A stretch of 64,000 bases of DNA from NCBI GenBank assembly GCA_002840285.1, contig PHAE01000002.1, positions 1-64,000 of the forward strand. The letters are read 5' to 3'. A program made the position numbers and the translations under genes. This stretch comes from Firmicutes bacterium HGW-Firmicutes-11 (lineage in GTDB: Bacteria > Bacillota > Clostridia > Peptostreptococcales > Anaerovoracaceae). Shown here one piece after another: positions 1-64,000 of the stretch. The notes under the pieces were generated by a model that was not told the DNA's origin, did no database searches, and saw nothing but the letters and a program-made list of their open reading frames with translations. Positions within the stretch are counted from its first letter, which is position 1. Each line of letters begins with the position of its first letter.

Positions 1-69
1 GGCGGGGGCGTCAACAGTGCGCCGGCGGGGGCGTCAACAGTGCGCCGGCGGGGGCGTCAACAGTGCGCC
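1..69. repeat. 23-bp GC-rich tandem repeat, three perfect copies
   Basis: Three identical head-to-tail 23-bp units lie at 1-23, 24-46 and 47-69. Each starts GGCGGGGGCG and contains the core TCAACAGTGC. A degenerate fourth unit begins at 70 (GGCGGGGCGACACC). There are no spacers between units, so this is a minisatellite and not a CRISPR array. The window edge cuts the array, so its true length is unknown. No ORF is evident through it. Confidence 0.9.
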
Positions 70-125
70 GGCGGGGCGACACCGATGAACAGTGAGACGC
101 CGGTGATTGGAGAAGCAAAGCAGCA

Positions 126-156
126 GGGCTGTCTCAAATTGCAATTGAGACAGCCC
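126..156. repeat. 12-bp perfect inverted repeat downstream of the 4-hydroxybutyrate operon
   Basis: GGGCTGTCTCAA (126-137) pairs perfectly with TTGAGACAGCCC (145-156) across a 7-nt loop. It lies about 115 nt beyond the stop of the 4-hydroxybutyrate dehydrogenase gene, which reads toward it on the minus strand. Neither side has a clear T-run, so it could be a weak or factor-dependent terminator or an mRNA 3'-end stabiliser. Confidence 0.55.
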
Positions 157-184
157 TACTGAAGACTGTTACATATTAATTTTA

Positions 185-268
185 CTGTCGGGCCTGATCG
201 GGCTTGGTCTGTCCTGGACTGATCGGACCTAGCCTAGTCTAGACTAATCTGGCCGATTCGAGCCTAAG
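185..268. repeat. Degenerate ~10-bp quasi-periodic sequence 3' of 4hbD
   Basis: Directly beyond the stop codon of the dehydrogenase gene, the minus strand shows repeated variants of AGACTAGGCT, AGATTAGTCT, AGGTCCGATC and CGATCAGGCC at roughly 10-nt spacing. It looks like a decayed short tandem repeat. No coding potential is apparent and its function is unknown. Confidence 0.4.
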
Positions 269-269
269 T

Positions 270-1388
270 CTAGTAGAGATTCGCAAAGATCTCTCTGATC
301 TCGTCTCTGTCAAGGAACACATAGTTGTTGCCGAGCAAGCGCTGCTGGTTGGCAATGGTGCTATCGGTGAACTCGTCGATCTGGGCTTCTACCATTCCAT
401 AGTCCTTCAAAGGCTTTTTGACGATCAGCTTGTTCAAGAAGGTTTCCAGCTCGCCATAGACATCGCCGTTGGGATCGCATCCCAGTTCGTCTGCAAAGAT
501 CTTTGTTGCCTTAACGATCTTACCGTTGGGATCTTTGCGGGCATACATTTTGAATACTTCCGTAAAGAACTGGTAGTTCGCTTCGCCATGAGGAACATGG
601 AACGCACCTCCGATGGAATAGGACAAGGCATGAACCGCTGCGCAACCGGCGTTGCCGAAGGCGATACCGGCATAGTTGGATGCCAGAACAAATTCTTTCA
701 GGTATTTGAATCGTTCGTCTTCGCCCTTGGTCACGATCTCTTTATAACCCTTCATGATCATCTTGATCGCTTCTAACGAATACATTTCTGTGAACGGGCT
801 GGCTTTCGGTGACAGATAGGACTCAATGGCATGGATAAGAGCATCGACGGAGCTGGTGACAAAGAACTTGTAGGGAAGACCGTTGATGGTTTCCGGAACG
901 AGAACGGCAATGTCCGGATAAGTTTCATCCACTGCGATCCCCTTTTTTGTATGAAGGGATTTTAATTCGGCGATAGCCACATTTGTTACTTCACTGCCGG
1001 TTCCACAGGTGGTCGGCACGACTACTAGCTTTTTCTTTTTGACAGGAGCCACCGCGCCGGTGAAGAGATCGACCGATTTTTCAGGAACGTCCAAAGCTAA
1101 TATTTTGCAGATGTCGACGATGGTTCCGCCGCCAAAGGCGATGATCCGGTCAAATGTGTACTTTTTCATTTCAATTGCGATCGCATCGATCATTTCGTCG
1201 GAGGGTTCTCCCGCTCCGAATTTTTCCTGATAGATCACGTTGGTTTCAATGCCAAGTGGTTTCATATAAGGAGTGTAGAGCCATTCGTTGGTCAGAACCA
1301 GGTCGTCCATTCCAACTTTGAACTCGTCGTTGAACTCCTTGAATGTTTCATAATAAAATATTTTTGGTACTACGCGTAATGCCTGCAT
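270..1388 (-). CDS. 4hbD: 4-hydroxybutyrate dehydrogenase (iron-type alcohol dehydrogenase)
   Basis: This 372-residue protein interconverts 4-hydroxybutyrate and succinate semialdehyde with NAD(H) in the cytoplasm. It matches the Clostridium kluyveri enzyme (about 371 aa) from end to end as I remember it, including GEPSDEMI, the nucleotide-binding GGGTIVDI, VPTTCGTGSEVTN and LPYKFFVTSSVDALIHA. The metal-binding histidines expected of group III Fe-ADHs are visible in DALIHAIESY and HVPHGEAN. The ATG at 1388 follows GGGAGGT with good spacing. It is the last gene of the operon, 12 bp after the CoA-transferase gene. Other Fe-ADHs are possible in principle, but the operon context makes this assignment strong. 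Confidence 0.93.
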   Translation of the reverse strand: MQALRVVPKIFYYETFKEFNDEFKVGMDDLVLTNEWLYTPYMKPLGIETNVIYQEKFGAGEPSDEMIDAIAIEMKKYTFDRIIAFGGGTIVDICKILALDVPEKSVDLFTGAVAPVKKKKLVVVPTTCGTGSEVTNVAIAELKSLHTKKGIAVDETYPDIAVLVPETINGLPYKFFVTSSVDALIHAIESYLSPKASPFTEMYSLEAIKMIMKGYKEIVTKGEDERFKYLKEFVLASNYAGIAFGNAGCAAVHALSYSIGGAFHVPHGEANYQFFTEVFKMYARKDPNGKIVKATKIFADELGCDPNGDVYGELETFLNKLIVKKPLKDYGMVEAQIDEFTDSTIANQQRLLGNNYVFLDRDEIREIFANLY

Positions 1389-1400
1389 GGTTTTACCTCC

Positions 1401-2708
1401 CTATAACACTGCATGGAATCGTTTTTCGAATTCCAGGGCCAACTCGTCTTTTACGCTTGGATGGGCAATGTCGATCAGGTTTCTTGCCCGTTCCCGAAGG
1501 GATTTTCCCTTCAGCGGCGCAATGCCGAATTCCGTGACAACGTAATCTACATCGTTTCTTGAAGTAGTGATCGGCGCTCCCTGGTCGACAAAGGGAACGA
1601 TCTTGGAAATCATCGTTCCGTCCTTTTTCACAGTCACCGAGGGAATGGCGATGATGGCTTTTCCTCCATCGCTCATCGATGTTCCACGGACGAAATCCAC
1701 CTGTCCGCCAACACCAGAGAACTGACGCAATCCAATGGCTTCCGATACCACCTGGCCTTGCAGATCCACCTGGATCGCCGAGTTGATGGAGACCATCTTG
1801 TATTGTTTCATGATCACTGCCGGGTGATTGGTGTAATCAACCGTTCTGGCTAAGACTTCCGGATTCTCGTGGGCAAAATCGTACAGTTTCTTTGTACCCA
1901 TCAGGAAGGTCACCAGCATCTTTTCTTTATCGAAACTCTTGTATTTCCCGGTGATAACGCCTTTTTCATAGAGAGCCAGCGTTCCGTCGGAAATCATTTC
2001 CGAATGGATGCCAAGGTCCTTTTTATGGCCGAGGAACAGCATGACCGCGTCGGGGATCCCACCGATGCCAAGTTGAAGAGTGGATCTGTCTTCGACCAGA
2101 TCGGCACAATGGCTGCCGATCCTTTCCTCAACCTCGGTGATCTTACCGGGCTTCAGTTCGATCAGAGGCACCGATGCCTCCACGATGTAGTCGAAATCAT
2201 CCACATGGACCTTGTCGCCAAAAGTGTTGGGCACCTGATCGTTGACCTGGACGATGACCGTTTTTGCCGATTTCACCGCTTGATAAGTGTAGTCGATCGA
2301 TGTTCCCAAGCTGCAGTATCCTTCGCTGTCCGGCGGAGTGACTTGAGCCATGGCAACATCACAACGCAGTTTGCCTTCCCGGATCAGTTTGGGCACTTCG
2401 TGAAAAAAACAGGGAGTGAAATCCGCTCGTCCTTCCACGATGGCATCTCTGACGCTGGCACCGGCAAAGATGGAATTGACCCGAAAATGCTTTGCCATTT
2501 CCGGTGCGGCATAAGGACCACCGCCGATGTTGACCATTTGTTTGATCTCGACATTCTCATACTGCTCCGCATTGGCGACCATGGCCTCGACCAGAGCTTT
2601 TGGCTCGCCGACGCAGTGACCAAGAAACAAAGCATCACCACTTTTGATATGTCGGACTGCCTCTTCTGCCGTGCACAACTTTCTCTTGTAATCATCTCTC
2701 CAGCTCAA
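1401..2708 (-). CDS. abfT: 4-hydroxybutyrate CoA-transferase
   Basis: This 435-residue class I CoA-transferase (Cat2/AbfT family) moves CoA from acetyl-CoA or butyryl-CoA to 4-hydroxybutyrate. The catalytic glutamate is expected at E237 in GIHSEMISDG, matching E238 of the C. aminobutyricum enzyme. The glycine-rich GIGGIPDAV lies just before it. The start is a TTG at 2708, placed 8 nt after GGAGGG. No ATG or GTG near the N-terminus fits as well. The gene overlaps the upstream small Cys-rich gene by 17 nt, which suggests translational coupling. It is also known as cat2 or orfZ in C. kluyveri. Confidence 0.92.
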   Translation of the reverse strand: MSWRDDYKRKLCTAEEAVRHIKSGDALFLGHCVGEPKALVEAMVANAEQYENVEIKQMVNIGGGPYAAPEMAKHFRVNSIFAGASVRDAIVEGRADFTPCFFHEVPKLIREGKLRCDVAMAQVTPPDSEGYCSLGTSIDYTYQAVKSAKTVIVQVNDQVPNTFGDKVHVDDFDYIVEASVPLIELKPGKITEVEERIGSHCADLVEDRSTLQLGIGGIPDAVMLFLGHKKDLGIHSEMISDGTLALYEKGVITGKYKSFDKEKMLVTFLMGTKKLYDFAHENPEVLARTVDYTNHPAVIMKQYKMVSINSAIQVDLQGQVVSEAIGLRQFSGVGGQVDFVRGTSMSDGGKAIIAIPSVTVKKDGTMISKIVPFVDQGAPITTSRNDVDYVVTEFGIAPLKGKSLRERARNLIDIAHPSVKDELALEFEKRFHAVL

Positions 2709-3000
2709 TCGTCACACCCTCCTCATTCCACTCTTTATAAATCGTTTCCAGTTCATCGATGATTTTATGAACGTGAGACGCATCCCACATCTTCAGACAC
2801 CCCAAACGATACTGAAACTGACCGTAGGATGCACAGCTATTTGTGCATCCTCCGATCACCAACAGTATGTCGTACTCAAAGTCTTCTTCAGCGATCAGGA
2901 ACTCGATCCTGCCGGCAAACTGCTTTCGGATCGTTTCCAGGGCTTCGCCTCTCATGTATCTGGGGTTGCACCCGCCGCAATATCGAACTCCGCACTTCAC
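2692..3000 (-). CDS. Small Cys-rich CGGCNP protein of the 4-hydroxybutyrate operon
   Basis: This 102-residue protein of unknown function lies between abfD and the CoA-transferase gene and overlaps the latter by 17 nt. It opens MKCGVRYCGGCNPRY, with C3, C8 and C11, and has a second cysteine pair in VIGGCTNSCASYG. The rest alternates predicted strands and helices, suggesting a small alpha/beta fold that could hold a metal or Fe-S cluster (inference). It starts at GTG 3000, 7 nt after GGAG. Its place inside the operon suggests a role with the oxygen-sensitive dehydratase, such as cluster handling or electron transfer, but the sequence alone does not show this. Confidence 0.8.
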   Translation of the reverse strand: MKCGVRYCGGCNPRYMRGEALETIRKQFAGRIEFLIAEEDFEYDILLVIGGCTNSCASYGQFQYRLGCLKMWDASHVHKIIDELETIYKEWNEEGVTIELER

Positions 3001-3022
3001 TGTTTTGCTCCGTTATCGTTCG

Positions 3023-4498
3023 CTATTTTTTGATTCCGGCGATGTTCTTTGCCAGTTCTTTTTTCGCTTCGATGTTTCCCTGACGAGCGATCATGATACG
3101 CTGTGCCTGGGGCGAACCGGCTCCATGCATGGATTCAGTCCGATAACCGACTGCCGCAGTACCAAGTGCGACATTTTCGATGAAACGGAGCACGCGCATC
3201 CGTTCTTCCGTGGTGGCAATGGGAGAACCCTTGAAGTATTTGTTGCAGACTTCTCCGATGGTCTCGCCGTTCTTGCCGACTTTGACTTTGGATTTGAAAT
3301 CTTTTTCCGAAGGCATAGTGACCATGAGTCCGCCGGCAATGTCTTCTGCCAATCTTACGATCTCATACGGGAATCTGGTGACGTTTTGCTTACAGACGTT
3401 GGCAAGAAGCATGTCGATGCTGTAGTTGCCAGCCTCTGTTGGGTATCCTTCTGCCGAGCAGGCGATACCGCAGCAGTACAACGTCTCATTGAGATGTGTC
3501 ATTTCGATCAGCTTGTCCTTGATGTGTGATGCTTTGTTTGCACCGTTGTAATCTGCAGCCAGTGCAGCAGCACCGATGATAACGTCGCCAACACCAACTT
3601 TGCATCCGCCGTAGCTCTGGCGATGGTATCCTGCAAAACGCTCAACGAGCATGCCTGCAAAGTCCCATTCCTCACAGAGGAAGATCCGGTCATTGGGGAT
3701 GAAGACGTCATCAAAGACAACCAGGGCTTCCTGTCCACCAAACTGCTTGTTTCCAAGATCGACATCGGCTCCTTCTTCCATTTTTCTGGTATCGCAGGAC
3801 TGTCTTCCATAGATCATGAAAATCCCGTCAGCATCCGAAGGTACAGCAAAGCAAACAGCATAGGACTTGTCTGCTTCTGTCATTGAAATCGTTGGCATTA
3901 CCAGGTGTTCGTGGGAATTGATGGATCCGGTCTGGTGTGTCTTGGCTCCTCTGACTACGATCCCGTCAGCTCTCTTTTCAACGATACGAAGGAACATATC
4001 CGGGTCTTCCTGTGCGGATGGCGACTTCGAACGATCGCCTTTGGGATCGGTCATAGCGCCATCGATCGTGAGATCGTTTTTCTGAACGAACTTCAAGTAC
4101 TCGACAAATCGCTTGTGGTATTCAGTTCCGTATTTTTTATCGGTTTCAAAGGTTGTGGAATAGATAGCATTGAACGCATCCATGCCAACGCAACGCTGGA
4201 AGCATGACGCAGTTTTTTGGCCAAGGAGACGCTGCATTTTGACTTTCTTCCGGAGATCATCCGTACTCTGGTGCAGGTGGGAAAAACGGTTGACCGTTTC
4301 ACCGGTCAAATTAGACTTCGCTGTCATCAGATCCACATACTCCGGATCCCCGGCAAGCTCATAGGTCATTGCAACACAATTTATGGACGGACGAATGATG
4401 GGATGGTCGACCCAATTTTCCACCTGTTCGCCAAACATGTAAACTCTGGTCTTTAATTTTCTCAAGCTTTCGATGTACTGTGCTCCTGTCATTAACAT
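3023..4498 (-). CDS. abfD: 4-hydroxybutyryl-CoA dehydratase / vinylacetyl-CoA delta-isomerase
   Basis: This 491-residue flavoprotein converts 4-hydroxybutyryl-CoA to crotonyl-CoA by a radical mechanism using FAD and a [4Fe-4S] cluster. All four cluster ligands are at the positions known for the C. aminobutyricum enzyme: C99 and C103 (TASCFQRCVG), H292 and C299 (YHRQSYGGCK). The active-site residues T190, E257, Y296 and E455 are also conserved. The open frame extends to 4585, but the ATG at 4498 (MLMTGAQYIESL) matches the family N-terminus and has AGGAG 8 nt upstream. It is the first gene of the operon, behind a sigma-54 promoter at 4559-4574. Confidence 0.97.
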   Translation of the reverse strand: MLMTGAQYIESLRKLKTRVYMFGEQVENWVDHPIIRPSINCVAMTYELAGDPEYVDLMTAKSNLTGETVNRFSHLHQSTDDLRKKVKMQRLLGQKTASCFQRCVGMDAFNAIYSTTFETDKKYGTEYHKRFVEYLKFVQKNDLTIDGAMTDPKGDRSKSPSAQEDPDMFLRIVEKRADGIVVRGAKTHQTGSINSHEHLVMPTISMTEADKSYAVCFAVPSDADGIFMIYGRQSCDTRKMEEGADVDLGNKQFGGQEALVVFDDVFIPNDRIFLCEEWDFAGMLVERFAGYHRQSYGGCKVGVGDVIIGAAALAADYNGANKASHIKDKLIEMTHLNETLYCCGIACSAEGYPTEAGNYSIDMLLANVCKQNVTRFPYEIVRLAEDIAGGLMVTMPSEKDFKSKVKVGKNGETIGEVCNKYFKGSPIATTEERMRVLRFIENVALGTAAVGYRTESMHGAGSPQAQRIMIARQGNIEAKKELAKNIAGIKK

Positions 4499-4558
4499 TA
4501 CAAACACTCCTTTTCTTAACGCCATGCAGCAGAATTTAATATATATACATTTATACTT

Positions 4559-4574
4559 TGCAATTTTCATGCCA
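4559..4574 (-). promoter_or_regulatory. Sigma-54 (-24/-12) promoter of the abfD operon
   Basis: On the minus strand the sequence is TGGCATGAAAATTGCA, a near-perfect match to TGGCACG-N4-TTGCA, with GG and GC exactly 12 nt apart. It ends about 60 nt before the abfD start and lies just after the nifU-like stop codon. A dyad TGCCA-N5-TGGCA (4570-4584) overlaps the -24 element. Such promoters need RpoN and an AAA+ activator. Confidence 0.8.
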
Positions 4575-4590
4575 TATTTTGGCATTTTCT

Positions 4591-4869
4591 TTAGACTTCT
4601 TTACGAAGTATTTTCCTTGCCATCTCTAACAGGTCTTCGCTGACCGACGTGTCAAGAATGACTTCCTTGACCTCTGGGACTTCTTCCATCAAAACAGCGC
4701 TTACGACGTCCTCGATCGTGTATTGCGCCGAGGGGCAGGAACTGCAAGCCCCTGTAAGTCTTACTTTTGCGATTCCATTCTCAAAACTTACCAGGATCGC
4801 TCCACCGTAATGGGATGCCAGGAGGGGATTGACCTTTTCCTCTAATACCCGTTCAATTTTTTCTTTCAT
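4591..4869 (-). CDS. NifU C-terminal domain (Nfu-type) Fe-S scaffold protein
   Basis: This 92-residue protein consists of a single NifU-like C-terminal domain that carries or transfers Fe-S clusters. The signature CxxC is in ACSSCPSAQYTIEDVV, and the N-terminus MKEKIERVLEEKVNPLL is typical of the family. The chosen ATG at 4869 follows CGGAGGT, while the longer frame up to 4995 has no ribosome site. It has its own sigma-70 promoter at 4889-4917 and lies just upstream of the abfD operon, whose main product needs an Fe-S cluster. Confidence 0.9.
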   Translation of the reverse strand: MKEKIERVLEEKVNPLLASHYGGAILVSFENGIAKVRLTGACSSCPSAQYTIEDVVSAVLMEEVPEVKEVILDTSVSEDLLEMARKILRKEV

Positions 4870-4888
4870 TTCATACCTCCGTTGTTTC

Positions 4889-4917
4889 AGTATAAATTGT
4901 GCGGCATTTGTTTGCAA
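4889..4917 (-). promoter_or_regulatory. Sigma-70-type promoter for the nifU-like gene
   Basis: The minus strand reads TTGCAA, then 17 bp, then TATACT, ending about 20 nt before the start codon. It lies back to back with the promoter of the plus-strand metY gene. Confidence 0.65.
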
Positions 4918-4957
4918 GTCAGAGCAGGAAAAAATTGCTGGTCGCAGAGACACTTTG

Positions 4958-4966
4958 TGGTATAAT
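4958..4966 (+). promoter_or_regulatory. Extended -10 promoter of metY
   Basis: TGG directly followed by TATAAT (4961-4966) gives an extended -10 element. The best -35, TTGCTG at 4935-4940, is spaced at 20 bp, so recognition probably depends on the extended -10. Confidence 0.55.
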
Positions 4967-5019
4967 GTCTCATTATATGTGCAGGATATGTGCAAGTGTC
5001 ACATAAGCAGGAGGACCCA

Positions 5020-6306
5020 ATGAGCAACGAACAAAAAAAATACAGCATCGACACCCAGTGTGTCCAGGGAACTTACGATCCCACAAACGGAGAACCTCGC
5101 GTGGTTCCCATCGTCCAAAGCACCACGTTTACATACGATGATCCGGATTTGCTGGCGGATCTTTTCGACCTGAAAGCCAGTGGCGATTTTTACACCAGAT
5201 TGGGCAATCCGACCAACGGACATCTGGAAGGAAAGATGGCGCTTCTCGAAGGCGGCGTTGGAGCTCTCGCGTTGGCTTCCGGTCAAAGCGCCAGTATGTT
5301 TGCCATACTAAACATCTGCAACTCCGGCGATCATGTGATCTCCTCCTCTTCTATCTATGGAGGAACCTTCAATTTGTTTGATGTATCTTTGAGAAAACTG
5401 GGGATCGACTTCACCTTCATCGATCCGGATGCGAGTCTGGACGAAATCATCGCGGCAGCGAAGCCGAACACGAAAGCACTGTTCGGAGAAACACTCGCAA
5501 ACCCGGGTTTGACCGTACTCGATTTTGAAAAATTTGCTGCGGCAGCGAAGGCGATGGATGTGCCTTTCATCGTTGACAACACCCTTGCAACTCCCTATCT
5601 TTGCCGCCCCTTCGAGCATGGTGTCGATATCGTGATCCATTCCACAACGAAGTATACCGACGGACATGCGACGAGTGTAGGAGGCGTTTTGATCGACAGT
5701 GGTTCTTTCAATTGGAACAATGGCAAGTATCCCGGCCTCACGGAACCGGACAGCAGCTATCACGGTCTCCGCTACGTCGAGAGTTTCGGTAAAGCTGCTT
5801 ATATCGTCAAGGCACGTACACAACTGCTCCGCGATTACGGCAATGTGATGAGTCCCTTCAATGCGTTTCTTTTCCATTTAGGTCTGGAGACTCTCCACGT
5901 GAGAATGGAGCGGCACAGTGAAAATGCGCTGGCGCTGGCCACTTACCTTTCCGGTCATTCGAAGGTCGAATGGGTCAAGTATCCCGGACTTCCCGGGGAC
6001 CCATACTATGCTTTGGCAAAAAAATATTTGCCAAAGGGGCAAAGCGGCATTCTTTCCTTTGGGGTCAAAGGTGGCGCAGAGGCTGGCAAGACTCTTGTCA
6101 AGAATCTTGATATGGTTCGTATGGTGGTTCACCTGGGTGATCTTCGTACCAGCGTCCTGCACCCGGCCAGCACCACTCACAGGCAGCTTTCCGGTCCACA
6201 GCAGATCGCGTCCGGGATACGCCCGGAGATGATCCGTGTTTCCGTCGGCCTGGAAGGCATCGATGATATCATAAAAGACTTTGACAACGCGCTTTTGTCC
6301 GTGTAG
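5020..6306 (+). CDS. metY: O-acetylhomoserine sulfhydrylase (MetY-type PLP enzyme)
   Basis: This 428-residue Cys/Met-metabolism PLP enzyme probably makes homocysteine from O-acetylhomoserine and sulfide. The PLP lysine is in the motif IHSTTKYTDGH. The substrate and cofactor motifs YTRLGNPTN, LASGQSA and SSSIYGGT are clear, as is the C-terminal HLGDLRTSVLHPASTTH. The length fits MetY (about 430) better than methionine gamma-lyase (about 400), though a lyase cannot be fully excluded. The ATG at 5020 follows AGGAGG. The TPP-controlled transporter gene starts about 200 nt downstream on the same strand. Confidence 0.87.
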   Translation: MSNEQKKYSIDTQCVQGTYDPTNGEPRVVPIVQSTTFTYDDPDLLADLFDLKASGDFYTRLGNPTNGHLEGKMALLEGGVGALALASGQSASMFAILNICNSGDHVISSSSIYGGTFNLFDVSLRKLGIDFTFIDPDASLDEIIAAAKPNTKALFGETLANPGLTVLDFEKFAAAAKAMDVPFIVDNTLATPYLCRPFEHGVDIVIHSTTKYTDGHATSVGGVLIDSGSFNWNNGKYPGLTEPDSSYHGLRYVESFGKAAYIVKARTQLLRDYGNVMSPFNAFLFHLGLETLHVRMERHSENALALATYLSGHSKVEWVKYPGLPGDPYYALAKKYLPKGQSGILSFGVKGGAEAGKTLVKNLDMVRMVVHLGDLRTSVLHPASTTHRQLSGPQQIASGIRPEMIRVSVGLEGIDDIIKDFDNALLSV

Positions 6307-6322
6307 TATATTTCTGTAATCA

Positions 6323-6343
6323 GAGGCGGCACATCGCCGCCTC
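6323..6343 (+). terminator. Hairpin after metY
   Basis: GAGGCGGC pairs with GCCGCCTC across a 5-nt loop, 17 nt after the metY stop. There is no T-run, so termination would be weak. It lies just upstream of the TPP aptamer. Confidence 0.4.
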
Positions 6344-6356
6344 CCATATCACTTCA

Positions 6357-6446
6357 TGCTAGGGGAGCTCAAGCTGAGAGTGCCATGCGAATGGCGCACC
6401 CTCATCACCTGATCCGGATAATACCGGCGTAGGGAAGCAATCGCGA
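6357..6446 (+). promoter_or_regulatory. TPP (THI-box) riboswitch
   Basis: This is the leader of the thiamine transporter gene. The conserved THI elements AGCTCAAGCTGAGAG (near 6366), CCCTCATCACCTGATC (near 6410) and GGATAATACCGGCGTAGGGA are present in the usual order and spacing. Thiamine pyrophosphate binding should repress the downstream thiT. The expression platform appears to act on the ribosome site (see 6461-6495). Confidence 0.95.
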
Positions 6447-6460
6447 TCGATGTTTCGATC

Positions 6461-6495
6461 GTCTCCCCTCCTTGTTGTTTTTGTTGCAAAGGAGG
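6461..6495 (+). promoter_or_regulatory. Predicted ribosome-site sequestering expression platform
   Basis: CCTCCTT (6467-6473) is complementary to the ribosome site AAGGAGG (6489-6495) of thiT. The overlapping CTCCCCT (6463-6469) is complementary to AGGGGAG (6361-6367) at the 5' edge of the aptamer. The two pairings exclude each other, as expected for a translational switch. This is inferred from complementarity only. Confidence 0.5.
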
Positions 6496-6502
6496 TTTTT
6501 TT

Positions 6503-7141
6503 ATGTCAGCAGAACAGATTCAGGCTTTTTTCGAGTCCGCCCCTGGCCAGGGTATCGCCGCCGGCGCCGTGATCCTTCTCTTTTTCTTTATTCTTGTTTC
6601 CGGCAAGAATAAAAAGACCGACACCAGAGGTCTGGTCTTGTCGGCGATTTTCGTCGCTCTTTACGTCGTTTTGAACCAATTGACGCTGTTTCGCTTCCCT
6701 CAGGGTGGTTCGATCACAGCCTTCAGCATGTTGGCGATCACTGCTTGCGGTTACCTTTTAGGCACGCGGCGCGCCGTCATGGCAGGAATGTGTGCCGGAT
6801 TGCTGGAATTGATTTTCAATCCCTATGTGATTCATCCGCTTCAGCTCTTGCTGGATTATCCTCTCGCTGTCGGCGCCCTCGGGTTTGCCGGATTGATCCA
6901 CAGCGGAAAGTGGAGCATACCCTCAGGATATCTGCTCGGCGTGTTGTGCCGTTACCTTTGTGTCGTTCTTTCCGGCATCCTGTTTTTTGGTGCCTATGCG
7001 CCGGAAGGATTCAATGCATTCACTTGGTCTATTTACTACAATCTTATTTACATCGGTGCAGAGATGTTGATCACTCTTCCAATATTATTTCTCCCACCAA
7101 TCCGGTCGACGCTGCAGCGGCTTCGGAATCAGCTGGTTTAA
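6503..7141 (+). CDS. thiT: Thiamine-specific ECF transporter S component ThiT
   Basis: This 212-residue membrane protein has about six hydrophobic segments and is the substrate-binding S subunit for thiamine uptake with a shared ECF module not found in this window. ThiT-like features include TRGLVLSAIFVALYVVLNQL, the conserved region FNPYVIHPLQLLLDYPLA and the aromatic AFTWSIYYNLIY. The TPP riboswitch directly upstream strongly supports thiamine as substrate. The ATG at 6503 has AAAGGAGG 7-8 nt upstream. Compared with the usual 180-200 residues, it carries a slightly longer N-terminus with one extra hydrophobic segment. Confidence 0.93.
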   Translation: MSAEQIQAFFESAPGQGIAAGAVILLFFFILVSGKNKKTDTRGLVLSAIFVALYVVLNQLTLFRFPQGGSITAFSMLAITACGYLLGTRRAVMAGMCAGLLELIFNPYVIHPLQLLLDYPLAVGALGFAGLIHSGKWSIPSGYLLGVLCRYLCVVLSGILFFGAYAPEGFNAFTWSIYYNLIYIGAEMLITLPILFLPPIRSTLQRLRNQLV

Positions 7142-7170
7142 TCTGGTTTAATACTGTGTAGTTTTTTTCA

Positions 7171-7198
7171 TACTTCCCACAATGTGGGAAGTATTTTT
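7171..7198 (+). terminator. Intrinsic terminator of thiT
   Basis: TACTTCCCAC pairs with GTGGGAAGTA across a 3-nt loop, followed by TTTTT and soon after by a second run of seven T. Confidence 0.85.
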
Positions 7199-7220
7199 CT
7201 GCATTTTTTTAACATCACGA

Positions 7221-7262
7221 ACAAAGATACCATTCGATTCGGATGGTATCTTTGTTTGTTTT
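7221..7262 (+). terminator. Second intrinsic terminator after thiT
   Basis: A 13-bp perfect stem, ACAAAGATACCAT with ATGGTATCTTTGT, has a 9-nt loop and is followed by a T-rich tract. It gives double insulation between thiT and the sigma-54 promoter of dctP. With the previous terminator and the promoter elements, it accounts for most of the 344-nt gap at 7142-7485. Confidence 0.75.
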
Positions 7263-7291
7263 AACTTCACGCAAACGAAAACACAAGGTTT

Positions 7292-7312
7292 TTGAAGCCA
7301 CTGCAGTTTCAA
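7292..7312 (+). promoter_or_regulatory. Candidate activator-binding dyad upstream of the dctP sigma-54 promoter
   Basis: TTGAA and TTCAA form an inverted repeat separated by 11 bp that includes CTGCAG. It lies about 40-60 bp upstream of the -24/-12 element and is a plausible activator site (inference). Confidence 0.35.
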
Positions 7313-7350
7313 TTATTCACGGAATAGTTTTTTTTTCAGAAAATGAGTTT

Positions 7351-7366
7351 TGGCTATGATTTTGCT
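7351..7366 (+). promoter_or_regulatory. Sigma-54 (-24/-12) promoter of dctPQM
   Basis: TGGCTATGATTTTGCT has GG and GC exactly 12 nt apart and keeps TGGC and TTGC. It lies about 120 nt upstream of the dctP start. A sigma-54-type response regulator gene lies about 4.6 kb away at 11949-13313. Confidence 0.7.
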
Positions 7367-7485
7367 ATTAATAAGGATGGTTCGACGAAGACGTCACTAA
7401 GGAGGAGGTGAATGGAATCCGAAAACCTTTAAAATCCAATAGCTATCGTATTTTTTGTTATTACATCAAAAAAAGGAGTAATCAA

Positions 7486-8508
7486 ATGAAAAAGGTATTG
7501 TCGATTCTCATATGTCTTATGTTGGTTCTAACAATGTTTTCAGCTTGCGGCGGCGGCGAAACAGAAGACCCCGCAACTTCCGGACCAGAAGCAACCGGCC
7601 CGGAATACAAAATCCGTTTTGCTCATATCGAAAATGACTTCACCGCCTGTGCACAGGGTGTGGAAGTGTTCAAGAAGTATGTAGAAGAAGGTAGCGACGG
7701 CAGGATCGCAGTTGAGATCCTTGGGAGCGGTTCTATGGGAGGCGAAAGAGAAATTCTCGAGAGCGTTACCATGGGAACGATCGAAGGCGGCATGGCCATG
7801 TCCTCGTTGTTCACTACCTACCTTCCGAACTGGAACATCTTCGATCTGCCTTTTGTTTTTAAGAGCAGAGACGATTGGGCAGAGAAGGTCGACGGAGCAA
7901 TGGGTGATGCACTGGCAGCAGAAGCCGAGTCGATCGGTGTTAAAGTTCTCAGCTTTTTTGACGGCGGTTTCCGCGTGATCTCCAATACCAAACGGCCGAT
8001 CACAACACTGGCCGATTTCAAAGGACTCAAGAATCGCGTCGGCGAATCCACTCTCATGATCGATACCCACAAAGCGTTGGGAGACAATCCCATCCCGATG
8101 TCATTTGGAGAGATCTACACCGCATTGCAGCAGGGTACCATCGATGGCGTTGACACCTCTGTTATTTACGTCCAGGACGGCAATTTCCAGGAAGTCACAA
8201 AATACGCAACGCTGACCAACCACACAGCGCTGCAAATGGTGACCTTCATCAACAAAGACTTCTTCGAGAGCCTCCCCGCAGATCTTCAGGAAGTCGTGAT
8301 GGAAGCGACTGCCAAGACCACGGCAGAGCAGAGACAGATCGCAATTGAAGTTGACGAACTGGCCATGCAGATCATGAAGGATGCCGGGATGGAAATCAAT
8401 GAGCCGTCGGCAGAATTCACCGCTGCTATGATAGAGGCAACCAAACCTGTCGTAGATGGTTACAGAAGCCAAATCGATGCTAAGTTGTTTGAACTTGCAG
8501 GACTATAA
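7486..8508 (+). CDS. dctP: TRAP transporter solute-binding lipoprotein (DctP family)
   Basis: This 340-residue extracytoplasmic binding protein belongs to a TRAP carboxylate importer. Its N-terminus MKKVLSILICLMLVL ends in the lipobox FSAC, so it should be a membrane-anchored lipoprotein. DctP-family motifs are clear, including the region FKGLKNRVGES, whose arginine usually binds the substrate carboxylate, and the PIPMSFGEIYTALQQGTIDG block. The start at ATG 7486 follows AAAGGAG, so the open frame from 7408 is too long. It is the first gene of dctPQM behind a sigma-54 promoter. The substrate cannot be read from sequence, but an organic acid is expected. Confidence 0.92.
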   Translation: MKKVLSILICLMLVLTMFSACGGGETEDPATSGPEATGPEYKIRFAHIENDFTACAQGVEVFKKYVEEGSDGRIAVEILGSGSMGGEREILESVTMGTIEGGMAMSSLFTTYLPNWNIFDLPFVFKSRDDWAEKVDGAMGDALAAEAESIGVKVLSFFDGGFRVISNTKRPITTLADFKGLKNRVGESTLMIDTHKALGDNPIPMSFGEIYTALQQGTIDGVDTSVIYVQDGNFQEVTKYATLTNHTALQMVTFINKDFFESLPADLQEVVMEATAKTTAEQRQIAIEVDELAMQIMKDAGMEINEPSAEFTAAMIEATKPVVDGYRSQIDAKLFELAGL

Positions 8509-8547
8509 ATAGAAACAGCAATTATACTCATTCTTCTCCACTACGCC

Positions 8548-8600
8548 CGATGGGACTTCGGTGCCCTGCGTACAAGTAGTTCCGCATCGAAGTTCCGTCG
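8548..8600 (+). promoter_or_regulatory. Long RNA hairpin between dctP and dctQ
   Basis: CGATGGGACTTCG (8548-8560) pairs with CGAAGTTCCGTCG (8588-8600), giving 13 bp with two G-U wobbles and a 27-nt loop. There is no T-run, so it is more likely an mRNA-stabilising element or partial attenuator that sets binding protein above permease expression (inference). Confidence 0.5.
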
Positions 8601-8640
8601 ATTGTAGATCAATGAATTAATTGCTTTGGAGGTAACAAGA

Positions 8641-9174
8641 TTGTTAAAGAAATTGGGGAACAGGTTCGACGAACTGGAACGCAATGTGCTAATGATCACC
8701 TTGGTGGTCATGGTAATCATTATTTTTACAAATGTTGTGATGCGCTATGTATTCAACAACTCGCTTTCGTGGTCGGAAGAACTGGCAAGGTTCATGTTCA
8801 TATGGTTTTCATGGATGGGCGTCAGCGCAGGACTGAGAGATGGAGAGCACCTTCGTGTGGAATTGTTGTCGACGAAACTGATTCGGCGGGGATTGATGAA
8901 AACAAACGAGTCGATCACGATCCTGGTATCTCTGATCTGGCTGGCAACCACAGTAGTCGTCGCTCGTTATGGATTCGAAGTGGTGTCGTCACAAATCAAA
9001 TTGGGTGTGGTTAGCCCGGCGATGAAACTTCCGATGTGGGTCGCCTATCTTTCAGTTCCAGTCTGTAGTTCAGTCATAGGCGTTCGACTCGTAGTAAATA
9101 TTATCGGCAGTGTAAAAAAACTACTTGGCAAATCAAATCAGAAAAGTGAGGTGGCTAACGAATGGAAATCCTGA
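8641..9174 (+). CDS. dctQ: TRAP transporter small membrane subunit (DctQ family)
   Basis: This 177-residue protein has four hydrophobic segments, as is typical for DctQ, with the family motif NNSLSWSEELARFMFIWFSW. It partners with the large permease DctM. The start is a TTG at 8641, 8 nt after GGAGGT. The longer frame beginning at 8626 would overlap that ribosome site and is rejected. Its 3' end overlaps dctM by 13 nt, which indicates coupling. Confidence 0.9.
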   Translation: MLKKLGNRFDELERNVLMITLVVMVIIIFTNVVMRYVFNNSLSWSEELARFMFIWFSWMGVSAGLRDGEHLRVELLSTKLIRRGLMKTNESITILVSLIWLATTVVVARYGFEVVSSQIKLGVVSPAMKLPMWVAYLSVPVCSSVIGVRLVVNIIGSVKKLLGKSNQKSEVANEWKS

Positions 9175-10442
9175 TCATGTTCGGTGGCATGCTTCTGCTG
9201 ATCGCTTTGGGTCTACCCATCGGCTATGCCATTGCCGCTTCTACCATTATTACATTTATCACATCTTCCGATATCCCTCTGCGTATCGTATCCCAGAATG
9301 CGTTTACCGGGATCGATTCTTTCGTACTGCTGGCGATTCCGTTTTTCATCCTGGCGGGCATCCTGATGAGCGCAGGTGGTGTCGCAAGAAGACTGGTTGA
9401 TGTTGCCGACGCATGCATCGGCTGGATCACCGGCGGCCTTGGAATGGCTTCTGTTCTGACCGCAACTTTCTTTGGAGCGATTTCCGGCTCCGGTGCCGCC
9501 ACGACGTCTGCGGTAGGCTCCTTGATGCTTCCCGAAATGAAGCGAAAAAAATATGGGGATGAATTCAGCGCCTGCCTGATTGCTTCCGCAGGTTCCATCG
9601 GTGTAATCATACCGCCAAGCATTCCCTTTGTCGTTTACGGTGTGACCGTAGGAGTCAGCATTGGCGACCTTTTCCTGGCCGGGATCCCCGCTGGACTTTT
9701 AATGTGTTTTGTTCTGATGCTCGCTTGCTACATCATTTCAAAAAAGAACGGCTATCGTGGAAGTGACACCAGACCTACAGTGAAGCACATCGCAGAAACC
9801 TTAAAAGAAGGCATATGGGCATTGTTTGCTCCGATCATCATACTTGGCGGAATCTACTCGGGTATTTTCACTCCCACAGAGTCCGCAGTTGTTGCAGTTG
9901 TCTATTCCATCATCATCGGTGTCTTTGTATACAAGGAACTTGATCTGAAAAAACTGAAGGCTTCCTTTTATCAATCGGCAGTACTCAATGGAATTATCGT
10001 CTTTATCATCGGCTTTTCCGGCGCAATGGCAAAATTTCTTACTTTGGAAAATGTGCCGCAAAAGGTAAGCGCCATGATTTTGTCCTTTACCGACAGCCCA
10101 TTCTTCATCTTGCTGATCATCAATGTATTTTTACTGGTTGTCGGGATGTTGATCGACAATATTCCCGCCATCATCATTCTGTCGCCGATCTTTCTTCCTG
10201 TTGTCCAAAGCGTTGGCGTCACGCCTCTTCAGTTTGGAGTGATCATCGTTTTGAACCTTGCGATCGGCTATGTCACACCACCTTATGGGACCACACTTTT
10301 CGTGGCTTCCGCAATTTCAAAGATATCCATTGACCGATTGGCGAAATATGCGACGATCTTCACATTGGTGCTTTTCATTCCTTTGATCCTCGTCACCTAC
10401 TTTCCATTGTTTACCGACGGGTTTGTGGCACTCTTCAAATAG
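9162..10442 (+). CDS. dctM: TRAP transporter large membrane subunit (DctM family)
   Basis: This 426-residue protein has about 12 hydrophobic segments and is the sodium-coupled transport subunit. Typical DctM motifs are GAISGSGAATTSAVGSLMLPEM near residue 105, IIPPSIPFVVYG, and NLAIGYVTPPYGTTLF near the C-terminus. The ATG at 9162 lies inside the end of dctQ. A bidirectional terminator follows 30 nt after the stop. Confidence 0.94.
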   Translation: MEILIMFGGMLLLIALGLPIGYAIAASTIITFITSSDIPLRIVSQNAFTGIDSFVLLAIPFFILAGILMSAGGVARRLVDVADACIGWITGGLGMASVLTATFFGAISGSGAATTSAVGSLMLPEMKRKKYGDEFSACLIASAGSIGVIIPPSIPFVVYGVTVGVSIGDLFLAGIPAGLLMCFVLMLACYIISKKNGYRGSDTRPTVKHIAETLKEGIWALFAPIIILGGIYSGIFTPTESAVVAVVYSIIIGVFVYKELDLKKLKASFYQSAVLNGIIVFIIGFSGAMAKFLTLENVPQKVSAMILSFTDSPFFILLIINVFLLVVGMLIDNIPAIIILSPIFLPVVQSVGVTPLQFGVIIVLNLAIGYVTPPYGTTLFVASAISKISIDRLAKYATIFTLVLFIPLILVTYFPLFTDGFVALFK

Positions 10443-10472
10443 TATGCCTAAAGCCATGTCTCACGAAAAAAG

Positions 10473-10498
10473 AGGTCAGCCGGTCTACCGGCTGACCT
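10473..10498. terminator. Bidirectional terminator between dctM and the APC permease gene
   Basis: AGGTCAGCCGG pairs with CCGGCTGACCT across a TCTA loop. The minus-strand side is followed by six T and the plus-strand side by a short T run. Confidence 0.85.
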
Positions 10499-10501
10499 TT
10501 C

Positions 10502-11938
10502 CTATTGCATGTACTCTTCTCTTGCATACTCTTCACCAAATAGCAACAGTTCTCGCTCACTCCTTGTTGTCCTCTTTGAATTGAGTTTCGTATAGAGTGC
10601 AAGGCCAATACCAATAAATGTCCAAAGCAGAATCAATCCCCATTCATAGGACCATGGCACGAGATTGACATTGATTGGCGTAAACAGTGACAACAGGAAC
10701 AAGGATGCTCCAATTGCACCTATTCCGACTACCTTCCAGTGTTTCACTCTAAATGGTCTTGAAAGATCCGGTTCTTTGCTTCTGAGCACAATAAATGAGA
10801 CTGCTACGAGCAAATAGGAAACCACAGTTCCGAGAGCCGCTGTATTGATAAACCAAACAAGCGCATTTCGGCCCAGCAACGGTACAATCAAGCAGATCCC
10901 GCCAACGAAGCCCAAAGAGACGTACGGTGTCTGATAGCGTGGATGGATCTTGGCAAAAAATGCCGGCAACATTCTCGCCCTTCCCATTGCAAAAAGAATT
11001 CGGGATGCCCCTACAAAAAAACCGTTCCAGCTTGTAAGTATCCCACAGACTCCACCCACGACCATGATCTTTCCAAAGGTTGGGGACAAGTAAGAAAACG
11101 TAGCTGCATCTGCCAGTGGAATCGAGGCTTCGATCCGCTGTTCCGGGGGAATCGCAAAGGCAATTCCGATCGTCATAAGGATATACCAGGAACCGGCTAG
11201 GACGATGGAAAAAATCAGGACTTTGGCGATATCCTTTAGTGGCATTTTCATTTCTTCTGCTGATTGTGGAATGACGTCAAATCCGACAAACATTGAAGGA
11301 ACTACCAGAAGGACCGCACCCATGCCTGCGGTGCTGGTAAACAGCTTTCCTACGTAAGCACCATCGCCGAACGCCGCGCTTCCCGACAAGAAAACGATGC
11401 CAGTTGCTACCAAACCAATAGTTCCCATAAGTTGAAAAATTGCCGAGGGTTTCACGCCGATGATATTGAGTATGGTGAGAACGATGGCGCCGATCATTCC
11501 CATCAATGCCCAAGAGAAATAAACAGGATACCCGACGACGGTCCACAAATATCCGATTTGCGGCACATCAAAAATAGAGTCGATCGCAGTAGATATAGCA
11601 ATCCCTTCCCATGCAGCGACCCCGATATAGGCGAACGATATCGCCCAACCCGCGGTCCATGAAAAGAAATAACCCAGTCCACGATAGGTAAAGGTCAATT
11701 CGCCTCCGGTAATGGGCAACGCTGTTGTCAGTTCTGCATACGTCAAGCCAACCAAAATGCACATGCCTCCACCGATCAGAAGTGCGAACAACGCGCCGAT
11801 AAACCCCGCTCTGGCGATCCATTCACCAGGTAGAACCAGCCAGCCCCATCCGATCATCGTTCCAAAGGATAAGGCCATGACGTCGGATCGGCTCAGAACT
11901 CGCTTTAACTTGGATCTTTCCTGCATCATCCGTTCCAT
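10502..11938 (-). CDS. APC-family amino acid/polyamine permease
   Basis: This 478-residue protein with about 12 membrane segments belongs to the amino acid-polyamine-organocation superfamily. The N-terminal helix has the family motif FGTMIGWGWLVLPGEW, followed by GGGMCILVGLTYAELTTALP. The frame opens at 11944, but the ATG at 11938 is better spaced (6 nt) from AAAGGA. It starts 10 bp after the response regulator gene and is probably co-transcribed with that regulator and the kinase. This suggests that the sensed compound or a product is its substrate. The exact substrate is unknown. Confidence 0.88.
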   Translation of the reverse strand: MERMMQERSKLKRVLSRSDVMALSFGTMIGWGWLVLPGEWIARAGFIGALFALLIGGGMCILVGLTYAELTTALPITGGELTFTYRGLGYFFSWTAGWAISFAYIGVAAWEGIAISTAIDSIFDVPQIGYLWTVVGYPVYFSWALMGMIGAIVLTILNIIGVKPSAIFQLMGTIGLVATGIVFLSGSAAFGDGAYVGKLFTSTAGMGAVLLVVPSMFVGFDVIPQSAEEMKMPLKDIAKVLIFSIVLAGSWYILMTIGIAFAIPPEQRIEASIPLADAATFSYLSPTFGKIMVVGGVCGILTSWNGFFVGASRILFAMGRARMLPAFFAKIHPRYQTPYVSLGFVGGICLIVPLLGRNALVWFINTAALGTVVSYLLVAVSFIVLRSKEPDLSRPFRVKHWKVVGIGAIGASLFLLSLFTPINVNLVPWSYEWGLILLWTFIGIGLALYTKLNSKRTTRSERELLLFGEEYAREEYMQ

Positions 11939-11948
11939 CGGCATTCCT

Positions 11949-13313
11949 TTACTTCAGACCGTACTCGGTTATTTTATTGAATAGCTGTCGTCTGCTTATT
12001 CCTAAGATTTCAGCGGTTTTACTGACATTGTGATTGTTCTTTTTCAACAGCATGCTAATGTATTTCGACTCGAATTCGCTACGAATGTCACGCAAAGGTC
12101 GGTCTCCCTGAAAAAACGTCTCGTCAGAGTTCGCAAAGCCGATCTCTTTGGTACGCATCAGTCCACTTTTCTTTATGATGCCGTCCTCCGACAACACAAC
12201 CAGCCGTTCGATCATGTTCTTCAATTCTCTAATGTTTCCCGGGTAATCATAATGGTGTAAAAACTCCATCACAGCAGGATCGATTTCCCGGATCTTGATC
12301 GCCATAACAGACTCCGATTTTCGTATGAAGTATTGAATCAGTTTGTCCAGATCTTCCTGGCGGTTTCGTAGAGGTGGGACTTCGATTATGATCGTGCTCA
12401 GACGATAAAACAGATCTTCACGGAAGGCTCCTGTCCGTATCTCCTGTTGCAAGTCCTTATTGGTCGCTGAAATCAATCGAAAGTCGATGCTGATCGGATC
12501 GTTGCGGCCGATCCTCATGACCTTCTTGCTTTCGATCGCTTTCAATAACTTGGATTGGGTCACGAGAGGAATATCTCCGATTTCATCGAGAAACAAGGTG
12601 CCGCCTTCTGCTGCCTCAAATCTGCCAACTCTTGTGTTTGTTGCTCCGGTAAAGGAACCCTTTTCATGTCCAAACAGCTCTGATTCAATGAGTGTTTCTG
12701 TGAGAGAGAAGCAGTTTACATCCATAAATGGAGCATTCCTTCTCTTGCTTTCCTGATGTATGAATTGGGCAAGCACTTCTTTTCCGGATCCCGATTCTCC
12801 CAGAATCAATATATTGGCATCGCTTTTCGCTGCCTTCCTGCTGATTTCAAGAGTCTCCCGATATGCTTCACTTTCCGTTTCCAGCATGTAATCCTGGAGG
12901 CCTTCCGATGGCGGTTCGATTTGTTTCTCATCTTTGAACGCTTTCAGTTTTTCCAGGTTTCTGATTTCCGCCAACAGTTCTTCTGGGTTGCTGCCTTTGA
13001 TGATATAGGTATAGGCGCCAAGTTTCATTGCGTTTACAGCGTTTTCAATGGTTCCATATGCGGTCATGATGATCACATTTGTGTTGCTGTACTTCTTTCT
13101 GACGATTTGAAGCAAACCAATGCCATCCAATTCCGGCATCATCAGGTCGGCAAGCACCAAATCATACTTCACTGTTTCCATCATCCCCAGGGCTTCCCGT
13201 GGTTTGTTTGATTTGGAAACGATATACCCCTTGGCAGTCAAAATGGTAGCCAGCACATCACAGTGGGCCGGTTCGTCGTCCACCACCAGGATCCTATACT
13301 CTCTGCCCATCAT
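11949..13313 (-). CDS. Sigma-54-dependent response regulator (NtrC/DctD type)
   Basis: This 454-residue activator has three domains. A receiver domain (about 6-125) has a phosphoacceptor at D56 in LVLADLMMPELDG. An AAA+ domain (about 150-380) has Walker A GESGSGKE, the sigma-54 loop GSFTGA (a common variant of GAFTGA) and Walker B GTLFLDEIGD. A Fis-type HTH lies at the C-terminus (VSKTAEILGISRRQLFNKI). The ATG at 13313 follows GGGGGAGG, and the gene overlaps the kinase gene by 20 nt. It likely activates a sigma-54 promoter nearby, with the dctP promoter at 7351 the prime candidate (inference). Confidence 0.93.
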   Translation of the reverse strand: MMGREYRILVVDDEPAHCDVLATILTAKGYIVSKSNKPREALGMMETVKYDLVLADLMMPELDGIGLLQIVRKKYSNTNVIIMTAYGTIENAVNAMKLGAYTYIIKGSNPEELLAEIRNLEKLKAFKDEKQIEPPSEGLQDYMLETESEAYRETLEISRKAAKSDANILILGESGSGKEVLAQFIHQESKRRNAPFMDVNCFSLTETLIESELFGHEKGSFTGATNTRVGRFEAAEGGTLFLDEIGDIPLVTQSKLLKAIESKKVMRIGRNDPISIDFRLISATNKDLQQEIRTGAFREDLFYRLSTIIIEVPPLRNRQEDLDKLIQYFIRKSESVMAIKIREIDPAVMEFLHHYDYPGNIRELKNMIERLVVLSEDGIIKKSGLMRTKEIGFANSDETFFQGDRPLRDIRSEFESKYISMLLKKNNHNVSKTAEILGISRRQLFNKITEYGLK

Positions 13314-14631
13314 CTGGTTCCTCCCCCTGTTCCGGAAACACCATATAGAATGATGTCCCTTCGCCGACCTTGCTCTCAGCCACGATCCTGCCTTGGAGCT
13401 TTTCCATTTCGTTGTATACGATATATAAGCCCAATCCGCTTCCATCCCGCTTTGCTTTTGTAGTGAAAAACGGATTAAATATGCTGCCTATATTTTCAGA
13501 AGGAATACCAATGCCCGTATCTGTCACCGAAATCTTGACAAAACCAATATCTTTGTCATATCGGATCGTCAGTTCTCCACCGTCCGGCATGGCGTCCGCG
13601 GAATTCAGGATCAAATTGATCAGGATGATCTCCAATGATTCCGGTATCGTGTGAAGGATGATGTCATTTCCTCCTTCTATGCTTACTCTTATTTGCCTTG
13701 TTTCCAGAAGATTCTCCTCTAGTGAGATGATAGCCCGGATAAACTCACCTAGCTTGACCGTTTCTTTTGCGTTGTTCGAAATTCTGGAAAAATCCAAGAG
13801 ATTATCGATGATCCTACTAGATTTATCCACCGCTTTCTCGATGGAAGAAATGGCATGCTCAATGACATTTCTCTCGTAATCGTCGCTGTTTTTGAGGATA
13901 TAACAATAGTTCCGGATGATTCCCAGAGGATTTCTGATCTCGTGAGCAACCCCGGCTGCCAGTTGCCCAACAGCAATCATTTTGTTGTCCTGAAGCATCT
14001 GTCGTTCCCTGGCTCTCTCACGGGTCACGTCGTTCAGCATGAGAAGCACCTTCGCCGCTTGATTTTCAGACGCCTTCAATGGAAAAATCAATGCCTCATA
14101 GATTCTGTTTCCATCGATGGTTTCCAGTCGTGCATTTCCCTTTCCGTCAAACGCTTCGGTGAGCGCATGAAATAAGACTTCTTTTGCGGCAACTCCGAAA
14201 TCCAATACGGCGAAAAGATTTCTGCCAATAATGCTACTTTTCCGTTTACCGATGCTTTCCGAAAATGCGCTGTTCGTGTTTCGGATGATTAGGTCAGGGT
14301 CGATTTCAATAAAAAATATGTTGACGCTGTCGTAAGTCGTCTGTAGATCGTTTCTGCTGGCATCCAGCATCTCCATCCGATCCGCCAGTTCGTCATACAT
14401 GACCCGATAGGATTCATAAATCAGATAAAGTATGCTCGCTGTAACCATCAAAAAAATATATATGATCACGCCGACTCTGGCTGAAATCGCTTGTTGCAGC
14501 ACTTCTCTTGCAGTTGTGGAATCCGTGCTGATTCCCATCCAGTCCGGCTCCAGATTCTGATTGTAATACACCAGAAAGGAAAAAGACAAGATGATGAAAA
14601 CGATGAAGATCACTCTGATTCTGCGTTTCAT
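13294..14631 (-). CDS. Membrane PAS histidine kinase
   Basis: This 445-residue sensor kinase is paired with the downstream response regulator. A membrane helix near residues 5-25, a short extracellular loop and a second helix near 55-75 are followed by a PAS domain (about 90-205). The HisKA domain has GVAHEIRNPLG, and the HATPase domain has NLILNSADAM, DTGIGIP and GSGLGLYIV. The periplasmic loop is only about 30 residues, so sensing may be membrane-based or through the PAS domain. The ATG at 14631 is chosen over the GTG at 14640, which sits directly on the AAGG ribosome site. Confidence 0.9.
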   Translation of the reverse strand: MKRRIRVIFIVFIILSFSFLVYYNQNLEPDWMGISTDSTTAREVLQQAISARVGVIIYIFLMVTASILYLIYESYRVMYDELADRMEMLDASRNDLQTTYDSVNIFFIEIDPDLIIRNTNSAFSESIGKRKSSIIGRNLFAVLDFGVAAKEVLFHALTEAFDGKGNARLETIDGNRIYEALIFPLKASENQAAKVLLMLNDVTRERARERQMLQDNKMIAVGQLAAGVAHEIRNPLGIIRNYCYILKNSDDYERNVIEHAISSIEKAVDKSSRIIDNLLDFSRISNNAKETVKLGEFIRAIISLEENLLETRQIRVSIEGGNDIILHTIPESLEIILINLILNSADAMPDGGELTIRYDKDIGFVKISVTDTGIGIPSENIGSIFNPFFTTKAKRDGSGLGLYIVYNEMEKLQGRIVAESKVGEGTSFYMVFPEQGEEPDDGQRV

Positions 14632-14666
14632 ATTGGACACCCTTGCTTATCTTCAGTAAAGGGAAA

Positions 14667-14694
14667 CAACAGGGCAAATTGCTTTGCCCTGTTG
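14667..14694 (-). terminator. Terminator of the nuoEF-like operon
   Basis: A 12-bp perfect stem, CAACAGGGCAAA with TTTGCCCTGTTG, has a 4-nt loop and lies 12 nt after the stop of the large redox gene. It is followed on the minus strand by TTTCCCTTT. Confidence 0.75.
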
Positions 14695-14705
14695 CTAAAA
14701 TGTTA

Positions 14706-17700
14706 CTATTCTACTGACACGACCAACGCTTTTTCTCCCCGTCCAAATCCTTCTGTGTGAAGAACCGGAGTTCCCGGATGCGCTTCGGTCGGGCAAGGCC
14801 ACTGAAGGGACCCTTCTGCATCAAGACGTTCAAAGTTGATTCCCGCATAGGAAGGGGTAACTGTACGAATTTCTTCAAAGACCTCTTCCGCGCTTGCATA
14901 CGCTTTCTTTCCGAAAAGTGCAAGGAGTTCAGATAAGATCTTCCAGTCTTCCTTGGTTCCTTTATGCATGGGGATCGCTTTTCTTATCCGCTGCACACGG
15001 CGTTCGGTATTGGTCACTGTGCCTTCCTTTTCTGCATAGGTGCAGGAGGGAAGTACAACATCCGCAAGCTTTGCCGTTTCCGTCAGAAATGCATCCTGAA
15101 CCACCAGCAGCTCCAGACCGTCGATCAGCTTTACAACTTCGTCGATTCTGTCATCTGCGCGAGTTATGATGTCTTCTCCCATGACGAAGAGGCCTTTCCA
15201 TTCCGTCATCGGCTCAAGCAGGGAGATACCCGGCTCTATCGGCAGCGCTTCTTCCCATGCTTCGCTGAATCGTTGGACGGATTCCTTGTTGGTGAGTCTC
15301 TGGTACGCGGTATAATGCGCCGGGAGTACGCCCATGTCGCAGATGCCCTGCAAATTCGCTCCGCTCCGCAGCGGATTGATTCCGGATCCTTCTTTGCCCA
15401 CCTTGCCGCAAATCAATGCCAAATTGGCAATATTCATGACGGTGACAGATCCGGGGCCCTGAGCGGTAAAACGCAACGAGTAGTAGATCGGCGCTTTTTC
15501 CGCAGAAGCATAGATCCTTGCTGCCTTGCGGATGTCTTCGGCCTCGACGCCACAGATCTCAGCTGCTTTTTCCGCCGACTTCTTTTTCAAATGTGTCTTG
15601 AGCTCATCGAAGCCCTCCACACGTTCTGAAGTGTATTCTTTGTCATACAAACCTTCTTCTACGATCACAGAAAGAATACCGTTGACCGCGGCGTTGGCTG
15701 TACCTGGATTGATTTTCAGGAACACATCAGCTTCTTTTGATATGACTGTATCGATCGTATCGATGACGACAAGTTTCGCCCCTCTTCTTGCCGCTTGCCC
15801 GATTCTGGTTCCCAAAATGGGGAATTCCTTGAAGGGATCGGTGCCGGCAATCAGGAAAGCATCCGCGTGCAGTGCTTCACTGATAGAGTTTGTCATCGCC
15901 CCCGTGCCTGTAGTGATCCCCAGTCCGGCAACCGGAGAATGGTACGCGATATGGTCCCAATGGTCCACGTTGTTGGAACCGAGGACGGTGCGGACAAATT
16001 TCTGGAACAGATATGCTTCCTCGTTGGTTGCACGCTCGCCGGACACACCGGCCAAAGCTCTTCCACCGTAGGTCTTCAACAGCGAATTCGTAGAGGCAAA
16101 GATATAGTCGTAAGCTTCCTTCCATGTTGCTTCTACCAGTGTACCGTCACGACGGATCAGCGGACTGGTCAGCCGTTCCTTGCTGTTGATGTAGTCGTAC
16201 TCGTACTTGCCCTTCACGCAGAGGAGACCTTCGTTGGCCGGTCCGAAAGCCGGCTCCACTCGAATGACATCGGTACCGTTGACGCAAAGGGTGAGTTGGC
16301 AACCCACTCCGCAATGAGGACAGACCGAATCGGTTTTGTCTGTCGGCAGAGGTACCGGTTTCCTGTGAGTCACCTTGGGCAACAGCGCGCCGACGGGACA
16401 AACGCTGATGCAGTTTCCGCAGTCGATGCAGCCGGATTCCGACAGAGGATTCTGAAGCTCCGGCGCCACCACTGTATCAAAGCCCCGATGGACTAGGCCA
16501 AGAGCTGTAACACCGATGACCTCGCTGCAGACACGGACACAAAGACCGCAAAGGATGCACTTGTTGGGATCGCGAACGACATAGGGATGATTGTCGTCAA
16601 ATTCGATCCGGTTGATGTCTCCGGCGAGTCTCTCCGGCTTTACATCGTATTCATTGGAATAGTCGTACAGCTTGCACTCATAATATTTGCCGCAGCCACA
16701 CTCCAGACAACGCTTGGCATCTGCCACCGCTTCTTCTTCTGTAAATCCTGCCACGACTTCCTCAAAGTTGTCACGCCTGTATTCAGGATCTAAAAGTCCG
16801 ACACTGGAGCGGCACTGCCGTTCCCTGTCTTCGAAATCTTTTTCTGTGATATCGTCCCGGGTCACAACATACGGTTTTTTATAAGCGATCCTCTCGCCAC
16901 GAAGGTAAGCATCCGCCACTTCCGTTACTTTCTTTCCGTCTGCGATTGCTTCGATGGCGATGGAGATCTTGTCATTGCCGCAATCTCCTCCTGCGAAAAC
17001 GCCGTCTACGCTTGTCATGAAGGTATCCACATCGTAGGCGATGCCCTTCTTGCGAGTCAGATCGACTCCTGGGAACCCTTCCGGCGCTACTGCCTGACCG
17101 ATGGCCAAGATCACTGTATCCACGTCCAAAAGCTCGGTTTTGCCTTCCACCGGACGCGGTGCGCGGCGACCGCTTTCATCCGCTTCTCCCAATTCCATGA
17201 TCTGTAGCTCGATCTGCTTCACGTTGCCGTTATCATCGGTGATGTAGCGGATCGGGTTGGTGAGATTGCGGAAGATGACGCCTTCTTCTTCTGCTTCTTC
17301 GATTTCGATCAGATCTGCCGGCATCTCGTCTTTCGTTCTGCGATAGATGTTGTATACCTTGGATGCACCCATACGGACTGCTGTACGGCAGGCGTCCATG
17401 GCGGTGTTTCCTCCGCCGACGATAGCGACCTTGTCGCCGATCTCCTGCGCTTCCTGTTTTACGACTTTGCGAAGAAAATCGATTCCGCCGATCACGCCTT
17501 TCGCGTCTTCTCCCGGGCAACCAGTGCCGGTGGAGACCCAGGCGCCGATCCCTAAAACAACAGCGTCGTATTCCGAACGCAAGGTTTCAAAGCTGATGTC
17601 TTCGCCGATTTTTGTATTGGGTCTCAGTTCGACTCCCATCTTTGCGATCTGGCTGACTTCCGCATCGACTACTTCTTTGGGCAAACGATATTGTGGTATG

Positions 17701-18398
17701 CCATAGCGAAGCATGCCTCCAAAATGGGGCATCGCTTCAAAGACGGTGATCGCATGTCCTTTTTGTCTCAGATAATATGCTGCAGACAGTCCGAAGGGTC
17801 CTCCGCCAATCACGGCGACTTTCTTGCCGGTTTCGGATGCTACTTCCGGAATATAAGGATCGTCCGCTTCCATATCTGCCGCATAGCGCTTCAGCAATGC
17901 GATGGAAATGGGCTCATCCACCAGTTGTCTGCGACAGTTGTCTTCGCATGGGTGGGGGCAGACCCGGCCGATGCTTCCCGGCATCGGGATCTTGTTCTTG
18001 ATTAGCTGCGCCGACTCGCGGTACTGACCGTTGGCGATCAGACCTACATACCCCTGGCAATCGGTCTGGCCGGGACAATTGAGCACACATGGCGGACGGC
18101 AGTCTCCCACATGGTTGGAGAGAAGCAATTCCAGATTGGTTTTCCGTGATTCATATACCCGTTCGGTATCGGTCTTGACGACCATGTCCTTTGCGATGAG
18201 TGTGGCACAGGCCTTGACCATTTTCGGGTTGCCTTCCACCTCGACGACGCAGATTCCACAAGCGCCGTAGATTTCAACACGTTCGTCATAGCAGAGGGTC
18301 GGTATGTGAATGCCGTTTTCTTTCGCGACGTCGAGGATCGTTTGTCCCGGAAGTCCGGAGCATTCCTTTCCGTCGATTACGATCTTGAGTTTTTCCAT
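14706..18398 (-). CDS. GltD / formate dehydrogenase-like fusion, catalytic residue lost (putative transhydrogenase subunit)
   Basis: This 1230-residue multidomain protein has, in order, a [2Fe-2S] domain (1-80), a GltD-type Fe-S helical domain (about 95-165), GltD FAD and NAD(P) domains (about 190-500; AVIGGGPFGLSAAYYL and VAIVGGGNTAMDACR), two [4Fe-4S] motifs (about 614-672) and a molybdopterin oxidoreductase domain (about 690-1200; CPHCGVGCQ). In formate dehydrogenases Sec/Cys is followed by His before xPxVAGL. Here those two positions are A818 (codon GCG, 15945-15947) and Y819. Formate oxidation is therefore unlikely. With the adjacent NuoE and NuoF homologues, it resembles NADH/NADPH/ferredoxin bifurcating complexes such as Sporomusa-type Nfn (inference). 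The ATG at 18398 follows AGAGGA. Confidence 0.85.
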   Translation of the reverse strand: MEKLKIVIDGKECSGLPGQTILDVAKENGIHIPTLCYDERVEIYGACGICVVEVEGNPKMVKACATLIAKDMVVKTDTERVYESRKTNLELLLSNHVGDCRPPCVLNCPGQTDCQGYVGLIANGQYRESAQLIKNKIPMPGSIGRVCPHPCEDNCRRQLVDEPISIALLKRYAADMEADDPYIPEVASETGKKVAVIGGGPFGLSAAYYLRQKGHAITVFEAMPHFGGMLRYGIPQYRLPKEVVDAEVSQIAKMGVELRPNTKIGEDISFETLRSEYDAVVLGIGAWVSTGTGCPGEDAKGVIGGIDFLRKVVKQEAQEIGDKVAIVGGGNTAMDACRTAVRMGASKVYNIYRRTKDEMPADLIEIEEAEEEGVIFRNLTNPIRYITDDNGNVKQIELQIMELGEADESGRRAPRPVEGKTELLDVDTVILAIGQAVAPEGFPGVDLTRKKGIAYDVDTFMTSVDGVFAGGDCGNDKISIAIEAIADGKKVTEVADAYLRGERIAYKKPYVVTRDDITEKDFEDRERQCRSSVGLLDPEYRRDNFEEVVAGFTEEEAVADAKRCLECGCGKYYECKLYDYSNEYDVKPERLAGDINRIEFDDNHPYVVRDPNKCILCGLCVRVCSEVIGVTALGLVHRGFDTVVAPELQNPLSESGCIDCGNCISVCPVGALLPKVTHRKPVPLPTDKTDSVCPHCGVGCQLTLCVNGTDVIRVEPAFGPANEGLLCVKGKYEYDYINSKERLTSPLIRRDGTLVEATWKEAYDYIFASTNSLLKTYGGRALAGVSGERATNEEAYLFQKFVRTVLGSNNVDHWDHIAYHSPVAGLGITTGTGAMTNSISEALHADAFLIAGTDPFKEFPILGTRIGQAARRGAKLVVIDTIDTVISKEADVFLKINPGTANAAVNGILSVIVEEGLYDKEYTSERVEGFDELKTHLKKKSAEKAAEICGVEAEDIRKAARIYASAEKAPIYYSLRFTAQGPGSVTVMNIANLALICGKVGKEGSGINPLRSGANLQGICDMGVLPAHYTAYQRLTNKESVQRFSEAWEEALPIEPGISLLEPMTEWKGLFVMGEDIITRADDRIDEVVKLIDGLELLVVQDAFLTETAKLADVVLPSCTYAEKEGTVTNTERRVQRIRKAIPMHKGTKEDWKILSELLALFGKKAYASAEEVFEEIRTVTPSYAGINFERLDAEGSLQWPCPTEAHPGTPVLHTEGFGRGEKALVVSVE

Positions 18399-18414
18399 GG
18401 TTTCGTCCTCTCTC

Positions 18415-20169
18415 CTACTCTCTGTTGACCGCATTGAATCTGCAGACTTCTTCGCATTTTCCACACTTGATGCAGCGTTCCTGATCGATCACATGCAACT
18501 CTTTGACTTTGCCGCTGATGCAATTGACCGGACACTTTCTTGCGCAGAGCGTGCAGCCGGTGCAAGCGTCTGTGATCGTAAATGTCAGCAAGGCAGAACA
18601 AGCTTTCGCAGTACACTTTTTATTGTAAATGTGATCTTCATATTCATTGCGGAAATACCGGATCGTCGTCAGGACCGGGTTGGGAGCTGTTTGGCCAAGT
18701 CCGCACATAGAACCGTCTTTTACCTTGCTTGCCAGTTCCTCCAGTAACTCGATGTCTCCGTCTTTCCCTTCGCCTTTTGTTATCCTCTCCAGGATCTCCA
18801 GCATGCGCTTGGTTCCGATGCGACAATAATTGCATTTTCCGCAGGATTCTTTTCTGGTGAAGTCGAGGAAATACCTGGCCATGTCAACCATGCAGGTGGT
18901 TTCGTCCATGACGATCATCCCGCCGGAGCCGACGATGGCACCGGTCTTTGTGATGGACTCATAATCGACGGTCGTGTCGATCAGCTCCGCAGGGATGCAT
19001 CCGCCGGAAGGCCCACCCATCTGAACAGCTTTGAATGCCTTGTCATTTTTCGTGCCGCCGCCGATGCCAAAAATGACATCCCGCAGGGGAAGCCCCATCG
19101 GAACTTCGACCAGGCCACCCTTCTTGATTTTGCCGGCCAGCGCGAACACTTTAGTGCCTTTGCTTTGTTCGGTCCCCATGGCTCCAAAAGCGGCTCCGCC
19201 ATTCTGGATGATCCATGGTACGTTGGCGAAGGTCTCGACGTTGTTGATATTGGTTGGTTTCTGCCAAAAACCCTTTTGCGCAGGGAATGGGGGTTTGAGT
19301 CTCGGCATACCCCGTTCCCCTTCCAGGGATGCGATCAACGCGGTCTCTTCGCCACATACAAAGGCGCCGGCGCCGGCTTTGATCCGCATATCGAAGCTAT
19401 AGCCACTTCCCATGATATTTTTTCCTAAAAACCCCTTTTCTCTCGCCTGCTCCATGGCTTTTTCAAGACGGGCAATGGCGAGAGGATATTCGGCACGCAC
19501 ATAAATGACACCTTCGGTTGCGCCCATGGCGTAGCCACCAATGATCATTCCTTCGATCACCGAATGGGGATCTCCTTCCAGAACGCTTCGATCCATGAAA
19601 GCGCCGGGATCTCCTTCGTCCGCGTTGCAAACCATGTATTTATCATCTGCCTGGTTGATTCTGGCAGCATTCCATTTGAACCAGGTCGGAAATCCCGCGC
19701 CGCCTCTGCCCCGGAGTCCGGAAATCTTGATTTCCTCGATCACTTCTTCCTGGGTCATTTGGGTCAACACTTTTCTCGTTGCTTCGTATCCTCCGGATGC
19801 GATGTATTCGTCGATCTTTTCCGGGTTGATGATGCCGCAGTTCCGCAGCACGATTTTCATCTGCTTATCGATGAAATCATTGTCCACGTCAGCGATCGTA
19901 TACTCGAGTACCGGCTCACCGCCGATGATGTGACGTTCGATGATCGTTGCCACTTTGTCTGGCTGTACTTTCACATAACGGGCTTCCAGATTTCCACCAT
20001 CGTCGTACACGTCGACGATCGGCTCCAGAAAACAGGTGCCAACGCAACCGGTGATGTCCACTTCGACCTGGTCCAATCCCTTTTCATGAAGCTGTTTGAC
20101 CAACGCGGTCGATGTCTTTCTCGCGCCGGTGGCGATGCCACAGCTTCCTTGTCCAACAAGAATCCTCAT
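18415..20169 (-). CDS. NuoF-like NADH-binding flavoprotein subunit
   Basis: This 584-residue subunit has an N-terminal thioredoxin-like [2Fe-2S] domain (cysteines in GQGSCG and TGCVGTCF) and a central FMN/NADH domain with GLRGRGGAGFPTWFKW. A [4Fe-4S] motif follows in ESCGKCNYCRIG, and a C-terminal 2x[4Fe-4S] ferredoxin has ACTGCTLCARKCP and RCIKCGKCEEVC. This architecture is that of HydB/NuoF-type subunits of electron-bifurcating hydrogenases, formate dehydrogenases and transhydrogenases. The ATG at 20169 is favoured over 20175, which abuts the GGGAGG ribosome site. It lies 11 bp after the NuoE-like gene and 16 bp before the fusion gene. Confidence 0.92.
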   Translation of the reverse strand: MRILVGQGSCGIATGARKTSTALVKQLHEKGLDQVEVDITGCVGTCFLEPIVDVYDDGGNLEARYVKVQPDKVATIIERHIIGGEPVLEYTIADVDNDFIDKQMKIVLRNCGIINPEKIDEYIASGGYEATRKVLTQMTQEEVIEEIKISGLRGRGGAGFPTWFKWNAARINQADDKYMVCNADEGDPGAFMDRSVLEGDPHSVIEGMIIGGYAMGATEGVIYVRAEYPLAIARLEKAMEQAREKGFLGKNIMGSGYSFDMRIKAGAGAFVCGEETALIASLEGERGMPRLKPPFPAQKGFWQKPTNINNVETFANVPWIIQNGGAAFGAMGTEQSKGTKVFALAGKIKKGGLVEVPMGLPLRDVIFGIGGGTKNDKAFKAVQMGGPSGGCIPAELIDTTVDYESITKTGAIVGSGGMIVMDETTCMVDMARYFLDFTRKESCGKCNYCRIGTKRMLEILERITKGEGKDGDIELLEELASKVKDGSMCGLGQTAPNPVLTTIRYFRNEYEDHIYNKKCTAKACSALLTFTITDACTGCTLCARKCPVNCISGKVKELHVIDQERCIKCGKCEEVCRFNAVNRE

Positions 20170-20180
20170 GTTCATCCTCC

Positions 20181-20702
20181 CTAAGCTTTGCTTCTGATTT
20201 CACGGAGTGTAGAACGAACCGAATCCTTGGTCAGGCTTCCGTATGTTTCGTCTCCGTCTGCATTTTTTATCATCATGACCGGTGCAAGGCTGCAACAACC
20301 GAGGCATGCCATATTGTTCAGCGTGAACAGCCCGTCTTCGGTCGTTTCACCGTCTGTAATAGCAAGTTCTTCAAATATGGCTTCTTCGATCATGTCGGCG
20401 CCGTTGACATGGCAAGCGGTACCTTTGCAAAGCATGATCAGGTTCTTGCCGATCGGCTTCAGTCGAAACTGGGTGTAAAAGGTGGCGATGCCATAGATCT
20501 TGGCCGGCTTGATTCCGGTACATTCGGATATGTACAGGATCGCATCAAAAGAAAGGTATCCGTAGATATCTTGTGCCTTTTGCAGGATCGTGATGATGCT
20601 TCCGGGAACCTTGGCATATTTGTCCATTACCGGGGCCAGTTCACTGAATTCCTGATTGTTGCAGTTGGAGCCGCATCCGCAGCCGCCGCTCGTGCAAGTC
20701 AT
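20181..20702 (-). CDS. NuoE-like [2Fe-2S] subunit
   Basis: This 173-residue thioredoxin-fold [2Fe-2S] protein has the family cysteines in MLCKGTACHVNG and ACLGCCSLAPVM. An N-terminal helical region includes KVPGSIITILQKAQDIYGYLS. The first 17 residues are unusually Cys-rich (MTCTSGGCGCGSNC), which typical NuoE or HydC proteins lack and which could bind a further metal centre. The ATG at 20702 follows AAGGAGG with good spacing, so the longer frame to 20816 is rejected. It is the first gene of a three-gene operon with a clear promoter at 20825-20853. Confidence 0.92.
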   Translation of the reverse strand: MTCTSGGCGCGSNCNNQEFSELAPVMDKYAKVPGSIITILQKAQDIYGYLSFDAILYISECTGIKPAKIYGIATFYTQFRLKPIGKNLIMLCKGTACHVNGADMIEEAIFEELAITDGETTEDGLFTLNNMACLGCCSLAPVMMIKNADGDETYGSLTKDSVRSTLREIRSKA

Positions 20703-20824
20703 GTTGTTTCCTCCTTGATTCTTCAGGTACACATAAAAAGGTGGTCGTCGGGTCTCAGGGTCTTCGTTTGTCATCCCGTGAAACGCAGAATTTTTAGAAA
20801 ATTCTATGACCACCAACAGCTATT

Positions 20825-20853
20825 ATTATATGGAATAATCCTTCAAAATGCAA
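20825..20853 (-). promoter_or_regulatory. Sigma-70-type promoter of the nuoE-like operon
   Basis: The minus strand reads TTGCAT, then 17 bp, then TATAAT. It leaves a 5' leader of about 115 nt before the NuoE-like start codon. Confidence 0.75.
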
Positions 20854-20877
20854 GGAATTTCAACGAAAATCGGGTGT

Positions 20878-21768
20878 TTATTTATTAACGAAAAGTCGAA
20901 ATAAACGTGTTTTTTTCCATTCGATCTCCATGAGAAAAATGCTGGCCAAAAGCAACGCCGCACCTAAATATGCCCTCTGGGAAAGCACCTCTCCCGCCAG
21001 GAGAAATGCCACGATTCCTGCGAACAAAGGTTCCAGGCTAAAGATGACTCCTACGTGGGTCGCACTGGTATATTGCTGCGCCAATGCCTGCACGATGAAA
21101 GCCAGTCCGGTGCAAAAGATGGACAAAAAAACAACCGCTATCCAGACACGTGGTGTTTCCGGCAGCACCGGTCTCTCGATGACCACCGATACGATCAGCT
21201 GATAGATCCCGCAGAAAAAAAGTTGAAATACGCCGAGCTGATAGGCGTCGATTTCTTTTTTTTGCACTGCAGTCTCCATATACAAAAGGTGGATGGCGTA
21301 AAAAAGAGCACAGAATATACATAGGATATCGCCAAGAGCTGGCTTCAATTGGTCGTTCAATGTCAGTAGCGCGATCCCGGCCAGCGCCATCGATACCACG
21401 ACGATCAGCTTCTTTCCCGGCCGTTGCCCCTTGAAGAAATAGCCGAGGATCGGGACGATGACCACAGTCAGCGCACAGAGAAACCCTGCGTTTGACAGGC
21501 TGGTATATTTTACGCCGTAGGTCGCGCCGATATAAACTAGCATCAGAATGAATCCCAGGATCGCCGCAGCCCGCAAGGTTGCCTTGTTGACGGTTCGTAT
21601 CCTTGGGAACGTAGCCGCCCCGGCAATGACAAAAGCCATGAGAAAGCGCAATGCGTTGAGATTGAAAGGTGTCAGCTCTTCGAGGCTGACATCGATGAGA
21701 TAATAAGAAATGCCCCAGGCCAGTGTGACGACCAACAGCATCAAATCCGCTTTGAGTTGAGGTTTCAT
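20878..21768 (-). CDS. EamA/DMT-family transporter
   Basis: This 296-residue protein has ten hydrophobic segments arranged as two EamA repeats, as in drug/metabolite exporters. The first repeat opens with LMLLVVTLAWGISYYLIDVS, and the second contains TSATHVGVIFSLEPLFAGIVA, a typical EamA motif. The ATG at 21768 follows AAGGTG; the frame from 21804 is longer but lacks a ribosome site. It sits 32 bp downstream of holA, where many Firmicutes have rpsT instead. The substrate is unknown. Confidence 0.88.
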   Translation of the reverse strand: MKPQLKADLMLLVVTLAWGISYYLIDVSLEELTPFNLNALRFLMAFVIAGAATFPRIRTVNKATLRAAAILGFILMLVYIGATYGVKYTSLSNAGFLCALTVVIVPILGYFFKGQRPGKKLIVVVSMALAGIALLTLNDQLKPALGDILCIFCALFYAIHLLYMETAVQKKEIDAYQLGVFQLFFCGIYQLIVSVVIERPVLPETPRVWIAVVFLSIFCTGLAFIVQALAQQYTSATHVGVIFSLEPLFAGIVAFLLAGEVLSQRAYLGAALLLASIFLMEIEWKKTRLFRLFVNK

Positions 21769-21800
21769 TTTCTTCACCTTGATTCTATGAGAATGATCGG

Positions 21801-22856
21801 TCACGCCTCTGCGATCAGTAGTTCCAATGCCAGTCTGGCATCCATCGATCCGCTTTTTATCGTCTTGTCGATCTCGTACGCCTGAAGGAGTGTCGATCGC
21901 AGGCGTTTCAGACTTCGGGACTCCGCATATCGAACCGCTTTTCGCACACGGAATTCGTGCAACCCCAACAGCGCTCGGATCTCTTCAAATCGTTTGTGTT
22001 CGGCAAGCAGTTCGCCTGCCATCACTATCGTCTCAAACTGCGAGCAAATCAAGGCAAGTAGTTTATACTCATTTTCACCGGAGGACAGCAGCTCATGCAG
22101 GTGGCGAAATGCGTCTCCCTTGTTTCCTTCTGTCAACGCATCGATCAGATCAAAGACGTAGGTTTCGCTGTTGCCGGAAACGGCGACACACATGTCTTCT
22201 ACCGTGAGTTCCTTATCCATACTGTGAGCGACCGCCTTCTTCAAATCATTCTCCAGGCGGAACATGGTGTAATCCGACTCTCTGTCATAATAACCGGACA
22301 AAGCGATCAGATGATCGATCACATTGGCTTTTGCTGTTTTGCCCCCTTGTCGCAGTCGCTTTTCGATGAAACCGCGAAGTTGTCCTTGCTCAAGCTTGCC
22401 GAATTCGTAGCATCCTCCGTTCGCCTGAATGGCTTTGAACAATTTTTTCCGCTTATCCGTCTCTTCCGAAGTAAAAATCAGTAATACCGTATCCGGAAGG
22501 ATCTTGATGTAATCCGCCAGGGAGGCCTCATCTGTCTCGCTGAACCACTTTGAAGCCTTTCCGCTGACTGCCGGCAGATCCTCAACAACTACGACCCGAC
22601 GTTCGGATCCCATCGGCAGGGTCTCACATAAATTTTTTAATGCGTCCAGTGTCATGGTTCCGCCATCTGCTTTGTTGTAATCCAGAGGAAGCATGGAAGG
22701 AGAGACAAATCGCTCCACGACCGCCTCTGTCGCCCAGCGAATCAGATACTGCTCTCTTCCATAAAAAAACAGCGGGTTGCTCCAGTTCTCGACTTCGATG
22801 TCCCGTTGTATTTTTTTGAATGCATGCTCTTCGTTCTGTTTCGGCGGTTTTGCCAT
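21801..22856 (-). CDS. holA: DNA polymerase III subunit delta
   Basis: This 351-residue clamp-loader subunit loads the beta clamp onto DNA. It has the family layout of a degenerate AAA+ module (early NPLFFYGREQYLIRWAT in place of a true P-loop, then DTVLLIFTSEETDKRKK) and a C-terminal helical collar containing SSGENEYKLLALICSQFE and AYEIDKTIKSGSMDARLALE. Placement directly after comEC is a conserved Firmicutes arrangement. The ATG at 22856 (MAKPPKQNEEHAF) is preferred, although its ribosome site is weak. The gene starts 19 bp after comEC. Confidence 0.92.
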   Translation of the reverse strand: MAKPPKQNEEHAFKKIQRDIEVENWSNPLFFYGREQYLIRWATEAVVERFVSPSMLPLDYNKADGGTMTLDALKNLCETLPMGSERRVVVVEDLPAVSGKASKWFSETDEASLADYIKILPDTVLLIFTSEETDKRKKLFKAIQANGGCYEFGKLEQGQLRGFIEKRLRQGGKTAKANVIDHLIALSGYYDRESDYTMFRLENDLKKAVAHSMDKELTVEDMCVAVSGNSETYVFDLIDALTEGNKGDAFRHLHELLSSGENEYKLLALICSQFETIVMAGELLAEHKRFEEIRALLGLHEFRVRKAVRYAESRSLKRLRSTLLQAYEIDKTIKSGSMDARLALELLIAEA

Positions 22857-22875
22857 GTTGATTCTCTTTCTGCGA

Positions 22876-25239
22876 TCACGGCTGCGCTGGCAACATAGTG
22901 GACCAATGGATCTTGCCATTCTCGATATTGAACATGATGGCACCCTGATGATCGTTTCTGAAGTACATTATATCTCTTTTCTCCAATTTTTCAATGACGT
23001 CCCGGTGCGGATGCCCAAAATTGTTTTTTCCGACCTGAATGATCGCCAGCCGGGGAGCGACGGATTCCAGAAACTCTTCATCGGTCGAGAACCGGGATCC
23101 GTGATGGCCGATTTTTAATATATCGGTGTTTAAGCCGCTGGACTCTCCCCTTCCGTAGATCTCCATCAGCGCCTCTTCTCCCTCGAAACCAATGTCTCCT
23201 GTCATTAGGACAGAAATATCTTCAATGTTGATCTTGACGATCAGACTGCTGTAGTTTTCATCATCACTGTGTCCCATTCCTCCCGGCGGATAGAGAATGT
23301 CGATCGTGACGTCTTCCCCGGCATCGATCCGGGATCCTGACGCAAGCGGAAAGATCGACGTTTCCGGGAGTCCGGTATCCTCTGACAGCTCCGAGATCGT
23401 CATGCCGGCATCTATATAAACACCAAGCCGCTTTATCGGCAACGATCCTGCCAATGAACGGATCCCTCCGTAATGATCTTCGTGCAAATGGGTCACGATT
23501 GCCAGATCGATGCGGGTGACCCGATTGCGCAGAAGATAGGGAAGCAAAACTTCTTTCCCAACGTCTCGACTCACACTGCCTCCGCCATCAATCAGGATAT
23601 TCGTTCCGGATGGTGTTCGTATATGCAGGCAATCCCCTTGGCCCACATCGACAAAAATCAGTTCTGACTCGACGAATCTATTATCTTCCGTTGTAAAAAC
23701 AAGCGCCGACAATAGAAAACATGCGAGGACGACCATCCCGATGTTCTTCCAGTCTCTCTTTCTCATCCAATCCCAGAATGCCTCAGAGCAAAGAAAAAAT
23801 AGCAAGACATAGAATGATACCAATAGCGGCAGTATCGGTCGTGCAACTAAGAGCGATGAGATCCCAAGATGCTCCGGAATCGAGTTGAGAGCGATCATTC
23901 CCCCAAGAAGGATCTCCGAAGCCAGAGATAAGAATAGATAGATCGGCCCGCCAGTGAAATGCAAAAGGAACAAAGCAAGACCGAGCGGGATCAGCAGTCC
24001 TGCCAAAGCGATCACCGGAGTATTCAACGGTATGGCGGCGACTGGCATCATCTGAAACAAGTAAGCAATCGCCGGCAACATGCCGATCTGTATCACGACG
24101 AGTGGGAGAAATACCATTCCAAGAGACTTGCCCCATCGTGACCGACTTTGACTGATCTGGTTTTCCCATAGCTTCTGTCCAAAAGGCAACAGAAAGGAAA
24201 GACTCAGTATAGCAAGAAACGACAGCTGAAATCCACTGTGAAACAGTTGCCATGGATTGATGATCAACATCAACATGCCCGTGAAGCACGCGGCAGACAA
24301 AAAATCATACCGTCGGTAGGTCAAGTCGCAAAAAATATGAAGTAGAATCATCATAGCAGCACGAACCACCGAGGGCGAAAAGCCAGCAAGTGACGCGTAA
24401 AGAAATAGAAAGCATACACTTAGAATCCCAATGACGGCTTTGCGTTGTCTTCTAAGCAGGAAGCGCAATGCGGCATAGGCAATGCCGACGTGAATGCCAG
24501 AGACCGCCAGTATATGGGCGGTGCCATTGGCACGAAACTGATCGAGCTGTTCCTTATCTATGGCTGACGTTTCCCCAAAGAGCATTCCGGAAAACAACGC
24601 CGCCTTCTCTCTTCCCATCCCTTCTTCCAGGGATTGCATAAACCGGTATTTCTCGCGCAGCACCGGTCCCAGAAGTGGATTTCCATTTCCGACCACTTCC
24701 ACTTGCGGCTCATCCGCAATAAGGATCGCTGTAATGTTGCAGGCCCTCAGATACCTTTCATAATCAAACCCTCCCGGATTACGCGCCCCTTCCGGTCGAA
24801 GGACGGTACCTTTGAGAGCAATGTTTCTCCCGACCAGGTCCTTTCCTGCCAGATGATCTGATTGAAGTCCAATCCCTTCGCTTTCCTCAGGTGCATCCTG
24901 AGTGTACAGGCGCACCAGAAGGTTCGGCTGAAAACGATCGGTTCGAAGTTCCAGAAGAAGGTAGTGCTCTTTCTCTTCCACAGAAATGACCCTGCCAACG
25001 ACTCGAATTTCCTGGCCGTCCAGGTTCTCGTAGGGATCCTCTTTCCACTGGAAACAATGAAAAAGCAGAGCACCGGCGAACACCAACAGGAACACGGCAG
25101 ACAGACTTTTCCTCTTAGAGGCCAGCGCCACCAGCCCGGACAACAAGGATAAAAGCAAAATCCAAGGCGATGCCCACGCATCCGCCATCCATATACCTGC
25201 GGACAATGCCGCAGCACCAAATGTGACCGGTCGTCGCAA
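22876..25239 (-). CDS. comEC: ComEC/Rec2 DNA-uptake channel protein
   Basis: This 787-residue membrane protein should form the channel for single-stranded DNA import in natural transformation. It has an N-terminal OB-like DUF4131 region (about 20-200), a ComEC membrane domain with the conserved HILAVSGIHVGI near residue 245, and a C-terminal metallo-beta-lactamase domain with VTHLHEDHYGG and ILKIGHHGSRFST. It starts at TTG 25239, 7 nt after GTGAGG. The gene is full length, but no other competence genes are in the window. Confidence 0.93.
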   Translation of the reverse strand: MRRPVTFGAAALSAGIWMADAWASPWILLLSLLSGLVALASKRKSLSAVFLLVFAGALLFHCFQWKEDPYENLDGQEIRVVGRVISVEEKEHYLLLELRTDRFQPNLLVRLYTQDAPEESEGIGLQSDHLAGKDLVGRNIALKGTVLRPEGARNPGGFDYERYLRACNITAILIADEPQVEVVGNGNPLLGPVLREKYRFMQSLEEGMGREKAALFSGMLFGETSAIDKEQLDQFRANGTAHILAVSGIHVGIAYAALRFLLRRQRKAVIGILSVCFLFLYASLAGFSPSVVRAAMMILLHIFCDLTYRRYDFLSAACFTGMLMLIINPWQLFHSGFQLSFLAILSLSFLLPFGQKLWENQISQSRSRWGKSLGMVFLPLVVIQIGMLPAIAYLFQMMPVAAIPLNTPVIALAGLLIPLGLALFLLHFTGGPIYLFLSLASEILLGGMIALNSIPEHLGISSLLVARPILPLLVSFYVLLFFLCSEAFWDWMRKRDWKNIGMVVLACFLLSALVFTTEDNRFVESELIFVDVGQGDCLHIRTPSGTNILIDGGGSVSRDVGKEVLLPYLLRNRVTRIDLAIVTHLHEDHYGGIRSLAGSLPIKRLGVYIDAGMTISELSEDTGLPETSIFPLASGSRIDAGEDVTIDILYPPGGMGHSDDENYSSLIVKINIEDISVLMTGDIGFEGEEALMEIYGRGESSGLNTDILKIGHHGSRFSTDEEFLESVAPRLAIIQVGKNNFGHPHRDVIEKLEKRDIMYFRNDHQGAIMFNIENGKIHWSTMLPAQP

Positions 25240-25286
25240 TTGTATTCCTCACTCACTCTGCAGAATTGTTATTATTTACCATTTTT

Positions 25287-25315
25287 ATTATAGATTGTAA
25301 TTTAAAAGAACTCAA
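25287..25315 (-). promoter_or_regulatory. Sigma-70-type promoter of comEC-holA-eamA
   Basis: The minus strand reads TTGAGT, then 17 bp, then TATAAT, about 45 nt before the TTG start of comEC. Confidence 0.7.
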
Positions 25316-25413
25316 GCAAAATCGTCCGGGTCTTTGTCCGGCACCCGGGAACTGCCTCTCTGCGCCGCCGGGGAACATTTTGGACCATTTTTCTGTCCAT
25401 ATATTTGTGTTTA

Positions 25414-25422
25414 TGCTATAAT
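25414..25422 (+). promoter_or_regulatory. Extended -10 promoter of the PBP1A gene
   Basis: TGC directly before TATAAT (25417-25422) forms an extended -10 element. No good -35 is visible at 17 bp. The TTG start codon is about 60 nt downstream. Confidence 0.55.
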
Positions 25423-25480
25423 GAGTTTCGAATATGCAATATCATATTCGATCGTCCAACAACAAAGGCAGGTGTTCCGT

Positions 25481-28400
25481 TTGAGTGAGAACAAGGACGT
25501 TTGGGACCGTTTTGATGAAATAAGCAATGGGTTTGAAAAGGGCGACGCTACAGTCGATCCTGCTATTTCTGTTGCCAATAACGATAACGAAGCGGAGGAT
25601 GTTACAGTAAAGGACAGCCAGATCGAGCGGCCACCCACGCTGAGCACCCGGAGCGGAGTGAACACAGGAGATCGAATGACGAAAAAGAAAAAGGCAAGAA
25701 AGAAAAAAAGGAAATACAAGTTCAATATCAAACGCATCCTTCTGATTATTTTTTTACTCATGGTACTAGCAGCGGGTGCCGTCGGCATCTGGGCTCTTGA
25801 TGTGATTCGAGACACCCCGAGGATCGAAGCGGACAACATATACACTTTGCTTTCCGAGAACTCCGTGCTGTATGACGATGCTGGCAACGAGCTGGAAAAC
25901 ATTTTTTCCGCAGGCGCCGGCTTGCGGACAAATCTCAACTTCACTCAGATGCCAGAAAACTTGGTGGATGCATTCGTTGCCATCGAAGATAAAACCTTTT
26001 GGGATCATAAAGGATTCAACTTCATAAGGATCGTCGGAGCGGTCGTCGATGGATTGAAAAGTGGGGATTCGATCCGAGGCACAAGCACGATCACGCAGCA
26101 GCTGGCCAGAAATCTTTATCTCGAAGATACAAAGAGCCTACGCTCAATGGAAAGAAAATTAAAAGAAGCTTATTATGCGATTCAATTGGAACGTCAACTT
26201 TCCAAAGAACAAATCGTAGAAGCTTATATGAATACGATTTACCTGGGCAGTGGCGCGAATGGAGTGCAGGCAGCATCTCAGACGTATTTTTCCAAAGACG
26301 TCGACCAACTGACACTTGCAGAATGCGCGGTCCTGGCAGCAATACCCAAAAGCCCCAACCAGTTTTCACCGATCAAGAGGCTCGACAATACAGACATCCT
26401 GGATCCTGACAGTCTGGATTTTCTGTACCGGGGCGAGACCTTCAGCATCTGGTATCAAGATGCTTATGTGGATCGCCAACTCCTCGTACTGCAGTTCATG
26501 AAAGAGCAAGAATACATTGATGAAGTAGAGTATCAGGAAGCAGTTGCTCAGGATATCCGTGCTTCGGTCAATCCCAACATCGACGCATCACTGGAGATTT
26601 CTACATATTTTGCTGACTACGTGGTGGCAGAAGTGATTCAGGACCTGATGTTCGAATATGATGTGGAAGAAGAAGTGGCAAGGAACATGGTGTACAACGG
26701 CGGGCTTCGAATCCACAGCACGTTGAATGTCAATATGCAGAAGATCGCGGAAGCAGAGTTTGCAAAAAATGCAAACTTCCCCGGCGTCACAGGGTTGAAC
26801 AAGGACAAGGCCGGAAATGCAAGAGACGCTGCCGGTAAAATTCTCCTTTATGCCTTTGGCAATATGTTTGATGAGGAAGGCAACTTCACCTTGTCACCTT
26901 CAGAGTTCCAATGGAACGAAGACGGTTCCATGACTGTCTTCAAGGGAAACCGTCTCAACATTTTCAAGACCGAAGTCCAAGGCGCAGTCGACTACAGTGT
27001 GGAATTCAAGCCAATGTATCGTGTCGATGATGGAATCTTCTATGCGATCCCCGGCGGTTACCTGTTGATCCCATCGGAGTTCAAGGATCGTGACCAAGAC
27101 GGGAATCTGATTTTAAAGAAGGAGTTTTTCGAGGAAAAGACCGCATTTCAAGCAGTCGGAGAAACGATCGTGGTCGCCAAGGATTATTATCAGTTGAAAG
27201 AGAAAGTCATACAACCCCAGGCTGCTATGGTGATCTTCGACTATAAAACCGGTGGCATCAAAGCGATGGCAGGAGGCCGTAGCTTGAGTGGAAAACTCTT
27301 GTTCAACCGGGCCATCAGTCCGAGGCAACCGGGTTCAGCGATCAAACCTATGGGTGTGTACGGTCCGGCTCTTCAACGGTCAGTGGATATGGTTGCAAAC
27401 GGCTCCACAGAAGGAGCAAAAATGTGGACTGCGGCTTCGGTCATCGACGATGCGCCGCTGGTTCTCGACGGCAAACTTTGGCCAAAGAACTGGTACAACG
27501 GTTATCGGGGCCTTCATACGCTTCGCCAATCCGTCGAACAGTCGATCAACGTAAATGCAGTCAAGACGTTCAACGACATCGGTCCTGCTACTTCCCTGGC
27601 ATTTCTCAAAAAGCTTGGCGTCACGTCAGTTGTGGAGTCTGGCAGCATCAATGACATGAACCCGGCAGCTCTCGCGCTTGGGGGAATGACGCAAGGAGTC
27701 TCACCTCTGCAGATGGCCGCCGGATACGCCGCTTTTGCCAACCAAGGAATTTATACCGAACCGGTATCCTATACCACGGTCACGAACAAAAAAGGCGAGA
27801 TCCTTTTGGAAGGAGCGCCGAAGCGGGAACAAGCGATGGACCGGGGCGTTGCCTTCCTGATGACTGATATCCTCCGGACTACAGTTACCAACGGCATTGC
27901 CGGCTCTGCCGCCATTGGATCCAGCCCGGTTGCAGGTAAAACCGGCACTACCACTGACAATTACGATGCCTGGTTCGTTGGTCTCACGCCACACTACGCG
28001 GCAGCCCTTTGGATCGGCAATGATATCAATCTGGAGCTCTCTCAGGGAAGCATCGCTGCGGCAAGACTCTGGAGCAAAATCATGAAGCAGGTCCACGTCG
28101 GTCTTCCCGCAGGCAGTTTTCCCACAGCGGACAACATCGTAAGCGTGACCATCGATACGAAATCAGGCAAACTTCCATCCGAACTCTCTGCGCTGGATCC
28201 CAGAGGTACGGTGAGAAGTGAGTATTTCGTGAATGGGACTCAACCGGTGGAGATCGATGATGTTCACGTCTATGCGACGATCTGTGCCGATTCCGGTGAA
28301 CTGCCAACGCCCTATTGTCCCAATCCCGTGACCCAGGTCCGGATACGCCGACCGGAAGGGTCTGTCATATATTATGAGGGTGCAGGGGTCGCCGATATCG

Positions 28401-28621
28401 GGTATGAAGTCCCGCATTACTACTGCAATCTGCACAACCTCGACCCTGTCATGTATCCGATCGACCCGTCCAAGACCCTTGATACTACGTTTGTCTGGCC
28501 AGGCACGCCTCCCGGCCTGGGCGATGATGACGTGCCTCCAGGGGATGATGATGGCGATGGCAACAACGGAAATGGAAACAATAATAATTCTGGAACCGAT
28601 AAGCCAGAATGGCTAAATTAA
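25481..28621 (+). CDS. Class A penicillin-binding protein 1A
   Basis: This 1046-residue bifunctional peptidoglycan synthase is anchored by a membrane helix near residues 85-107 after a basic stretch (KKKKARKKKRKYK). The GT51 glycosyltransferase domain has catalytic E169 in VAIEDKTFWDHKG and the motif RGTSTITQQLARNL. The transpeptidase domain has S619 and K622 (PGSAIKP), SIN, and K820-T-G. The C-terminal tail is a low-complexity Gly/Asp/Asn stretch. The start is TTG 25481, after AAAGGCAGGTG. The longer frame from 25334 includes the promoter and is rejected. The acidic N-terminal cytoplasmic region is longer than usual. Confidence 0.93.
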   Translation: MSENKDVWDRFDEISNGFEKGDATVDPAISVANNDNEAEDVTVKDSQIERPPTLSTRSGVNTGDRMTKKKKARKKKRKYKFNIKRILLIIFLLMVLAAGAVGIWALDVIRDTPRIEADNIYTLLSENSVLYDDAGNELENIFSAGAGLRTNLNFTQMPENLVDAFVAIEDKTFWDHKGFNFIRIVGAVVDGLKSGDSIRGTSTITQQLARNLYLEDTKSLRSMERKLKEAYYAIQLERQLSKEQIVEAYMNTIYLGSGANGVQAASQTYFSKDVDQLTLAECAVLAAIPKSPNQFSPIKRLDNTDILDPDSLDFLYRGETFSIWYQDAYVDRQLLVLQFMKEQEYIDEVEYQEAVAQDIRASVNPNIDASLEISTYFADYVVAEVIQDLMFEYDVEEEVARNMVYNGGLRIHSTLNVNMQKIAEAEFAKNANFPGVTGLNKDKAGNARDAAGKILLYAFGNMFDEEGNFTLSPSEFQWNEDGSMTVFKGNRLNIFKTEVQGAVDYSVEFKPMYRVDDGIFYAIPGGYLLIPSEFKDRDQDGNLILKKEFFEEKTAFQAVGETIVVAKDYYQLKEKVIQPQAAMVIFDYKTGGIKAMAGGRSLSGKLLFNRAISPRQPGSAIKPMGVYGPALQRSVDMVANGSTEGAKMWTAASVIDDAPLVLDGKLWPKNWYNGYRGLHTLRQSVEQSINVNAVKTFNDIGPATSLAFLKKLGVTSVVESGSINDMNPAALALGGMTQGVSPLQMAAGYAAFANQGIYTEPVSYTTVTNKKGEILLEGAPKREQAMDRGVAFLMTDILRTTVTNGIAGSAAIGSSPVAGKTGTTTDNYDAWFVGLTPHYAAALWIGNDINLELSQGSIAAARLWSKIMKQVHVGLPAGSFPTADNIVSVTIDTKSGKLPSELSALDPRGTVRSEYFVNGTQPVEIDDVHVYATICADSGELPTPYCPNPVTQVRIRRPEGSVIYYEGAGVADIGYEVPHYYCNLHNLDPVMYPIDPSKTLDTTFVWPGTPPGLGDDDVPPGDDDGDGNNGNGNNNNSGTDKPEWLN

Positions 28622-28630
28622 TACATAAAA

Positions 28631-28668
28631 AAACGCCGGCAGGAGTTGTCTCCGCCGGCGTTTTTATA
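28631..28668. terminator. Bidirectional terminator between PBP1A and etfA
   Basis: AAACGCCGGC pairs with GCCGGCGTTT, extended inward by GGAG with CTCC. T-runs flank both sides, so it can serve both converging genes. Confidence 0.9.
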
Positions 28669-28681
28669 TTATTCAATCGTC

Positions 28682-29974
28682 TTACATTGCTGTTTTGGAG
28701 CAGGCATCGAACAGGGATTCTGCGTTCCCCCACTCCTCGATCAGACAGGGGATGACTTTATAAAGATCGCCAACGATTCCATAGTCAGCCACTTCGAATA
28801 TCGGCGCTTCCGGATCCTTATTGATCGCAATGATCAAATCCGATGTCTGCATTCCGGCAAGGTGCTGAATGGCTCCGGATATGCCGCAGGCAAAATAAAT
28901 CTTTGGCTTGACCGTCGTTCCGGTCTGTCCCACCTGATGGGAATGATCGATCCAACCGGCATCGACTGCGGCTCTAGAAGAGCCGACGACTCCTCCGACC
29001 GCATGGGCAAATTCGGTGATCAGTTCAAATCCCGAAGGATCTCCGAGACCTCTCCCGCCGGAACAGATGATCTCTGCATCGGTCAGGGACACAAGCTCTT
29101 TCGCTGCCTTTACTACTTCCAGAACTTCTGTGCGAATGTCTGCTCGTACGATAGCTGGTTCGACCTTGATCAGTATCCCTTGTTTCGTTTCGTCCCGCTC
29201 CAGCTTCTGCATGACGCCAGGACGAACCGTGGCCATTTGGGGCCGGTGTTTGGGACAAAGGATCGTTGCCATGATGTTGCCGCCAAATGCAGGGCGGGTC
29301 TGCTTCAGGTTTTTATCTTCCGAATTGGGATCCAATGAAGACGTGTCCAGCGTCGTGCACTTGTTCAGATACTGAATGTAGTTTCCCGTGTTTACATCCA
29401 GACGTGTGCAGTCTGCGGTCAGTCCCGTATCCAGTCTGGCGGCTACTCTCGGAGCCAGATCTCTGCCGATATGAGTTGCGCCAAAAAGAACGATTTCCGG
29501 CTTGTATTCACGGATCGCATCGGTCATGACCTTTGTGTATCCATCGGTGGTGTACTTCTCAAGCAGCGGATCGTCGATCTGATAAACGACATCTGCGCCA
29601 CAGGCGTAGAGTTCCGGGATCAAGTGATCCGTTTTATGACCGATCAACAATGCACATACGTTCCTGTCGCCGATCTCCCGTGATAGTTTGTTCCCCTCGC
29701 CTAAAAGCTCCAGGGCCACGTTCATCAGCTTTCCTGCCCTCTGTTCGACAAAGACCCATACATCCTTGTATGCAGAAAGGTCCACGATTTCGGCGGCCCT
29801 TTCCTCGCATTTTTCGATCGCATCGAAGGGACAGGCCGGAATGCACTGTCCACAAGCCGTGCAAGCTTCATTGATCACTGCCAATTTTCCCGCCATATCG
29901 ATCGCATCGAAGGGACAGGCTTTGATGCAGAGCTTGCAACCCTTGCATTTATCATTGATTACTTTGATTGCCAT
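28682..29974 (-). CDS. etfA: Electron transfer flavoprotein alpha subunit with N-terminal ferredoxin domain
   Basis: This 430-residue EtfA carries an N-terminal 2x[4Fe-4S] ferredoxin module ([17 protein letters not shown] and [18 protein letters not shown], residues 1-55). It is followed by the EtfA alpha/beta domain and a C-terminal FAD domain with [18 protein letters not shown] and [14 protein letters not shown]. Ferredoxin-bearing EtfA subunits are known from bifurcating caffeyl-CoA reductase and lactate dehydrogenase complexes. The FAD in domain II would pass electrons to butyryl-CoA dehydrogenase. It is the last gene of bcd-etfB-etfA, 17 bp after etfB. Confidence 0.95.
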
Positions 29975-29991
29975 TGTTTCATCCTCCTCAA

Positions 29992-30786
29992 TCAGATCGC
30001 ATGTTTTTCTTTTAAACGAATCAGTAATGCCTTCGCGACGTCTTTATCGCAGTCACCTTCCAGCATGATGCCTTTGCCCTTTGCTGCCGGAGAAAAAGAT
30101 CGGAACACGTTGGTCGGTGACGACTCCAGTCCCACTTCCGTCAGATCGACACCCAATGCAGCGGCACCCCATACCGGAATTTCCTTTTTTGTTGCCTCAT
30201 AGATGCCCCCTATATGCATATATCTGGGCTCGTTGAGTTCCTTGATCGCGGTGAGCATGCAAGGCATGCCGATCTTGATTTTTTCGTAACCGTCTTCCAG
30301 TGCTCGTTTGACGATGATATCTTTATCAACGATCTCGAATTCCGTGACATAAGTGACCTGGGGGATATCAAGTTTTTCAGCGATCTGCGGACCGACTTGA
30401 GCGGTATCACCGTCGATGGCCTGGCGTCCTGCAAAGATGATGTCAAACTCCCCGATTTTTCGGATCGCTGCCGCCAACGCATTTGATGTTGCCCAGGTAT
30501 CTGATCCTCCCAAGGCCCGGTCAGAAGCCAGGATTGCTTCATCTGCGCCCATTGCAAGGCACTCGATCAACATATCCTTTGCTTGTGGCGGTCCCATCGT
30601 CAGAACGGTGATATGGGTATCTTTGTATAGATCTTTGATTCGTAGCGCCTCTTCCAGCGCGTTTGCGTCATCATGGTTCAATATGCTGGGAACTCCGTCC
30701 CGGATCAAAGTGTTCTTGACCGGGTCGATCTTAACTTCATTCGTGTCGGGAACCTGTTTCGCACATACGATGATTTTCAATGCCAT
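29992..30786 (-). CDS. etfB: Electron transfer flavoprotein beta subunit
   Basis: This 264-residue EtfB pairs with EtfA and carries the second FAD (in bifurcating types) or AMP (in conventional types). The segment [20 protein letters not shown] is characteristic of anaerobic, probably bifurcating Etfs that oxidise NADH. The ATG at 30786 follows a purine-rich GGAAGGGGAG. It lies 17 bp after bcd. Confidence 0.94.
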
Positions 30787-30803
30787 TTTGCTTTCTCCCC
30801 TTC

Positions 30804-31949
30804 CTATCTGCCAAACACATCGGCTGCGATGACGATTTTTTGGACTTCAGAAGTCCCTTCGTAGATTTCGGTTATCTTGGCGTCCCGCATCATCCGTTCC
30901 ACCGGATAATCCTTCGTATAACCGTAACCGCCGTGAAGCTGAACTGCTTTCGTCGTCACGTACATGGCGGTCTCTGCAGCGTAGAGCTTGGCCATCGCCG
31001 AATAGGGGCCGTATTTCAGATGTTTGTCCTTACGGTCGGCCGCCTGATAAATCAGTAATCTGGCCGCTTCGATCCTCGTCTTCATGTCTGCGATCTCAAA
31101 TTGAAGACCCTGGAAAGCGGCGATGCTTTTTCCGAATTGTTTTCTCGCTTTCATGTACTCGACGGTCACGTCAAATGCTCCCTGAGCGATCCCAAGAGCC
31201 TGGGAGGCGATGCCGATCCGCCCGCCGTCCAAGGTTGCCATAGCTATTTTGAATCCTTCCCCGACTTGTCCGAGAAGGTTTTCTTTCGGTACGATGCAAT
31301 TCTGGAAAATCAGTTCTGTCGTCGAGGATGCACAGATCCCCATCTTATCTTCTGTTTTTCCTACAGAGAATCCGGGAAATTCCTTCTCAATGATAAAAGC
31401 GCTGATCCCGCCACGAGTGCCTTTTGACTTGTCTGTCATTGCCACTACAATAAAGGTATCCGCAAAGCCGCCGTTTGTGATGAACACCTTGGCGCCGTTC
31501 AATTCCCAGTGATCGCCACGGTCGATCGCTCTGGTTTGCTGCCCGCCGGCATCTGTACCGGCATTGGGTTCAGTCAAGCCGAACGCTCCCAGTTTCTCGC
31601 CTTTCGCGATGGGGATCAGATACTTTTTCTTCTGTTCTTCTGTTCCGTAAGCAAACAGTGGCCATCCGCAAAGAGAAGTATGCGCAGAGCAGATGACTCC
31701 GGTGGAAGCACAGACCCGGGACAATTCTTCAACTGTGATGGCATAGGCCATGTTGTCACCGCCGGCACCACCGTACTCCTTCGGAAATGGCACGCCAAGG
31801 AGTCCGTATCTGCCCATTTTTTCCACATTCTCGGTGGGAAAACGATGTTCTTTGTCGATGTCAGCGGCGATGGGCTCCACTTCGTTCACGGCAAATTTTC
31901 GTACCATTTTCCTTACAAATTCCTGTTCCTTGGTCAGTTGAAAGTTCAT
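30804..31949 (-). CDS. bcd: Short-chain (butyryl-CoA) acyl-CoA dehydrogenase
   Basis: This 381-residue FAD enzyme should reduce crotonyl-CoA to butyryl-CoA with electrons from EtfAB. The catalytic base is E364 in IYEGTSE, equivalent to E367 of the Megasphaera enzyme. Family motifs include [14 protein letters not shown] and [20 protein letters not shown]. The ATG at 31949 follows AGGAGG; the frame from 31976 is slightly longer. The operon lacks crt, hbd and thl, so the substrate supply must come from elsewhere, and crotonyl-CoA from AbfD in this same window is an obvious source. Confidence 0.93.
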
Positions 31950-32082
31950 CTTCTGCCTGCCTCCTATCAATATCAATCTTTTTATATTGTTATAATTTTA
32001 ACACTTACAAGTTAATTAAACACCATTTCTGCTAGAAATGCAACTATTTTTTTGCTATTTTCGCTAAAAGTTTGTTTTGATA

Positions 32083-33273
32083 TTAACGAGATGTAGAGGT
32101 TGAAACGAAGACCTTTCTCGATTCCAGAGCGATCGTTGTCAAAGCATCGATATCCAACTTCTTTTCCGACTCCAGTATCTCAGAGATGCGAGGTCTTGTC
32201 TTCGGATGACGGGGGAGAAAAACAGTACAGCAATCCTCATGGGGGAGGATCGAAGTCTCAAACGTCCCGATCTCTTGGGCTTTTTCTATGATTTCGACTT
32301 TGTCCATGGCGATCAGCGGTCTCATCACCGGCATAGATACCACGTGATCCGTCACGACCAATGCCTCCGCAGTCTGGCTAGCCACCTGGCCAAGGTTTTC
32401 ACCTGTGATCAGCATCATGCAGTCCGTTTCCAGGGCGATGATCTCTGCGATGCGCATCATGAAGCGCCGGACGAGAATGGTCATCTCATCTTCCGGGCAG
32501 TTTGCAGCGATCGCTTCTTGCACTGGCAGTAGATTGATGCTGTGTATCTTAAACTTTCCGCAGTACGCAGAAAGCAGGAAAGCCAGATCTTTGACTTTTT
32601 CCAGAGCCCGTTCGCTCGTGTACGGGTACGAATGAAAATGCACCGCTTCCAGCAGCATGCCTCTCTTTGCCATCAAGAATGCTGCAACCGGACTGTCGAT
32701 CCCGCCGGACAGCAAAACCATACCCTTACCATTGGTTCCCAGAGGCAATCCTCCAAAGGCGGCGATCTTTTCGTCAAACAAGAAACTTCTTTCTCTTCTG
32801 ACGTGAAGATATAAGATCCTCTCGGGGGTGTGGATATCTACTGAAAGCTCTGGGAAAGCATCCAAAACCACCTCGCCGATGCGACTCGCGATCGCCGGCG
32901 ACGTCACCGGGAAGGTTTTGTCAGAACGTTTGGCGTCCACCTTGAAGGTTTTGACTCCATCTGTTTCGATTCGTTGGCGCATAAAGGCGATCGACGCTGC
33001 TTCGAGCTCGTCCATGTCAGAAGGACATTCTATCGCCGGGCTGATGGTGTCGACGCCAAACACCCTGGACATCTCCTTGATCAGCGTCTTTTCGTCAAGT
33101 GCTTCCGGGGCTCGGACGACGATCAATCCATCTTCCCGTCGTATGTCGATCCCTTTGTGGCTTTTCGTTACGAAACGCAGTCGTTCCACCAGCATTCGTT
33201 CAAAGTATGGTTTGTTGGTGCGTTTCAGCGCCACTTCGCCACAGCGTATCAAATAGGTTTTCTTACCTTCCAA
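32083..33273 (-). CDS. thiI: tRNA 4-thiouridine synthase ThiI
   Basis: This 396-residue protein adds sulfur to U8 of tRNAs and can feed sulfur to thiamine thiazole synthesis. It has an N-terminal ferredoxin-like and THUMP region (about 1-165) and a PP-loop ATPase with LLSGGIDSPVAAFL. There is no C-terminal rhodanese domain, so it is the short form found in Bacillus and clostridia. The start is TTG 33273, 7 nt after AGGAGG, and it overlaps the cysteine desulfurase gene by 11 nt. This pairing recalls the dedicated NifZ-ThiI pair of Bacillus. Confidence 0.93.
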   Translation of the reverse strand: MEGKKTYLIRCGEVALKRTNKPYFERMLVERLRFVTKSHKGIDIRREDGLIVVRAPEALDEKTLIKEMSRVFGVDTISPAIECPSDMDELEAASIAFMRQRIETDGVKTFKVDAKRSDKTFPVTSPAIASRIGEVVLDAFPELSVDIHTPERILYLHVRRERSFLFDEKIAAFGGLPLGTNGKGMVLLSGGIDSPVAAFLMAKRGMLLEAVHFHSYPYTSERALEKVKDLAFLLSAYCGKFKIHSINLLPVQEAIAANCPEDEMTILVRRFMMRIAEIIALETDCMMLITGENLGQVASQTAEALVVTDHVVSMPVMRPLIAMDKVEIIEKAQEIGTFETSILPHEDCCTVFLPRHPKTRPRISEILESEKKLDIDALTTIALESRKVFVSTSTSR

Positions 33274-34426
33274 GATTCGTCCTCCTTCTGAGATTCCGCA
33301 TTCCCTCTGTCGCTGTCGCCAATGTTGCGACGACGACATCCATTTCTTCTGTCGTGTTGAATTCGCTGATGCTGAAGCGTATTGCGCTTTCCGTCAGTGC
33401 GGCCGGGAGTCCGGCTGCAGTCAATACCTGACTTGCCTTTTTCCGGGAGGAACAGGCCGCTCCGGTGGAAACAAATATTTCTTTTTGCTCGAGTGTGTGA
33501 AGCAACACTTCTCCCCGACATCCGGGAAAGCTTACGTTCAAGATCGAAGGTGAAGAGACGCCGTTTTCCACCGAGTCTTGTCCCCAGACGTTCTCCGGGC
33601 TATTGATGACGCAGTCTTCGATTTTATCTTTCAACTCAGACATCAGATGGGTTCTCACCAACTGGATCTGATCTATCCTCGCTTCCTGATTTTTTTGCTG
33701 CTGCTCCGCTGCAATTCCGAACCCAACGATCCCGGGAGTGTTTTCCGTGCCTCCACGCAGACCATGCTCCTGGCCTCCGCCGTAAATCAGGGGCTCCAGT
33801 TTGGTCCCTTTCTTGACGTAGAGCGCACCGACACCCTTTGGACCATGGATCTTGTGCGCACTTACCGACATGAGGTCGAGATGGCAGGCTGCCAGATCGA
33901 CGGGAATTTTTCCCATGGCCTGAACGCCATCTGTATGAAAAAGGATGCCTCCGATGTTTTGAAGAATGTTACCGATCGCCTCCAGTGGTTGGACCGTACC
34001 CAGTTCGTTGTTCACTGCCATGACGGAAACGAGGATCGTGGATGCATCAACAGTTCGTTTCAACTCGTCCAGATCCACCAGACCGTGCCGGTCCACACCG
34101 ATAACAGCGACTGTAAATCCATCCCGTTCCAACTTCTGGCAGGCGGTCAGCACGGCAGGGTGTTCAATGGCGGTCACGATGATTTTGTTGCCTCGCCGAC
34201 GGTTGGCGTAGGCTCCTCCGCCCGAGCCGGTGAAAAGAAGTTCGCCAGGGTCTGCATGCAGAGCATCCGCCACTTTTTTTCTCGCCGAGCGAAGCGCCAT
34301 TTCGGCTTGTAGACCCATGCGATGTAAAGAGGAAGGATTGCCGAAGCACTCCTCCTGCATCCGCCTCATTTCATGAATCACTTCATCGTATGGACGTGTG
34401 GTCGCGCTGTTATCCAGATAAATCAT
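33263..34426 (-). CDS. NifS-like cysteine desulfurase with a deletion in the PLP-phosphate loop
   Basis: This 387-residue class V aminotransferase-fold enzyme should take sulfur from cysteine and pass it to ThiI. The PLP lysine is K192 in SVSAHKIHGPKG, and the persulfide cysteine is C325 in STGAACSSRKK. A normal NifS has FTSGGTEANNLAI followed by about ten residues. Here the text runs FTGSGGGAYANRRRGNK, so about ten residues including the TEANN phosphate-binding loop are missing in frame. Activity is therefore uncertain. The ATG at 34426 follows AAAGG. It overlaps the phosphatase gene by 17 nt upstream and thiI downstream. Confidence 0.85.
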   Translation of the reverse strand: MIYLDNSATTRPYDEVIHEMRRMQEECFGNPSSLHRMGLQAEMALRSARKKVADALHADPGELLFTGSGGGAYANRRRGNKIIVTAIEHPAVLTACQKLERDGFTVAVIGVDRHGLVDLDELKRTVDASTILVSVMAVNNELGTVQPLEAIGNILQNIGGILFHTDGVQAMGKIPVDLAACHLDLMSVSAHKIHGPKGVGALYVKKGTKLEPLIYGGGQEHGLRGGTENTPGIVGFGIAAEQQQKNQEARIDQIQLVRTHLMSELKDKIEDCVINSPENVWGQDSVENGVSSPSILNVSFPGCRGEVLLHTLEQKEIFVSTGAACSSRKKASQVLTAAGLPAALTESAIRFSISEFNTTEEMDVVVATLATATEGMRNLRRRTNLGR

Positions 34427-35093
34427 CTTGCTGCCTTTCATTGTGGTCGAGAAAATGAGTCAGCACATCTGCAGGATGATCGACTATGATTTCTGCACCT
34501 TCGCCCATCAACCGCTCTCGGGAACGGTAACCCCAGGAAACTCCCAAGAAATCAATGCCGGAATTGATTGCCGTCCGCACATCGATATCGGAATCTCCTA
34601 CGTATAAGACTTGTTCCCTGGTCGTTCCTAACTGCAACAACACTTCCCGGACATTGTCCGGAGCTGGTTTTTTTCTACGTTCAGGACTGTCACCGATCGC
34701 AACGTCGATCAGTGTGCCGAAATAATGACTACATACCGCTTTTGCCGCTTCGTCCATTTTGTTAGTGACTACGGCGATGCTGGCACCATGGATCCTGAGA
34801 TTGGCCAGAAGGTCGATTATCCCCTCGTAGGGCTTCGTTTTGTTCATCATGCGCTGGATATAGGCCGCCTCGAACAATTTGGTACATCGGTCGATTTCCG
34901 ATGGCTCCGTACCTTCCGGAAGACACGCTTCCATCAGGAACCGATACCCCTCTCCGATCCCGTTTTTCACATCTTCTATCGTTTTGCCCTGGTACCCTTC
35001 CCTGTCCATGACCAGGTTCACGCTGTCAGTCAAATCCTCCAGGGTATCGATCAGAGTACCGTCAAGGTCGAACAATACTGTATTGTATTTCAT
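34410..35093 (-). CDS. HAD-family phosphatase (phosphoglycolate phosphatase-like)
   Basis: This 227-residue haloacid dehalogenase-type phosphatase has nucleophile D9 and acid/base D11 in VLFDLDGTLIDT. Motif II is VVTNKM, and motif IV is YVGDSDIDVRTAINSG. The insertion between motifs I and II is a helical cap (C1), as in Gph and PpaX. The ATG at 35093 follows GGGGTGGAG closely. It is the first gene of a three-gene overlapping operon with the desulfurase and thiI. The substrate cannot be told from sequence. Confidence 0.88.
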   Translation of the reverse strand: MKYNTVLFDLDGTLIDTLEDLTDSVNLVMDREGYQGKTIEDVKNGIGEGYRFLMEACLPEGTEPSEIDRCTKLFEAAYIQRMMNKTKPYEGIIDLLANLRIHGASIAVVTNKMDEAAKAVCSHYFGTLIDVAIGDSPERRKKPAPDNVREVLLQLGTTREQVLYVGDSDIDVRTAINSGIDFLGVSWGYRSRERLMGEGAEIIVDHPADVLTHFLDHNERQQDDLSG

Positions 35094-35117
35094 TTCTCCA
35101 CCCCTGTCATTCAAAAA

Positions 35118-35149
35118 AAAATAGAACTGCCCGAGAGCAGTTCTATTTT
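35118..35149 (-). terminator. Intrinsic terminator of the peroxiredoxin gene
   Basis: AAATAGAACTGC pairs with GCAGTTCTATTT across a 6-nt loop, with one more A-T pair outside. On the minus strand it is followed by eight T. It begins 25 nt after the peroxiredoxin stop. Confidence 0.9.
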
Positions 35150-35173
35150 ATCACAGTTTCCGGTTTATTGTCA

Positions 35174-35902
35174 TCAGTCTTCAAATGCTTCCTTTACGTC
35201 CCAAACCTGCCAGACCTTGCCGACCAGGTCCGGTCCCGGCTTCAATGTTGCCTTTCCCGGTTTCCAGCCGGATGGTGTCGCCTCGGTCCCACCCGACGCG
35301 CGTACGTGCTGGAACGCTTTGATCTGACGTATGCTCTCGCTGACATTTCTGCCAACCGGTGGAGTAAGTACTTCAAATCCCTGCACATTTCCATCGGGAT
35401 CGATGATGAACCTGCCGCGAGTTTCTACTCCGGCATCTTCATCATAAATGCCGTATAATTTTCCAATGCTTCCGTCTTGATCCGCAAGCATCGGGAAGGG
35501 GATATCTCCGCCGATCATCTTGGACAATTCATGTTCGTTCCACATTTTATGGACAAAAACACTATCAACGCTTACCGATAATACATCCACTCCCAATTCG
35601 TTCAATTCCTTATGTTTGACAGCAACTGCTGACACCTCGGTGGCTCACACAAAGGTAAAGTCACCGGGATAAAAGCAGAGCAGAACCCATCTTCCTTTAT
35701 ATTCCGATAAGCTGACATTAGCAAATTTCCCCTGATAAAATGCCGGGGCTGTGAACTCCGGTGCAGGTTTTCCTACTTTGATCATATGCGACTTCATCTC
35801 CCTTCCTTGCCTGTCGGTTGCCTCAGGCGCCATATCTTGTTCCAGCGGTTTTGGTTTGTTGATCGCGGGTCGCTGACAGCCCGGTTTGAATTCCTCTGGC
35901 AT
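35174..35902 (-). CDS. prxU: Selenocysteine-containing peroxiredoxin (PrxU-like), in-frame TGA read as Sec
   Basis: This is one 242-codon frame broken only by TGA at 35645-35647, exactly where the peroxidatic cysteine of FTFVCPTE should be (here FTFV-Sec-ATE, Sec86). Sequence similarity to AhpC/TSA peroxiredoxins continues unbroken on both sides. It would reduce H2O2 and organic peroxides. The usual resolving cysteine is absent: the segment reads ATPSGWKPG where VCPAGWKPG is typical. The only cysteines are C9, in a 40-residue N-terminal extension, and C76. A SECIS-like hairpin follows the TGA. The ATG at 35902 follows AAGGAGG. Selenoprotein PrxU is known from Eubacterium acidaminophilum. A nonsense mutation is less likely. 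Confidence 0.88.
35617..35634 (-). promoter_or_regulatory. Candidate bacterial SECIS hairpin downstream of the Sec codon
   Basis: In the mRNA, TGTCAGC pairs with GCTGTCA (one U-U mismatch) around an AGTT loop. The stem begins on the 11th nucleotide after the TGA, the spacing typical of bacterial SECIS elements, and the loop contains GU. It is small and lies within the coding region. Confidence 0.55.
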
Positions 35903-35949
35903 CGATTTCCTCCTTCCGATCGCTTTTCTCAATAAAAAGCAGTCTCGCT

Positions 35950-35964
35950 ATAGATGCTATCTAT
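35950..35964. promoter_or_regulatory. Candidate operator dyad at the peroxiredoxin promoter
   Basis: ATAGAT-GCT-ATCTAT is a perfect 6-3-6 inverted repeat that covers the predicted transcription start just downstream of the -10. It could bind a repressor. The regulator is not identified. Confidence 0.4.
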
Positions 35965-35968
35965 GTTG

Positions 35969-35997
35969 ATTTTATGACATATGCCGCATAAAAGCAA
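35969..35997 (-). promoter_or_regulatory. Sigma-70-type promoter of the peroxiredoxin gene
   Basis: The minus strand reads TTGCTT, then 17 bp, then TAAAAT, placing the start of transcription near 35961, inside the dyad at 35950-35964. Confidence 0.65.
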
Positions 35998-36018
35998 GGA
36001 GAATAGCAGGAAATGAAA

Positions 36019-36042
36019 GAAGCGCCTTGAGAAAGGCGCTTC
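36019..36042 (-). terminator. Terminator of rny
   Basis: GAAGCGCCTT pairs with AAGGCGCTTC across a 4-nt loop, with a T-containing tract (TTTCATTT) following on the minus strand. It lies 24 nt after the rny stop. Confidence 0.75.
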
Positions 36043-36065
36043 CTGTTCGCATCTTATGTGAGGTT

Positions 36066-37610
36066 TTATTTCGCGTATTCGATCGCTCTGGTTTCCCGAA
36101 TGACATTGACTTTGATCTGTCCCGGATATTCCAGTTCGCTTTCGATTTTCTTGCTGATTTCTCTTGCGAGGAACACGATCGCGTCGTCGTTCATTTCTTC
36201 GGGTTTAGCCAGGATGCGGATCTCTCGACCCGCTTGGATCGCGAAGGATTTTTCTACGCCAGGCGTCGTGTTTGCGATCGCCTCTAATGCCTGCAGTCGC
36301 TTAATATAAGTTTCAAGAGTTTCACGGCGAGCTCCCGGTCTGGCAGCGGACAAGGCGTCAGCTGCGCCGATCAGTACGGCTTCCATACTAGTCGCTTCGT
36401 AATCACCATGATGAGCAGCCATTGCATTGATTACAGCTTCTGTTTCTTTGTATTTCTTAAGCACATCCATTCCGATGTCGACATGGGTCCCTTCCACTTC
36501 GTGGTCCATCGCCTTGCCGATATCGTGGAGCAAGCCGGCTCGCTTTGCAAGCTTGATATCCAGTCCCAGTTCGCCTGCCATCAAGCCGGCGAGGTGAGCG
36601 ACTTCCACCGAATGCTTCAACACGTTCTGTCCGTAGCTCGTTCTGTACTTCAGGCGGCCCAGCAGTTTGATCAATTCCGGATGCAGGTTGTGTATGCCAA
36701 CTTCGAAAGTGGCCTGCTCTCCTTCTTCTTTGATGATGTTGTTGACTTCCTTTTCGGCCTTTTCTACCATTTCCTCGATCCTGGCAGGGTGGATCCGGCC
36801 ATCCAGGATGAGTTTCTGTAAAGCGACCTTGGCGATCTCTCTCCTGACCGGATCGAATCCGGACAAAATCACCGCTTCCGGTGTGTCGTCGATAATAAGG
36901 TCAACACCGGTCATCGTCTCGATCGCCCGTATGTTTCGACCTTCTCTGCCGATGATCCGGCCTTTCATGTCATCGTTGGGCAACGGCACAACAGACACTG
37001 TGCTCTCTGCAACATGGTCGGCGGCACATCTCTGGATCGCGCCGGTAATGATTTCTTTTGCTTTCTTTTCGCCTTCTTCTTTTGCTTTTCCCTCGATCTC
37101 TTTGATCAGAAGCGACGCTTCTGTCCTTACTTCCTTTTCTACGTTGGAGAGAAGGAGTTTCTTTGCTTCATCCACAGTATAACCGGAGATCCGTTCCAGT
37201 TCTTCGATCTGCTTCGTTATGAATCCGTCGAGTTCTGCTTCTTTGTCCAGAAGCTTCTGCTCCTTTCGTCCCAGGCCCTCTTCCTTCTTTTCCAGGTTTT
37301 CGATTTTTTTGTCCAGGGATTCTTCTTTTTGAATCAGCCTGCGTTCCGCCTTTGTGATCTCTGCTCGTCGTTCCCGGGCTTCTCTCTCCACTTCGCTGCG
37401 GAGTCTGTGGGCCTCTTCTTTTGCTTCCAGTGTGATCTCTTTTTTGATGGACTCTGACTTGTTTTCTGCATCCAGCAGTAGATTTTTTGCCTTTTGTTCA
37501 GCGCTGCCAATAGCTTTTTCGCCGACGGTTTTTCTGAATATATATCCAATCAGTAGCCCAATGGCAAGGGCGACAATTGCGATAATGATTCTTACAAGTA
37601 TGTCTTCTAT
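36066..37610 (-). CDS. rny: Ribonuclease Y, apparent ATA start codon
   Basis: This membrane-bound endoribonuclease initiates mRNA decay. Starting at 37610 gives 514 residues, the normal RNase Y length. The order is an N-terminal membrane helix ([18 protein letters not shown]), a long charged coiled coil (about 30-190), a KH domain ([15 protein letters not shown]) and an HD domain ([25 protein letters not shown]). No ATG, GTG or TTG exists in frame upstream of the membrane helix. The first suitable codon is ATA at 37610, 9 nt after a perfect AGGAGG. The next in-frame GTG (37391) would delete the membrane anchor, so the ATA start is preferred, or the base call may be wrong. Confidence 0.88.
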
Positions 37611-37664
37611 TTTAAAGCACCTCCTTCTGATTTTATTTATATTTTGTACTATTTCAATTGGATA

Positions 37665-37694
37665 TTGATATAATTACACAACATATATTATAAT
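37665..37694 (+). promoter_or_regulatory. Promoter of rodA
   Basis: TTGATA, then 18 bp, then TATAAT (37689-37694). It faces the rny promoter and shares part of its -10 bases. Confidence 0.65.
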
Positions 37695-37716
37695 TGTACC
37701 TGCACATCAAAGTCAA
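37687..37716 (-). promoter_or_regulatory. Promoter of rny, overlapping the rodA promoter
   Basis: The minus strand reads TTGACT, then 18 bp, then TATAAT (37692-37687). Its -10 overlaps the rodA -10 by four base pairs, so both promoters cannot be occupied at once. Confidence 0.65.
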
Positions 37717-37737
37717 GAGGAATGAAAGGCGTGCACA

Positions 37738-38850
37738 ATGCAGTATTTTCGGGATCTAATGAAAAACATAGATTTTCTGTTGCTTCTGATCCCGCTGGTT
37801 TTCGCGGTGATCAGTGTTGTTATGATCGGAAGCACCGCGTACGAAGACGGATTTGTCTTCAGTCGCAATATGAAAGTCCAGATCGTCGCCTACGGGATCG
37901 GTTTCCTTGGCCTGACGATCGTGCTCTTATGGGATTACCTACTTCTTCAGTCGTTGGAAAAAATCATATATGTCGCTTCTATTCTCTTTCTTTTGACTGT
38001 ATTTTTACCGGTGATCGGCAAAGAGCAGTTTGGAGCCAGAGGATGGTTGGACTTAGGGCCTGTGGACCTTCAACCGGCGGAAATCGTCAAGATCACGTTT
38101 ATCATCATATATGCAGCATACCTCTCTCGACGACAGGATTCTCTTGGTTCTTTGAAAGGATTAGCGTTGGCAGGTCTCTATGCTTTGCCCTTCGTTGCTA
38201 TCATTGCCGTGCTTCAGAACGATCTCGGCAATGCCCTGGTCATCTGCGTCATTGCTGCCGTGATGGTCTTTGCGGCCGGTGTCGACGGCAAGCTGTATGC
38301 GAAGGTGAGCGCAGTGGCATTGCTCTTGATTCCCGTAGCGTATCGCTTCATGGCAACTCATCAGAAAGCCCGGATCGATGCGTTTCTTCATCCCGACAAC
38401 CTGCTGCTTCCCGGGAATTATCAGGTCTGGCAGTCCAAAGTAGCCATCGGCTCCGGCGGAGTGTTTGGGAAGGGACTGTTCGAAGGGACGCAAAAAGAAC
38501 TGAAATTCCTGCCGGTGCAGGAATCGGATTTTATTTTTTCCGTTATTGCGGAAGAATGGGGATTCATGGGCGGGGCTTTTCTCATCGCCCTCTACACGCT
38601 GTTTTTATATCGTATCCTTCGAATCGCCCGCAAAGCGAAGGATCTCTTTGGTGCTCTTCTGGTCATCGGGATCTTCGGTATGTTCTTTTTTCAAATCTTT
38701 GAGAATATTGCCATGACGATGGGTCTGATGCCGGTCACCGGGATCACTCTCCCCTTTGTCAGCGCAGGAGGCAGCTCTGTGGTCAGTAATCTCGTCGCCC
38801 TCGGTCTCGTTCTGAACGTTTGTATCCGCAGCAAGATCATCAATTTCTAA
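37738..38850 (+). CDS. rodA: Rod shape-determining SEDS glycosyltransferase RodA
   Basis: This 370-residue polytopic protein of the SEDS family (RodA/FtsW/SpoVE) polymerises lipid II for side-wall growth with PBP2. About ten hydrophobic segments are visible. SEDS signatures include GARGWLDLGPVDLQPAEIVK, the loop EGTQKELKFLPVQESDFIFS containing the catalytic aspartate, and GITLPFVSAGGSS near the C-terminus. The location opposite the mre-pbp2-minD cluster supports RodA rather than SpoVE or FtsW. The ATG at 37738 follows AAAGG. Its end overlaps minD tail to tail by 4 bp. Confidence 0.9.
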   Translation: MQYFRDLMKNIDFLLLLIPLVFAVISVVMIGSTAYEDGFVFSRNMKVQIVAYGIGFLGLTIVLLWDYLLLQSLEKIIYVASILFLLTVFLPVIGKEQFGARGWLDLGPVDLQPAEIVKITFIIIYAAYLSRRQDSLGSLKGLALAGLYALPFVAIIAVLQNDLGNALVICVIAAVMVFAAGVDGKLYAKVSAVALLLIPVAYRFMATHQKARIDAFLHPDNLLLPGNYQVWQSKVAIGSGGVFGKGLFEGTQKELKFLPVQESDFIFSVIAEEWGFMGGAFLIALYTLFLYRILRIARKAKDLFGALLVIGIFGMFFFQIFENIAMTMGLMPVTGITLPFVSAGGSSVVSNLVALGLVLNVCIRSKIINF

Positions 38851-39587
38851 CGTTTCTTGGTGTCATCGTTGAAGAGGATTCGATTTGCGATGCCTGCCAT
38901 GTTTTTTTCGATGTAGCTTCCTTTGCTAAGTACCACGGGCACACCGATGTTGGCTGCTATGTGAATGTTGATGTCATATGGTATCAGACCGGCGATCGGC
39001 GGTCGCAGGTGTTCTGCGATTTCTGCCGGATCCGGAACGATCCCGCGTCGAAGCAGATCTGGCATGATTTTATTCACGACCACATATCGTTTCCGGATGC
39101 CGATCGATCGAAGCACCGCGTCAACCAACTCAGCATCACGGATCGCAGTATGCTCCGGTACCGTTACGATCACCGCTCTGTTCGCAGGTGCTGCTGCTCT
39201 CATCAAGTCTTCGTTGATTCCTGCAGGAGCGTCAAGTATTATATAGTCGAATCGTTCCGATAACTGGGAACACAATTCTTTCATATCTGCCGGAGTGAAG
39301 GTCGCTTTGCTCCGGTTTTGGGGCGCGGACAGCAAATACAACTCCGGAAACCGTTTGTCCTTCACAAGTGCTTGCTTGATCCGGCAGGTGCCATCGATCA
39401 CATCCGTCAGATCATATATGATGCGGCTCTCTAGACCAAGGCAGATATCCAGGCTGCGGGTACCGATGTTCATGTCGATCAAAAGCACCGATGCCCCTTC
39501 CTGTGCAAGCTTCGCCCCCAGATTTGCCGTGAAAACCGTCTTTCCGACGCCGCCTTTACCGGAAGCGACGAGTATGACTTCTCCCAT
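38847..39587 (-). CDS. minD: Septum site-determining ATPase MinD
   Basis: This 246-residue ParA/MinD-type ATPase places the division site from the membrane. It has the deviant Walker A GKGGVGKT (K11 and K16) and the MinD motifs DMNIGTRSLDICLGLE and LLSAPQNRSKATF. The C-terminus (GIANRILFNDDTKKR) is a short possible amphipathic helix, weaker than the usual membrane-targeting sequence. It follows pbp2 by 21 bp. Neither minC nor minE is present in the cluster, which is unusual. Confidence 0.92.
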   Translation of the reverse strand: MGEVILVASGKGGVGKTVFTANLGAKLAQEGASVLLIDMNIGTRSLDICLGLESRIIYDLTDVIDGTCRIKQALVKDKRFPELYLLSAPQNRSKATFTPADMKELCSQLSERFDYIILDAPAGINEDLMRAAAPANRAVIVTVPEHTAIRDAELVDAVLRSIGIRKRYVVVNKIMPDLLRRGIVPDPAEIAEHLRPPIAGLIPYDINIHIAANIGVPVVLSKGSYIEKNMAGIANRILFNDDTKKR

Positions 39588-39608
39588 CGTGTTGCTCCTT
39601 TGTTTCCG

Positions 39609-42362
39609 TTATTGAGTGAGTACCGTATTGAGCTGGTAATCACTATACATTTTGTCCAATTCCAAATATGCTCCGATGATTTCCCGGGCGACCGGGCCTG
39701 CATATCCTCCGGTTCCACCCTGAAACAGTAGCACAGCCACTGCGATTTTGGGATCTTCTACCGGAGCCATCGCTACAAACCATGCAAAGTTATCATAATC
39801 GGATTTGTAAGCGTCGATCCCTGCGATCGAGACCCTTCCTCTGGACAGATTGATGACGGCCTGTCTCGCTGCGGTGTTTCTGGTCCTGTAGATGTCAGAG
39901 TACTCACGGAGCAGACGTTCCATCTCTGTTTCCACTTGCTCCCAGGTCAAACTGGGATTGATCCTTCCCAGGTTTGTCTTTAGATATTCCACTTCGTCCG
40001 GCGGGTTGATTTTTCCTCCCCGTTCCGCTGTACCGGTCTTGGCTGCCACCTGAACAGGAAAATTCCCAAAGATGGCTCTTCCGCTTCCTCTGGACCCATG
40101 GGCAACACGGCGCATCCCTTCGATGATATGATCCAGGAGTTCGGGATCCTTGACTTCGATTTGCTTTCCTTCCGGCTTGTTCGCAATGCCTTCTCCCCCG
40201 ATGTAATGTATGAGACTGACCGAATTATGTATGCCGCCGTTTCCTATGGTAGCCAGGTAATTTGCCATTTGTAGCGGCGTGTATGCGTTCTCTCCCTGAC
40301 CGATCGAGATATTCAATTCATCACCCAGCGTCCATGCGGCCTGATTGAAATATGAGAATTTGGCCAGATCTCCAACGGTTTCGACCATTTCCTCCTGAAT
40401 GCCCATGTTTCCCAGGCGCTCCAGAATCGTATTGCGGCTTGGGTTTTCCTCTGTCCATCCGACGATGGTGTCGATCTGCCGCATCAGTTCCGCCTTGTCA
40501 GCGATCACTTCGTCTGTAAAATACATTTCTGCACGCCCGATCAACACATTTTTCAAATATGTCTTCATCGCCGACATTTTCCGCTCTTCACTGGGAACTG
40601 CGACAACCGTTTCAACGATCTCGATGCCGGTCGGCTTCCCTAGTCCATATTGCTCTGCATAATCGGTGATCGTTGCAATGTTGATATCTTCGGTGTAACC
40701 GAGGGAAGATCCTTTGTAGAAATCCCGGCCCGTCGCGATGTCGAAGAAATAGTAATTACAGGACACTTCCATTGCTTCGTATAAATTCAGATATCCGTGA
40801 TTTCCACCATACATATTCCACAAGATGCATCCGTAGGTGCGGTTCCCTACCCGAACGGCACCTCCGTCCCGCAACTCCCTGTTTGGATCCAGTCCGCTCT
40901 CCAAAGCAGCGGTTGCTGTCACCATTTTAAAGGTGGACCCAGGCTGAACAGCGGTTCTTGAAGCCACATTGAACAACGGCAACGGAGACAACGGATCCCG
41001 GGGGTTTATGGACTGCAATGCTGCCCAATCTTCCTTTTTGATACCTGAGGCAAAGAGATTTGGATCGTAGTCCGGATACGATGCCATCGCCAGAACATCG
41101 CCGGTTTCCACTTCGATGGCCACGACCGCTCCCACATTGGCGTTGGGATATGCCCGTGAATACTTGTAATTGCCATATTGGCTTTCGAAGGTTCCCGCGA
41201 CCTGGATCTTGGAGAGAGCTTGCTCCAGCGCAGCCTCCGCTGTTTTTTGCAGCTCAAGGTCGAGCGTCAGAAAGACATCTCTTCCCTTTTCCGCGCTGTC
41301 GTCGCTGATCGTACGCACATACTCGCCAAAAGCGTTGACTTCGACGTTCTTGATCCCGTCGATTCCACGGAGAGTGTCTTCAAGTGATTTTTCGATTCCG
41401 TCTTTTCCGATCAGGTCACTCGGGCTGTACCCCTTTTCAACATACGCCGACTTTTCTGTTTCAGAGATCTGTCCCAAATATCCAAGAATATGTGACGCTG
41501 TCGATCCGTTGGGATAATATCGCACCGGCTCTGCAACGACGTCGATCGCGGTCAGATCTGCTCCGCTTTCCTCAAGTGCTACGATGGTTTGATGGCTCAC
41601 ATTTTGGGCTATTGCCGCAGGAAGATAGCTGAGGTATCCCTGCGCTGATATTTCATTTCTCACGACCATGATGCGCCTGGCATCCTGATCCGACAAACTG
41701 GGATCGATTTTGTAGGCTTGTCTTAGCAGGGCAAACGCTTCTTCCGCACTTAGATTTGTATCCAGATAGTACCTCCCAAGAAAGCTCTCCCGATTCAACT
41801 CTTCAAGAAACTTCATCGCCCTGACAGAGATCGGCGGATACACGCTGTAGATGGTCTGTAGTTCGCTCTGTGCTTCATATTTATCCAGGCCTTCTTCGAT
41901 ACCATATCGCTGACGGATCTCGTAAAATGTCTGTTCCGCTGTATAATCCGTTGGCATGTCCTGGGACGCCAGCCAGTCTTCGATTGCCTTTTGGTATGTA
42001 TAGAAGAAATAGCCGTCTGCTGTCAGAATGATCGGGAGATTGTCGTTGACCACGTCCCCGTTTTTCGCCAGAAGATCCATCAGCTCCAGTGCTTGCCGGT
42101 TGGTTTCTTCGTTTGAAAGGTTGCCCGGTGAAAAGTGTACGGCAAAACTTGGACGGTTTCCGGCCAGAAGTCGACCGAACCGATCCCGGATCTCTCCCCG
42201 TGGAGCCGACGTATAAATGCTTTTGACGCTGATTGCTTCAGCAGCCAGTTTCCATTGACTGCCTTCCACAACGGTAAGGGAAAACAATCGGACCGAAAGC
42301 GCCGACATCAGAATCAATACAAAAATAAGGATCTGGTTTTCCCTGCTACGTAACCACCGCAT
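39609..42362 (-). CDS. mrdA: Penicillin-binding protein 2 (class B transpeptidase)
   Basis: This 917-residue elongasome transpeptidase cross-links side-wall peptidoglycan with RodA. A single N-terminal membrane helix (about 12-30) precedes a dimerisation domain. The transpeptidase domain has S476 and K479 (QPGSTFKMV), the SxN motif in SCNYYFFD and K775-T-G-T. It is longer than the 600-720 residues of most PBP2s because of extra sequence both before the active serine and between the motifs, as in several clostridia. The ATG at 42362 follows AGGAG. It lies 11 bp after mreD. Confidence 0.9.
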   Translation of the reverse strand: MRWLRSRENQILIFVLILMSALSVRLFSLTVVEGSQWKLAAEAISVKSIYTSAPRGEIRDRFGRLLAGNRPSFAVHFSPGNLSNEETNRQALELMDLLAKNGDVVNDNLPIILTADGYFFYTYQKAIEDWLASQDMPTDYTAEQTFYEIRQRYGIEEGLDKYEAQSELQTIYSVYPPISVRAMKFLEELNRESFLGRYYLDTNLSAEEAFALLRQAYKIDPSLSDQDARRIMVVRNEISAQGYLSYLPAAIAQNVSHQTIVALEESGADLTAIDVVAEPVRYYPNGSTASHILGYLGQISETEKSAYVEKGYSPSDLIGKDGIEKSLEDTLRGIDGIKNVEVNAFGEYVRTISDDSAEKGRDVFLTLDLELQKTAEAALEQALSKIQVAGTFESQYGNYKYSRAYPNANVGAVVAIEVETGDVLAMASYPDYDPNLFASGIKKEDWAALQSINPRDPLSPLPLFNVASRTAVQPGSTFKMVTATAALESGLDPNRELRDGGAVRVGNRTYGCILWNMYGGNHGYLNLYEAMEVSCNYYFFDIATGRDFYKGSSLGYTEDINIATITDYAEQYGLGKPTGIEIVETVVAVPSEERKMSAMKTYLKNVLIGRAEMYFTDEVIADKAELMRQIDTIVGWTEENPSRNTILERLGNMGIQEEMVETVGDLAKFSYFNQAAWTLGDELNISIGQGENAYTPLQMANYLATIGNGGIHNSVSLIHYIGGEGIANKPEGKQIEVKDPELLDHIIEGMRRVAHGSRGSGRAIFGNFPVQVAAKTGTAERGGKINPPDEVEYLKTNLGRINPSLTWEQVETEMERLLREYSDIYRTRNTAARQAVINLSRGRVSIAGIDAYKSDYDNFAWFVAMAPVEDPKIAVAVLLFQGGTGGYAGPVAREIIGAYLELDKMYSDYQLNTVLTQ

Positions 42363-42373
42363 GGACAACTCTC

Positions 42374-42892
42374 CTAACTGAAATACAGACGATTTCCATC
42401 ATAGTGCCGGTCTCTTGGGTGACGCACCGACCGTCTCCCGATCAAGAAATAAAACAAAATATTTGCTATTGTATGGAAAATCATAAGCAGAGGAACCATT
42501 CGCAGCATGACAATGAAATGATAGGTTCCGCCGAACACACCGAGGATCGCCCAGTAGAACAAATAAAACAGAACAGTTCCCGACACGGTTGCGATCGTGA
42601 TATTGAGCAGACTGTCCCGATAGAGGTACCGACGGAGCTCCGCCACGAAAAGGGCTACGGCCAGATAGGAAATTGCTGCCGGCCCGATCACTGGCGAAAA
42701 ACAAAGATCGATCAGGAGTCCGAAGAGCACTCCGCATACGACCCCGCTATTTCCTTCATAAAGAAAGGCCATCGCGATCACAAGGCACAGAGTCAAGTCC
42801 GGCGATATCCCGAGAATGCTGTTCTGCGGCGCCAGTACCGTCTGCAATAAAAAAGCGATAACAAAGAGAAGGACCGCATAACGGTATTTCAT
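42374..42892 (-). CDS. mreD: Rod shape-determining protein MreD
   Basis: This 172-residue integral membrane protein has five to six hydrophobic segments and belongs to the elongasome with MreB, MreC, RodA and PBP2. The MreD-like text PDLTLCLVIAMAFLYEG and the segment GVLFGLLIDLCFSPVIG are recognisable. Family sequence conservation is low, so the call rests partly on its position between mreC and pbp2. The ATG at 42892 has GGAG upstream. Confidence 0.9.
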   Translation of the reverse strand: MKYRYAVLLFVIAFLLQTVLAPQNSILGISPDLTLCLVIAMAFLYEGNSGVVCGVLFGLLIDLCFSPVIGPAAISYLAVALFVAELRRYLYRDSLLNITIATVSGTVLFYLFYWAILGVFGGTYHFIVMLRMVPLLMIFHTIANILFYFLIGRRSVRHPRDRHYDGNRLYFS

Positions 42893-42898
42893 GATGAA

Positions 42899-43738
42899 TC
42901 ACTCCGTTCCTATCGGTTCTTTGATGACGACCGTGATCTTCTGCAAATTCGAAAAATTGACGAAAGGTTCCACAGTCACTGTGCGCAGAAGTGAATTTTC
43001 GTTCCAGTCAACCTCTGTGATTCTACCGATCGGTATCCCCTCTGGATAGATCTCCATTCCTGAAGTGATCAGCACATCCCCTTCCACAACGGATACATCC
43101 TCCTGCAGAAGGTATCCGGAAAGTCCTCCGGTGCCGTCCCCGGATAGAACACCGATGATCGCAAGATCCCGAAAGACTTTAAAGCTGATATCATTGTTTT
43201 CGTCGACCGCCGAAATGACCTTGGCCCAGTCCGGGCCAAGGTCGAATACTCTGCCGATCAGTCCATCGCCGTTGATCACGACCGCATCCTCATGGACCCC
43301 CTCACGAGAGCCGATATTGATCGTGAACGTCTGAAACCAGCGGGATCCATCTTTCGCAATGACCGAACCGCTCACATAGCCGTAGCGGTCCTTTGGATCT
43401 ACATAATTCAAAGCATCTGACAATCGCAGCAACTCTGCCAACTCTTCTTCGGAAAGCGTCTGCCGGGTCAATTCTTCTCTAAGCTCTTTGTTTTCTTCTT
43501 TCAGTTCCTCATTTTCCGCAAGCAAAGCTTTCCACTGAAACAGACCTTTTATCGTTGCAGAAAAACCGCTTCCAGCTTCGGAAACCGGCTCCTGAATATA
43601 AGCAGCAAATCGCTGGATCTGTCCGCCAGCCCAGGAGTTGCTCCCCGGGTTTAGAAAAGAGGCCACGGTCAGACTGAGAAGCGCAATCAGAACGATACCC
43701 AGAATGGTGAGCCTCAGATGTTCTCTGCACCACTTCAT
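42899..43738 (-). CDS. mreC: Rod shape-determining protein MreC
   Basis: This 279-residue protein has one N-terminal membrane helix (about 10-30), a short coiled coil (about 65-100; ENEELKEENKELREEL) and a beta-rich extracellular domain, which is the standard MreC plan. It links MreB to the extracellular synthases. The family motif VINGDGLIGRVFDLGPDWAKV is clear. The ATG at 43738 follows AGGAG. It starts 9 bp after mreB. Confidence 0.93.
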   Translation of the reverse strand: MKWCREHLRLTILGIVLIALLSLTVASFLNPGSNSWAGGQIQRFAAYIQEPVSEAGSGFSATIKGLFQWKALLAENEELKEENKELREELTRQTLSEEELAELLRLSDALNYVDPKDRYGYVSGSVIAKDGSRWFQTFTINIGSREGVHEDAVVINGDGLIGRVFDLGPDWAKVISAVDENNDISFKVFRDLAIIGVLSGDGTGGLSGYLLQEDVSVVEGDVLITSGMEIYPEGIPIGRITEVDWNENSLLRTVTVEPFVNFSNLQKITVVIKEPIGTE

Positions 43739-43747
43739 CGACTTCTC

Positions 43748-44788
43748 CTAGTATTTCTTGTCCCGCATCGCATAACGCCTGACGTTCTGTATGCTCTCCA
43801 AGCTCTTTCCGGTGCCTTCCGCCACCGCTTCCAGGGCATTTGGCGCAACAGTGACTTTGATTCCGGTCTGATCTTCGATCAGACGATCCAGTCCTTTGAT
43901 CAGCGAACCGCCACCGGCTAGGATCAGGCCGTTTTCCGAGATGTCCGCCGCCAATTCCGGCGGTGTCGTTTCCAGTGTATTTTTGATGCCCTCCACGATG
44001 ATCGCGATGGGCTCTTCCAATGCTTTTCGCATATCGCCCGCATCGATGCGGACTGACTTGGGCAGTCCAGACAATACGTCTCTGCCTTTGACTTCCATCG
44101 ATTCCCGTTCGCCATGAAGCTCTTCCGTCGGATAGATGCTTCCGATTTGAATTTTCGCATGTTCCGCTGTCTTGTCGCCAATCAGAAGATTATAGGTTTT
44201 TCGCATATAAGCGGCAATGGCTTCATCCATTTCATCTCCAGCGATGCGCAAAGAGATGCTGTTTACGATACCGCCCAATGCGATGATGGCGATGTCAGAG
44301 GTTCCGCCGCCGATGTCCGCTACCATATGACCATCCGGACCGTCGACAGCGATACCGACGCCAAGGGCAGCGGCCATTGGTTCATCCAAAATAAAGACTT
44401 CCTTTGCCCCCATCTGTCGCACAACTTCCTCGACCGCACGCTTTTCAACGCCGGTCACGCCGGACGGTACGCCAACAACGACCCTCACCTTTGTCAGAAA
44501 CGAATGCTCAGGGATCACCTTGCGGAGAAACTCCTTCAGCATGGTCTGCGTCATGGAAAAATCGGAGATCACACCGTCCTGAAGCGGACGTACAACTTTG
44601 ATGTGAGCTGGAGCCCTGCCGATCATATCCTTGGCGTGTTTCCCGACTGCCAGGATCTGTTTGGTACTTTCGTCCACCGCAATGACCGATGGCTCGTTCA
44701 AGACGATCCCCTTGCTCTTAATGTAGATCAATGTATTTGCGGTTCCGAGATCGATACCGATATCCTGTGTAAAAATGCCAAGACACAT
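43748..44788 (-). CDS. mreB: Actin-like rod shape-determining protein MreB
   Basis: This 346-residue cytoskeletal ATPase organises cell-wall elongation. Actin-superfamily motifs are present: phosphate-1 DIGIDLGTANTLIY, phosphate-2 VADIGGGTSDIAII and the adenosine motif LAGGGSLIKGLDRL. The usual MreB length is about 335-345. The ATG at 44788 follows AAGGAG. It is the second gene of a radC-mreBCD-pbp2-minD cluster. Confidence 0.95.
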   Translation of the reverse strand: MCLGIFTQDIGIDLGTANTLIYIKSKGIVLNEPSVIAVDESTKQILAVGKHAKDMIGRAPAHIKVVRPLQDGVISDFSMTQTMLKEFLRKVIPEHSFLTKVRVVVGVPSGVTGVEKRAVEEVVRQMGAKEVFILDEPMAAALGVGIAVDGPDGHMVADIGGGTSDIAIIALGGIVNSISLRIAGDEMDEAIAAYMRKTYNLLIGDKTAEHAKIQIGSIYPTEELHGERESMEVKGRDVLSGLPKSVRIDAGDMRKALEEPIAIIVEGIKNTLETTPPELAADISENGLILAGGGSLIKGLDRLIEDQTGIKVTVAPNALEAVAEGTGKSLESIQNVRRYAMRDKKY

Positions 44789-44821
44789 ACTATGCGTTGC
44801 TCCTTTCTATGATGAGCTGCC

Positions 44822-45514
44822 TCAACCACTATCGTGGACATCCAGCAGCATTTGCTCTTTGAAACTCAAGTAGGTACCGTCACCAATGATCAAATGGTCA
44901 AGGACCGGTATTCCCAAAAGCTTTCCTGTCTCCGTCAACCTTCGGGTGACATCGATGTCGTTTCGGCTGGGCGCCGGGTTTCCACTTGGATGATTATGTA
45001 GAACAATGATCGCCGCAGCACCCTTTTTCACTGCGCTTCGAAAGACTTCTCTGGGATGCACGATCGAAGTGTTCAAGTTTCCGACCGAGACATCCTCTAT
45101 GGACATGATCTCATTCTTCGTATTCAGAAAGAGAACCTTGAAGACCTCTTTTTTTCTGTGTCTCAGTTCCTCCATGAAGAGAGCTGCTACCTGGTCAGGA
45201 GAACCCAATGGTATCTTTTTGCCCCTTGGCGCTCCCGCAGTACGCTTTCCCAGCTCGATCGCCGAAAGAATCTGGCAGGACTTTGCCATGCCGATGCCTT
45301 CCACACAAACCAGCTCCTCGGGTGAACAGTCGGACAGAAACGCCAGTCCTGTTTCTTCGATGGAAAGTATGCTGTTGGCCAACGTCAATGCTGAGTTCTG
45401 CTTCGTACCTGTCCCTATGAGAATGGCCAGCAATTCGCAATTGGTAAGCTGGCTTGCCCCATAGCGCATCATCTTTTCCCGCGGTCGTTCCTCTTCTGGT
45501 AATTCCTTGATCAT
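44822..45514 (-). CDS. radC: RadC-family JAB domain protein
   Basis: This 230-residue protein has an N-terminal helix-hairpin-helix region (MIKELPEEERPREKMM; CVEGIGMAKSCQIL) and a C-terminal JAB/MPN domain with the metal motif LHNHPSGNPAPSRNDID. The biochemical role of RadC is not settled despite the name. The ATG at 45514 matches the family N-terminus. An ATG at 45544 with a good AAAGGA site is an alternative that would add ten residues. Placement before mreB is conserved in Firmicutes. Confidence 0.9.
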   Translation of the reverse strand: MIKELPEEERPREKMMRYGASQLTNCELLAILIGTGTKQNSALTLANSILSIEETGLAFLSDCSPEELVCVEGIGMAKSCQILSAIELGKRTAGAPRGKKIPLGSPDQVAALFMEELRHRKKEVFKVLFLNTKNEIMSIEDVSVGNLNTSIVHPREVFRSAVKKGAAAIIVLHNHPSGNPAPSRNDIDVTRRLTETGKLLGIPVLDHLIIGDGTYLSFKEQMLLDVHDSG

Positions 45515-45650
45515 CGTGTCGCCCTTTTTCCGATTTTGATCCATTTTCGGATCCTTTCCGGGCGGACCTGACCGTTCCTCGCCATCCCAAGCAAGGCCCA
45601 TGACATGCACAATGCCATGCCGCTACATTTTATCATAACAAAAGGTAAAA

Positions 45651-45681
45651 TTGTACCGTTTCCCAAAAAAAATGATATAAT
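45651..45681 (+). promoter_or_regulatory. Promoter of the DUF1015 gene
   Basis: TTGTAC, then a rather long 19 bp, then TATAAT (45676-45681), 33 nt before the start codon. Confidence 0.45.
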
Positions 45682-45714
45682 CTACAAAACGACAAAACTC
45701 GAAAGGAGCACGAA

Positions 45715-46962
45715 ATGGCAACCGTAAGACCCTTTGCAGCGATCCGTCCGGCGAAGCATATCGCGGAACGTATGATCGCTTTGCCCTATGACGTTATGAA
45801 CCGCGAAGAAGCAGCGAAAATGGCGGGCGAAAATCCTTACAGCTTTCTTCACGTTTCCCGCGGAGAGATCGATCTGCCGGAAGTCAGCGACCCTTATGAC
45901 CCTCTTGTTTACCAGCAGTCCGCAGAGACGATCAAAAAGTGGCTCGCTGACGGCATCCTTTTGCAGGATCCCAAACCGATGCTCTATCTATACCGGCAAA
46001 CGATGGAGGGGCGGATACAGACCGGCTATGTCGGTTGTGTCTCCATCGACGAATACCAGAACGAAACCATCAAAAAGCATGAGTTCACCCGAGTCGAAAA
46101 GGAGTTGGACCGCATCCGGCATTTTGATGTATGCGATGCCAACACAGAACCGGTCTTTCTGACCTATCGGGACAACGATGCTCTGCGTGCCATCAGCAGC
46201 GAGATCCTCTCCGGATCGGATCCGGTGGTCGATGTCACGACTCCTGACGGGATCCGTCACGAACTGTGGATCGTGGATTCCGCTGACATGATCTCACAGA
46301 TCTGTGGACATTTTGCAACGATCCCTGCTTTATACATCGCAGATGGGCATCACCGCTCCGCGTCCGCAGCCAAAGTTGGTATGGAGAGAAGAAACACCGC
46401 ACCGGACTATGATGGAAGTGAAGAATTCAACTTTTTCATGGCGGTCCTATTCCCTGATGCGGATTTGAACATTTTTGACTACAATCGGGTCGTGAAAGAC
46501 CTCAATGGAATGACGACAGAAGAATTTCTCTCCCGATTGTCCATTGATTTTACTGTGGATGAAATAAAAACCGGTCAGCGAAGACCGGAACAGAAGCATG
46601 ATATTTCGATGTTTATTGACGGGAAATGGTTTAAATTGACTGCGAAGGACGCGATCCGAAGCGAAGATGCGATCCTCGGGCTCGATGTTTCGATATTGCA
46701 AAATCACGTCTTGTCCCCCCTTCTTGGGATCGTTGACCCAAGAATCGACAAACGAATCGATTTCGTCGGTGGTATTCGAGGACTCGACGAACTGGAGCGA
46801 AGAGTCGGGAGCGACATGTCTTTAGCATTTGCCTTATATCCGGTGGGTATCGAGGATTTGCTGAAGGTGGCGGACCAAGGCATGGTCATGCCTCCAAAAT
46901 CCACATGGTTTGAGCCAAAACTTGCCAGTGGTCTGTTTATGCATTCTCTTTCCCGCGGATAA
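45715..46962 (+). CDS. DUF1015 family protein
   Basis: This 415-residue cytoplasmic protein of a widespread family without settled function begins MATVRPFAAIRPAKHIAERM, the usual family start, with LPYDVMNREEA close behind. The diagnostic motif ADGHHRSASAAK lies in the middle (about 205-216). The GHHR motif recalls ParB/sulfiredoxin-like nucleotide-binding folds, which hints at a phosphate or ATP site (inference). The ATG follows AAAGGAG. The 3' end overlaps the converging cmk gene by 26 bp. Confidence 0.88.
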   Translation: MATVRPFAAIRPAKHIAERMIALPYDVMNREEAAKMAGENPYSFLHVSRGEIDLPEVSDPYDPLVYQQSAETIKKWLADGILLQDPKPMLYLYRQTMEGRIQTGYVGCVSIDEYQNETIKKHEFTRVEKELDRIRHFDVCDANTEPVFLTYRDNDALRAISSEILSGSDPVVDVTTPDGIRHELWIVDSADMISQICGHFATIPALYIADGHHRSASAAKVGMERRNTAPDYDGSEEFNFFMAVLFPDADLNIFDYNRVVKDLNGMTTEEFLSRLSIDFTVDEIKTGQRRPEQKHDISMFIDGKWFKLTAKDAIRSEDAILGLDVSILQNHVLSPLLGIVDPRIDKRIDFVGGIRGLDELERRVGSDMSLAFALYPVGIEDLLKVADQGMVMPPKSTWFEPKLASGLFMHSLSRG

Positions 46963-47602
46963 CGGACAGTATCTGTGCGGTCACTTCTTCCGGCGACATG
47001 GTCGTGGTATCCAACTCGACAGCATCTGCTGCCTTTCGCAGAGGATGAATGGCACGGGTGCTGTCGTTGTGATCTCTATCTGCAATTGCCGTAGCCACAT
47101 CTGCGAGATTTGCTTCCTCTCCCAGCGCGATAAGCTCCGCGTAACGACGTTTGGCGCGTTCTTCCACCGATGCTGTCAAAAAGAACTTATGGGTTGCTGT
47201 TGGGAACACATTGGTTCCGATGTCTCTGCCATCCATGATCAAACTCTGTTCCGTCCCCATTTCTCTTTGAAGAAGGACCAGGATCTCTCTGACTTCCGGG
47301 AGAGCGGACACCAAGGATGCCTGCCTCGCGATCTCCGGCGTGCGGATCCGCTCGCTCACGTCTTCACCGTCAAGCAAAGTCCGACCGTTGGAAAATCGAA
47401 TCGTGGTTTCTGCGAGGATCCTTTGTATCTCGTCCCGATCGGTTTCCGCGATTCCCCTCTGTTCGAGTTTATAAGCGACCGCCCGGTACATGGCGCCAGT
47501 GTCAACATACTCGATTCCAAGGGAATCCGCCACCATTTTGGCTATGGTGCTCTTCCCAGCGGCGGAAGGTCCGTCGATGGCAATGATAAGGGTATCTCCC
47601 AT
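46937..47602 (-). CDS. cmk: Cytidylate kinase
   Basis: This 221-residue P-loop kinase phosphorylates CMP and dCMP. Motifs include the P-loop IDGPSAAGKSTIAK, VDTGAMYRAVAYK, the CMP-binding GRDIGTNVFPTATHKFFLTA and the lid region RDHNDSTRAIHPLRKA. The start codon immediately follows the nrdR stop (TAGATG), indicating one operon. Its 3' end converges on the DUF1015 gene. Confidence 0.95.
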   Translation of the reverse strand: MGDTLIIAIDGPSAAGKSTIAKMVADSLGIEYVDTGAMYRAVAYKLEQRGIAETDRDEIQRILAETTIRFSNGRTLLDGEDVSERIRTPEIARQASLVSALPEVREILVLLQREMGTEQSLIMDGRDIGTNVFPTATHKFFLTASVEERAKRRYAELIALGEEANLADVATAIADRDHNDSTRAIHPLRKAADAVELDTTTMSPEEVTAQILSVIRGKENA

Positions 47603-48070
47603 CTATTTTTTGCCTTTCCCGCTTTTCAAAAGCTTTTCGATCTCTGCGGCGAAGGTGTTCACATCCGTGAACTGGCGGTACACCGAGGCAAATCTTACAT
47701 AGGCGACTTCGTCAAGTTCTTTCAGATGTTCCATTATGATTTCGCCTATGACCTTGCTTTCGATTTCCTTTTCCATCATGTTGTTCAGGCCGCGTTCGAT
47801 CTCATCAACGATCCGTTCGATGTCTGCCAATGGTACCGGCCGCTTTTCGCATGCCTTCACGATGCCGTTGAGAACCTTGTTGCGATCAAACGCTTCCCGG
47901 CTGCCATCTTTTTTGATCACCATGAAAAAGACTTCTTCCACCTTCTCGTAGGTTGTGAACCGTTTGCCGCAGTTATCGCACTCTCTGCGTCTGCGGATCG
48001 CATGGCCTTCCTCGGTCGGCCTGGAATCGATGACCCTGGTGTCGTTAGTTTCGCAAAAGGGACATTTCAT
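47603..48070 (-). CDS. nrdR: Transcriptional repressor NrdR
   Basis: This 155-residue regulator of ribonucleotide reductase genes has an N-terminal zinc ribbon (MKCPFC, then [12 protein letters not shown]) and an ATP-cone domain (about 48-138; [16 protein letters not shown]). It senses dATP/ATP. The ATG at 48070 follows GAGGAGG. No nrd genes are in this window, so its targets lie elsewhere. It is co-transcribed with cmk, which also serves nucleotide metabolism. Confidence 0.95.
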
Positions 48071-48159
48071 GGACGCTACCTCCTCAACGTATTGATGTCC
48101 TCATTGTACACCATATCTAGTGGATGGCGCAATACGTTTCGGATCCCACCACTATCCTG

Positions 48160-48501
48160 CTATGCCGGGAACACGACGATCAAAAACATTTTAAATTGCT
48201 CTGTTGCATACACCGCATGAGGTGTTTTGTTAGGCATCACGATAGTGTCTCCAGCGTTGACGATGAATTTCTCGTCTCCAATGGTGACTTCGCCGGTGCC
48301 ATCCAGCGCCATGACTATAGCATCACCGTCGGATTCATGAGAGCTGATTTCTTCTCCTTTGTCAAAGGCAAAAAGAGTTAGACTTACGGATTTGTTTTGT
48401 GCAATTGTTTTGCTGACGATCTGTCCTGTCTGATACTGCACCAGATCCTTCATGATAAGTGGTGTTGATACATCGATGTTTTTCATTACTTTTTGTTCCA
48501 T
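48160..48501 (-). CDS. Cupin domain protein
   Basis: This 113-residue single-domain cupin has the two motifs G(D)GDAIVMALDGTGEVTIG and NAGDTIVMPNKTPHAVYA. The classical metal ligands are only partly present: an HES near residue 55 and one histidine in TPHAVYA. The function is unknown. Many such small cupins bind a metal or a small carboxylate. It lies 16 bp after the metal-chaperone gene and is probably co-transcribed with it. Confidence 0.85.
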   Translation of the reverse strand: MEQKVMKNIDVSTPLIMKDLVQYQTGQIVSKTIAQNKSVSLTLFAFDKGEEISSHESDGDAIVMALDGTGEVTIGDEKFIVNAGDTIVMPNKTPHAVYATEQFKMFLIVVFPA

Positions 48502-48517
48502 TTTTCTTTCCCTTCTC

Positions 48518-48733
48518 TTATCCTATGATTTCAGTGACTTCGTATCCTGCATCTGCAACGACTGTAGCTAGTTCGCTCTGCTCGATATCCCTTGTCAAGA
48601 CCAGATGTGCCTCACCTGCCTGCAGGTCAACTTTGGCGGTTATGCCATCAATACCGTTGAGCGCCTTTTCAACGCTTGCCTGACAATGTTTACAGGTCAT
48701 TCCTTTGATTTTTAATTTTAATTCTTTGTTCAT
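48518..48733 (-). CDS. Heavy-metal-associated (HMA) domain protein, CopZ-like
   Basis: This 71-residue single HMA domain has the metal-binding motif GMTCKHCQASVEKAL. Such proteins carry Cu(I), Zn or other soft metals to partners. It begins at ATG 48733, 8 nt after GGAGG; the open frame up to 48880 is not supported. No copper ATPase is adjacent, but a Zn/Cd-type ATPase without its own HMA domain lies at 58573-60405. Confidence 0.9.
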   Translation of the reverse strand: MNKELKLKIKGMTCKHCQASVEKALNGIDGITAKVDLQAGEAHLVLTRDIEQSELATVVADAGYEVTEIIG

Positions 48734-48764
48734 TCTATGTTCCTCCAGTCCAACCGCTTTTTCG

Positions 48765-48793
48765 TTCGCAACGATTATGCAATCTGTTATACT
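48765..48793 (+). promoter_or_regulatory. Promoter of the class II aldolase gene
   Basis: TTCGCA, then 17 bp, then TATACT with an upstream TGT (extended -10). An 8-bp perfect inverted repeat, AGCATGTG with CACATGCT (48803-48827), sits in the resulting 5' leader and may be an operator or RNA hairpin. Confidence 0.55.
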
Positions 48794-48861
48794 ATACCCA
48801 GAAGCATGTGTTTCTATCGCACATGCTGTACTCGATACAAGATTCAGGAGAACTCGATCAT

Positions 48862-49755
48862 ATGGAACAAATGAACACACCGGAATCCCTGAAGAGGGAG
48901 CAAATACGCATGGCGGGTATCCGCCTGGTCAAATCCGGTTTGGTATCCCGTACCTGGGGCAACATAAGCTGTCGCCTTGATGAGGACTTTTTTTTAGTCA
49001 CCCCAAGTGGCAGAGAGTACGAAGGACTTTCTGCGGAGGATATCGTAAAAGTCGATCATCGTGATCTCTCCTACGCAGGAATGTTGAAACCATCTTCCGA
49101 ATCCGGCCTTCATCGTATGATATATCAGGAATTACCCGGTGTGGGAGCTGTGATCCACACTCATCAGCTTTGGGCTTCTGCCTTTGCCGCCGCGGTCGAG
49201 GAGCGTTATCGTCTCCGCTCTCCTCATGAGCGATTTGGCGCAGAGATCCGGATCGCCACCTATGCACCCTCCGGGACAGAAGCGATGTCGAGTTCCGCTG
49301 TAGCTGGACTGCGCGCATCCAAAGGAGGCGCTGTCCTGTTGCGGCATCATGGCGCTGTCAGTACGGGAATGGACATCGAGGAAGCGTTCACCAACGCCTT
49401 CGAACTGGAGCAGTTGCTTGAGCAAGAATTTAAAACGATGTATCGGAATGTGGAAGGGGAAGATTTCTTTTATGAGGGCACACAGAATCCCATGACCCTT
49501 CGCTTTTCCCGTCTCAATATCCCAATGCGGCCGATGCTGGACGATTTTGCCCAGATCGTCGGCGAGGTTCTCCCTGTGGGCTCCGCGAGCGGGATTACCG
49601 ATGCGATCATTTCGTCGATCGTTGAAAAAAATGCTCTGTCTTACTACGTTGCGGCTCTGACAGGAAGTATCGACCCGATCCCGGCCAAGGAAGCGCGGAG
49701 ACTTCGGAAGGAGTATATCGAGTACTATTCCCTGTTGAATCAAAGGAACCGATAA
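48862..49755 (+). CDS. Class II aldolase/adducin family protein
   Basis: This 297-residue protein has a zinc-dependent class II aldolase fold, similar to fuculose- or ribulose-phosphate aldolases and epimerases. Metal ligands are likely the histidines in VIHTHQLWA and LRHHGAVS. The substrate-binding motifs WGNISCRLDEDFFLVTPSG and PSSESGLH are near the N-terminus. The C-terminal 70 residues go beyond the usual about 215-residue domain and are unassigned. The ATG at 48862 has AGGAG 11 nt upstream; an ATG three codons later is an alternative. The substrate is unknown. Confidence 0.87.
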   Translation: MEQMNTPESLKREQIRMAGIRLVKSGLVSRTWGNISCRLDEDFFLVTPSGREYEGLSAEDIVKVDHRDLSYAGMLKPSSESGLHRMIYQELPGVGAVIHTHQLWASAFAAAVEERYRLRSPHERFGAEIRIATYAPSGTEAMSSSAVAGLRASKGGAVLLRHHGAVSTGMDIEEAFTNAFELEQLLEQEFKTMYRNVEGEDFFYEGTQNPMTLRFSRLNIPMRPMLDDFAQIVGEVLPVGSASGITDAIISSIVEKNALSYYVAALTGSIDPIPAKEARRLRKEYIEYYSLLNQRNR

Positions 49756-49758
49756 AAA

Positions 49759-49782
49759 ATCGGGATCCTACTGGATCCCGAT
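49759..49782. terminator. Bidirectional terminator between the aldolase and apbE genes
   Basis: ATCGGGATCC pairs with GGATCCCGAT across a TACT loop, flanked by six A on one side and TTTTT further along the other. It overlaps the last codons of apbE. Confidence 0.8.
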
Positions 49783-50817
49783 CATCTTTTTAAACCCCTG
49801 ACTTTCTTTCTGGGTGCCATCGTGGAACACCCACAGCGCTTCTGTGCTTTCAAAGGATTCCACCAGGTCGACTCCCTCTTCAAAGGGAAGGTTGAACACA
49901 GCTGTTGACAGCGCATCCGCCATTCCCGAATCCTCTGTGATAATGGTGACCGCAGCGAAATACCGGGCCGGCATCAAGGTCTCCGGATCAATGATATGAT
50001 GGTACCGCTCTCCGTTGACCGTATAGTACCGGATATAATCTCCGCTTGTGACCAGGGATAGATCCGTCAGGCTTGCCGTAAACAAATCCCCTTTGCCGCT
50101 GTCGATGTCCGGGTTTTGGATCCCGACCTTCCACATACTTCGATCGTCTCCCCTAAGACCGCTGGCTCTGACATTGCCGCCGACGCTGATCAAAAAATCA
50201 AGATATCCTTCCTCGACCAGAGTGTCACTGACTCTTTCGACTGCGTATCCCTTTGCGATCCCGCCCACATCCAAACGCATATCCGGATCCGGAAGAAAAA
50301 CGGTGGATGCAGCTTCATCAATTATGATCCCTTTGATGTCCGTATGCAGTGCGGCCTTCTGCAACTCTTCCATCGTCGGAAGTTTTGCACCAAGCGGGTC
50401 GTCGATGCCCAGTTCTCTGTAATCGTGCCAAATCTTAAGCACAGATCCAAAGGCGATGTTAACTTGACCGTCGGTTTTCTCATATGCCTCTTCCGAAAAC
50501 CGGATCAGTTCAATGATTTTCTTATCGACAACGACCGGAGCGATCCCGGCATTTTCATTTATCGTTTTTATATTGTTGATCCCGTCGTAATCGTTATAGA
50601 TGTCATACAGCTGGTGGTAGATCTTCAGTTCGTCGTAGACCAGGTTTGCCATTTCGCTAAAGTTTTCTTCCGTCTCCGCGAATCCGATGACGGTGGTTGC
50701 CGTATCAAAAAGCACGAGAAACTGCGCTTCATAGCGGTTTTTCTTTGGTCCTCCGCATGCAGTGACAAGCAAGGCGATCATGATAACGATCAAAATGGGG
50801 ATGTACTTTCGTTTCAA
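49768..50817 (-). CDS. fmnB: FAD:protein FMN transferase (ApbE/FmnB), lipoprotein
   Basis: This 349-residue extracytoplasmic flavin transferase attaches FMN covalently to threonine in partner proteins. Its N-terminus KRKYIPILIVIMIALL ends in the lipobox VTAC, so it is membrane anchored. ApbE motifs include DVGGIAKGYAVERV and the C-terminal region DALSTAVFNLPFEEG. The start is TTG 50817, after AAGGAG; the frame from 50877 is rejected. It is the last gene of the seven-gene FLEET locus, 70 bp after its likely substrate, the lipoprotein at 50888-51919. Confidence 0.92.
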   Translation of the reverse strand: MKRKYIPILIVIMIALLVTACGGPKKNRYEAQFLVLFDTATTVIGFAETEENFSEMANLVYDELKIYHQLYDIYNDYDGINNIKTINENAGIAPVVVDKKIIELIRFSEEAYEKTDGQVNIAFGSVLKIWHDYRELGIDDPLGAKLPTMEELQKAALHTDIKGIIIDEAASTVFLPDPDMRLDVGGIAKGYAVERVSDTLVEEGYLDFLISVGGNVRASGLRGDDRSMWKVGIQNPDIDSGKGDLFTASLTDLSLVTSGDYIRYYTVNGERYHHIIDPETLMPARYFAAVTIITEDSGMADALSTAVFNLPFEEGVDLVESFESTEALWVFHDGTQKESQGFKKMIGIQ

Positions 50818-50887
50818 TGGTTGCTCCTTAAAAAGCAGAGAGGTAGCACATACGTCTACCTCTCCTGCCGTCTTCATTCTGTTGGTC

Positions 50888-51919
50888 TTATCTTGCGAAG
50901 GTATAAGCTCTTTCTACATTTTCCATGAAAGGTCCGATGTGGACAGTTACAGAAGCTGCAAGGTCAGCATCCGCAGCTACGCCTTCATCTGTCAGTGCGA
51001 TTCCCGTCACATCAGCAACGGTCTTTCCAACGACATACTGTGCGAAAGCAGCTGCCTGCTCGTTCCACTCTTTGCCAATGCCGGAAGCTTTGGCCATTCC
51101 ATAGTCAGCTCCCAATTCATTCTTGGACTTGAAGGGGCCTGCGAGGTCGGTAGTGATGACGCCCATCGTGTCAAACTTGACGTTTGTCTGGGAACCATCG
51201 ATGATGCAGCTTGTGATGACACCATCGGCATCAAAGGTCACGATGGAGTAGTTGCTGTATGCCTGGGCAACGCCTTCCGCTTCCGCAGTCGCATCCTTGG
51301 ATTTGTCGATCGTGGTAACAATGCCGATTCCGATCATGTCATCAGCGGAAGCGCCAAGATCCTGTGCATTAGCAACTGCTTTTTCGATCGCAGCGATGTA
51401 GCCGGGAAGCTTGATCGTAACAGAAGCCAGAAGGTCGGCATCCGTAGCAACGCCATCGTCGGTCAAAGCGATTCCCTTGACTTCTTCAACGGTTTTGCCG
51501 ATCACATAGTCAGCAAAGGCATTTGCCTGCTCATTCCACTCTTTGCCGAGGGACGATGCTTTGTTCATGCCATAATCGGTGCCCATTTCCTGCTTGGCAA
51601 CAAATACTGTGTCAAGCGGAGTCACGATCTTGCCTTCTTTTGAGAAGTTGATCTTGGTCTGCGCAGAGTCGATTGCAATATTGGTGATCTTGCCATCGGC
51701 ATCGACTGTAACAGCAACAACAACAGAGTCAGCCTGGGCAAGGCCATCTGTATCACCAGCGGCGGCGGATTTTCCAGCCGAAGTCATGATGGCATAGCCA
51801 GTTTTGACTGCGGTGACTTCTGGTTCTTCTGCGGGGGGCGGGGTTTCTGCTCCACCACATGCAACCATAGCAAGCATTGCCATGACTAGAACCAATACGA
51901 GCAATAGTTTCTTGTTCAT
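50888..51919 (-). CDS. pplA: PplA-like flavinylated lipoprotein with two tandem FMN-binding domains
   Basis: This 343-residue surface lipoprotein (lipobox LAMVAC, C21) consists of two homologous domains, about 36-185 and 193-341. Each contains DYGMxKASxxGKEWNEQA, YVxGKT and a terminal DADLxASVT. The last motif aligns with the SGAT flavinylation motif of FMN-binding domains, so T168 and T325 are the expected FMN attachment sites (inference). In Listeria, PplA relays electrons from the membrane quinone pool to extracellular acceptors. The ATG at 51919 follows GGAGGAG. The flavin transferase gene is next. Confidence 0.88.
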   Translation of the reverse strand: MNKKLLLVLVLVMAMLAMVACGGAETPPPAEEPEVTAVKTGYAIMTSAGKSAAAGDTDGLAQADSVVVAVTVDADGKITNIAIDSAQTKINFSKEGKIVTPLDTVFVAKQEMGTDYGMNKASSLGKEWNEQANAFADYVIGKTVEEVKGIALTDDGVATDADLLASVTIKLPGYIAAIEKAVANAQDLGASADDMIGIGIVTTIDKSKDATAEAEGVAQAYSNYSIVTFDADGVITSCIIDGSQTNVKFDTMGVITTDLAGPFKSKNELGADYGMAKASGIGKEWNEQAAAFAQYVVGKTVADVTGIALTDEGVAADADLAASVTVHIGPFMENVERAYTFAR

Positions 51920-51951
51920 TTAAATCTCCTCCAAAATGTTTTTTCTATTTA

Positions 51952-52491
51952 TCAAACCAGCCGTTGAAAAGCTGGCATAACAAATCTCAATAAAGTCGAG
52001 GTCACGATCCCCGCGATGACGCCGGATACCAGTAGTATCGGCAGAAAGGCCCAGATGTTCATCCCCGCATAAAGCAAAGCGATCACGGTGAACTGGCCGA
52101 CGTTGTGAAAGACTGCGCCGAAAATGCTGATCCCCGTATAGGATATCTTGCTACGGAACATGACCATAAGCAGTAGCATGACTGTTATTGACAGAACTCC
52201 TCCGGCAAGGCTGAGTGCTCCGGCGATCGCTCCCCTCGTTGCGAAAACGAAGATTCCTTTCAGCAATGCGATTGCGTAGGCCTGCTTCCAGCCGAGAAAA
52301 AAGAGCGCATACATCACTGCTATATTGGAGAGTCCAAATTTGACTCCCGGTACCGGGATCGGTGGTGGCGGAAGCATGGACTCCACGACTGCCAACACCA
52401 AAGCCGTTGCGAAGATAAGGGATGCCAAAACCATCTTCTGGGTCTTGTTCAAGTTTTTTATGATCGGCTTCCCTGTTTCTATTACTGCCAT
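51952..52491 (-). CDS. eetB: EetB-like membrane protein (Gx transporter family)
   Basis: This 179-residue protein with about five hydrophobic segments is related to ECF S-component-like Gx transporters. It includes the proline-rich segment LPPPPIPVPGVKFGLSNIAV and FGAVFHNVGQFTVIALLY. In the Listeria FLEET locus, a protein of this type (EetB) is needed with EetA for electron transfer from demethylmenaquinone to PplA. The exact biochemical role is not settled. It follows the EetA-like gene by 16 bp. Confidence 0.82.
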   Translation of the reverse strand: MAVIETGKPIIKNLNKTQKMVLASLIFATALVLAVVESMLPPPPIPVPGVKFGLSNIAVMYALFFLGWKQAYAIALLKGIFVFATRGAIAGALSLAGGVLSITVMLLLMVMFRSKISYTGISIFGAVFHNVGQFTVIALLYAGMNIWAFLPILLVSGVIAGIVTSTLLRFVMPAFQRLV

Positions 52492-52507
52492 AATTTGTTC
52501 AATCCTG

Positions 52508-52900
52508 CTACCTGCCTACGACGATGTCCGGATCTTCAACATTGCGTTCTCCTGCTGGAACAATCTTCAGCACCACTCCGTTGGGGAGGCAGGCAGCGTA
52601 TTGTCCCACCGAATCAAGGGCACCGGTTTTGATGCACACTTTATCGGGGCAATCGGATTCCACAAATGCGATCGTACCATCATCGCTGATGTGGAACACG
52701 ACGTCCGGCTCCTGAGAGATCGAAAAGTTTCCCGTTTCTCCCGAATTTAGTTCAACTGTCTTCGCCAGTTCCGAATAGTAGTATATCTCTGCTCTTGTCT
52801 CCGACTGGCCGTATATGCTGTCATAGACCAAATATACCCCAAGACTTACGATCAAAAGCACTGCTGCGATCAAGATATCACTTTTTTTAAAAAATTTCAT
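52508..52900 (-). CDS. eetA: EetA-like NusG domain II protein
   Basis: This 130-residue protein has one N-terminal membrane helix (about 8-27) and an extracellular beta-rich NusG-II-like domain. The conserved segment SDCPDKVCIKTG carries two cysteines, with a third in YAACLPNGVV. In FLEET loci it accompanies EetB and is required for extracellular electron transfer. It sits 13 bp after the UbiA prenyltransferase gene. Gene order and the CPDKVC motif make this assignment good. Confidence 0.85.
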   Translation of the reverse strand: MKFFKKSDILIAAVLLIVSLGVYLVYDSIYGQSETRAEIYYYSELAKTVELNSGETGNFSISQEPDVVFHISDDGTIAFVESDCPDKVCIKTGALDSVGQYAACLPNGVVLKIVPAGERNVEDPDIVVGR

Positions 52901-52913
52901 GAAACCAGGTACC

Positions 52914-53816
52914 TCAGGAAATCATTCCGCCAAGAAAAATCGTTACGGTCAGAGACCCCATCAGTATAACATAGTTCTTGATCGATACTGAGAATGTGGT
53001 TTCTTTTTCCTGCTTCTGCCGAAAGACCTGAATGTTTTTCCTTATGGGCCAGATGGTCAGAAGCATCAGCAAGCACGTCAGTGGAAGCATTCCAAACAAT
53101 ATCATGACCAAGGTAGTCCCGTATGCAATGTAGTAGATCCAGGCGAACAGGTCAAGTGACCTTGCTCCAAGATAATACGGCAATGTGAACCGTTTGACAA
53201 GGACATCTTTTTCTAGGTCGCATATATTGTTGGCCAACATGATGTTCGCTGTCGCGCACACCGGATTGACTGACAGCAAAAGTAATGTCAGTACAGGCAC
53301 GACGTGGACTTGCAACCGGATGATATCAAACCCCAGGTACAGAGACAGATACGTTCCCGCAGGCATGTTGATGTAAAGCAACAGAAACGGGATGAAAAGT
53401 CCATAAAGCAACCCGGAAAGCAATTCGCCCAGCGGTTGTCTGGAAATCGGAACCGGCCCAAAAGTATAGAAGATGCCCACAAGGAAACAAAACCCGCCGG
53501 TCAGCAAGACCACCGCATCGGTGAAATACACTAATGTAAGACCTGCAATCGTACTGAAAACGAGAAGTGTCACTAAGATCGCCAGTGCTTTCGGCCGTTC
53601 GAAGGGCAAAACCTGATCGTTGGACTTGGTATCGATGTAATTGTTGATTGCCGTCGTCGTCAGATCGAAAAGCAACATGCCTGCAAAAAAGAGTCCTGTC
53701 AGTTTCCAGTCGATGGGCTGTTCCCTGTAGGTCAGGTAAGCGATCGTCATCAAAAAAGCAAACAGACTGGTGATCTTCGTGCGAATCTCGACGTAGTTTA
53801 AAAATCTGGAAACCAT
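52914..53816 (-). CDS. dmkA: UbiA-family prenyltransferase for demethylmenaquinone (DmkA-like)
   Basis: This 300-residue polytopic enzyme joins a polyprenyl chain to 1,4-dihydroxy-2-naphthoate to form demethylmenaquinone. The two Asp-rich motifs are NNYIDTKSND (after membrane helix 2) and NNICDLEKD. It is related to MenA. The ATG at 53816 is well spaced from AGGTG; the GTG at 53825 overlaps that site. No menG methyltransferase is adjacent, in keeping with use of demethylmenaquinone by FLEET. Confidence 0.9.
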   Translation of the reverse strand: MVSRFLNYVEIRTKITSLFAFLMTIAYLTYREQPIDWKLTGLFFAGMLLFDLTTTAINNYIDTKSNDQVLPFERPKALAILVTLLVFSTIAGLTLVYFTDAVVLLTGGFCFLVGIFYTFGPVPISRQPLGELLSGLLYGLFIPFLLLYINMPAGTYLSLYLGFDIIRLQVHVVPVLTLLLLSVNPVCATANIMLANNICDLEKDVLVKRFTLPYYLGARSLDLFAWIYYIAYGTTLVMILFGMLPLTCLLMLLTIWPIRKNIQVFRQKQEKETTFSVSIKNYVILMGSLTVTIFLGGMIS

Positions 53817-53825
53817 TTGCTTCAC

Positions 53826-54806
53826 CTAAAACACGCGGTATGCACTGTTCAGAATGGACGACAGTCGCAGGTGCTTCTCCTGAGAAAGCTCAAGCTCCTC
53901 CAGTATTTTCAATGACTTCATATAATATTTTTTTGCCAAAGAACGTGTATAAATCAAACCTCCTGCCTTGCGGACCGCCTCGTTGATTTCTTCCCGTTTC
54001 AGACCGGAGGTGGCCGCTTTCTCTTTGAATCCGGCCAGAGTCCGAAAGGCGTGAATGAGGGGCAAGGTGATGACGTTTTGTTCGTAATCCGACTGCACCG
54101 GCTTCTTCGCCACATGCTCTGTCGTTTCAAAATCCATACAATCGTCGGTCAGCTGAAAGATCATACCGATGTATCTTCCGAGATTGGAGTACTTTCTGAT
54201 GATTCTCTGATCGGTTTCGCTGAGGATCGATCCCGCATAGAACGCCGCTTCAAAGAGAGCTGCTGTCTTCCCGGAGATGATTTTCAGATACCGATGTACC
54301 GACAGGTCGAAGTTGGCGTTGTTTATGTGCTGTTGCAGTTCGCCGAGCACGACCCGGGACAGGTGTTTCGGCATATCAAATTTCAGATACTCTTCTTTGT
54401 CCGACGCATCGCCAGCCAGCATCAATGCTGCGCAAAGCAGATAGTCTCCACAGATGACAGCAGTACGCTTGCCGTACTTCTTCTGCAAGGAGAGTTCTCC
54501 CCTTCTCAATTCCGCATTGTCGATCACATCGTCGTGAACCAGTGTTGCCAGATGGACCAGTTCGATTGCTGCCGCAAAGCGGATCGCATCCTTGTGGATC
54601 GCTCCTTCCTTATCGATGGCGCACGTCAGCAGGGACACACCGCGAATGTATTTGCCGGTCGATTTCGTAAGGTGAGCGGTGTATTCCCGGATGATCCTGG
54701 GCGAGGCGGACAAAACTTTGTCCACCTCATCCCGCACCATGGAAAGCGTCTCGTCGATCGACGATGCATTCCAGTCGGTTTTATCAATTGCTCTGTTGTT
54801 AATCAT
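53826..54806 (-). CDS. dmkB: Polyprenyl diphosphate synthase (DmkB-like)
   Basis: This 326-residue trans-isoprenyl diphosphate synthase makes the side chain for the FLEET quinone. The first Asp-rich motif is LVHDDVIDNAELRRG, and the second is FQLTDDCMDFE. Length and motifs fit long-chain (C30-C40) synthases. It overlaps the ndh2 gene by 8 nt and is followed by dmkA after 9 nt. Confidence 0.92.
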   Translation of the reverse strand: MINNRAIDKTDWNASSIDETLSMVRDEVDKVLSASPRIIREYTAHLTKSTGKYIRGVSLLTCAIDKEGAIHKDAIRFAAAIELVHLATLVHDDVIDNAELRRGELSLQKKYGKRTAVICGDYLLCAALMLAGDASDKEEYLKFDMPKHLSRVVLGELQQHINNANFDLSVHRYLKIISGKTAALFEAAFYAGSILSETDQRIIRKYSNLGRYIGMIFQLTDDCMDFETTEHVAKKPVQSDYEQNVITLPLIHAFRTLAGFKEKAATSGLKREEINEAVRKAGGLIYTRSLAKKYYMKSLKILEELELSQEKHLRLSSILNSAYRVF

Positions 54807-56805
54807 TATAAATGTAAAGCTTTCTCACCCATCCGAGTTTTTTCCATCCCTTTTTCAGCGCAGGCAAGGCGTAGTAATCCAGTCCAAAGGTCCTTCCGCC
54901 GCCGATCAACACTGCGATTCCGGCAAAAATCATCCAGAACGTCCCCAAGTACAGTCCAGTTGTGGACACAAACATGAATTGGAGAATGAGGGACACACCC
55001 GCTGCCGGGAAGGTGAAGAGTCCGCCGATCAGAGCAAGTCCGATCACGATCTCTAAAATGACGATCGACGATTGCATCACGATCTGTATGCTGTCGTTGG
55101 GCAAAATCAGAGTATCGATGAACCAGTCGATCAGAGGAACATTCAGTTTAAACGCCAGATCGCTGAGTGTCGATTCCGCCAATTCTTTGCCACTGACAAG
55201 TATGGTCTGGAAAAGCCCGAGAAAATCCCAGTTGATGATGGCTGTTCCCATTGATGCAGCTACTTCGCCGCCACCTTCTGCCGCTGCGCCTGTTGCTGCT
55301 GTCACAGCATCGGTCACTGCTTCTGCTTCTCCGGTTGCGCCTGACCATTCGTCGGTTCCCGGGTTGAGGATCATATTGTACCAAGTTCTGGCTCCTCCGA
55401 AGAAACCGGTCAGCATCGGTGTGTTGAACCAACCTTCCATCGCCTTCAATATGCCTTCGTAAAGCCATACTGCTCCCAACCAAATCCGAAGAGGTACCAG
55501 CAAAAAGCTTGGTGTACGATTTGAAAAATGTCCGCCTACAAAACTTCTGCGGTCACGAATGGTAAAGAATTCGTGGCGCATGTAACTCCAAACCTTGTTC
55601 CAGCCCAATACTTGTGTAAAATAGATCAAGTTGATCATATGTTTGGCAAACATGGCGAGGAAGGAAGGAAGATTGATCATAGCGTTTGGTGTTCCCACTC
55701 GCGCTACCCCGTATCTTCCGCCGATACAAACCATGAAACCGTGGAAGGATGGTTTATATTTTTCCATCTCCCCTTTGCCGGTGATCGTACATTCGATATT
55801 CTTTGCCGCAGTTGAAGCACTGTGTTCGCAGTTTTCAACGACCTGCGGAACCGGCCGCTCTTCCCCTTCCGGGATATAAAGCATATTGTCGCCGATGACG
55901 AATACGTCCTGATTGTCGATGGAACGAAGGTAGGGATCGATTTTGATGCGATTCCTGGCCGCAGATTCCAGCACTTTTGCAGCTTCTCCAGTGATGTCGG
56001 CGCTCTCGACGCCGGCTCCCCAGATGACCGTGGACGCGATATGTTTGGTTGTGACGTCATCTTTCTTCGTCTCGATGAAATCCGGACCGATGGCTACTAC
56101 ATTTGTGCCAAGGAGGGTTTTGACACCCATCTTCTTCAGGCGTCTTTCCACTTTCACAGACAACTCCGGAGGAAGATTTGGCACTGTGCGGTCCAGTATG
56201 TCGATGACACCAACTGTGACATCGTCCCGGTCGATCTCGAACTTGTCGCATATGATCGGCAGATACTCAGCCAATTCGCCGGCCATTTCCACACCGGTAA
56301 ATCCTGCACCAACAACATAAATGGAGAGAAGTGCTTTGCGCTCCTCTTTGTCGGCGATCCGGCAAGCTCTTCGGAACAAATTGATGAGATGATGGCGAAT
56401 CGCGATTGCATCGTCATAGGACCACAACCTGAACGCATGCTCTTCTGCACCTGGAGTCCCGAAAAACGTCGGTTTCGATCCGGCGCAGAGAACCAGGTAG
56501 TCGTACTCGTATGTGTCCATCTTGCCGATGGCTTTTTTCCCTTCGAAATCGAAAGATGTGATCGTATCAAGCCGAACATCTACTTTCCTGCCGGCGAACA
56601 CTTTTGACAAGCTAACACGGATGCTGTCCTCGTCCACCCGGTTTGCCGCAACTTCGTGAAGCTCAGTGAGCATCGCGTGGAACGGGTTTTTATCAATAAT
56701 GGTGATGTCGATCTCATCATTCTTCTTAAACTTCCTTGCAAGCTTCTTCGCTACCAGGATCCCGGCGTATCCGGCGCCAACGATCACAATTTTTTTCTTT
56801 TCCAT
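54799..56805 (-). CDS. ndh2: Type II NADH dehydrogenase with C-terminal membrane domain (Ndh2 of FLEET)
   Basis: This 668-residue flavoprotein oxidises NADH and reduces the dedicated quinone without pumping protons. The N-terminal 400 residues are a pyridine nucleotide-disulfide type NDH-2, with FAD motif VIVGAGYAGILVAKKL, NADH motif VVGAGFTGVEMAGELA and the FAD-contact motif VFVIGDN. The C-terminal 230 residues form about four membrane helices of DoxX type, as in Listeria Ndh2. A low-complexity Ala/Gly/Glu linker (about 495-525) separates two of them. The ATG at 56805 follows GTAGGAGG. It is the first gene of the FLEET operon. Confidence 0.93.
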   Translation of the reverse strand: MEKKKIVIVGAGYAGILVAKKLARKFKKNDEIDITIIDKNPFHAMLTELHEVAANRVDEDSIRVSLSKVFAGRKVDVRLDTITSFDFEGKKAIGKMDTYEYDYLVLCAGSKPTFFGTPGAEEHAFRLWSYDDAIAIRHHLINLFRRACRIADKEERKALLSIYVVGAGFTGVEMAGELAEYLPIICDKFEIDRDDVTVGVIDILDRTVPNLPPELSVKVERRLKKMGVKTLLGTNVVAIGPDFIETKKDDVTTKHIASTVIWGAGVESADITGEAAKVLESAARNRIKIDPYLRSIDNQDVFVIGDNMLYIPEGEERPVPQVVENCEHSASTAAKNIECTITGKGEMEKYKPSFHGFMVCIGGRYGVARVGTPNAMINLPSFLAMFAKHMINLIYFTQVLGWNKVWSYMRHEFFTIRDRRSFVGGHFSNRTPSFLLVPLRIWLGAVWLYEGILKAMEGWFNTPMLTGFFGGARTWYNMILNPGTDEWSGATGEAEAVTDAVTAATGAAAEGGGEVAASMGTAIINWDFLGLFQTILVSGKELAESTLSDLAFKLNVPLIDWFIDTLILPNDSIQIVMQSSIVILEIVIGLALIGGLFTFPAAGVSLILQFMFVSTTGLYLGTFWMIFAGIAVLIGGGRTFGLDYYALPALKKGWKKLGWVRKLYIYND

Positions 56806-56832
56806 CCCTGCCTCCTACTCAAAATATGCTCT

Positions 56833-56861
56833 ATTCTCGCAGAAACACCAATGATTGTCAA
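56833..56861 (-). promoter_or_regulatory. Sigma-70-type promoter of the FLEET operon
   Basis: The minus strand has a perfect TTGACA (56861-56856), then 17 bp, then GAGAAT, about 28 nt before the ndh2 start codon. Confidence 0.65.
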
Positions 56862-57264
56862 GGGTTCTGCCAATTCACGGTCTAGCTTGAATTATCTATT
56901 AATTAACCAAATAAACTGGTTTGTCCTGACATCTTTGTGTTCATTTTATCATTCCGGCTCTATCTACCCCATTCCCGTTTTCTCCAAACATAAGTTTCAT
57001 GACAAAGAAAAATATGAGAAGCGCATCCTCGATTTGATACCATGGGATGCGCTTCATTACAGTATTGCGAAATCAAAAGAAACTTAAATGTGAACAAAAA
57101 CGATATAGTATGTCCTGTTATACGTTATTGTTTTCACAATTTTTCGTTTTGTTTTACCGAATGACACAAATATTTTTTTTATCGTTATTCTTTTTTCAGC
57201 TACAGCTTCAGTTGTGCCTTGAGAAGTGTCGCGGATTGTGAATGCAATCACACCAAGTTCCCTT
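56862..57264. other. Intergenic region upstream of the FLEET operon with an 11-bp dyad
   Basis: This 403-nt, AT-rich stretch has no convincing gene; the short frames in it lack ribosome sites. The main structure is a perfect 11-bp inverted repeat, GAAGCGCATCC (57018-57028) with GGATGCGCTTC (57045-57055), with a 16-nt loop. On the minus strand it is followed by a T-rich TATTTTTCTTT, so it may terminate the SPFH-RHH transcript. As a distal operator for ndh2 it would lie about 160 bp upstream of the promoter. A smaller dyad AACCA-N7-TGGTT lies near 56905. Confidence 0.5.
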
Positions 57265-57456
57265 CTATTTTTTCCCGGCCCGGTGCTTCTTAACTGATTC
57301 CGTCAGGAGGTATTCGATCTGTCCGTTGATCGAGCGAAAATCGTCCTCTGCCCATGCCGCCAGTTCTTTCCAAAGAGAAGGCGAGAGTCGTAAAAGAATC
57401 TGCTTTCTGTCCTTGTCTGTTACTTCTTTTTTTTGGCTATCCATGCCATTCCTCAA
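57265..57456 (-). CDS. Small ribbon-helix-helix (Arc-type) protein
   Basis: This 63-residue basic protein has the core [20 protein letters not shown], then [16 protein letters not shown], the beta-strand and two-helix pattern of Arc/MetJ-type DNA-binding proteins. It begins at ATG 57456, directly before the SPFH gene's stop region, so the two are one operon. Such small RHH proteins follow SPFH genes in other clostridia, as I recall. Its target is unknown. It could be autoregulatory or antitoxin-like, but no toxin gene is adjacent. Confidence 0.8.
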
Positions 57457-57457
57457 A

Positions 57458-58492
57458 TCAATACAGCGATCCGCTGTTCACAATGGGCTGTGGGTCCTTG
57501 TTGCTGCATAGTACCACAAGCAGATTGCTGACCATTGCCGCTTTTCTTTCTTCATCCAGGTGGACGATGTTATTATCGTTCAATTTTGTGAGCGCCATTT
57601 CTACCATACCAACAGCGCCTTCCACGATCATTTGTCTTGCATCGATGATGGCAGTTGCCTGTTGCCGCTGGAGCATCGCAGAAGCAATTTCCGGAGCATA
57701 GGCCAAATGAGTGATCCGAGCCTCTGCGATCTCAAGACCAGCGATATCGACTTTCATCTGGATTTCCTCTTTCAGTCGGGCAGCGACATCGAGGCTGCTT
57801 CCCCGCAAGGTCGTCTCGTTATCCTCCGAAGCACTGTCATAGGGGTAGAGGCGAACTATGTTCCTAAGAGCGGAATCGCATTGGATCGAGAGGTATTCCA
57901 CGTAGTTATCTACATTAAATACTGCTTTCGCTGTATTGACGACTCTCCAGATCACGACGATGCCTATGATGATAGGATTGCCCAGCTTGTCATTGATCTT
58001 TTGCTTTTCGTTGCTCAGAGTCATCGCTTTCAAAGAGATCACTTTTTTGCTTCGAAGCTGTAACTGCATTCCGGCTTGCTTGCCTTTTCCACTCTGTGCC
58101 TGTTGTTCTGCAACAAAGGAAACAGAAGGTTGACTATCCCCGGCTGGATTGGAGGCGGCCACGAAGGGATTGACAAAGAAGAATCCCGCTCCCTTCAGCG
58201 TCCCGTAATACTTGCCGAACAGAGTCAGTACCAGGGCGTCATTGGGCTTCAGGATTTTCAAGCCGGCATAGAGAATAGGGCCGATCAGAAACGCATACAG
58301 AGCAAAAATGACCAACAGGATCACTGCACTGGTAACTCCCGATTCGAGGCGTATTATACTGTTGATGACCCCAAAGACTGCTCCTATGATCAGTGCGGAA
58401 TTGAGGATCAGCATCAGCATACCATTGATCGACCATGCTTTGATTTCCTCGTAATGCATTTGTTTATCTGTTTGTTCTATTCCATTATTCAC
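57458..58492 (-). CDS. SPFH/Band 7 domain membrane protein
   Basis: This 344-residue protein has two to three N-terminal hydrophobic segments (about 25-95) and an SPFH/stomatin-prohibitin domain (about 90-300; [30 protein letters not shown]). An amphipathic segment follows, with [20 protein letters not shown]. Proteins of this family scaffold membrane microdomains. The start is GTG 58492, 8 nt after AAAGGAGG. It is followed without a gap by the RHH gene. Confidence 0.9.
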
Positions 58493-58528
58493 GTTCGGTT
58501 CCTCCTTTTACATCGAAATATCTTATTG

Positions 58529-58543
58529 ATATCACAATGATAT
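58529..58543. promoter_or_regulatory. Candidate operator dyad upstream of the SPFH gene
   Basis: ATATCACAATGATAT is a perfect 6-3-6 inverted repeat 37 nt upstream of the GTG start. The regulator could be the co-encoded RHH protein (inference). Confidence 0.35.
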
Positions 58544-58572
58544 TACTTTGCAGAAACCGATTTGTCAAGTAG

Positions 58573-60405
58573 TTATTGACGCAATGCCCTCAACGCATTG
58601 AGCACTGCCAAAAAAGTGACGCCGACATCAGCAAACACGGCAGCCCACATGCTGGCGATCCCAATGGCTCCGAGTATCATGACCGCGGCCTTCACTCCCA
58701 AGGCAAGAGCAATGTTTTCTTTTGCTATCCGCAAGGTTTTTCTTGAGATCGTGATCGCTTCTCCCACTTTGCCGGGTTCGTCGGTCATCAGTACCACATC
58801 AGCAGCTTCGATGGCTGCATCGGAACCCAATGCGCCCATGGCAATGCCGATATCTGCTCTCGCAAGCACAGGAGCGTCGTTGATCCCATCCCCGACAAAC
58901 GCCAGCGTAGCCCCACTGGTAGTTTCTATGAGCAGTTCCTCCAGTTTCTTGACTTTACCATCCGGCAGCAGATTCCCGAATACTTGATCGACCTCCAACA
59001 GCGAACCGATCTCTTTTGCCACTTCTTGTTCATCACCCGTCAGCATGACGATACGTTCGACCCCAAGCCTGTGTAGTTTTTTGATTGCGGCACTACTGTC
59101 AGGTTTGATCTCGTCTCCGATGACGATATACCCTACATATTTCCCTTCCACCGCAACGTGTACTGTGGTATCAAGCGTTGCGCTTTGGAGAATGTCGATC
59201 CCATTTTCCTGCATCCATCTTCTGTTTCCAGCAATGGTCTTTTTCCCATCAAGTTTAAGAGTCACCCCTTTGCCTGCATGTTCTTCTGCTTCTGTGATCC
59301 TGACTTGGTCCAATGGCTTACCATAAGCCTCCTTTAATGACGCGGCGATCGGGTGGTTAGACAAAGATTCTGCATGCGCAGCGATCTCCAACAGCTTTTC
59401 GTCGGAGATTCCGCTTCCGTTTATTTGGGTGACCTGGAACACGCCTTTGGTCAAGGTTCCGGTCTTGTCGAAAACGACGGTCTGAACCTTTGCGAGCGCT
59501 TCGATCGCGGAAGCTCCTTTTACCAGGATCCCTCTTCTGGAAGCTCCGCCGATTCCCCCAAAGAAACTCATAGGAACCGAGATCACAAGCGCGCAGGGGC
59601 AGGAAACCACAAGAAATATCAGTGCCCGATAGATCCACGGATCAAATGGCTCTTTGAGCAGGAGTGGTGGAAGCGTCGCCAAGAGCACTGCAAATACAAC
59701 GACCACAGGAGTATAATACCGAGTGAATCTGGTTATGAACCGTTCCGTTTTCGCCTTTTTACTGCTTGCATATTCCACGAGTTCCAGAATCCTGCTCACT
59801 GTCGACTGGCTGTATTCGCGAACTACTTTTAAAGTCAGTACCCCGTTGAGATTAACGCAACCACTCATTATTTCATCACCCGGCGCAACATCCTTCGGCG
59901 CAGATTCGCCGGTGAGCGCTGCCATATCCAGAGTAGAAAAGCCGTCGATGACAGTAGCATCCAGGGGAACCCGTTCTCCCGGTTTCAGAAGTATGATATC
60001 TCCCACTTTCACAACAGCCGGATCCACTTTTCGGAATGTGTCTCCTTCTTTTAAGTTTGCGTGATCCGGTCGAAGATCCATCAACTGGGTGATGTTTCTT
60101 TTCGATCGATCCACTGCGTAACCTTGAAACAATTCGCCGATCTGATAAAAGAGCATGACGGCAACCCCTTCCGGGTGCTCGCCGATCACGAACGCTCCGA
60201 TCGAAGCGATCGACATCAGAAAATTTTCATCAAAGACGTATCCCTTCAGAATATTTTTGCCCGCACGAAGAAGAACGTCACCACCAGCGAGGAGGTATAC
60301 AAATAAGAAAGGGACGTAGGATGGTCCAGCGGAATCAAAAGGAAACAACAAAAAAAATCCAAAGAGAAACAAGGCCACTATGATGCGGATCAACTGAGCT
60401 TTCAT
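58573..60405 (-). CDS. Heavy-metal P1B-type ATPase (Zn/Cd/Pb exporter type)
   Basis: This 610-residue P-type ATPase exports soft metals. Motifs are the membrane CPC in VVSCPCALVIS, actuator TGESAPK, phosphorylation DKTGTLTKG, the HP motif SNHPIAASL and GDGINDAPVLARADIG. The last membrane helix has an aspartate in FADVGVTFLAV, typical of the Zn/Cd/Pb subgroup rather than copper pumps. There is no N-terminal HMA domain. Its start overlaps the ArsR regulator's stop by 4 nt, so regulator and pump form one operon. Confidence 0.92.
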   Translation of the reverse strand: MKAQLIRIIVALFLFGFFLLFPFDSAGPSYVPFLFVYLLAGGDVLLRAGKNILKGYVFDENFLMSIASIGAFVIGEHPEGVAVMLFYQIGELFQGYAVDRSKRNITQLMDLRPDHANLKEGDTFRKVDPAVVKVGDIILLKPGERVPLDATVIDGFSTLDMAALTGESAPKDVAPGDEIMSGCVNLNGVLTLKVVREYSQSTVSRILELVEYASSKKAKTERFITRFTRYYTPVVVVFAVLLATLPPLLLKEPFDPWIYRALIFLVVSCPCALVISVPMSFFGGIGGASRRGILVKGASAIEALAKVQTVVFDKTGTLTKGVFQVTQINGSGISDEKLLEIAAHAESLSNHPIAASLKEAYGKPLDQVRITEAEEHAGKGVTLKLDGKKTIAGNRRWMQENGIDILQSATLDTTVHVAVEGKYVGYIVIGDEIKPDSSAAIKKLHRLGVERIVMLTGDEQEVAKEIGSLLEVDQVFGNLLPDGKVKKLEELLIETTSGATLAFVGDGINDAPVLARADIGIAMGALGSDAAIEAADVVLMTDEPGKVGEAITISRKTLRIAKENIALALGVKAAVMILGAIGIASMWAAVFADVGVTFLAVLNALRALRQ

Positions 60406-60782
60406 CGTTTCACCTGTTTCTTTCTGTCCTCTTCAATGTGAGCCAGTCCCATTTCGAAGATCATCTTGACGTGATCATCTGCGAGAGAGTACAACACCAT
60501 TTTTCCCATCCGGCGGGCTTTCACAAGCTTAGCCAGCTTCAACGCTTTCAACTGATGGGAGATGGCTGATTTTGTCATGTTGAGCAATACGGCAAGATCG
60601 CAGCCACACAATTCGTTTTCGTCCAATGCGCAAAGTATGTTGACTCGAGTGCTGTCGCCAAGGACTTTGAAAAAATCTGCCAGGACATAGAGCGTCTCTT
60701 CCTCGGGCATTTTCCCTTTTACCCGCTGGACGATCTCGCCGTGTATCACCGTACAATCACATAATATAGGTTCCGCTTTCAA
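60402..60782 (-). CDS. ArsR/SmtB-family metal-sensing repressor (CadC-like)
   Basis: This 126-residue winged-helix repressor controls the adjacent metal ATPase. It has the CadC-type sensing cysteines C8 and C10 near the N-terminus and C59 and C61 in NELCGCDLA on the helix before the recognition helix. The recognition region is MTKSAISHQLKALK. Metal binding (Cd, Pb or Zn) should release it from DNA. The start is TTG 60782, 6 nt after AGGAGG. A matching operator lies at 60824-60841. Confidence 0.93.
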   Translation of the reverse strand: MKAEPILCDCTVIHGEIVQRVKGKMPEEETLYVLADFFKVLGDSTRVNILCALDENELCGCDLAVLLNMTKSAISHQLKALKLAKLVKARRMGKMVLYSLADDHVKMIFEMGLAHIEEDRKKQVKR

Positions 60783-60823
60783 TGGCTGCCTCCTTATCTT
60801 GTTTGTCGATCTTTAGTTTATCA

Positions 60824-60841
60824 GTTGAACAATCGTTCAAC
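60824..60841. promoter_or_regulatory. ArsR/SmtB-type operator
   Basis: GTTGAAC-AATC-GTTCAAC is a perfect inverted repeat that resembles known CadC/SmtB operators (TGAACA-type half sites). It covers the predicted transcription start of the arsR-ATPase operon. Confidence 0.75.
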
Positions 60842-60844
60842 TAT

Positions 60845-60873
60845 AAGATAGCAAAAGTGCCCTGGTCTGTCAA
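60845..60873 (-). promoter_or_regulatory. Promoter of the arsR-ATPase operon
   Basis: The minus strand reads a perfect TTGACA, then 17 bp, then TATCTT, just upstream of the operator. The TTGACA lies in the loop of the terminator hairpin that ends the DUF4230 gene. Confidence 0.7.
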
Positions 60874-60884
60874 GCAGCCAGGGC
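60859..60884 (-). terminator. Terminator of the DUF4230 gene
   Basis: GCCCTGG pairs with CCAGGGC across a 12-nt loop, followed on the minus strand by ACTTTTGC. It starts 8 nt after the DUF4230 stop and overlaps the next promoter. Confidence 0.65.
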
Positions 60885-60892
60885 AAATACTT

Positions 60893-61495
60893 TTATTGGA
60901 ACCGAACCGTTATATCCTCGTATCCCAGCGAAGAAAGGAAGTTATCCATGATAGCTTTTGCATTGGTTTCAGCCGTCGCAGCTACTTCGACCCTGACCTC
61001 TTCTTCATATCGCTTCATGTCTTCTTTGATCAATGAAGTATCGTCTGCGATATCGAATCGATTGAAAATCCCATTCTGAACATCATAGATCCTTAAGCTG
61101 TCAAGATCCAGCACATTGTCGAAAATCTCTCCTTTTCCAAGAGTGACCGTGACACCATTCTCACCTGTTTCCTCGACTCCAAGCAGCTTACACCCGCCAT
61201 TCAGATACGCGCGATAGCTGATCAAAATCTTTTTGTCGCCCCAACCGAAGGGAAGCTTCCAGTCACCGAGATTCAAGGAGTCTGTGTGTTCCAGGATTTC
61301 CTGATAATGAAACTGCACCGTTGCTAGGTTGCTGACCGCTTCGATTCGTTCGGTCAACAGCATGGAGCGTGTATCTTTGTCATGAGACGACGAAAAGGGA
61401 CCAGTGATATCAACCACACCGGTCGCAAACAAGACAGCGGTAAATACGACGATGACCACCAGTGCGATCGTTATCGCGTTTTTTATTCGTTTCAA
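60893..61495 (-). CDS. DUF4230 family membrane-anchored protein
   Basis: This 200-residue protein of unknown function has an N-terminal membrane helix (about 8-27) and an extracytoplasmic domain. DUF4230-type features are the conserved LATVQFHYQEI near residue 60, KKILISYRAYLNGGCKL and LGKGEIFDNVLDLDSLRIYD. The start is a TTG at 61495 with a weak AGGAA upstream. It stands alone between the ATPase operon and the divergent cyclase gene. Confidence 0.8.
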   Translation of the reverse strand: MKRIKNAITIALVVIVVFTAVLFATGVVDITGPFSSSHDKDTRSMLLTERIEAVSNLATVQFHYQEILEHTDSLNLGDWKLPFGWGDKKILISYRAYLNGGCKLLGVEETGENGVTVTLGKGEIFDNVLDLDSLRIYDVQNGIFNRFDIADDTSLIKEDMKRYEEEVRVEVAATAETNAKAIMDNFLSSLGYEDITVRFQ

Positions 61496-61677
61496 ATCAA
61501 ATTCCTGCTTTCGCTTCGTGTAAAGTTTATCAAGATTGTATCAGTAACCACTCGCTTTGTCTAACCCCTTTTCGATCTGTTCTTTCGCTGTCCCTTGAAT
61601 ATCGGATTGCAACAGAAGGAGATTTGATATAAAATGATTTTTGAATGCAAGCAGCTTCGTCGCCTTCGGAGGACTTC

Positions 61678-63207
61678 ATGTTTGATCTACTGTCTTATCT
61701 TCTATTGATCGTCGGTATTGCATTTCTGTTTCTCTTTTTCTATTGTCTGACGGTACGGGGCAGCAGTCTGGCTCTGCCATTTTCTCTTATTTGCGTCTCT
61801 GCTGCGATCTATATCGTCGGCTATAGCTTCGAGTTGAGAGCAGACGATCTGGAGACTATCCGCTTCTTTCTCAAGCTGGAATACTTTGGCGTACCCTTCA
61901 TTTCAGCGTTCTGGCTTTTTTTTACCATCCGGTTTTGCAAGCGAAAATCACCTTCTACGGTCCTGATCCTGATCGTCATGATTTTTCCGTTGTTGTCTTT
62001 GTTTTTCAGCGTGACCAATGAGTATCACAACCTATTGTACGAAGACATCACCACTTTTTTGCACAACGGAAACTTACTGGTGATCCTGCATAAGGGACCC
62101 TGGTATTATGTTCAGGTCGTTTACGCTTACCTCATCCAGTTCTACTCGATCGCCTCCTTTTATAAAATATGGAAAAAAGATCGGTTCCAACGCAAGACCC
62201 AAGCGTATTATATTTTCGTCGGCTCTCTCTGGCCGATCATTTTTAGCTCTATCTATTTTTTCGGCTTATCACCATTGGCAATCGACTTGACTCCCTATGG
62301 TCTGAGTATATCCGCTGTGTTCTTTTTTATCGCCCTGTTCCGGTATCGTTTTCTTGATTTGAACGAGACGGTGAAGGACATCACGTTCATGGAAATCAAT
62401 GAAGGCATCCTGGTATTGGATGAAAAACAGCATTTGGTGGAATACAACAAGGCGGCAAGTAAAATTTTCCCCTGGTTGGAACGCAATCAAATCGGTTCTG
62501 CATTGATCGACTCGCCGGTGGTCCGGGAAATTCTCGGGCAGTCCATAGATTTTTTCGAGATCGCGATCCCTTACAAGTCCGGACTTCGCTATTACGAGTT
62601 TCGAAAAACGCAATTGAAAGAGAAGCGGCGACCCGTAGGTTCCGTGTATTTCATACAAGACATCACAAATCAAAAGGAATTGTTCCTGACCATGAAGGAT
62701 ATGGCATCCTATGATCCCCTGACGAAACTGTTCAACCGGAGAAAGCTGTTCGAAGAGGCGGAAAAAGAAATGCAGCGGTCCCGGCGTTACCGCCGGAAGA
62801 TTTCTGTCTTGATGGCGGATGTCGATGATTTCAAGAATATCAATGATCGTTATGGTCATCAGGCAGGAGACGAAATCTTAAGAAGAACGGCGGAAGTCTG
62901 CAAGGAACGTCTTCGATCAACTGACATCATCGGCCGGTACGGCGGTGAAGAGTTTATGATGCTGCTGCCTGACGCTGACATAGAAAATGCCTGCAGTATC
63001 GCCGAGGAGATCCGCAGGCACATTGAAGCTATGGTGATCAGGTACAACGAAGTCCCGATAACGACGACTTTGAGCATCGGCGTGTCGACAGCAGCCGAAC
63101 TCACATCAGACATAACTCTCGAGGTGCTGATCCACAATGCCGACGTCGCCCTCTATCAAGCCAAAGCAGAAGGGAAGAACCGTGTGGTCTCCTTCCGTCA
63201 GGACTGA
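61678..63207 (+). CDS. Membrane diguanylate cyclase (7TM sensor, PAS, GGDEF)
   Basis: This 509-residue protein should make cyclic di-GMP from GTP. Seven hydrophobic segments in the first 220 residues resemble the 7TM histidine-kinase-type sensor domain. A PAS domain (about 230-330) follows, then GGDEF (about 345-505) with the active-site motif GGEEF at 422-426. An RSTD at 413-416, five residues earlier, is a product-inhibition I-site. The ATG at 61678 follows GGAGG; the frame from 61645 is longer. Its end overlaps the converging SHOCT gene by 10 bp. Confidence 0.92.
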   Translation: MFDLLSYLLLIVGIAFLFLFFYCLTVRGSSLALPFSLICVSAAIYIVGYSFELRADDLETIRFFLKLEYFGVPFISAFWLFFTIRFCKRKSPSTVLILIVMIFPLLSLFFSVTNEYHNLLYEDITTFLHNGNLLVILHKGPWYYVQVVYAYLIQFYSIASFYKIWKKDRFQRKTQAYYIFVGSLWPIIFSSIYFFGLSPLAIDLTPYGLSISAVFFFIALFRYRFLDLNETVKDITFMEINEGILVLDEKQHLVEYNKAASKIFPWLERNQIGSALIDSPVVREILGQSIDFFEIAIPYKSGLRYYEFRKTQLKEKRRPVGSVYFIQDITNQKELFLTMKDMASYDPLTKLFNRRKLFEEAEKEMQRSRRYRRKISVLMADVDDFKNINDRYGHQAGDEILRRTAEVCKERLRSTDIIGRYGGEEFMMLLPDADIENACSIAEEIRRHIEAMVIRYNEVPITTTLSIGVSTAAELTSDITLEVLIHNADVALYQAKAEGKNRVVSFRQD

Positions 63208-63491
63208 AGTTCCGATTTGCGGTGCTGATATTCCTCTGTATCGATCTCGCCTTTTGCGTACCGCTCCCGCAAGATCCGCAACGCATCATCTTCACTATTC
63301 TTCGTTTTATTTTCTTCGACCTTCATCGTCTCTATCGGTCTCGCCTTATTCGATTGCTGCTTGAACAGCTTGTATACGATCAATATTATGATCGCCAATA
63401 CGACGAGCCGCAATGCCAAAAATATCGCTCCCATCCACCAGATTCCACCGTCGAACATGAAACTGGACGGATCCCATCCGAATCGCATCAT
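63198..63491 (-). CDS. SHOCT domain membrane protein
   Basis: This 97-residue protein has one membrane helix (about 18-42; IFLALRLVVLAIIILIVYKL) and a C-terminal SHOCT motif, DALRILRERYAKGEIDTEEY. SHOCT is a short oligomerisation motif of unknown exact role. The ATG at 63491 follows AGGAGG at good spacing, so the longer frame to 63560 is rejected. Confidence 0.85.
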   Translation of the reverse strand: MMRFGWDPSSFMFDGGIWWMGAIFLALRLVVLAIIILIVYKLFKQQSNKARPIETMKVEENKTKNSEDDALRILRERYAKGEIDTEEYQHRKSELQS

Positions 63492-63683
63492 TTCGATCAC
63501 CTCCTCATTTCTTTGATTACATATTACCACGATTCTTCCCATCTTATGTGCGTATTTCATGCAGATATTGTGGTTTATTTGTGTCGGGACTTCTTGAAAT
63601 CATGACAGACAAATTGATTAGATTGTAATTATTGTATATATGCAATAAGATTAAGTAGTGAGTATTGATCAAGGAGGTGTGTT

Positions 63684-64000
63684 ATGAATTCCCATTTCTT
63701 TTCGACTCGGCCGGGACATCCGCGCCCAGTGGCGATGCGCGGTGATGGCGTTTTTCTCTACGACGATACCGGTAAAAAATATTTGGACGGCAGTTCCGGT
63801 GCTATGACAGCAAATCTGGGGCATGGGAATCCTCGCGTGGTTGATCGGATCAACAGCCAATTGAGCCTCCTCTCCTTTTCCTACCGTTCCCAGTTCACCA
63901 ATGATCCTTTGGAACTCCTCAGCGCAAAGATTGCGGCGTTGGCTCCTGGGGATCTTTCATCTGTCGCTTTTGCCAACAGTGGCTCCGAGGCGTCAGAATT
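63684..64000 (+). CDS. Class III aminotransferase, partial (cut by window end)
   Basis: The first 105 codons of a PLP-dependent class III (omega or acetylornithine/GABA type) aminotransferase. The text VFLYDDTGKKYLDGSSGAM, LGHGNPRVVDRI and FANSGSEASE is characteristic: the last is the start of the PLP-phosphate loop. The ATG at 63684 has AAGGAGG 7 nt upstream. The substrate cannot be told from this fragment. A GABA or putrescine aminotransferase would fit the 4-hydroxybutyrate module, but this is a guess. The 120-nt gap before it holds AT-rich DNA with a small dyad near 63636-63650. Confidence 0.88.
   Translation, partial: MNSHFFSTRPGHPRPVAMRGDGVFLYDDTGKKYLDGSSGAMTANLGHGNPRVVDRINSQLSLLSFSYRSQFTNDPLELLSAKIAALAPGDLSSVAFANSGSEASE

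Follow-up and report, generated by a model that had tools for sequence, protein, structure and literature searches.

The window, 64,000 nucleotides of DNA from a fermenting clostridium, contains seven co-directional genes on the minus strand (56805–49768) in the order Ndh2–DmkB–DmkA–EetA–EetB–PplA-like–FmnB. The co-localization of ndh2, dmkB, dmkA, eetA, eetB, a pplA-like gene and fmnB identifies this group, by family matches, as an operon for extracellular electron transfer of the FLEET type. Systems of this type export electrons without cytochromes and are widespread in Gram-positive bacteria. The new element, as read from the sequence, is a set of conserved flavin-attachment signatures on the predicted outer loop of Ndh2, and we consider it fairly probable that the FmnB of this operon flavinylates both the lipoprotein and Ndh2. 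The outer-loop motifs make Ndh2 a concrete candidate for the step of FLEET that leads from the quinone/quinol to the outside. If true, this would change which protein counts as essential for electrogenic fermenters.

The operon is compact, with intergenic gaps of −8, 0, 13, 16, 32 and 10 nt in operon order. A promoter-like site (TTGACA-17-GAGAAT with TG; 56833–56861, minus strand), which is a consensus match only, lies 5′ of Ndh2, and a strong terminator-like hairpin (11 bp plus a T tail; 49758–49783, minus strand) lies 3′ of FmnB. No Rfam elements were found near the operon, and a GC shift, sought as a mark of recent transfer, was not seen. The initial annotation had proposed a seven-gene FLEET locus running in one direction; we found all seven reading frames intact at the same coordinates on the minus strand, and the frames, the family matches and the conserved gene order agree with that proposal. 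Exactly the same order recurred in 14 of 47 well-flanked relatives, the best of which was Sinanaerobacter (67% PplA identity). The locus itself is thus ordinary; FLEET-type operons are widespread, and the order is kept in other Clostridia.

The FLEET of Listeria monocytogenes (Light et al., 2018; PMC9973259, PMC8906456) comprises the same functions, namely Ndh2, DmkA, DmkB, EetA, EetB, a PplA-type lipoprotein and FmnB. Nevertheless, there are distinct differences. In the genome studied here, neither a dedicated FmnA nor DHNA synthesis was detected, Ndh2 has a long multi-motif linker, the flavin threonines of the lipoprotein are 157 residues apart rather than 122 (Thr143/Thr265 in Listeria), and FmnB is not closer to the Listeria enzyme than to Treponema Ftp. 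The Listeria values in this comparison come from papers, no Listeria being among the 80 named loci kept. We file the locus as a FLEET variant without a dedicated FmnA that is predicted to work like the Listeria system.

Ndh2 (54799–56805, minus strand) is a type II NADH dehydrogenase of 668 aa (PF07992, 1.1e-38; PDB NDH-2 4nwz, 3e-59) with a C-terminal four-helix membrane domain, the helices being predicted at residues 433–456, 571–594, 598–615 and 620–639; the second NDH-2 of the genome lacks the entire membrane domain. The Pyr_redox_2 match and the four helices bear out the membrane-domain Ndh2 of the initial annotation, in which the flavinylation motifs went unremarked. Loop 456–574 has 3 K/R against 15 D/E and the C-tail is positive. 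Within this loop, a linker at residues 481–522 (55240–55365, minus strand) is acidic and is predicted from pLDDT and charge to be disordered and extracytosolic; pLDDT falls below 50 at residues 483–518, in a whole-protein model that is only moderate (pLDDT 75, pTM 0.60). The linker carries DEWSGAT at residues 485–491 (55333–55353, minus strand), which matches the ApbE-substrate motif D-x-x-[ST]-G-A-[ST] exactly, and DAVTAAT at residues 499–505 (55291–55311, minus strand), a relaxed form.

These motifs are conserved among relatives. The linkers of 45 of 47 clostridial Ndh2 proteins contain 86 motifs of the form D-x-x-[ST]-x-A-[ST], compared with a mean of 2.1 and a maximum of 8 in shuffled linkers, counts that are inflated by kinship among the sequences and drawn from a low-complexity linker. 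The Asp is at −6 in the 86 motifs, with 0–1 cases at other offsets; the reversed motif has 0 occurrences, and the narrower D-x-x-[ST]-[GSA]-A-[ST] has zero matches in 28,882 residues outside Ndh2 linkers. Ndh2 proteins of other classes, at 35–49% identity, also have the motif (DAVSSAT, DAVTGAT and DASSAAS). Because the linker motifs are so conserved, with the Asp fixed in position, Ndh2 is probably a second FmnB substrate besides the lipoprotein, bearing putative covalent FMN. The main alternative, which we regard as unlikely but deserving of weight, is an ordinary FLEET in which the PplA-like lipoprotein is the sole flavinylated protein and the linker of Ndh2 acts as a flexible spacer rich in Ala, its repeats serving helix propensity, spacing or glycosylation. 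A spacer would suit the linker composition (35% Ala, plus Thr, Gly and Ser) and the loose Gly position of the motif, and the published work that we found places FMN on PplA rather than Ndh2. It nevertheless fails to explain D at −6, A at −1 and T at 0 in 86 motifs, the exact DxxSGAT forms, and the fact that the shortest linkers, down to 28 residues long, each retain a single motif.

Two further observations count, in our analysis, against the two-substrate reading. One is the departure of the motifs from the canonical form: Gly is replaced by Ser or Ala in most Ndh2 motifs and in all lipoprotein motifs, and the latter also have Val for Ala, whereas in a test enzyme Gly-to-Ala and Ala-to-Val changes each left only about 50% of the flavinylation (PMC12052999). 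The other is the Lactobacillus/enterococcus-like Ndh2, which has solely [SA]GA[ST] with the D at −7 and lacks the motif in 4 of 15 sequences. A precedent for such a site exists in the Lactococcus FMN_red proteins, whose ApbE motifs, likewise on an unstructured tail outside a folded FMN-bind domain, were shown experimentally to be real substrates (PMC11334425); those are FMN_red flavoproteins, whereas here the motif, known from sequence, belongs to a membrane-bound NADH dehydrogenase and sits on one of its loops.

From the observed gene set and order, both motif sets with their conservation, and the predicted topology and disorder, we infer a path of electron transfer, flavinylation of both proteins and an acceptor, as follows. 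Cytosolic NADH would be oxidized by Ndh2 with reduction of demethylmenaquinone, which DmkB and DmkA would make from probably scavenged DHNA. FAD would be exported by EetB together with housekeeping EcfT/A/A′ encoded elsewhere, and FmnB would have two targets for FMN: the lipoprotein with its two FMN-bind2 domains, and the flexible outer linker in the membrane domain of Ndh2, where one or two threonines would be modified. On the outer face, the FMN tethered to Ndh2 would accept electrons from quinol or the quinone site, and the lipoprotein, free flavin or Fe(III) would receive them next. That clostridial FLEET Ndh2 is multi-flavinylated by FmnB on its disordered outer linker, acting as a single-protein trans-membrane wire (NADH, FAD, quinone and covalent FMN outside), we would put at even chances. 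If true, such a wire would fill the quinol-to-exterior step of FLEET and would account for the species in which EetB and FmnB are more important than PplA. In E. faecalis, Fe(III) reduction requires EetB and Ndh3, not PplA, and the donor after DMK was stated to be unknown, with a question mark from reduced quinone to the outside (PMC9864754); in L. plantarum, flavin-dependent iron reduction requires Ndh2 and EetA/B, not PplA (PMC9888254). By our reading, these genetic results from the literature agree with the presence of a second flavinylated protein. A flavin-based quinol-to-outside path has also been proposed in Clostridia for the NosR–ApbE module of Clostridium (PMC13134045), although that path runs through a membrane protein that has FMN-binding domains and uses neither Ndh2 nor PplA.

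The PplA-like lipoprotein (50888–51919, minus strand) has a lipobox and two repeats of about 150 residues each. By sequence it matched no Pfam family and, in the PDB, only 2kzx (E 0.6 with the single sequence, 4e-4 with a profile). Its model is confident (pLDDT 93) and gave no significant Foldseek match against the PDB; the nearest structure in VIA-align was 3o6u, a known FMN-bind (FMN-bind1) protein, at Z 7.3. IscU-like folds came next, no more than some one to two Z units behind, so the similarity in fold cannot by itself settle the assignment. Flavin site 1 is DLLASVT at residues 162–168 (51416–51436, minus strand), with T/S in 110 of 110 sequences, and site 2 is DLAASVT at residues 319–325 (50945–50965, minus strand), with T/S in 109 of 110 and a gap in the remaining one. 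Each threonine lies four residues ahead of a helix in the model, as does the flavin threonine in solved FMN-bind domains (PMC10339131). The motifs are of the DLxSSVT class and are relaxed forms only of D-x-x-[ST]-G-A-[ST], with Gly replaced by Ser or Ala in all and Ala by Val. The SGAT/TGAT pair about 120 residues apart that marks Listeria/Enterococcus-type PplA (PMC8906456, PMC7074142) is absent from the lipoprotein; Bacillus-type loci have DVVTGAT/DTVSGAT 116–122 residues apart. Domains of about 150–160 residues, paired, are instead typical of FMN-bind2 proteins, which are related to FMN-bind1 (PMC11334425), although here they occur within a FLEET operon with SSVT-type motifs. Judged from the model and motifs, the lipoprotein is of the FMN-bind2 subtype and distinct from Bacillus-type PplA; the two-domain lipoprotein first described stands, but not as a PplA with the usual threonine spacing.

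FmnB (49768–50877, minus strand) is an ApbE-family FMN transferase lipoprotein (PF02424, 4e-66) whose likely start codon is the TTG at 50817, preceded by AAGGAG, rather than the one at 50877. Its catalytic Ser-His-Asp and Arg (S278, H294, D321 and R283) align with Listeria FmnB 7esa and are at least 95% conserved. EetA (52508–52900, minus strand) is a membrane-anchored NusG_II protein (PF07009, 3e-20) that matches Listeria Lin0431 (2kpp) weakly; conservation of its Cys84, Cys89 and Cys104 reaches at least 95% across 31 sequences. Adjoining it, EetB (51952–52491, minus strand; PF07456, 4e-38) is a membrane protein of the FAD-binding ECF-S type, the function being taken from PMC9973259, where EetB is a subunit of the flavin exporter. 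The initial annotation had placed no FmnA or ECF exporter subunit in the window; FmnA is indeed absent, but EetB is itself such a subunit. Elsewhere in the genome, the single ECF-T protein (PF02361) lies with EcfA/EcfA′ on contig 41, and a targeted search found no dedicated FmnA. Exporter function may be preserved, because there is partial redundancy among the ECF-T and ATPase subunits of Listeria (PMC9973259). An improbable alternative is that the main job of the operon is FAD export and FMN transfer to other flavinylated complexes, chiefly Rnf, rather than electron export to minerals or shuttles. The operon does hold the only EetB (PF07456) of the genome and, of its ApbE proteins, the only one that carries a lipoprotein signal, the second ApbE having no signal sequence; an Rnf with a DAVTGAT RnfG lies on another contig, and eetB frequently adjoins Rnf in Clostridia (PMC9973259). 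Yet this leaves unexplained why the operon also encodes Ndh2, DmkA, DmkB and the lipoprotein, and an Rnf role and electron export can both hold together.

DmkB (53826–54806, minus strand) is a polyprenyl diphosphate synthase (PF00348, polyprenyl_synt, 4e-54) with the motifs DDVID and DDCMD, and DmkA (52914–53825, minus strand) is a UbiA-family DHNA polyprenyltransferase (PF01040, 1.8e-16; PRK06080.1-4, 6e-69). Targeted searches of the genome, which is 96% complete, found no MenD, MenB or MqnA/D for DHNA synthesis; the MenD/MenB candidates were rejected as acetolactate synthase or generic crotonase relatives below cut-off, and PF02621 matches in relatives were too weak (at most 40 bits) to be accepted as MqnA. 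Describing the locus as complete was therefore too strong. Owing to these absences, the quinone head group would come from outside, DHNA probably being scavenged, or from an unrecognized route. They also favour, very slightly, a decaying or idle remnant in a host unable to make DHNA, which we think highly improbable: the seven frames are intact, catalytic residues are conserved, MenB above cut-off is likewise found in 0 of 33 genomes carrying PplA-like matches, and L. plantarum draws on DHNA supplied from outside (PMC9888254). The latter is likewise a fermenter with an apparent need for exogenous DHNA (PMC8837199, PMC9888254), although its lipoprotein subtype and Ndh2 loop differ, as judged from lactobacillus-like loci. 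The host had been described as a fermenter with 4-hydroxybutyrate and butyryl-CoA enzymes; the former have superfamily-level matches only, below curated cut-offs, but the acyl-CoA dehydrogenase and EtfAB at 28682–31976 are clear.

The seven open reading frames of the flavin-based extracellular electron transfer (FLEET) operon lie on the minus strand at 49768–56805, nearly gapless and exactly where the initial annotation had placed them. They are transcribed in the order Ndh2, DmkB, DmkA, EetA, EetB, PplA-like lipoprotein and FmnB, with family assignments from Pfam and NCBIfam. A promoter-like site lies 5' of Ndh2, a strong T-tailed hairpin lies 3' of FmnB and GC content shows no shift along the region, which is flanked by a heavy-metal-associated chaperone-like protein (48518–48880) and a zinc/cadmium-type P-type ATPase (58573–60405). 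Comparison of gene order, which the initial annotation had called for, recovered the identical seven-gene order in 14 of the 47 loci with enough flank; EetA–EetB is relocated behind FmnB in six, and nine retain the lipoprotein and FmnB alone. The locus as such is not unusual, and the operon is a further example of a well-known kind.

The PplA-like lipoprotein (50888–51919, minus strand) has a lipobox and two repeats and matched no Pfam family. Its sites follow the pattern D/E-L-x-[SA]-S-V-T across 110 sequences, the flavin position being occupied by Thr or Ser in all 110 at site 1 and in 109 at site 2, the remaining one being a gap. Its two threonines have a spacing of 157 residues, whereas those flavinylated in Listeria PplA, Thr143 and Thr265, are separated by 122 (PMC8906456) and the TGAT/SGAT motifs of Bacillus-type comparison loci by 116–122; owing to this spacing, the sequence fits the FMN-bind2 type of about 160 residues (PMC11334425). 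The predicted model is confident (pLDDT 93), and its nearest solved structure is 3o6u, a known FMN-bind protein (107 residues, 3.1 Å, with a Z of 7.3 that is middling on its own); in a profile alignment, the lipoprotein site matches the position of SGAT in 2kzx. A profile scan of named genomes found at least 515 relatives, the best 80 of which are all from Clostridia or uncultured Bacillota, with Sinanaerobacter chloroacetimidivorans at the top (67%). In Sedimentibacter and relatives (comparison loci L041, L042, L043, L049 and L072) an FMN-bind2 lipoprotein adjoins ABC transporter ATPases with neither Ndh2 nor FmnB in the vicinity; the same lipoprotein may have a different use there.

Ndh2 (54799–56805, minus strand) has four predicted C-terminal membrane helices (residues 433–456, 571–594, 598–615 and 620–639), which the other NDH-2 of the genome lacks; this second, short NDH-2 (locus L150, G000:C2, 2148–6548) adjoins a 904-residue protein. 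The loop between helices one and two is acidic (3 K/R, 15 D/E) and includes a disordered linker that bears an exact ApbE motif, DEWSGAT (485–491), and an ApbE-type motif, DAVTAAT (499–505). Among 47 clostridial Ndh2 sequences, this one included, D-x-x-[ST]-x-A-[ST] occurs in 45 linkers, with 86 copies in total against a mean of 2.1 and a maximum of 8 when each linker was shuffled (1000 trials), although kinship among the sequences inflates such counts. The narrower D-x-x-[ST]-[GSA]-A-[ST] is found 78 times, in 42 linkers, and is absent from the 28,882 residues outside them. The Asp is at −6 in every copy, reversed or offset versions occur once at most, and the two remaining linkers have EAVSSAT instead. 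Linker length (28 to 95 residues), copy number (one to five) and positions vary, but the motif stays, the shortest linkers retaining one copy; the most extreme relative seen, at L128, has seven DAVTAAT repeats. Such motifs are retained in more distant Ndh2 of other classes. Evidence is weaker for lactobacillus/enterococcus-like Ndh2, where the loop is shorter and [SA]GA[ST] occurs in 11 of 15 with the Asp shifted by one place.

The N-terminal NADH domain of NDH-2 is cytosolic; given this, the four helices and a positively charged C-tail, the linker should face outward. Since FmnB, a lipoprotein, acts on that predicted side, we propose that it has two substrates, the PplA-like lipoprotein and Ndh2, both flavinylated, and that Ndh2-bound FMN would accept electrons at the outer face, either from the quinol or from the quinone site. 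ApbE motifs on the disordered tails of FMN_red proteins are real substrates (PMC11334425). Published genetics fit Ndh2 as a flavinylated electron carrier: ferric reduction in Enterococcus faecalis requires EetB and Ndh3, its FLEET NADH dehydrogenase, but not PplA, the carriers from reduced DMK to iron being described as unknown (PMC9864754), and flavin-dependent iron reduction in Lactiplantibacillus plantarum requires Ndh2 and EetA/B, but not PplA (PMC9888254). Lactococcus, which lacks pplA but possesses the rest of the FLEET genes, still produces current (PMC8837199). Against the proposal, no flavin has been seen on Ndh2, and the canonical Gly is missing from most Ndh2 motifs; in one test system, changing either the Gly or the Ala cut flavinylation by half (PMC12052999). 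Searches of open-access papers for flavinylated Ndh2 and for the SSVT motif yielded no account of an FMN-bind2 lipoprotein bearing SSVT sites together with an Ndh2 whose linker carries such motifs, a pairing that is apparently an undescribed variant.

In Listeria, an ECF exporter whose ATPases are common to the importer has EetB as its FAD-binding S-subunit and FmnA as its T-subunit (PMC9973259). The window therefore contains one exporter subunit, EetB, contrary to the initial reading that it held none. EetB is single-copy in the genome, and the search for the other components found one ECF-T adjoining EcfA and EcfA' on another contig and no separate FmnA. Targeted genome searches found neither MenD and MenB of the classical quinone route nor MqnA/D of the futalosine route; these absences, like that of FmnA, are provisional because the genome is 96% complete, and a candidate MenD match was rejected as acetolactate synthase. 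MenB exceeded the cut-off in none of the 33 genomes, including this one, that have PplA-like matches, so a reliance on external DHNA like that of L. plantarum (PMC9888254) seems to be common among them.

Elsewhere in the genome, a second ApbE, without a signal sequence, heads a separate flavinylation unit (L001, G000:C33, 1450–3357) whose next members are an FMN_bind protein anchored in the membrane (DVISGAT) and a flavodoxin-like protein. Another row comprises a TetR-like regulator, an FMN_bind membrane protein (DVVSGAT), a flavodoxin-like protein and a ferritin-like protein (L119, G000:C69:124 kb, 389–2516). An Rnf cluster (RnfD, G, E and A; L117, G000:C52, 204–2975) carries DAVTGAT in RnfG and DAVTGPT in RnfD, and the FmnB of the operon is the only ApbE bearing a lipoprotein signal that is available to it.

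The annotated start of FmnB (49768–50877, minus strand) is probably 60 nt too early, since a TTG at 50817 has AAGGAG in front of it, and translation from there gives a clean lipoprotein signal. All of the active-site Ser, Arg, His and Asp residues of Listeria FmnB are kept, at positions at least 95% conserved among 72 sequences. In EetA (52508–52900), three cysteines (C84, C89 and C104) are at least 95% conserved across 31 sequences and may have a redox or disulfide role.
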